From a virus, in the IMG/VR virus record IMGVR_UViG_3300046660_000777, positions 1-22,793 of that record: a stretch of 22,793 bases of DNA; one strand, given 5' to 3'. Each line of letters starts with the position of its first letter. Position 1 is the first letter of the stretch. The notes under the pieces are model-generated. The model was not told the DNA's origin. It saw only the letters and a list, made by a program, of their open reading frames with translations, and searched no databases. This document shows positions 1 to 22,793 of this stretch, one piece after another. The position numbers were made by a program, and so were the translations under genes.

Positions 1-545
1 GCCCGGGTTTCCTTGTCGTACTGGTCGAGGCGTTCGAGCAGGTAGGGGGCCTCGGTCTTCCACCTCAGGGATTCAGGGACGCCGATGAACCGGTGGGTGG
101 CGATCCGCAGCAGCGCTTCGAGCGGCTGTCGGAACCAAGTAGGGTCGAAGGGAAGGGCGGCGCGAGCGTCGGGCGTAGGCTTAGGCGGCTCGCAGCCCGG
201 TCCTGCGTAGAATTCGCCGTCTCCACAGTCGCGGCAGGTGCCTTCGCGGAATCGGTGCGCCTTGGTCGGTTTCTCGACCTTCGGGTGCAGGTAGAGCGCA
301 CGAACCTCCAGCCCGCGCCGCCGGGCGTAGACCACATCGCTGTCTTCCGCTTGGATCCACGGCTGGACGGTGTGGCGCGGGCGGCACTCGAGACGGACGG
401 GCTTCTGTGGGCCGTAGAGATCGATCATGAAGGTCCGCGCCCAGGCCTCAACTTCGGCGGCCGGCACGGGCTTGCCGGCGGCGCCAGCGCGGCGCATGGC
501 GCGCACGGTAGCCGCTACGTTCTGCAGGGTAATTGCCTCCGTCAC
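1..545 (-). CDS. Hypothetical phage early protein, partial (C-terminus outside window)
   Basis: An open frame runs leftward from a GTG at 543-545 to the window edge, giving 181 codons with no stop. The GTG overlaps the TGA of the preceding gene (GTGA), which is the coupling used throughout this operon, and this decides the start. The translation has balanced composition, with aromatic and charged residues and a Cys cluster (CRDCGDG...GPGC, about residues 105-118) that could bind a metal. It ends at the edge with an acidic/aromatic stretch. I do not recognise the family. It is the fourth gene of the PL operon, so an early role (recombination, host takeover or anti-restriction) is likely by position only. 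Overlapping frames on both strands here have shadow-like composition. Confidence 0.75.
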   Translation of the reverse strand, partial: MTEAITLQNVAATVRAMRRAGAAGKPVPAAEVEAWARTFMIDLYGPQKPVRLECRPRHTVQPWIQAEDSDVVYARRRGLEVRALYLHPKVEKPTKAHRFREGTCRDCGDGEFYAGPGCEPPKPTPDARAALPFDPTWFRQPLEALLRIATHRFIGVPESLRWKTEAPYLLERLDQYDKETR

Positions 546-685
546 AGGTGCGGCCCCAGTGAGCGGATCTGCTCAAGCATGCGATCGAAGTGCGCTGCCT
601 GGTCACGCTCGATCCATGCGGCCGCCGCTACAACCGCTGTCGCCGCGCCGATCAGCACGCCCAGAAGGAACGCGAAGGCGTTCAT
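542..685 (-). CDS. Small single-span membrane protein, 47 aa
   Basis: This short gene starts with ATG at 683-685, overlapping the TGA of the gene before it (ATGA), and its own TGA overlaps the GTG of the next gene. The product begins MNAFAFLLGVLIGAATAVVA, a clear N-terminal hydrophobic segment (about residues 3-23). A charged tail of about 24 residues follows (WIERDQAAHFDRMLEQIRSL), predicted amphipathic helix. It looks like a small inner-membrane-anchored phage protein with an unknown job. Tight coupling on both sides and a coherent membrane segment support it being real. Confidence 0.7.
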   Translation of the reverse strand: MNAFAFLLGVLIGAATAVVAAAAWIERDQAAHFDRMLEQIRSLGPHL

Positions 686-879
686 GCGACATCGCCTCCA
701 GAGGGGGAGCTAACGGCGCGCTGGCGGCGCGCACGCTCGGCCAGGTCGTTCTGGATGGTCTTGGAGTACCCGGCGCGTACCAGCTTGCCCACGCAAGCTT
801 GGTGGTCCCAGCCATTGCGGACGGCCTGATTGCGTACGGACTGGGCCCGGGCGAACTGTTCGTAGGTGGTAACGCTCAT
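682..879 (-). CDS. Hypothetical phage early protein, 65 aa
   Basis: Second gene of the leftward operon. Its ATG overlaps the stop of the 81-residue gene upstream (ATGA at 876-879). The product (start MSVTTYEQFARAQSVRNQAV) is basic, mostly predicted helix, with a GWDHQAC segment in the middle. No family is recognised. Its small size and position immediately downstream of PL suggest an early host-modifying or regulatory role, but nothing in the sequence proves this. Confidence 0.65.
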   Translation of the reverse strand: MSVTTYEQFARAQSVRNQAVRNGWDHQACVGKLVRAGYSKTIQNDLAERARRQRAVSSPSGGDVA

Positions 880-1121
880 GCCGGCACCTCGACCAGGTCG
901 GCGTTGCCGCGCTGCAGCTCGACCGGCCGTGCAGGGAACATGCCCACACGGCGGGGGCGGCGCAGCTCCAGCGAAGCGCGGGAGAGGTCCTGGCAGAGCT
1001 GGGGCACCTCGTCAGCGTCGAAGCTGACGAGAGCGTCGCCGACCTTGAGGACGACGGTGTTGTTCTGCAGGCGCGCTTCCACGACGGCGGGTGCGCGGGC
1101 GCTGACGGTGAGGTGCGGCAT
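876..1121 (-). CDS. First gene of the PL operon, hypothetical, 81 aa
   Basis: The ATG at 1121 is preceded by a GGAGA ribosome-binding site about 6 nt upstream. The transcript predicted from PL would start near 1166, leaving a leader of about 45 nt. The product starts MPHLTVSARAPAVVEARLQN and looks like a small beta-rich fold for the first 35 residues, then an acidic/helical segment (FDADEVPQLCQDLSRASLEL). It is in the position of lambda N but lacks the N-terminal arginine-rich motif of N-type antiterminators, so I do not call it one. Confidence 0.7.
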   Translation of the reverse strand: MPHLTVSARAPAVVEARLQNNTVVLKVGDALVSFDADEVPQLCQDLSRASLELRRPRRVGMFPARPVELQRGNADLVEVPA

Positions 1122-1165
1122 GGAAGTCTCCGTGCCCCGGCCCGGATGGGCGGTTACTGGGGCGA

Positions 1166-1201
1166 CGGATTCAGATTAGGAGAAGCTAATTACCCTGTCA
1201 A
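1166..1201 (-). promoter_or_regulatory. PL promoter, leftward early operon
   Basis: On the minus strand a perfect TTGACA (-35, + coordinates 1196-1201) is followed by a 17-nt spacer and TAATCT (-10, 1173-1178). The predicted start is near 1166. The -10 box lies partly inside one operator (1176-1189) and the -35 box abuts a second (1201-1214), so repressor bound there would block RNA polymerase. The same geometry recurs at PR. Boxes and spacing are seen directly; activity is inferred. Confidence 0.85.
1176..1189. promoter_or_regulatory. Operator OL1 (repressor site over PL -10)
   Basis: TTAG-GAGAAG-CTAA, a perfect 4-bp inverted repeat with a 6-bp centre, extended to A...T at both ends. It shares TTAG-N6-CTAA with four other sites in the immunity region and covers half of the PL -10 box. 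Confidence 0.8.
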
Positions 1202-1214
1202 TAGGAGAGGCTAA
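1201..1214. promoter_or_regulatory. Operator OL2 (repressor site at PL -35)
   Basis: ATAG-GAGAGG-CTAA, one mismatch to the TTAG-N6-CTAA consensus. It lies exactly 25 bp from OL1 and abuts the -35 box of PL. No convincing third left operator is visible 25 bp further on either side. Confidence 0.7.
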
Positions 1215-1231
1215 CGTGCCCGCCTGGGCCT

Positions 1232-1681
1232 CTACCTTCCTGGAGAAGGGAAGAATCCTCGCCAGATCCATCTCAGACTCCATCCAAGTCCGTACAGCAG
1301 AATGAATGCGACTAGGTAAAAAGTTCCACCGATCAGAAAATTGTTCCACCAAGCGGCGTGAGCCTTTTTAGCAGCAAGGCCGGTAGATATTTCAGTTAGG
1401 TCTTGAGCGCAATCGCTGAACAGGTAGGGCTTTCCGTCAGTGCGCGGAGGCCACGTCTCCGGACGAAGCTTCAAGTGGTCTGATAGCACCTCTCCTTCGT
1501 ACGACTCGATCAGGACCCTTGCCTCCTGCGCTGTATACCTCGCCCCACCGCTCAGCTCATAGCAATTCCAAGCAGGGTAGGCGCCGTCCCACTTTGGCTT
1601 GCTTAATCCCCACAAGGCCAATGCTGGAAGAACGGCGACGACCGCCAACACGCAGTAAAGTCGTTGCCATCCATTGAGCAT
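1232..1681 (-). CDS. Two-span membrane protein in the rexAB position
   Basis: 149 residues. The ATG at 1681 has AGGAGC about 8 nt upstream and lies 24 nt past the cI stop, so the gene should be co-transcribed with cI and expressed in the lysogen. There is an N-terminal hydrophobic segment (about residues 9-26, LYCVLAVVAVLPALALWGL). A soluble domain of about 85 residues follows, with two cysteines (in WNCYEL and FSDCAQ) that could pair if periplasmic. A second membrane segment (about 115-140) ends in a Trp/Arg-rich tail. Base composition is visibly more A+T-rich than the flanking early genes. In lambda this slot between cI and OL holds the exclusion genes rexAB. This protein is not recognisably RexA or RexB, but exclusion or lysogenic conversion is the natural hypothesis. 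Confidence 0.75.
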   Translation of the reverse strand: MLNGWQRLYCVLAVVAVLPALALWGLSKPKWDGAYPAWNCYELSGGARYTAQEARVLIESYEGEVLSDHLKLRPETWPPRTDGKPYLFSDCAQDLTEISTGLAAKKAHAAWWNNFLIGGTFYLVAFILLYGLGWSLRWIWRGFFPSPGR

Positions 1682-1705
1682 TTCTGAAGCTCCTGGTTGA
1701 TGTGG

Positions 1706-2416
1706 TTAAAACCTTCGCAGCCCAGCATGGATGAGGGCTTTCCCCAAGATGCTCACCTCGCCCTCGTCAGAGCGGTAGGTCGGGAAATCAGGGTTGATGC
1801 TCACGACGTACATCCCATCGCCCCGCTTCTGAAGCATCTTGATTTGGGTTTCGCCGCCGATGTTAATTAAGTAGTAGTCATCGCCGTCGAAGTAGTCGCA
1901 CGTGGTGTCGATCCAGATGATGTCGCCATCTTCCAACTTCGGTCGCATGGATGGCCCGCGCCCGGTGATGATCTGGATGCGACCCGGTTGGGGCAGGTAG
2001 CCCAACTTCTTACGCACCTCCCACTCGGCAACTTCGATGGTGCGCACCACTTCTGGGTAGTCCTGATTCACGACACCAACCCCCATCCCGGCACCCCCTT
2101 CGAACAAGTCGAAGCGAACATATCCTGCGGGGGTCTCAGTCTCTAAGATTGGTGAGACGAAGTAATCTGGCCGGACCTCTTCTACCCGATGGCTGGCCTT
2201 CGGGTCCATTTGCCCTTTGCCGGTCGCGAGCCAGGCTTCGTCAACGGCCAAGGCTTTGGCCGCGGCGAGCAAGTTTTCCCCCCGCAAAAATTTGGCCTTC
2301 CCAGTGAACCAGCCGTTGACACTGGGCGCGCTGATTCCGACCCGACGGGCGAGCTCGGCTTTCGTGAGGTTTGCACGAGAAATAGCGACGGTAAGCCGCT
2401 CGGCGAGTGTAGTCAT
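1706..2416 (-). CDS. cI: CI-type repressor, XRE HTH plus S24 peptidase domain
   Basis: 236 residues. Residues about 4-66 form a Cro/CI helix-turn-helix (LTKAELARRVGISAPSVNGW). The C-terminal half is a LexA/CI-type S24 self-cleavage domain. The catalytic serine is in GRGPSMRP (Ser156) and the general-base lysine in TQIKMLQK (Lys193). Ala-Gly pairs at 97-98 and 109-110 are candidate cleavage sites; the second is closer to the usual distance from the serine. It should keep PL and PR off in the lysogen and be inactivated by activated RecA during the SOS response. The start codon lies inside an operator (2416-2429), implying autoregulation as at lambda OR3. No ribosome-binding site precedes the ATG, so the mRNA may be leaderless, as lambda PRM mRNA is. 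Confidence 0.93.
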   Translation of the reverse strand: MTTLAERLTVAISRANLTKAELARRVGISAPSVNGWFTGKAKFLRGENLLAAAKALAVDEAWLATGKGQMDPKASHRVEEVRPDYFVSPILETETPAGYVRFDLFEGGAGMGVGVVNQDYPEVVRTIEVAEWEVRKKLGYLPQPGRIQIITGRGPSMRPKLEDGDIIWIDTTCDYFDGDDYYLINIGGETQIKMLQKRGDGMYVVSINPDFPTYRSDEGEVSILGKALIHAGLRRF

Positions 2417-2429
2417 TAGGCAAGGCTAA
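2416..2429. promoter_or_regulatory. Operator OR3 over the cI start
   Basis: TTAG-GCAAGG-CTAA, a perfect half-site pair, overlapping the first base of the cI start codon. Occupancy would block cI transcription, matching the role of OR3 in lambda. It lies 25 bp from the next operator. Confidence 0.75.
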
Positions 2430-2440
2430 CTGTGATTGAG

Positions 2441-2454
2441 TTAGGACTGGCTAT
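2441..2454. promoter_or_regulatory. Operator OR2 at the PR -35
   Basis: TTAG-GACTGG-CTAT, one mismatch. It overlaps by one base the TTGACT -35 box of PR and lies exactly 25 bp from each neighbouring operator. Confidence 0.7.
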
Positions 2455-2489
2455 TGACTCGAATATTAGCGAGTCCTAATCTAGCCGCA
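2454..2489 (+). promoter_or_regulatory. PR promoter, rightward early operon
   Basis: TTGACT at 2454-2459, a 17-nt spacer, then TAATCT at 2477-2482. The predicted start is 2489, which is the A of the cro-like ATG, so the first message would be leaderless. -10 sequence, spacer length and operator placement are identical to PL, and the boxes differ only in the last -35 base. Confidence 0.83.
2466..2479. promoter_or_regulatory. Operator OR1 over the PR -10
   Basis: TTAG-CGAGTC-CTAA, a perfect half-site pair extended to A...T. The -10 box TAATCT starts inside it, mirroring OL1 at PL. Read in the direction of each promoter, both sites have the form TTAGC-N3-TCCTAATCT. Confidence 0.8.
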
Positions 2490-2932
2490 TGGACAAGCCA
2501 ACTGACTCAGAGATCATCGACCGCTTGGGTGGCACCACCGAAGTGGCCCGCATCTGCCAGATTAAGCCGCCTTCTGTGAGCGAGTGGAGGTCTACCGGCA
2601 TTCCTCCGGCCCGCCGCCAGTACTTGGAGCTTCTGAGGCCAGACGCCTTCGGAGTGGAGGGAGGTGGTGACCGGGCCGCGATCGGTCCTCTGGTTGATAG
2701 CCGTATGAGCAAGCGCGCGCTGCGCGCCCGACTCGGGCTGATGAGTGACGCGCACCTGGCAAAGGTGCTGCAGCTGCCTGTTGAGCAGGTTGAGGCCTGG
2801 CCTGAAGAGCAGGGCGTCCCGGCCCTGCCGCAGGTGCTCCAGCTGCTGGGCGTCCAGCCCAAATACCAGGCCGCCCAAGCGGCTCCGAACGACCCCGACG
2901 CGAACCGCGTCATCCAAGTGCAGGTGGCCTGA
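2489..2932 (+). CDS. Cro-like regulatory protein (extended)
   Basis: 147 residues, first gene from PR and divergent from cI. The N-terminal 60 residues resemble YdaS/Cro-type HTH proteins (IIDRLGGTTEVARICQI..PSVSEWRSTGIPPARRQYLELL), which use an unpaired helix-turn-helix to bind the shared operators. The remaining ~85 residues are unusual for Cro. They contain a second possible helical DNA-binding-like segment (MSDAHLAKVLQLPVEQVEAW) and a disordered Ala/Gln tail, so this may be a Cro fused to another small domain. No ribosome-binding site is present and the predicted transcript starts at the ATG itself. By position it would repress PRM and damp the early promoters. Confidence 0.75.
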   Translation: MDKPTDSEIIDRLGGTTEVARICQIKPPSVSEWRSTGIPPARRQYLELLRPDAFGVEGGGDRAAIGPLVDSRMSKRALRARLGLMSDAHLAKVLQLPVEQVEAWPEEQGVPALPQVLQLLGVQPKYQAAQAAPNDPDANRVIQVQVA

Positions 2933-2933
2933 C

Positions 2934-3203
2934 ATGCGCGCGCTGTCCGACAAGTGGAACCCACGGCTGTGGCTGCGGGACTGGATCAACGGACCATCCC
3001 AGCATGAGCTGGCGGCCCGCGCCGAAGGCGAGCGTGGTTCAAGGGCGTTCTTCGAAGAGCTTTCCAAGCATTCGCGAGAGCCCCAAAGCCTCAGTCCCGC
3101 CCTAGCACCCGCCGAGCGTACTCCAGCCACCCATCCGCCTGCGGACTCAGCTTCTCGTCCGCGAGCCTTGCAATCGGGCCCTCCACTGCCCGAGTGGCGC
3201 TGA
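2934..3203 (+). CDS. Hypothetical early protein, 89 aa
   Basis: Starts 1 nt after the stop of the Cro-like gene (TGACATG), so it is translationally coupled. The first ~45 residues (MRALSDKWNPRLWLRDW...) look like real protein with Trp-rich and charged helical character. The C-terminal ~40 residues are Pro/Ser/Arg-rich and coincide with a convergent gene on the other strand (3091-3351), so this tail may be low-complexity extension read through antisense sequence. No family is recognised. Confidence 0.5.
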   Translation: MRALSDKWNPRLWLRDWINGPSQHELAARAEGERGSRAFFEELSKHSREPQSLSPALAPAERTPATHPPADSASRPRALQSGPPLPEWR

Positions 3204-3351
3204 CCGAGCGCACTAAGGCGATGTTCTGCTCGATGTGCTCCAGGAGTTCCGCCGGTCGCGGGTGCGCCTTGACCGACGCCATCAGCACCGCGTCCATCAC
3301 CTGCACCTGCGCAAAGAGGCTCAAGAACACCGGGTCTTCTATCAGCTCCAT
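3091..3351 (-). CDS. Hypothetical helical protein, 86 aa, antisense in the early operon
   Basis: The ATG at 3351 follows a strong AGGAGG ribosome-binding site with about 7 nt spacing. The product (start MELIEDPVFLSLFAQVQVMD) is acidic, helical and well composed throughout, so I believe it despite lying opposite the PR transcript. Its 3' end overlaps the tail of the gene at 2934-3203 by 113 bp. No promoter is obvious. It could be expressed in the lysogen, or its message could act against the rightward early transcript. Function unknown. Confidence 0.65.
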   Translation of the reverse strand: MELIEDPVFLSLFAQVQVMDAVLMASVKAHPRPAELLEHIEQNIALVRSVSATRAVEGPIARLADEKLSPQADGWLEYARRVLGRD

Positions 3352-3506
3352 GTCGCCCTCCTTGCGGGCGTGGTTGTTGGCACATCCAGCCTAGCGCAAG
3401 AAGGGCGACGCCCTCGATCCCTGATTTGAATTCGTCCATGACGCCCATCGTGCGCTGCCTGGGCCCAGTCCGAAACCTTGAAACACCCGTCATCCCAAGG
3501 TGAACC

Positions 3507-4049
3507 ATGACCTGCCGCACCTCCAACTTTAGCTGGCTAGATGTCCTCTACAACTCCGTGCGCAAGACGCCCGGCGGCGTGGCTGATGCCGCTGCCTACT
3601 TGGCCGACCGCCGTGGCAAGACCATGCATCCTGAGACCCTGCGCGCGAAGCTGCGCGGCCTTGTCGGCGAGTCGGTATCAATCGAGATCGCCGAACTGCT
3701 GACCGAGTGGATGCAGGAGAAGGCCGGCGGCAGCGAGTACGCCCTTGAGTGGATGCAGGCACTGGCCGGGCGTTTCGGGATGGCCGCTGACGTGGTGCCC
3801 CCGGCGCCCGAAAGCGGCTGGGCAGATGAGGTCGCGGCGGTGCAGCTCAAGTTGCTGGAAATCACCACGCGGGTAGGGCGCCTGACCGGCACTGCCGTGG
3901 ACGCGATGGCGGACCGGCACATCGACAGCGACGAGGCTGCGCTGATGGTCAGCGAGGCCCGCGCGCTGCGTACGATGGCACATCGCCTGGAGCGGAACGT
4001 GGCGCGGGCTGCAGCAAAGGGCAATCCGGCGACGAGGGCGACCCGATGA
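3507..4049 (+). CDS. CII-family phage regulatory protein (Phage_CP76 type)
   Basis: 180 residues. AAGGTG lies 4-9 nt before the ATG. The start (WLDVLYNSVRKTPGGVADAA) and the following segments HPETLRAKLRG and VSIEIAELLTEWM match the pattern of the phage regulatory CII / CP76 family: an HTH in which a PGGVAxxA helix precedes a recognition helix around TLRAKL. These proteins regulate the lysis-lysogeny choice, often by activating repressor or integrase promoters. The C-terminal ~80 residues are a predicted coiled coil suited to oligomerisation. The stop overlaps the next ATG. The assignment rests on recalled family features. Confidence 0.75.
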   Translation: MTCRTSNFSWLDVLYNSVRKTPGGVADAAAYLADRRGKTMHPETLRAKLRGLVGESVSIEIAELLTEWMQEKAGGSEYALEWMQALAGRFGMAADVVPPAPESGWADEVAAVQLKLLEITTRVGRLTGTAVDAMADRHIDSDEAALMVSEARALRTMAHRLERNVARAAAKGNPATRATR

Positions 4050-4357
4050 GCCACCCCGCGCGAAATACCGACATTGGCTCCAGCCACGCCGCTGCGGACT
4101 TCATCGCCGCCAGCGGCATCCAGAAGGACCAGCAGGCCAAGGCGGCCGCCGCGGTGAAGCTGCACCCGGGGCTGACCAGCATGAAGCTGGCCCAGGTGAC
4201 CGGCCTGGACCGCTACATGCTCGCGCGCCGCCTGCCTGAGCTGCTGAAGACCGAGCAGGTCTGGCGTGGGCCGCCCATGCCGTGCCCAGTCAGTGGCCGC
4301 AGCGCATGCACCTGGTGGCCGGTGGCCCCGGGCGAGAACCTGGCGCTGGGGCTGTAA
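4046..4357 (+). CDS. Small winged-helix-like protein, 103 aa
   Basis: The ATG overlaps the previous stop (ATGA). Residues about 28-72 (DQQAKAAAAVKLHPGLTSMKLAQVTGLDRYMLARRLPELL) read as a helix-turn-helix or winged-helix unit, in which an opening helix, TSMKLAQVTGLD and a recognition helix YMLARRLPEL can be seen. The C-terminus is short with Cys and Trp. Lying between a CII-type regulator and the replication initiator, it may be a regulator or an accessory replication factor. No named family is recognised. Confidence 0.65.
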   Translation: MSHPARNTDIGSSHAAADFIAASGIQKDQQAKAAAAVKLHPGLTSMKLAQVTGLDRYMLARRLPELLKTEQVWRGPPMPCPVSGRSACTWWPVAPGENLALGL

Positions 4358-4359
4358 CG

Positions 4360-5256
4360 ATGAGCGCACGGGTTACAGGCATGGTCTTCGACCGATACCC
4401 CAATGGCGGCGGCGAAATGTTGCTGGCACTGGCTCTGGCGGACCACGCACACGATGACGGCACGCACATTTTCCCGTCGATCGCTCGGCTCGCGGCGAAG
4501 ACGCGCCAGTCCGAACGGTCGGTGCAGTACCAGCTCCGCCGCATGGAGACCGCTGGGTGGCTTGTCTTGGTCAATTCAGGGATCGGCGGCCGCCGTAGTG
4601 GCTTCGGCGAGGGTGGTCGGACTCGGCAGTACCGGATCAACCCCGAATGGATGAAGGGTGCAGATATTGCACCCTTTGCAAAGGGTGCAAAAGAACGCGT
4701 CGAAGGGTGCAAAACGACGTCGGAAAGGGTGCAAAAAGGGCCCTCAAAGGGTGCAACAGCTATTGCACCCGAACCAAGAGCAACCAAAAGCAACCAAGAG
4801 CAACCCTCACACCGCGAGGCGGTGGGCGAGGCGAGCGAGCGACCGCTGACCGAGTTGGAGCAGTCGGCGGAACTGGCCGGGTACGGCGTGGTGCCAGAGG
4901 GCGTCGACCGCGAAGTCCTGACCCGGTTCGTCCGTCATCGCCGCGCCTGCCGCCGTCCGCTTTCCGTCCAGGGCTGGCTGCAGGTCCGCAACCAGCTTGC
5001 CGCGCTGATCGCGGCCGGCCACGACGCCAACGAATCCTTGAGGCAGACCATGGCCGCCGGCCTAGCGCTGCCGGTTGTCCCCATTGCCCACCATTCCACC
5101 GGAGCAGCCCATGCGCAGCCTCACCACGGTTCTGCCGACCACGTTACCCAGCTGCGCGAGCAGTACGAGCGAAGCCAGCAACAGCGACAGCATGGCGGTA
5201 GTAGCCACGCTGGCGTCGCAGGAATCGTCGACGCCGAATTCTCTGTCGTCGGCTGA
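4360..5256 (+). CDS. Replication initiator, lambda O-like, carrying the origin
   Basis: 298 residues from ATG 4360, two bases after the previous stop; an earlier in-frame ATG at 4282 lies inside the upstream gene and is unlikely. Residues about 18-70 form a helix-turn-helix (HIFPSIARLAAKTRQSERSVQYQLRRME) of the kind found at the N-terminus of phage initiators. The middle segment (about 100-145) is a repetitive basic region (KGA, EGCK, VQKG) whose codons are also an iteron array, as in lambda O where ori lies inside the gene. The C-terminal part contains FVRHRRACRRPLSVQGWLQVRNQLAAL and probably contacts the P-like helicase loader encoded next. The sequence after about residue 240 is Gln/His-rich. 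Confidence 0.82.
   Translation: MSARVTGMVFDRYPNGGGEMLLALALADHAHDDGTHIFPSIARLAAKTRQSERSVQYQLRRMETAGWLVLVNSGIGGRRSGFGEGGRTRQYRINPEWMKGADIAPFAKGAKERVEGCKTTSERVQKGPSKGATAIAPEPRATKSNQEQPSHREAVGEASERPLTELEQSAELAGYGVVPEGVDREVLTRFVRHRRACRRPLSVQGWLQVRNQLAALIAAGHDANESLRQTMAAGLALPVVPIAHHSTGAAHAQPHHGSADHVTQLREQYERSQQQRQHGGSSHAGVAGIVDAEFSVVG
4654..4770 (+). repeat. Iteron array, probable replication origin
   Basis: Seven copies of AAGGGTGCA(A) within 117 bp. Direct copies start at 4654, 4681, 4703, 4725 and 4747; the last four are exactly 22 bp apart, two helical turns. Inverted copies lie at 4667-4676 and 4763-4770. The outer copies form two perfect inverted repeats: 4656-4674 (7-bp arms, 5-nt loop) and 4749-4770 (8-bp arms, 6-nt loop). 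The array lies inside the initiator gene, as lambda ori does inside O. The regular spacing on one helix face is what an initiator-binding array needs. Binding itself is inferred. Confidence 0.85.
4772..4805 (+). repeat. Three 10-bp tandem repeats beside the iterons
   Basis: AACCAAGAGC, AACCAAAAGC and AACCAAGAGC stand end to end at 4772-4801, followed by a partial AACC. The strand is purine-rich and locally richer in A than its surroundings. Lying directly after the iterons, it is the candidate unwinding element, comparable in position to the A+T-rich segment of lambda ori. It is also translated as a repetitive peptide. Confidence 0.65.
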
Positions 5257-5821
5257 CCCGGACCCGCGCGCTGTGGCCGCTCTGTGGACGCTGTGGGAAC
5301 GCATGGCGGCAATGTTCCCGGGGAAGTGGGCCCGGGCGAACGGAGCGGCGCCGGTGGCGCAGAGCGGCGCGCTGACGACGGCAGGCGAGGTGTGGCTCCA
5401 GGTCATCACCGGGTTGAGCCCGAAGAAGCTCGCAGCAGGGCTGTCGGACTGCATGCGCGATGCCTTGGACTGGCCGCCGAACCCGCCGCGCTTCCGCGCC
5501 ATGTGCTTTGACGTGCCCGCCCTGGCGCAGGTGCAGCAGGAGATCCGCCCGGGGCGCGCACAGTGCGGCTTCACGGTGCTGGTTCGGTCGCTGCTGGACC
5601 TGCACGTCTACGCCAGCGAGGACGGCTACAACCAGTCGCGCATGCTGCAGGACGCCTACGAGCGCGCCGTGCGTCATGTTGTGGATGGAAAGCCGGTGCC
5701 GGAGCCCGCCTTGGCGCTGCCCCCAGCGGCGGTTGGGGTGGCGGAGGTGAGCGATCGTCAAGCTGCCCGGGCGGCGATGGAGCGCGCCGCAGCAGAGCTA
5801 GGGTTCGGGGACACGCCCTGA
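5111..5821 (+). CDS. Replication protein P-like (helicase loader type)
   Basis: 236 residues from ATG 5111, chosen because GGAG lies about 8 nt upstream; an alternative ATG at 5192 lacks a site, and the longest frame opens at 5075. The N-terminal ~55 residues are Ser/Thr-rich and translated over the end of the O-like gene (146-bp overlap). The core matches phage P proteins: LWTLWERMAAMFPGKWARANG, then SGALTTAGEVWLQVITGLSPKKLAAGL and LDWPPNPPRFRAMC. In lambda, P recruits the host DnaB helicase to the O-ori complex. The core motifs and the position after O make the family call good; DnaB as partner is inferred. Confidence 0.82.
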   Translation: MRSLTTVLPTTLPSCASSTSEASNSDSMAVVATLASQESSTPNSLSSADPDPRAVAALWTLWERMAAMFPGKWARANGAAPVAQSGALTTAGEVWLQVITGLSPKKLAAGLSDCMRDALDWPPNPPRFRAMCFDVPALAQVQQEIRPGRAQCGFTVLVRSLLDLHVYASEDGYNQSRMLQDAYERAVRHVVDGKPVPEPALALPPAAVGVAEVSDRQAARAAMERAAAELGFGDTP

Positions 5822-6063
5822 TGCGCTCGCACGACAACCAGCTGGACATCTTCAAGCACGACCCGCGCGTCACTGCGCCGATCCTGGCCAAGGCGTTCCG
5901 TGCGGCGGCAGAGACGGCGCTGAAGGACATTCAGTTCAGCTCCCGCGAGCGCCAAGAGCGCCATGACTACTACCTGGGCGAAGCCAAGCGGCACGAGGCC
6001 GAGATCCGGAAGCAGAAGCGCGCGGTTGCTCGCCGGCGGGCACGCCAGAAGGTGGCGCGCTGA
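5821..6063 (+). CDS. Hypothetical basic protein, 80 aa
   Basis: The ATG overlaps the stop of the P-like gene (TGATG). The product starts MRSHDNQLDIFKHDPRVTAP, continues with a helical segment and ends in a very basic tail (KRHEAEIRKQKRAVARRRARQKVAR) able to contact nucleic acid. The stop overlaps the ATG of the Ref-like gene. No family is recognised. Its position among nin-region-like genes suggests a DNA-metabolism accessory role. Confidence 0.65.
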   Translation: MRSHDNQLDIFKHDPRVTAPILAKAFRAAAETALKDIQFSSRERQERHDYYLGEAKRHEAEIRKQKRAVARRRARQKVAR

Positions 6064-6431
6064 TGTGGTCGAAGGCCCCGCCGCCGACCGCTGCCGAGGG
6101 CGCCCGGATCGAGGCGTCCAAGGTCGGGCCATGCATGGCCTGCCTGGCACTGGTCACCCAACAGCTGCTGGAGCCGGGTCTTGTGGTCTACGGCTGCGAC
6201 TACAACCACGCCAAGAGCGGGAACGTCCGCCGCGGGCATGCCTACGGGTTCGCTCTGTGCACCTGGCACCACCGGCGCCACCCCATCGGCGGCAACACCT
6301 TTGCGACGATGCGCGAGATCTACGGCCCGAGCCTGCTGGATGGCTCTCGGGTTTTCCACGAAACCTACGGCACCGACGACGACCTTATTGCGCAACAGAC
6401 ACTAATTAACGAAATAAGAGCGGCCGCATGA
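6063..6431 (+). CDS. Ref-family RecA-dependent nuclease
   Basis: 122 residues. The Cys/His pattern GPCMAC (Cys24, Cys27), YNHA (His49), RRGHAYGFALCTWHHR (Cys66, His69, His70), GNTF and the C-terminal SRVFHETYGTDDDL match the HNH-like core of the phage P1 Ref family (RecA-dependent nuclease). These enzymes cut DNA at sites where RecA filaments place them, and so stimulate recombination. The gene occupies the nin-like region between replication and resolvase genes, where lambdoid phages often encode recombination functions. Its length is near that of the small phage members. The assignment is from recalled motifs. Confidence 0.72.
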   Translation: MWSKAPPPTAAEGARIEASKVGPCMACLALVTQQLLEPGLVVYGCDYNHAKSGNVRRGHAYGFALCTWHHRRHPIGGNTFATMREIYGPSLLDGSRVFHETYGTDDDLIAQQTLINEIRAAA

Positions 6432-6433
6432 TC

Positions 6434-7141
6434 CTAGCGAGAAGACTCAACTGCAGTCATCAACCCATCAGTCCTGGCGGACAGATCCTTTGCCATCTTA
6501 GCTACGGCAGAAAGCTGTCCGATAAGGTGTCCGAAGTGGTCGTCAAGGTTTGCCGCTGTGCTTGGCGTTCCCACTGGATAGTTGGAAATGAACTGTTCTG
6601 CGGAAACCGTCAACATAGCGGCCGCGGCATCGAGAGAATGGCTGAGCGCGCGATCGGTATCGGGGAGGATGCCGACAACTCCCGTTGGCTTCTCCGGCAT
6701 CAGCTTGATTGCCGAGCGAAGAATCGTGTGGCGAGTCTCAATGCTAAATGGTCGACCGTCGGCGGATGCAAGAAGCTTGTTGTAGACCCCCTCTGCCAAT
6801 TGGCAGTTAATCAGCTGCGCACGAAGCCAGATGCATTCTCGCATCTTCGAATCGGTGCCTTCTTCCAGTCTGAGCTCATGCGCCTTTTGTGCGTAGTGCA
6901 TCGCGCCGATGCCGACAGCCCACGTCCCGATTGCAGCAAGAATGGAAGCGGTGATGGTAAGTGTCTCACCAGGAGCAAATCCGGTTGGCCAAGACGCCGT
7001 GAGAAGAAGTCCTGCTGCAATGCCCAAGATCATCGCAGCAGCCAGGAAGATCGAATTGAAAAGGCGATTCACGACGTTCGTCACAGAGGGCGAGGAGTAA
7101 GTGGCGATTATAAGCACGGCACTCCCGGGGGATTGCTCCAT
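6434..7141 (-). CDS. Two-span membrane protein, cargo gene
   Basis: 235 residues from ATG 7141; a longer frame to 7357 exists but its N-terminus is only the shadow of RusA. After ~22 residues come two membrane segments (about 24-47, [21 protein letters not shown], and 54-74). A cytoplasmic helical domain of about 160 residues follows ([17 protein letters not shown]...). It lies antisense to the early operon, just 2 bp from the Ref stop, and its start codon overlaps the RusA start on the other strand. The sequence is visibly lower in G+C than its neighbours. No ribosome-binding site precedes the ATG, so the start is uncertain. A lysogenic-conversion or exclusion role is possible but unproven. 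Confidence 0.7.
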
Positions 7142-7589
7142 GACTAATGGAAATGCATCGGGCACATGCGATTCGCTACCGCGCCTCAAGCTTATCCTTC
7201 CTCGGCCGAGCAAGGACCTGTCGCCGAACGCGCGGGTGCATTGGCGCGATCGGTCCAAAGCCACGAAGGCAGCCCGGCAGACTGCCGTGGTCTTGGCCTT
7301 CGAGGCTGGCTGGCGCGACGCCTGGCTGCCGGAGGGCCGGCTGCACCTGTGGATCAATTTCTACCAGGCACCGCGCAAGGTGCTCCCCGACGACGACAAC
7401 CTGCTACTCCGCTTCAAGGCGTACCGGGATGGGATTGCCCAGGTGCTGGGGATCGACGACAAGCGCTTCATCAGCCACCCGTTCGTCAGCAACGAACGCC
7501 GCCCTGGCGGCCAAGTGGTGGTCCGGATCACGGGTGGCCCAGCGTCGGCTGCCCGCCTACTTCATAGGGAGCAAGGCAATGCAGGTTGA
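7140..7589 (+). CDS. rusA: RusA-family Holliday junction resolvase
   Basis: 149 residues. The segment [32 protein letters not shown] (residues 79-110) is the RusA active-site region. Asp84-86 with Asn87, Asp97 and Asp106/107 supply the acidic residues that bind Mg and cut symmetric four-way junctions. Phages use it to resolve recombination and replication intermediates before packaging. A GGGGGA site lies about 7 nt upstream of the ATG at 7140, which overlaps the divergent start of the membrane-protein gene (CATG). The end overlaps the next gene by 11 nt. Confidence 0.85.
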
Positions 7590-8007
7590 TACGTTTGGGG
7601 CCTACGTCCGCGCGGAGCTGGAGCATTGGGGGAGGGAGTACGCCCTCCACCGGGACTGCGACTACTTGGGCCATCAGTCCAAGAACCTGCTTGCTGTTTT
7701 GATTGAGCACAAGGGCGACATGCCAGGTAGGGCGCAGGGATACAAGCCGCTTGAGTCGGATAGCCGAGCACAGATGATCGAAGACATCGTGTCTATCATT
7801 TCCCGTGACAACCTGGCAATGGCCTGTTCGTTGCGCGGCTACCATTGCGGCATGGGCCGCCGAAAAGTGGAGCGATTTGAGACCGCGGTAATGCTGATGG
7901 CAAATTGCGGGCACCGCCCCGTTTCCGCACGCCAATACCTCGGGCTGGTGGAACTAGGCTTTCAACGTGTTCGAGGTCACCTCGAGGGCCTATCACTGGC
8001 CGCCTAG
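7579..8007 (+). CDS. Possible Q-type late antiterminator
   Basis: 142 residues from ATG 7579 (AAGG about 5 nt upstream). The product starts [20 protein letters not shown] and contains a helical pattern, [14 protein letters not shown]...[20 protein letters not shown]...[22 protein letters not shown], loosely like phage antitermination Q proteins. Support is mainly positional: last gene of the rightward early operon, with a promoter-plus-hairpin unit (9107-9182) and the lysis genes downstream. No zinc-binding cysteine cluster is present. It could be an unrelated protein; the call is tentative. Confidence 0.45.
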
Positions 8008-8325
8008 GGAAACGCGACCCAAAGCCGAGATGAGGGCGGTAAGTGCATTACCGAAAACGAGGGCTGCAATGAACGGCAGAACAATCCCAGGCCAAGGCTT
8101 GGGTCGCTCGCCACCGCGCGCCCATGCGACAAGCCCTTCCACACGGAAGCCAACGTAAAGGCCCAAGATGGCGAATAGCGCCCAACCGGCGTAAGTGGCG
8201 AGAGGAATATGCAGTTTGGTCCCGGCGACCTGTATCGCCGCAACCACGATTGCCCATTCGATGATCTGGAACACTTCTTTGGTGAAGGCTTTGAACCCTT
8301 CTATGCGCGCCTGGTAATAGTTCAC
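7993..8325 (-). CDS. Three-span membrane protein, cargo cassette gene 3
   Basis: 110 residues. The start is a GTG at 8325 that overlaps the TGA of the short upstream frame (GTGA). There are hydrophobic segments at about residues 22-38, 45-62 and 78-105, with a short Arg/Lys/Pro loop (ARGGERPKPWPG) between the last two. It is convergent with the Q-like gene and overlaps its last 15 bp. As the terminal gene of a minus-strand cassette with a DUF4145 protein, it could be the membrane effector or simply a conversion gene. Confidence 0.65.
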   Translation of the reverse strand: MNYYQARIEGFKAFTKEVFQIIEWAIVVAAIQVAGTKLHIPLATYAGWALFAILGLYVGFRVEGLVAWARGGERPKPWPGIVLPFIAALVFGNALTALISALGRVSLGGQ

Positions 8326-8423
8326 ATTTCGTCCATGAGAAGCTTGAGAGCAGGGTAAGGAATCGCTGCAACGTCGCTTGGTTGCCTATTTCGTAGGGTG
8401 CGGTAAGGTCGTAGCCGCTTCAT
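8322..8423 (-). CDS. Short coupled ORF between DUF4145 and membrane genes
   Basis: 33 residues from ATG 8423 (38 from ATG 8438), starting MKRLRPYRTLRNRQPSDVAA. It overlaps the 3' end of the DUF4145 gene and its TGA overlaps the GTG of the next gene, so it could carry ribosomes between the two. GGGA lies about 5 nt upstream of the 8423 ATG. Composition is basic and plausible but the frame is short. It may only be a coupling ORF. Confidence 0.4.
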   Translation of the reverse strand: MKRLRPYRTLRNRQPSDVAAIPYPALKLLMDEM

Positions 8424-9075
8424 CTTTTCCCTTTCCATCTCGTTCCTTAATCCAGCCTCTGTTCTTTGCCGGGATCTCGCCATAGAGACGGGCGATAGTC
8501 CTTGGTCGCTCAATCCGGTCTTCGACGACGAAGTTGAGCATGCCGAATAGGGCATGAGCTAGTTCGGGCGTGTCGTTGAGGTCAAGCTCACCAGGGTGCA
8601 CTGATTCATTGCCGATCACGCGGAGGTAGTCCAGAGCCTGTTGAACCTCTTCCGGCAATCCGCCGGCCACAAGGGTGGCGATATCCGCATCAATCTTCTT
8701 GCCAGGAAGGCTCAGCGCGACCATGAGCTTTTGCAGTGCAAGACGTAAGAGCGCCGCAGTCGCACGCGGAGAGCGTCCAAATACGGACGCAGCCTCGAGG
8801 TAGTCGGCTCGAACATCGTCAGGCATCAGAGGATGGGGCGGCGGCGCCGCAGAATGGTCAGGGTGAACCATGCGCGCGGGACCACCGCCAACCTCGATCC
8901 AGTACTGGTGTTGTCCGCAATGGCCGCAATAGACAGCGTGCACGGGGGTTGCTGTGAGGCCGTTTCGCGCACTTCCGGCTTGCAGATTGGTCCAGTGCTG
9001 GGCCGTGTAGACCTGGCACAGCGGGCAGTGATATGACCTAGCTTGGAATGACGGTGCGACGTGCTTGTCCTGCAT
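8386..9075 (-). CDS. DUF4145-domain protein with N-terminal zinc ribbon
   Basis: 229 residues. AGGAGG lies 7 nt before ATG 9075. Cys17, Cys20, Cys50 and Cys53 (YHCPLC...VYCGHCG) form a probable zinc ribbon. The C-terminal helical domain (about 85-185) has RSPRATAALLRLALQKLM and YLRVIGNESVHPG, characteristic of DUF4145, a HEPN-like all-alpha domain found in solitary form and attached to restriction and other defence proteins. The Arg152...His160 spacing (seven residues between) is not the canonical Rx4-6H of HEPN ribonucleases, so catalysis is doubtful. First gene of a minus-strand cassette carried antisense to the late region. Confidence 0.75.
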   Translation of the reverse strand: MQDKHVAPSFQARSYHCPLCQVYTAQHWTNLQAGSARNGLTATPVHAVYCGHCGQHQYWIEVGGGPARMVHPDHSAAPPPHPLMPDDVRADYLEAASVFGRSPRATAALLRLALQKLMVALSLPGKKIDADIATLVAGGLPEEVQQALDYLRVIGNESVHPGELDLNDTPELAHALFGMLNFVVEDRIERPRTIARLYGEIPAKNRGWIKERDGKGKDEAATTLPHPTK

Positions 9076-9106
9076 TGACGACCTCCTTTTGTCCTAAGCC
9101 TACCGC

Positions 9107-9135
9107 TTGACAGGTGTGCACCTCTATCTTACCTT
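9107..9135 (+). promoter_or_regulatory. Candidate late promoter pR'
   Basis: A perfect TTGACA at 9107-9112, a 17-nt spacer and TACCTT at 9130-9135 (three of six to consensus). The predicted start is near 9142. It points at the lysis genes. A 5-bp inverted repeat with a 2-nt centre (AGGTG-TG-CACCT, 9112-9123) lies between the boxes and may bind a regulator. The -10 box is weak, which is common for a controlled late promoter. Confidence 0.5.
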
Positions 9136-9152
9136 TTGAGTCACGATGACAT

Positions 9153-9182
9153 AGAAGCCTCCGGTTCCTGCCGGGGGCTTCT
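9153..9182 (+). terminator. Hairpin immediately after pR' (tR'-like)
   Basis: AGAAGCCTCCGG and CCGGGGGCTTCT pair over 12 positions (one G-U) around a 6-nt loop, with a short T run at the end of the stem. The hairpin begins about 10 nt after the predicted start of the late transcript. The U tract is poor (CTTGCG), so termination may be incomplete, but the arrangement is that of lambda pR'-tR', where a Q protein is needed to read through. Confidence 0.6.
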
Positions 9183-9194
9183 TGCGTTCTCGGC

Positions 9195-9386
9195 TCAGGA
9201 TGTCAAAGCAACCATCTGGATAAGCCGATCACGCTCTCGGTGCGCACCGTCGCTTTCGTCGAATTTGAGGTGCAGGCCTCCCGGTTCACCGGCGAACCCC
9301 ACATAGAAAGCAGTATTCACTACGGGGCCGATCCAAGTAACGTGCTTTGGGTTAACGAAATGCCCTGCGAATTCATTGGGATGCAT
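9195..9386 (-). CDS. Hypothetical protein, 63 aa, antisense to the late leader
   Basis: ATG 9386 follows an AGGAGG site with 7 nt spacing, which fixes the start; upstream in-frame ATGs lack a site. The product starts MHPNEFAGHFVNPKHVTWIG and contains FYVGFAGEPGGLHLKFDESD, a compact beta-rich domain ending in a helix (RERDRLIQMVAL). No family is recognised. It lies between the late promoter/hairpin and the endolysin, opposite to late transcription, so it should be expressed in the prophage state if at all. Confidence 0.65.
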   Translation of the reverse strand: MHPNEFAGHFVNPKHVTWIGPVVNTAFYVGFAGEPGGLHLKFDESDGAHRERDRLIQMVALTS

Positions 9387-9491
9387 ACGTAGCCTCCTAT
9401 TTGGTGACATTAATCTAAACCAGTCTGCGCCCAAAGCCACGTGCGCGCTGAGTGCCGACTTTGGCGTATTGCATACATCCACGGACCCGCC

Positions 9492-10157
9492 ATGATCCTG
9501 ACCGCCTCGACAATCCAGCAGGCGGTCGGATGCAATGCCGCCGTGGCCGCCATCTGGCTGGAAGCGCTGAACACCGCGTTCCGCGTGTTCGGCATCGCTA
9601 CCCCGAAAAGAGCGGCGGCTTTCCTAGCTCAGGTAGGCCACGAGTCGGGTGGCCTGTCCACGGTTGTGGAGAACCTCAACTACAGCGCACAGGGCTTGGC
9701 CAACACCTGGCCGACCCGGTACGCGGTGAACTTGAAGGCAAGGCCGTTGGTGCCGAACCAGCTGGCGCGCGCGCTGGAGCGCAAGCCCCAGGCCATCGCG
9801 AACAACGCTTATGCGGGGCGAATGGGAAACGGCCCCGAGTCGAGCGGAGACGGCTGGAGGTATCGCGGTCGCGGCCCGATACAGAACACCGGCAAGGCAA
9901 ACTACGCCGGCATGCGTGACACCTTGCGAGCCAAGGGCATTGCAGGTGTCCCCGACTTCGAGGCGCAGCCTGAGCTGCTGGAGCTGCCCAAGTGGGGCGC
10001 GCTCGCAGCTGGCGCGTACTGGGAGACGCGAAACCTCAACCGCCTCGCGGACGCCGGGCAGTTCGACACGATCACCGAGCGCATCAACAACGGCCAGACC
10101 GGCGCGGCCGACCGCCGGGCCCGGTATTCACGTGCGCTGAAGGTGCTCGCCCCATGA
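9492..10157 (+). CDS. Endolysin, glycoside hydrolase family 19
   Basis: 221 residues from ATG 9492. AFLAQVGHESGGLSTVVENLNYSAQGL carries the GH19 catalytic pair: Glu51 in GHESGG and Glu60 in VENLNY. YRGRGPIQNTGKANY is the second signature of the family, and ITERINNG and the C-terminal RRARYSRAL are also typical. Phage GH19 enzymes cut the glycan strands of peptidoglycan at lysis. No signal peptide is present, so export would depend on a holin. Its stop overlaps a short coupled ORF leading to the next gene. Confidence 0.92.
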   Translation: MILTASTIQQAVGCNAAVAAIWLEALNTAFRVFGIATPKRAAAFLAQVGHESGGLSTVVENLNYSAQGLANTWPTRYAVNLKARPLVPNQLARALERKPQAIANNAYAGRMGNGPESSGDGWRYRGRGPIQNTGKANYAGMRDTLRAKGIAGVPDFEAQPELLELPKWGALAAGAYWETRNLNRLADAGQFDTITERINNGQTGAADRRARYSRALKVLAP

Positions 10158-10210
10158 ATGCTGTCCGACCCGTTGGTGCGGTCGTCCGGTCTATTGCCGA
10201 GGTGGCCTGA
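10154..10210 (+). other. 18-codon relay ORF between endolysin and holin candidate
   Basis: An ATG overlaps the endolysin stop (ATGA) and its own TGA overlaps the next ATG (TGATG). The peptide is MNAVRPVGAVVRSIAEVA. It includes the GAGGTGG ribosome-binding site of the following gene. It may act as a translational relay and not as a gene. Confidence 0.35.
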
Positions 10211-10530
10211 TGGAAGAGACGACTGCACCCTGGTGGCTTGCCGGCGGTGCCGCAGCATTGTGGATCGCCCGCGAATTCATCGGCGCGGTGCTGAGCCGCA
10301 AGCAGGACAAGGCGGAATCAGATGGCAGCGTGGCCTTGATTGCCGGCCTCACCGCCCGAGTCGAAGGCCTGGAGGCAAGTCAAATCAAGATGGGCCAGCA
10401 GCTAGCCGATGAGATGAGGCTGCGTATGGCCGCGCAGGAGGAAGCGCACCGGTTGCGATTGCGCGTCCTGTCGCTGGAGGCCTCATTACGTGGACTTGGC
10501 GCCGTGATCCCCCCGGAGATAAGCGCATGA
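10210..10530 (+). CDS. Holin candidate / membrane-anchored coiled coil, 106 aa
   Basis: GAGGTGG lies about 5 nt before the ATG. A single hydrophobic segment (about residues 8-29, WWLAGGAAALWIAREFIGAVL) is followed by a charged heptad-rich region (SVALIAGLTARVEGLEASQIK...) predicted to form a coiled coil. Its position between endolysin and Rz makes it the best holin candidate in the cassette, although a typical class I or II holin has two or three spans. It could instead be a phage lysis accessory protein. The stop overlaps the Rz start. Confidence 0.55.
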   Translation: MEETTAPWWLAGGAAALWIAREFIGAVLSRKQDKAESDGSVALIAGLTARVEGLEASQIKMGQQLADEMRLRMAAQEEAHRLRLRVLSLEASLRGLGAVIPPEISA

Positions 10531-10994
10531 GTCGTCTGCACATTGCCCTTGTCGTTAGCTTAGCGATCGCCTCGTTCTGGCTTGGCTGGGAATGGCGAGA
10601 TCGCTCTGCCGATCTCAACGTCTCCCAGGGCGAAACGAGGCAGGCCGTAGCGGTCGTGGCGCAGGTGCAGAGCGCGCGAGCCATCGAACACGGCCAAGCC
10701 GACGTTATGGCCACCATCGGAGCGAAGCATGAAGAAGACCGGGCTGCGGCCGAAACCATCCCTGACGCTGTTGTGGCTGGCCTGCGCACTGGCGACCTCC
10801 AGCTGCGCGACGACCTCGCCACCTGTACTACCAACCTCCTGTCCCAAGCCGTCTCCGGCACCATCGAACGTGATGCGCACGCCCAACTACGAGCAGAGGT
10901 TGCGGGAGCTGTTGTTCAAGTCGGGCGTGACGCCAACGACCACGTCAACTCCTGCCAAGCCGTGATTACTGCGGATAGAGCGGTGGTTCCATGA
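10527..10994 (+). CDS. Rz: i-spanin, Rz-like
   Basis: 155 residues. The N-terminal membrane anchor (MSRLHIALVVSLAIASFWLGW) is followed by a long periplasmic helical region with Gln/Ala/Glu repeats and two C-terminal cysteine positions (ATCTTN, NSCQA). A proline-rich lipoprotein frame lies entirely inside it, which is the hallmark of Rz/Rz1 pairs. Together they fuse inner and outer membranes at the last step of lysis. The ATG overlaps the stop of the holin candidate (ATGA). Confidence 0.82.
   Translation: MSRLHIALVVSLAIASFWLGWEWRDRSADLNVSQGETRQAVAVVAQVQSARAIEHGQADVMATIGAKHEEDRAAAETIPDAVVAGLRTGDLQLRDDLATCTTNLLSQAVSGTIERDAHAQLRAEVAGAVVQVGRDANDHVNSCQAVITADRAVVP
10729..10965 (+). CDS. Rz1: o-spanin lipoprotein, Rz1-like, nested in Rz
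   Basis: 78 residues in another frame, fully inside Rz. GGAG lies about 5 nt before ATG 10729. The start MKKTGLRPKPSLTLLWLACA is a short basic, then hydrophobic signal, and a probable lipid-attachment Cys26 follows in ATSSC. The mature protein is proline-rich (SPPVLPTSCPKPSPAP), as in lambda Rz1. It would be attached to the outer membrane and bind Rz across the periplasm. Confidence 0.82.
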   Translation: MKKTGLRPKPSLTLLWLACALATSSCATTSPPVLPTSCPKPSPAPSNVMRTPNYEQRLRELLFKSGVTPTTTSTPAKP

Positions 10995-11194
10995 CCTGCT
11001 CGGAACGTCTGCTGGCCGCCATTGAGGCGCAGCAGGTCACTATCGCTGAGCAAGGTCGGCACCTCGCTCAACAGGCTGAGCAGATCGGTCTGCTTGTTCA
11101 GTCGGTAGCGCTCCTGCTTGGGGAAGAACTTGGCAACCCCGACGCGGATGGAGAAGAACCGCAGCGCTTGGACCTGGACGGAAAGCCATACTGA
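10991..11194 (+). CDS. Small coiled-coil protein, 67 aa
   Basis: The ATG overlaps the Rz stop and its TGA overlaps the HNH start. It is almost all helix (AIEAQQVTIAEQGRHLAQQ...) with heptad-like hydrophobics and an acidic C-terminal end. No membrane segment is visible. Position puts it between lysis and packaging genes. Function unknown. Confidence 0.65.
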   Translation: MTCSERLLAAIEAQQVTIAEQGRHLAQQAEQIGLLVQSVALLLGEELGNPDADGEEPQRLDLDGKPY

Positions 11195-11568
11195 TGCCGG
11201 CGCGGGCGCCCAAGCACCGGCCTCATGCAAGGCCGGTTAAGCAACATGCGCCCCCGGCGAGAGACCGCCAGGCCGAGCGGGCCTTGGCAACAAATTCTAC
11301 GTACTGGCTAAGGCTGCGCGCCTTGGTGCTCGCCCAGTCACCGCTCTGTGTTGTTTGCTTGGCTGAGGGCAGGACGCGGGCAGCAAGCCATGTCGATCAC
11401 ATCGACGCAGATACCAGCAACAACGACCTCACCAACCTGCAGGGCCTATGCCGACCTTGCCACAGCGCGAAGACCGCGCGCGAGGACGGCGGGTTCGGGA
11501 ACCGGCGCGCGCGTGCGCGAGATTGGACCGTCGGCGGGACGACCGGGGAGGGGCGGGTCAAAAGTTGA
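11194..11568 (+). CDS. HNH endonuclease, packaging-associated
   Basis: 124 residues. A basic N-terminus precedes the HNH core: Cys52 and Cys55 (LCVVC), His66 and His69 (SHVDHID), Asn81 (LTNLQG), Cys86, Cys89 and His90 (LCRPCH). The two CxxC pairs bind structural zinc and the His/Asn residues hold the catalytic metal. HNH proteins next to terminase genes are required, together with terminase, for specific DNA cleavage in several cos-type and HK97-like phages (HK97 gp74). The gene lies just before the small terminase, consistent with that role. Confidence 0.88.
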   Translation: MPARAPKHRPHARPVKQHAPPARDRQAERALATNSTYWLRLRALVLAQSPLCVVCLAEGRTRAASHVDHIDADTSNNDLTNLQGLCRPCHSAKTAREDGGFGNRRARARDWTVGGTTGEGRVKS

Positions 11569-11668
11569 AGCGCAACCGCCTACGATACGTGCGCCCCTCT
11601 GTTTATTTGCACCGTCAGTTGAGAAAAACCGTTTTTTCGCGTGCGGCCATCCCGCCCTTGGAACAGTC
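11569..11668 (+). promoter_or_regulatory. Gap between HNH and terS, candidate cos region
   Basis: The only clear non-coding break among the packaging genes. It is A+T-rich in its centre, with an imperfect inverted repeat (GAAAAAC-C-GTTTTTTC, 11623-11638). In HK97-type phages cos sites lie close to the HNH and small terminase genes, so it could be the cleavage site. This is positional inference only. Confidence 0.3.
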
Positions 11669-12097
11669 ATGGCAAATCCCCGCAAACCCACATCGCTGAA
11701 GGTGGTTGCCGGGACGGATCGCCCCGACCGGGACGCGCCAGCGGAGGTCGCCGATCTCCCGTTGGTATCAGAGGTTCCGCCCGCTCCGGATTGGTTGCCC
11801 AATGCGCACGCCATCAAGGAATGGGACCGCCTGGCGCCGATTCTTCACGCAAACAAGCTCCTGACCGAGGCCGGCCTGTCGGCCCTCGGCCAGCTGTGCG
11901 CCCTGCACGGGAAGACGGTCCAGCTCTACGCTGCCGGGGAGACGCCCGTTGCTTCGATGGTGGCCCAGGTACGCGGCCTGATGAACGACTTCGGCCTGAC
12001 CCCGGTAGCCCAAGGCAAGGTGAGGCCTGCCGGCGACACCGAAAGGGCCGGCAACGCCTTCGCCAACAACGGGGCGAAGCGGAAGACCCGTGCGTGA
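11669..12097 (+). CDS. terS: Small terminase subunit, P27 family
   Basis: 142 residues. PRKPTSLKVVAGTDRPDRDAP at the N-terminus, DWLPNAHAIKEWDRLAPIL in the middle and GLMNDFGLTPVAQGKV near the end are the family pattern of P27-type small terminases (Terminase_4). It recognises the packaging start and delivers DNA to the large subunit. ATG 11669 is preceded by GGAA. The gene begins after a 100-bp non-coding gap and its stop lies inside the first codons of the large subunit. Confidence 0.87.
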   Translation: MANPRKPTSLKVVAGTDRPDRDAPAEVADLPLVSEVPPAPDWLPNAHAIKEWDRLAPILHANKLLTEAGLSALGQLCALHGKTVQLYAAGETPVASMVAQVRGLMNDFGLTPVAQGKVRPAGDTERAGNAFANNGAKRKTRA

Positions 12098-13289
12098 TTA
12101 CGTCGGGATCGCCACGGCGTATGCCCAGGAGGCGGTAGCCGACAAGAAGGGGAAAAAGTTTGGGAAGTGGATACGGCTCGCGGGCAAGCGGTTCTTGGCC
12201 GACCTCAAACGCGCGAGCCGAAAGCGGCCGCCGTTCCTGTTCGACGAGTGGCATGCCTGCGATCCCTGCGACTTCATCGAGAAGCTGCCGCATGTGGAAG
12301 GAAAGTGGGCTCGGCCGGAGATTGAGCTGCACCGCTCGCACGTGTTTTTCGTGGTGCAGCTGTTCGGGTTCCGAAACCTGGACGGAAGCCGCAGGTTCAC
12401 ATCGGCGCTGTTCGCGGTGGCGCGAAAGAACGCCAAGTCCACATTGGCCGCGGCGATCCTGCTGTACTGCCAGTGTTGCGAAGAGGAAGAGGGCGCCCAG
12501 ATCATCTCGGCCGCCACCACCGGCAGCCAAGCGCGAATCATCTTCAACGTCGCCAAGCGGATGACGGAGAAAACGCCGGACCTGCAGGAGGCCTTCGGGC
12601 TGGCCTGCTGGGCCAATGCCATCAGCCGTGTGGAGACTGGGGCGAGCTTCAAGCCCATCAATGCGAAGGCGAGCACGCAGGATGGCCTGAACCCGTCCCA
12701 CGTGGGCTTGGATGAGATCCACGCGCACAAGTCAGCCGATCTGCTCAACGTGCTTACCTCGGCTGCGGGCGCGCGGAGCAACCCGTTGTGGCTTTACACC
12801 ACAACGGAGGGCTATACGAATCCGGGACCGTGGGGGGAAATCCGACAGTTCGCCAAGCAGGTGCTTCAGGGCATCTTGGGCGAGTCGGCTGACCACTTCC
12901 TGGTGGTGTTCTTTGCGGTGGACGACGAGGACGACGAGTTCGACGAATCGGCTTGGCCCAAGGCCAATCCGTTGATGGACGCCAAGGCGGCACAAAGCGC
13001 AGCATGCAGCACTTCCTCGATTCCCTGTTGCCCCGGTCCGACGAGGACGAGGCCCAGGACTGGTTCGATTCTCTGTGAGGCCTCATGGCTGATACCTTCG
13101 GTCGCTTCGCCGCGGCGCCGATTGGCCCACTGCTGGCTGCCCGCGACGGTGGCCTCACCTTGGCCACGACAGCGGCCGCCGACCTCAACCGTATGGCCCG
13201 CTCGGACATCTCCCAGACCGAGGGCACGGTCGGAGTTGAGTTCGCCGTGTGGGGCGATGACGAGATGGCTGCCGTCGTCGGCATCGTGA
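12090..13289 (+). pseudogene. terL: Large terminase, truncated at a deletion junction
   Basis: Starts with GTG 12090 (GGAAG upstream), overlapping the terS stop. About 298 residues look like a real large terminase. A Walker A-type motif is ARKNAKST (111-118), a Walker B is HVGLDEIH (204-211) and SFKPINAKASTQDGLNPS fits the family. The last recognisable stretch is SAWPKANPLMD (ending near 12983). After it the frame continues for about 100 codons that read as Ser/Pro/Arg noise and overlap the next gene. The C-terminal nuclease domain and normal family length (about 550 residues) are absent. The ATPase core is kept but packaging cleavage should be lost. Confidence 0.85.
12983..13078 (+). pseudogene. 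3' remnant of a tail gene fused to terL
   Basis: In another frame to terL, codons after about 12983 read QGGTKRSMQHFLDSLLPR, then acidic/Trp residues, ending SL and TGA at 13076-13078, 6 bp before the next ATG. This reads like the true end of a phage structural gene, perhaps a tail assembly chaperone. Only the last ~31 codons are left, and the only ATG in it (13004) lacks a good ribosome-binding site. It is the right-hand side of the deletion junction. Confidence 0.6.
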
Positions 13290-15052
13290 CCGGCTCGGCG
13301 CCGCTGGACGCCTATCCCGGCGCCACAGCCGGCGGTCTGGGCTGGAACCTTGCCGCCGGTCGCCTGGTGATTAACGGCAGCGCCGCAGCCGTTGGTCTCC
13401 CGTTCGTGGGCCGAGGCGACACCGCCGGGCTGCTGGTGGAGATCGGCAGCCCGAACCGACTCACGCTGTATCGCAACGGGGACCTGGTCCACCAGCGCGA
13501 CTTCGTCATGGCCGGGCCGCTGTTCTTTGCCGCTGCACTCGCAGCGACTGAGGCCGGCGGCCTGAATATGGCCGTGAATGCTGGCCAGTGGGGCGCCCGC
13601 AGCCCGGCCGCTGCGGCAGGCTGGGGCTTGGCGGAGCCGGCGGCAGAGGTCGTCCGGCTTTCCGACGTAGACTGGCTGACCGCGCCCGGCGACACCCCCA
13701 GCAATGCCCGCTTCGAAGGCGTGCTGGCCGAGGGCATCAACCTGGTCAGCGAGATCAATTTCTGGCCGTGGGGCGGGGAACCGGTGAGTCAGACCAGCGC
13801 CGCCGAGTGCATGGTGTTGGATGCCGAGGGCCGGCTGGACGAGCTGGCGCAGCGCGGCCTGTCAGGCCTGCCCGTGCAGATCCGCATGGGGTCCGAGGCC
13901 GGCATGCTCAACGACACAGTGCCGGTCTTCCGCTTCTCCGTGGACCGCATCGAGATCAACGACGACGGCAGCAAGACCCTGCACTTCAAGGATGCCCACG
14001 ACGACCTCGACGGCACGATCAACCGCGGGGTGTTCCTGCCCAACATCACCGGCCTGGCATGGAAGCCGCAGCCGGTCGTGATCGGCGCGGTGGCCAGCGT
14101 ACCGGCGATGGGCGCCAATTCCGACGCCACGGCCATGTTCGTGGCTGACGGCCCAGTTTTCGCCGACCTGGTCATGGATCGCGGCGACACGATGGAGCCG
14201 GGCACCTACAGCGTGTCGCCCGACGGCCAGCAGCTCATCATGAAGTCGCCGCCGGTGACGCCGGTGGTGGCAGACCTGTCGAGCGTGGGGCCCGGGCAGC
14301 AGCCGGCGACCCTGCAGCAGGCGATGGCCGACATCATGGGCCGGCTCGGCAAGTCGGCATGGGTGGCCACGGACTGCGCAGCGATCGACGCCGCCACCGG
14401 GTACGCGGGCATCGGGTACTACGCTGGCAACGCCATTACCGGCCGGGACGCGATGAACGCGATCCTGCCCAGCTACAGCGCCGCGTGCTACCAGGATCCG
14501 AATGGGGCCCTGCGGTTTACCCGGGTGGTCGCGCCGGAGAGTCACGCCCGCGCGTCGGCCTTCGACTTGGTGGAAGACGACCTGGCCGAGGATCTGCTGT
14601 GCGTACCGGATGATGCGCCGAATCTGACCCGCCGTATGGCCTACCGTCCGAACGCGCAGGCGCTGGCCGCGTCCGACCTGGTCACCGACGTGGTGGACGT
14701 GCCCCAGTGGCGTCGCGACGAGCTGGCGGGACTGTTCCGGGCCCAGGTGTACGGTGCCGGGGCGCTGCACCCGCACTATCGCCGCGCGGATGCGGCGGAT
14801 CCGGTCATCGCCCTGTTCTGGCGCGCAGCGGATGCCCAGGCCGAGATCAACCGGGTGGTGGCCATCTACCGCGAGCAGCGGTTCTTCTACCGGGTCAGCG
14901 TGCGCGGTGACCAGGAGCTGGCGCCGCGGCCAGGGCAGATCGGTCGGATCACCTACAGCCGGTACGGCCTTGCCGCTGGGAAGCTGGTGCTGGTCCGGCG
15001 CGTAGAGCGCAACCCTGCCACGGGGGACGTGGTGCTGACGGTGTGGGGGTGA
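13085..15052 (+). CDS. Tail protein with SPRY/lectin-like domain, 655 aa
   Basis: GAGG lies about 5 nt before ATG 13085. Residues about 45-165 (EGTVGVEFAVWGDDEMAAVV...GLGWNLAAGRLVING...TLYRNGDLVHQRD) read as a SPRY/concanavalin-like beta sandwich. The remaining ~480 residues (FPVQ-like core with VFRFSVDRIEINDDGS, GRDAMNAILPSYSAACYQD, VAIYREQRFFYRVSV) resemble a phage baseplate or tail-tip structural protein, with a hub-like middle. Exact family is not recognised. It is read as the first intact gene to the right of the terminase junction, in an intact tail operon. Confidence 0.65.
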   Translation: MADTFGRFAAAPIGPLLAARDGGLTLATTAAADLNRMARSDISQTEGTVGVEFAVWGDDEMAAVVGIVTGSAPLDAYPGATAGGLGWNLAAGRLVINGSAAAVGLPFVGRGDTAGLLVEIGSPNRLTLYRNGDLVHQRDFVMAGPLFFAAALAATEAGGLNMAVNAGQWGARSPAAAAGWGLAEPAAEVVRLSDVDWLTAPGDTPSNARFEGVLAEGINLVSEINFWPWGGEPVSQTSAAECMVLDAEGRLDELAQRGLSGLPVQIRMGSEAGMLNDTVPVFRFSVDRIEINDDGSKTLHFKDAHDDLDGTINRGVFLPNITGLAWKPQPVVIGAVASVPAMGANSDATAMFVADGPVFADLVMDRGDTMEPGTYSVSPDGQQLIMKSPPVTPVVADLSSVGPGQQPATLQQAMADIMGRLGKSAWVATDCAAIDAATGYAGIGYYAGNAITGRDAMNAILPSYSAACYQDPNGALRFTRVVAPESHARASAFDLVEDDLAEDLLCVPDDAPNLTRRMAYRPNAQALAASDLVTDVVDVPQWRRDELAGLFRAQVYGAGALHPHYRRADAADPVIALFWRAADAQAEINRVVAIYREQRFFYRVSVRGDQELAPRPGQIGRITYSRYGLAAGKLVLVRRVERNPATGDVVLTVWG

Positions 15053-15056
15053 TCCG

Positions 15057-15818
15057 GTGTTGATCGGATATGGAATGCCAGCGGTTCAGTCGGTTTCGTT
15101 GGTGGGCGGCACTTGGCTGACGGCCGACGCCGGTGCCGCCTTGTTCGATGGCAAGCCGGGTCGCCGCAGCCGCATCAGCCGCACCGGTGCGCTGGCTATT
15201 AACATCGTTCTAGCCGAGGCCATCGTGCCGGGCATCGTGGCCGTGCTGGGGCTCAACGTTCCGCCCGGGGTTCAGGTAAGCGCCGGCGGCGCGACCGCGA
15301 AGACCGTGCGGATGCCCGATGGCAGCGTCTGTGCCTGGCTGTTCCCGACCGCTGGCGGCCCGGTGTCAAGCCTTGCGGTACAGATCGACACGGTGGTCGC
15401 GAACGTGGAGGTGGGGGAGGTGTCTATCTTCCGCGTCGTGGAGGTGGGAATCACCGATGGCTGGGCGGTGGCCACAATCGACACCAGCATGCACACCCGC
15501 ACGAAGGGTGGCCAAGTCAACACGGTGCCTGGCGCCACTTATCGCCGCCTGACTGCTACGTTGAGTGCCAGGGCCACGGAGGTGGTGAGAAAGGGCGCGC
15601 TGGCCGGCACGGACTGGGAGACGGTCGCCCTGGCCATGACAGGCCGGCGGCGGGCCTGCGTCGTGCCACAGTACCGCGACATGCTCACCAAGGTGTTCGA
15701 CCCGGTGCTGGCGGCGCGCGCAGCGCTGTATGGCTACGCCACCCAGTTGCCCAGCGCCGAGAATGTGAGCCGGCAGTACTTCACGGGCTACCTCGAATTC
15801 GAAGAAATCCCGGCCTGA
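15057..15818 (+). CDS. Hypothetical phage structural protein, 253 aa
   Basis: Starts with GTG 15057 (GGGG upstream), 4 bp after the previous stop; a TTG follows directly. The product begins VLIGYGMPAVQSVSLVGGTW and is rich in beta strands (ALAINIVLAEAIVPGIVAVLGLNV, SSLAVQIDTVVANVEVG). The C-terminal half carries RKGALAGTDWETVALAMTGRRRACVVPQYRD and ends in an acidic LEFEEIPA. It looks like a tail or tail-fibre accessory protein; no named family is recognised. Confidence 0.65.
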   Translation: MLIGYGMPAVQSVSLVGGTWLTADAGAALFDGKPGRRSRISRTGALAINIVLAEAIVPGIVAVLGLNVPPGVQVSAGGATAKTVRMPDGSVCAWLFPTAGGPVSSLAVQIDTVVANVEVGEVSIFRVVEVGITDGWAVATIDTSMHTRTKGGQVNTVPGATYRRLTATLSARATEVVRKGALAGTDWETVALAMTGRRRACVVPQYRDMLTKVFDPVLAARAALYGYATQLPSAENVSRQYFTGYLEFEEIPA

Positions 15819-15865
15819 GAACAGATGACTGGCAATATGGGGCCTCCAGTGCCAACGGAGGTTTC

Positions 15866-16039
15866 ATGCACATAGCTCTGATCGTCATCGCAATACTGAC
15901 CGCCATCGCCGGCGCATTGATGCTCACCCAATCGACCATGGGTGTTGGGGTGATCGCCTTCGGGATATTCCTGGCTGCCCTGGCAAGGGTCGTACAGGCT
16001 GAGAGGCATCATTCCCAGCTATTGAACCGGCTCGAGTAG
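15866..16039 (+). CDS. Small two-span membrane protein, 57 aa
   Basis: GGAGG lies 5 nt before ATG 15866. The start MHIALIVIAILTAIAGALML is a membrane segment, then a second one (GVGVIAFGIFLAALARVV) and a short His/Gln/Arg tail. It lies 47 bp after the structural gene and just ahead of a strong terminator, which suggests it is the last gene of its transcription unit. A membrane protein inside a tail operon is odd. It may be a second holin-like or superinfection-related gene, but nothing proves it. Confidence 0.7.
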   Translation: MHIALIVIAILTAIAGALMLTQSTMGVGVIAFGIFLAALARVVQAERHHSQLLNRLE

Positions 16040-16057
16040 CACCTAACAGCCCACCCC

Positions 16058-16086
16058 AAGCCCCGCTTATAGCGGGGCTTTTTTGC
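16058..16086 (+). terminator. Rho-independent terminator before the tape measure
   Basis: AAGCCCCGC and GCGGGGCTT form a perfect 9-bp stem around a 5-nt loop (TTATA), followed by a run of six T. It would stop transcription 14 bp before the tape measure start unless polymerase is Q-modified, so it may separate a prophage-state transcript from late expression. Confidence 0.85.
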
Positions 16087-16099
16087 TTCTGGAGCCTAC

Positions 16100-19000
16100 A
16101 TGTCCCTCTACACGCTCACTGTCGATCTGCTCATGAAGACGGGCTCCTTCGTCAAGGATGCCGGTAAGTCTGCGCGCCAGTTTGAACAGAGCATGCTGGG
16201 CATGCAGGCGACCGCAAAGAAGGCCGGAACCGCGATTGGCGTGGCGATCTCAGCGGGCTTGGCGGCCGGCAGCACGGCGGTGGTTCAGTGGACCCGCCAA
16301 GTAGCAGCACTGAGCGTCGAGTACGACCGCATGTCGGCTCTTTCGGGGACCACGTCTCAGATGTTCCAGCGGTGGGCAGCAGGCGCCCAAGTGGTCGGCG
16401 TTTCCCACGAAAAATTGGCTGACATCTTCAAGGACGTGCAGGACAAGATCGGCGACTATATTCAGACCGGCGGCGGCGCCATGGCTGACTTCTTCGAGAA
16501 CATTGCGAAGAGGACAGGGGTTACCGCCGAGCAGATGCGAAAGCTCTCCGGCCCGGACGCGCTCGGTCTCTACTTCAAGAGCTTGGAGCGAGCGAACCTG
16601 TCGCAGACAGAAATGACCTTCTATATGGAGGCCATTGCGAGTGATGCATCGGCATTGATTCCGCTGCTACGCAACAATAGCGCCGGGTTGAAGCAGTGGG
16701 GCGACGCGGCCGAGTCCGTTGGCGCGATTATTGACGGCAAGACCACTAAGGCCACGCAGCGGCTTCGGGAAATGTCCGTGCAGGCCGACCTGGCGATGCA
16801 GGGCCTCAAGAACAGTGTTGCCGAGGAGCTGTTGCCCGAACTACAGAGCCTGACGGAGGTCATGGGCTCCGAGCAAACGCGCAACGCCTTCGCAAGTGTC
16901 ACGCGCTGGACCGCCCAGCTGACGGGCGAGATGGCGAACGGCGCTGTCCAGATTGTGAACCTCATCGACCGGTTCGCTGAGCTGCAGCGACTTGAGGGTG
17001 CAACGCCCAGTGCCCTTGGGGCTGCGTCGGAAGACGCCCTCAACGAGCAATTGGGCTCGCTCAACGCTCGGCGCAAATTGCTGCTCGCCGTCGAAAGTCC
17101 GTCGGAGAAACGAGATGCAGAAGCAAAGCGGCTCGAGGACGAACGCCTCCGCATCCAACGTGAGCTGACAAGGCGGTACAAGCCCCAGGCAGTCCTGATT
17201 GACGCCGGCCAGAATTTGCCGGAGGAAGCCCTTAAGTCAAACACCGTGCCCTACCGGCCTACTGGGAACATTGGCAAGGCGGAGCGCGACAAGGCGACAG
17301 GTGAAGCGAAGCAAGCGGCCGATGCGCTCAAGCGGCAACGTGAATCCATCGACCGCTTTCATCAGCAGGCGGAGGAGGCCGCCGGCGCAATGAGCGGCCC
17401 TCTGGCAGCTGCCATGGCGAAGCACCTGGGCAACATGTCCGAGTACAACGGCCTGCTGGGGGAAGGGAACATTGCCCAGGCTGACGCGAACGTATTGATG
17501 GCACAGAGCGCTGCTGAATACGCCAAGGTGGCGGCTGAGGTTGACGCCGCCATGGCCGGCCCGGAAGCGCTGATCGCCACTATGGATGGCGAGTTGGCCA
17601 TGCTGGGCAAGATCGGCCGCGCTCGCGAGCTCTACCGGCGTCAGCTGATGAATGAGCGGGACATGCGCCAAGAACTGCAGAAGGCGGTGGAGGGAGCCGG
17701 CAGCAAGGAGGCGCTCGCATTGGCCAAGGGCGCGGCGAGCTATGAGGAGTACGAGCGATCAATGCTCGCTGCTGCCGACGCCGCTGCAGCGATGTCCATC
17801 CAGGTGGAGGAGGCAGCGGCCAACATGGAGGCGTGGGTCGACGTCGTGATGCATGGCGTCGAAGGGGCTGCTGATGCCCTCGCTGACTTCGCGGCAAGCG
17901 GGTTGCGCGACTTCGACAACCTCTGGGACGACATGAAGGACGTGGCCAAGCAGGGCCTGCGCGACATCGCCCGAGAGCTGCTGCAGCAAAAGCTGGTCAT
18001 CCCGATCCAAGCGAGGATCACCGACGCAGTGAACGGCTGGGGTAGTCAAGGCGGCGGGCTGAGCTGGGATAGCGTCCAGGGCCTCTTCGCGGGCAACGGC
18101 AGCGCCGCCGGCGGGCAGAATGTCAGCAACGTGGCCGGAATCCTTTCCAAGGGTCAAGGCATGTTCGGCTTCGGCTCGGGGGCTTCCTCGGGGGCCGGCT
18201 CCCTCACAGGCTTCGGTGACGTAACCAGCTTCGCCGGCATGACTGGATCGAACTTCACCGGCTTGGTGGGCGGTGGCGGCGCAAGTGCGGGTGCCGGCGC
18301 GGCTGGCTCATCGATGGCCGCGGCGGTGCCGGTCATCGGCTGGATCGTGGCCGGCATGATGAAGAACGCCGAACTGTTCGATCAGGGCTGGAACATCGCC
18401 AATGGCGAGAGCTGGGCTGGAAAGATCGCAACCGCCGGCGCGGTTGGCCTCGCGGACAAGAGCTTCCGTGGGCTGGGGTTCAACGACAAGACTGCCTCGA
18501 TCCTGTCCGGCTCAAGCATCCACGCCAAGCTGTTCGGCCGCAGCGCTCCCAAGATCACGGGGCAGGGCCTGACCGGCAGCTACGGCTTTGGTGGCTTCGA
18601 CGGCCAGAGCTACGCGGACATCAAGGCCAAGGGAGGCCTGTTCCGCAGCGACAAGAAGTGGACCCAGTACACCGGGCTGGACCCGAACATCGACCGCACC
18701 TTCGACATGGCCGCGCGCCAGGTACGCGGCGCCAGCACCGACTTGGCCAAGCAACTGGGCGTTGACCTGTCCAAGCAGCTGGCCGGGGTGAAGGTCACCC
18801 TGGGCAAGCTCACCCTGTCGGCCGACTCGGCCGAGGCCAAGGAGCAGCTGGCGGCCTACTTGGGTGACATGACCGACCGCCTGTTCACGGAGGCGGTGAA
18901 GGCGGCTGGGTTCGGCGGCCAGCTTGATGGCTACTTCGAGGCTGCAGACGTCTTCAGCGCGGTGAGCGCATCGATCGCGCTGGCAGTGGGTAACGCCGAC

Positions 19001-19858
19001 GAGCTCGGGCGCGCGCTGAACGGCCTGGAGATCGACAAGGTCAACAAGGCCGTGGACTACTTCCAGGACTTGGCCAGCGTCGCCGGCACGGATCTGGCCA
19101 CGCAGATCGAGAAGGTGACCGGGCTGCTGGGCAACTACGCCACGCTGATGGCCGACGTGTCCACGCAGCTGCTCACTGGGAACCTGACCGGCTATCAGTC
19201 CCAGGCACTGACCGTTGAACGAACGTACCGCCAGCAGGTGAAGGCGGCCAACGATTACGCGAAGGCGCTGGGCCTGTCCGGTGCTCGTGCGGAGGATCTG
19301 GCCAAGATCGAAGCGCTGCGGGCCACCAACATGGGCAAGCTGCAGGCACAGATCGACGCCGACAAGAAGGCTATGACCTATGGCTTGTCGGTGAGCGACC
19401 TGTCGCTGCTGACCGATCAGGAGAAGCTGCAGACGACGATGCGCGAGCTGGAGCGCGCAGTGTCCGGGGGAGACTCCAGCGCGGCGCAGGCGGCCGCCCA
19501 AGCGGCTCTGGGCTTTGGTCGGAACCTCTACGCCAGTGGGAAGGACTACAACGCCCTGTACGGCCAGGTCACGGGCCTCATCGACAGCATGAAGGTGGGC
19601 AACCTGGACCTCGAGGATGGCACCAGCATGGGGCAGCTGGCCGACGCGATCGAGGCGCTGCCGGACAACTTCAGCCGGGCGGTGTTTGACTTGGTGGTGG
19701 ACAACAAGGCGCAGGCCGCGACCACGACCGCCGTGCAGCAAAGCAATGCTCTGCTGGCCGAGCAGAACCAGGTGCTTCGTAGCCTGCTGCAGGTCACCAC
19801 GCAGGGCGTCCGCACCAGCTCCAGCACTGCGATGCGCGCAGCGCTCAACGAAAGGTAA
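16100..19858 (+). CDS. Tail tape measure protein
   Basis: 1252 residues. GGAG lies about 6 nt before ATG 16100. The long helical, Ala/Gln/Lys-rich chain has an N-terminal DLLMKTGSFVKDAGKSARQFEQSM, typical of siphophage tape measures, and a hydrophobic segment at about 40-62. Gly/Ala/Ser-rich patches lie in the middle (about 640-750), with a second hydrophobic segment (VPVIGWIVAGMM). The C-terminal ~300 residues are helical, with repeated AQAAAQAALGFGRN-like stretches. Tape measures set tail length and enter the host during injection; length in nm is roughly 0.15 per residue, suggesting a tail near 190 nm. The gene is intact even though head genes are missing. Confidence 0.93.
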   Translation: MSLYTLTVDLLMKTGSFVKDAGKSARQFEQSMLGMQATAKKAGTAIGVAISAGLAAGSTAVVQWTRQVAALSVEYDRMSALSGTTSQMFQRWAAGAQVVGVSHEKLADIFKDVQDKIGDYIQTGGGAMADFFENIAKRTGVTAEQMRKLSGPDALGLYFKSLERANLSQTEMTFYMEAIASDASALIPLLRNNSAGLKQWGDAAESVGAIIDGKTTKATQRLREMSVQADLAMQGLKNSVAEELLPELQSLTEVMGSEQTRNAFASVTRWTAQLTGEMANGAVQIVNLIDRFAELQRLEGATPSALGAASEDALNEQLGSLNARRKLLLAVESPSEKRDAEAKRLEDERLRIQRELTRRYKPQAVLIDAGQNLPEEALKSNTVPYRPTGNIGKAERDKATGEAKQAADALKRQRESIDRFHQQAEEAAGAMSGPLAAAMAKHLGNMSEYNGLLGEGNIAQADANVLMAQSAAEYAKVAAEVDAAMAGPEALIATMDGELAMLGKIGRARELYRRQLMNERDMRQELQKAVEGAGSKEALALAKGAASYEEYERSMLAAADAAAAMSIQVEEAAANMEAWVDVVMHGVEGAADALADFAASGLRDFDNLWDDMKDVAKQGLRDIARELLQQKLVIPIQARITDAVNGWGSQGGGLSWDSVQGLFAGNGSAAGGQNVSNVAGILSKGQGMFGFGSGASSGAGSLTGFGDVTSFAGMTGSNFTGLVGGGGASAGAGAAGSSMAAAVPVIGWIVAGMMKNAELFDQGWNIANGESWAGKIATAGAVGLADKSFRGLGFNDKTASILSGSSIHAKLFGRSAPKITGQGLTGSYGFGGFDGQSYADIKAKGGLFRSDKKWTQYTGLDPNIDRTFDMAARQVRGASTDLAKQLGVDLSKQLAGVKVTLGKLTLSADSAEAKEQLAAYLGDMTDRLFTEAVKAAGFGGQLDGYFEAADVFSAVSASIALAVGNADELGRALNGLEIDKVNKAVDYFQDLASVAGTDLATQIEKVTGLLGNYATLMADVSTQLLTGNLTGYQSQALTVERTYRQQVKAANDYAKALGLSGARAEDLAKIEALRATNMGKLQAQIDADKKAMTYGLSVSDLSLLTDQEKLQTTMRELERAVSGGDSSAAQAAAQAALGFGRNLYASGKDYNALYGQVTGLIDSMKVGNLDLEDGTSMGQLADAIEALPDNFSRAVFDLVVDNKAQAATTTAVQQSNALLAEQNQVLRSLLQVTTQGVRTSSSTAMRAALNER

Positions 19859-19863
19859 GACCA

Positions 19864-22425
19864 ATGCAGGCAAGGAAAATCACCCTGATTGAGATCGGGG
19901 CAGGCGCGCTGCCGGTGGTTACGCGGGTGCCGCTGGTGCAATCGTCGTGGTTCCCGGTGATCTACACCCCGCCCGGAACACCGCCCGTGGAGGGCGTCGT
20001 CCCCAGTCCGGTGGCTGACGGGATCCTCATCGAGTGGTCCGCCGTCGATCAGGAAGGCGTTATCTACATCATCGAGCGCGGCCCGACGCAGGACGGGCCG
20101 TGGGAGGAGATCCACCGGACCACCGAGACGCGCTACCTCTACAGCGACGGCAGCGGGCAGCAGTGGTGGTTCAAGATCACCGCGAGCGTACGGGGCAAGC
20201 CGGGCGAGGGCAGCATCGTAGGTGCGCGCCCGGGGCAGGTGCCCAGCTACGAGGAAATGGAGGAACTGAATCAGGCCATCGGTCAGGAGATCCTGGACCG
20301 GCTGGCAGGCGACCTGAAGGCGACGAACGATGCGATCGCGTCCGCCCGCACCTACACCAACGAGCAGGTGGCGGCGCTCAACGGTATCCTCCAGGACATC
20401 ACAGGGGCGGATGAGTGGGCCGCCGGCAAGACGTACCCCGTAGGCGACTTCGTGCGCCGGTCTGGCACGCTGTACCGCGCCCTGCGGCAGAGCACCGGCG
20501 TGGTGCCAGGAACAGATCCGGCGACCTGGCAGGCAATTGGCAACTACACGTCGGTTGGCGACGCTCTCGCCGCGTCGATCAGCATGGCGACGCAGAACGC
20601 CAGCGATATCCGTGCCGAAGCCACCCGGACCGACGCCGTCGTGGCGAGAATGCCGACGGGCACGGGCGGGCTGGCTACAGCGGCCAGCGTATCGAGCCTG
20701 TCGCAGTCCACGGCGGACAACCTCTCGTCCATCGGCCAACGCGTCAACTCGGTGGAGGCCAAGGTGCCCGCAGACGGTGTCCGTGCGGCTAGTACGGCGC
20801 AGGTCAACAGCGTCGATCAGGCCCGCTCGAGCGGCGACGTGGCACTCGGGCAGCGGATCGACACCACCAACGCTGCGCTGGCGGGAAAGGCCAGCGCTGA
20901 GGCCCTGGGCTTGCTGCAGGCGCACGTCCAGGAGACGGACGGCAGAGTGGACGCCAATGCGTCGGCCATAAACGGGGTGCGTTCCGAGCTGGGTGGAGGT
21001 AGCAACCTCGTGCCTAACTCAGCGTATGAGGTGTCTATCGCTGGTTGGGTGCTGGCCGCGAATCAATGGGGCGCCGGTGCGTCGGTGACTCGCAACCTCG
21101 CCGGAGACTCGTGGCGGCCGCCGGGACTCAACAGCTTGGGCATCACCATTGCCACCGTAACTCCCAGTGGCTCATGCGTGGTGCAGTCACCTGCGTTTCC
21201 TGTGACCGAGGGCGTGCTCTACCTTCCGTCCGTGTACACCGCGGCACACCGCTGCACAGCTTTCGGCCGAATCGTGTTCACCGACGCGAACTCCGCCGAA
21301 ATTGGCAACGGCGGTGAGCTGTCGCGGAATGTCGCGCAGTTCGCTGGTGGCCAGAATTTGAACGCCTGGCACCGGGGCACGCGTGCTCCTATTGCTGCGC
21401 CGGCGGGTGCTAGGTTTGCGCGCTTCCAATTCTGGGCAAGGGACGCGACAGCAGCGGCGCCGTACGCGTGGTTTATGCGGCCCATGCTCGAGGAAGCGCG
21501 ATCCGGCCAGACGGTGCCGTCGCCCTGGGTGGACTCCCCGGCGGGCTTGGATGCGAAGTACGCGGCGGTCACCCAGTCCATGGAGACCCGGGCGACCCAG
21601 CTGGAGAATGGGCAGACCCAGCTGATGGCGCAGTACGCGTTCGCCCTGGACGTGAATGGCCGCGCCATCGGCATGAAAGCCCTCAACAACGGGACGGTCG
21701 GCCGCATCGACTTCGTGGCCGACGCGCTGAGCATCGTTGACCCGGGCAACACCGGCAGCACCACGTTTGAGGGAGGGCGATGGATCACCCGCTCTGGCGG
21801 TTACATGATGGTGCACGGCAAGCCATTCGGGACCTCTGCCGATCTGATGATGTGGTTCGGCATCGGCTCCGCAGTGAACAACGCCAGCAAAGCCAACGGC
21901 TTGTTCTGGATCGACAACAAGGGCAACGCGTACTTCGGCGGCAGCTTGTCGGCGGGCATCCTGCGCAACGCAGTGCAGACCGGTACAACTCAAACAACGG
22001 GCACGGAGTTGGTGAACGGACCTTTCCGAACGAATGGTGGCAACCGCTCGGTAGCGGTCAGCTTCAGCCGAACGGTCGTGCGCACGAAGAGTGCGCTGGG
22101 TACGACTGGGTTTGTTGCTGGTGCTGGTTCCAACACGGCTACCGTCCAGGTTTATCGGCGTATCGGCACGGCCGCCGAGACTCTCTGGCAAACGCTCAAC
22201 GTGACCGGCTCGGTGAACATCAGCAACGAGCCGGATGCACCGGATCGTGCCGAATCGCAATGGAGCGGTGCGGTCACTGTCAACGATAGCAGCAGCTCGA
22301 CGCAGGACGTCACCTATCGGGCGGTCATTACCGCTTACAGCGAGCAGACCGTTACCCACACCTCGGGCACGTTCGATGGACAGACCATCACCCAGAACCT
22401 TTCGATCATTTCCGTGGAGGGATGA
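19864..22425 (+). CDS. Central tail / receptor-binding protein, gpJ-like C-terminus
   Basis: 853 residues. AAGG upstream of ATG 19864; 5 bp gap after the tape measure. Residues about 48-118 look like a fibronectin-III domain (ILIEWSAVDQEGVIYIIERG). Residues 184-227 (EWAAGKTYPVGDFVRRSGTL...PATWQAIG) resemble a CBM5/12 chitin/carbohydrate-binding module. A helical stalk (about 230-370) follows, then a jelly-roll-like region (380-560; NLVPNSAYEVSIAGW...). A segment like the C-terminal DUF1983 of lambda gpJ is next (FALDVNGRAIGMKALNNG...IDFVADALSIVDP). The end is beta-rich. It most likely recognises the host surface at the tail tip. Confidence 0.82.
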   Translation: MQARKITLIEIGAGALPVVTRVPLVQSSWFPVIYTPPGTPPVEGVVPSPVADGILIEWSAVDQEGVIYIIERGPTQDGPWEEIHRTTETRYLYSDGSGQQWWFKITASVRGKPGEGSIVGARPGQVPSYEEMEELNQAIGQEILDRLAGDLKATNDAIASARTYTNEQVAALNGILQDITGADEWAAGKTYPVGDFVRRSGTLYRALRQSTGVVPGTDPATWQAIGNYTSVGDALAASISMATQNASDIRAEATRTDAVVARMPTGTGGLATAASVSSLSQSTADNLSSIGQRVNSVEAKVPADGVRAASTAQVNSVDQARSSGDVALGQRIDTTNAALAGKASAEALGLLQAHVQETDGRVDANASAINGVRSELGGGSNLVPNSAYEVSIAGWVLAANQWGAGASVTRNLAGDSWRPPGLNSLGITIATVTPSGSCVVQSPAFPVTEGVLYLPSVYTAAHRCTAFGRIVFTDANSAEIGNGGELSRNVAQFAGGQNLNAWHRGTRAPIAAPAGARFARFQFWARDATAAAPYAWFMRPMLEEARSGQTVPSPWVDSPAGLDAKYAAVTQSMETRATQLENGQTQLMAQYAFALDVNGRAIGMKALNNGTVGRIDFVADALSIVDPGNTGSTTFEGGRWITRSGGYMMVHGKPFGTSADLMMWFGIGSAVNNASKANGLFWIDNKGNAYFGGSLSAGILRNAVQTGTTQTTGTELVNGPFRTNGGNRSVAVSFSRTVVRTKSALGTTGFVAGAGSNTATVQVYRRIGTAAETLWQTLNVTGSVNISNEPDAPDRAESQWSGAVTVNDSSSSTQDVTYRAVITAYSEQTVTHTSGTFDGQTITQNLSIISVEG

Positions 22426-22427
22426 GT

Positions 22428-22793
22428 ATGCCGTTGGTTATTGCGGAAAGCGGGAGCAACGCGGTGGAGATGTTCGCGACCCGCATAGATGTGCAGTGGG
22501 ACTTCAAGACCAACACGGGACCGGTGTTGTTCCACTACGAGAGGGTGGACTGGGACCGCGAAACTAAGATGGTGAACACGCGCAACTTCGAGCGAACCAT
22601 TCGCCAGGACATTACTGGGCTGATCGACGGCGAGTACGCCATCACCCATCCAGTGACGGGTGAGCAGCTGACGGAGCCTGGCTGGAAACTAATGGCGATG
22701 ATTAAAGCCGCCACGGAGCGGGTGTGGGACGACGAAACAGCACCCCCGAGCATTTTGATTCCTGACGGCGAGCCCAGCGGCAAGGTGGATTAG
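22428..22793 (+). CDS. Hypothetical tail-associated protein, 121 aa
   Basis: Start chosen at ATG 22428 because GGAGGG (22416-22421) has a proper 6-nt spacing there; ATG 22422 directly abuts that site. It starts MPLVIAESGSNAVEMFATRI and contains DVQWDFKTNTGPVLFHYERVDWD, an N-terminal beta unit, then a helical region (AMIKAATERVWDDE) and a short disordered end. The TAG stop is the last base of the window. It could be a tail fibre chaperone or an accessory protein; unrecognised. Confidence 0.65.
   Translation: MPLVIAESGSNAVEMFATRIDVQWDFKTNTGPVLFHYERVDWDRETKMVNTRNFERTIRQDITGLIDGEYAITHPVTGEQLTEPGWKLMAMIKAATERVWDDETAPPSILIPDGEPSGKVD

Follow-up and report, generated by a model that had tools for sequence, protein, structure and literature searches.

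The viral record IMGVR_UViG_3300046660_000777 (22,793 bases, analysed whole and called the window; both ends are open, making it a fragment) joins the first part of the large terminase gene (terL) to the last codons of a small gene on the tail side, orf71. The interval between these two points in close relatives is missing from the window, and the genes flanking the junction are intact. The window probably derives from an HK97-type, lambda-like temperate Stenotrophomonas phage through a recent microhomology-mediated deletion, which would leave it without the means to make heads or tubes by itself. One recent deletion event explains these observations most simply.

Gene order and lineage of the window

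The gene order of the window is lambda-like. It starts with a CI-type repressor on the minus strand, a CII-like activator, O/P-type replication genes, a RusA resolvase and an endolysin, and continues with an Rz-like gene, an HNH endonuclease, the small terminase gene (terS), a shortened terL, a 655-aa gene, a 253-aa gene, the tape measure gene and a gene for an 853-aa probable tip protein (Table 1). The terS/terL, tape measure and CI/CII/O/P-type genes stand in the order of the HK97-type lambda-like siphophage lineage. The HK97-fold capsid, portal and Clp-type protease that come after terL in direct relatives are absent from the window. Assignment to the lineage is based on the flanks, and the absence of head genes is therefore read as a loss in a member; the window alone is not classed as an intact member of the lineage.

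The same gene order is found in Stenotrophomonas (pro)phages in IMG/VR, in Stenotrophomonas sp. VV52 (L133) and in S. nematodicola CPCC 101271 (L135). Next to the junction, these (pro)phages share 81-97% (terL side) and 72-93% (tail side) nucleotide identity with the window, but unlike the window they keep a terL-to-orf71 module of 7.2-8.0 kb. The Pseudomonas phages TC7 and phi2 both have the HNH-terS-terL block, with ~69% nucleotide identity across part of terS/terL, and TC7 also has the 8-bp terS/terL overlap of the window; in contrast to the window, both carry a full terL, portal, protease and capsid, and their tail genes are different.

Two further proteins of the window are of note. The 853-aa probable tip protein has at most 63% identity to its relatives versus ~93% for its neighbours, which is a usual sign of host-range module exchange. 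A 229-aa DUF4145 protein, encoded on the minus strand at 8386-9075 in the stretch separating the replication genes from the lysis genes, has a match to the anti-phage defence model PD-T7-4 (E=1e-78). Its closest relatives among the fetched loci are only ~60% identical, which marks it as a variable cargo gene, and this PD-T7-4-like gene is a possible reason for the host to keep the element.

Table 1. Features surrounding the junction, with window coordinates.
Feature	Coordinates	Strand	Basis
HNH endonuclease	11194..11568	+	Pfam HNH E=5e-8; 5' of terS as in related phages; position as in Pseudomonas phage TC7
terS, terminase small subunit, intact	11669..12097	+	Terminase_4 E=3e-9, phrog_83; 100% aa identity to L060
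terL 5' part	12090..12986	+	~298 of ~566 residues; PF03354 ATPase kept at residues 84-256; nuclease domain lost
Deletion junction, 5-bp microhomology GCCAA	12981..12985	.	BLASTN matches of the two flanks share exactly these bases in many relatives; alignment
orf71 remnant, last 31 residues and stop	12983..13078	+	Adjoins tail chaperone in relatives; 97% identity to L058 orf71 residues 41-71 (12983-13075)
Out-of-frame continuation of terL reading frame, ~100 codons	12987..13289	+	No homology; ORF 12090-13289; frame differs from orf71 remnant
655-aa gene, intact	13085..15052	+	phrog_8917 (function unknown); precedes tape measure gene; 96% aa identity over 1-655
253-aa gene, intact	15057..15818	+	No family match
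Tail tape measure protein, 1252 aa, intact	16100..19858	+	phrog_2854 E=2e-76; 93% aa identity full length
Probable tail tip/host-interaction protein, 853 aa, intact	19864..22425	+	Position; weak CBM_5_12; 63% aa identity full length

Relatives break at a 5-bp overlap

BLASTN was used to compare positions 12501-13600 with 134 related loci. The matches split at one place: relatives holding terL end at 12985 and relatives holding the tail gene begin at 12981. The break is present in every relative examined, with each flank of the window matching one side. A sequence-only reading had placed the loss of TerL family character at about 12983, an estimate that falls inside the overlap; TerL homology stops after 12985. 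The terL side of the junction in the closest relatives reads GATGGACGCCAA, followed by CCC or TCC, the tail side is mostly CACAGCCA[A/G]GG, and the window has GATGGACGCCAAGGCGGC. On the tail side, the base corresponding to 12985 is mostly G, with A in some relatives; the microhomology may therefore span 4 bp. When these two regions of a relative are joined at random, at least 5 bp are shared in 0.8% of cases and at least 4 bp in 2.3%. The 5-bp overlap is above chance expectation and fits microhomology-mediated recombination, short of proof.

The same reading had described a fusion of terL to a tail gene. The junction exists at the DNA level, but an in-frame fusion does not, because the terL frame runs on out of frame after the break, into the 655-aa gene. 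A second frame had been described as looking real from the break on and as ending 6 bp before the 655-residue gene, and this frame is the C-terminal end of orf71. The 655-aa protein occurs widely in Stenotrophomonas prophages and viral contigs; tblastn returned no match to it in 50,697 phage records, and no isolated phage record encodes it.

In the TerL of an intact relative, the nuclease domain (PF20441) occupies residues 286-560 of 585. The C-terminal half is present in 111 terL loci, which are all the comparable ones fetched. Loci that seem to lack it are distant terLs whose long ORFs are intact (L022, L024, L045, L047 and L050), contig edges (L115 and L132) and the window itself (L001). 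A short terL as a conserved natural form was rejected, since the C-terminal half is found in every comparable relative.

The missing interval encodes the head and tail tube

The distance between the two flanks is 7,222-7,968 bp in the 13 distinct related contigs or genomes that hold both, in agreement with the several-kilobase internal deletion that had been proposed. The relatives with a full terL and the missing genes that this proposal called for were found by BLASTN across the junction region. In locus L058, the interval contains the TerL nuclease half (PF20441), portal (PF04860), Clp-type protease (PF00574), HK97-type capsid (PF05065), a 129-aa ORF, an Ad1-type head-tail adaptor, head closure, a gp10-like neck protein, tail terminator, major tail protein and tail assembly chaperone. 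It ends in a 71-aa ORF (orf71), whose first 40 residues are lost in the window. The portal, protease, capsid, connector, tail terminator and major tail genes had been reported missing with no copy in the window, and tblastn with the head-module proteins bears this out, giving chance-level matches only elsewhere in the window. A head module rearranged to another part of the window was rejected on the same result.

The deletion would have removed this interval as one continuous stretch of ~7.2-8.0 kb by illegitimate recombination, probably at the GCCAA common to terL and orf71. Genes for the repressor, replication, lysis, the small terminase, the tape measure protein and the tail tip remain in the window. 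The nuclease part of TerL is gone, as are all head, neck and tail-tube genes; thus packaging and particle building would be impossible unless a helper phage supplies these functions. The known roles of the lost gene families suggest that the element is defective alone.

The flanks are intact and come from one lineage

None of the 17 other window genes tested shows an internal stop when aligned to relatives, and several reach 93-100% aa identity, consistent with the earlier view that the downstream genes are intact. No flanking gene has decayed, which suggests that the deletion is recent or the variant rare. Three relative contigs (3300011774_000008, 3300017792_000025 and 3300025304_000133) each match both the left and the right flank. 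The first of these has 100% identity to the window in terS, 97% in the O-type protein and 96% in the 655-aa protein. Matching of both flanks by the same contigs indicates one phage lineage; two unrelated phages are thus unlikely to have been joined. None of the relatives is close enough in sequence to have been the direct parent.

Support for the join comes from one assembled contig, and no second copy was found. Exact and degenerate patterns, in a search that possibly left out the window's own record, located the junction in no other IMG/VR contig searched. None of 91 Stenotrophomonas genomes spans the join; all strong matches in them are interrupted at the two breakpoints described above. 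A relative joining the same short terL to this tail gene would have spoken against a deletion; such relatives were sought in IMG/VR and in these 91 genomes and were not found. No plasmid matched the region, and a literature search on cryptic prophages with microhomology and terminase gave no match.

The restriction of the junction to one contig is also what an assembly or library chimera would give, in which the natural genome has the full head-tail module and the GCCAA join was made during amplification or assembly; the sequence-only reading had likewise allowed for an assembly artefact. Flanking genes free of decay agree with such an origin, as does the overlap itself, since amplification chimeras typically show short microhomology. 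However, gene order and strand are preserved across the join and its two sides match the same relatives, features that a random chimera would not have to show. An overlap of 5 bp is far too short for an assembler to act on, and the join must therefore be present in some reads at least. A chimera is judged rather unlikely, though it retains some weight.

Status of the element

The retained genes bear on a third origin, a helper-dependent element, either a defective interfering phage or a satellite, which would retain the packaging site, replication and lysis and spread within its community in the heads and tails of intact sister phages. The window has kept genes for replication and lysis as well as HNH and terS, and the loss of ~7.5 kb from roughly 40 kb (the relatives' contigs reach 37-43 kb) would leave a genome that is often still within the packaging range of cos phages. 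Against this, there is no second instance, the short form is not conserved and a satellite-specific gene was not found; moreover, the tape measure and tail tip, which are dispensable with a helper, are retained without any shortening. Such an element is very improbable. The window likewise does not correspond to a phage satellite in the sense of a recurrent, conserved short element with helper-hijacking genes, the junction being in no other contig searched. A tailocin was rejected because the genes for the major tail protein and the tail terminator are among those lost.

Like a defective cryptic prophage, the window has lost essential particle genes relative to close intact relatives. The CI/CII genes suggest a prophage or lysogenic state; no integrase, tRNA or host flank was seen within the 22.8-kb fragment. 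Preferential loss of packaging genes is a known pattern in incomplete prophages (PMC7744054), which like the window have lost packaging and particle genes and retained others. The window differs from these prophages in having a single clean deletion without other decay, and in being known as a viral fragment whose integration is presumed.

The deletion, or possibly assembly error, is an ordinary kind of event and not a new system, and it opens no new question. The gene content and completeness scores of the contig should not be read as those of a natural short phage. The window is instead a clear textbook-type example of a particle-building module lost in a single step, with the breakpoint resolved to 5 bp.
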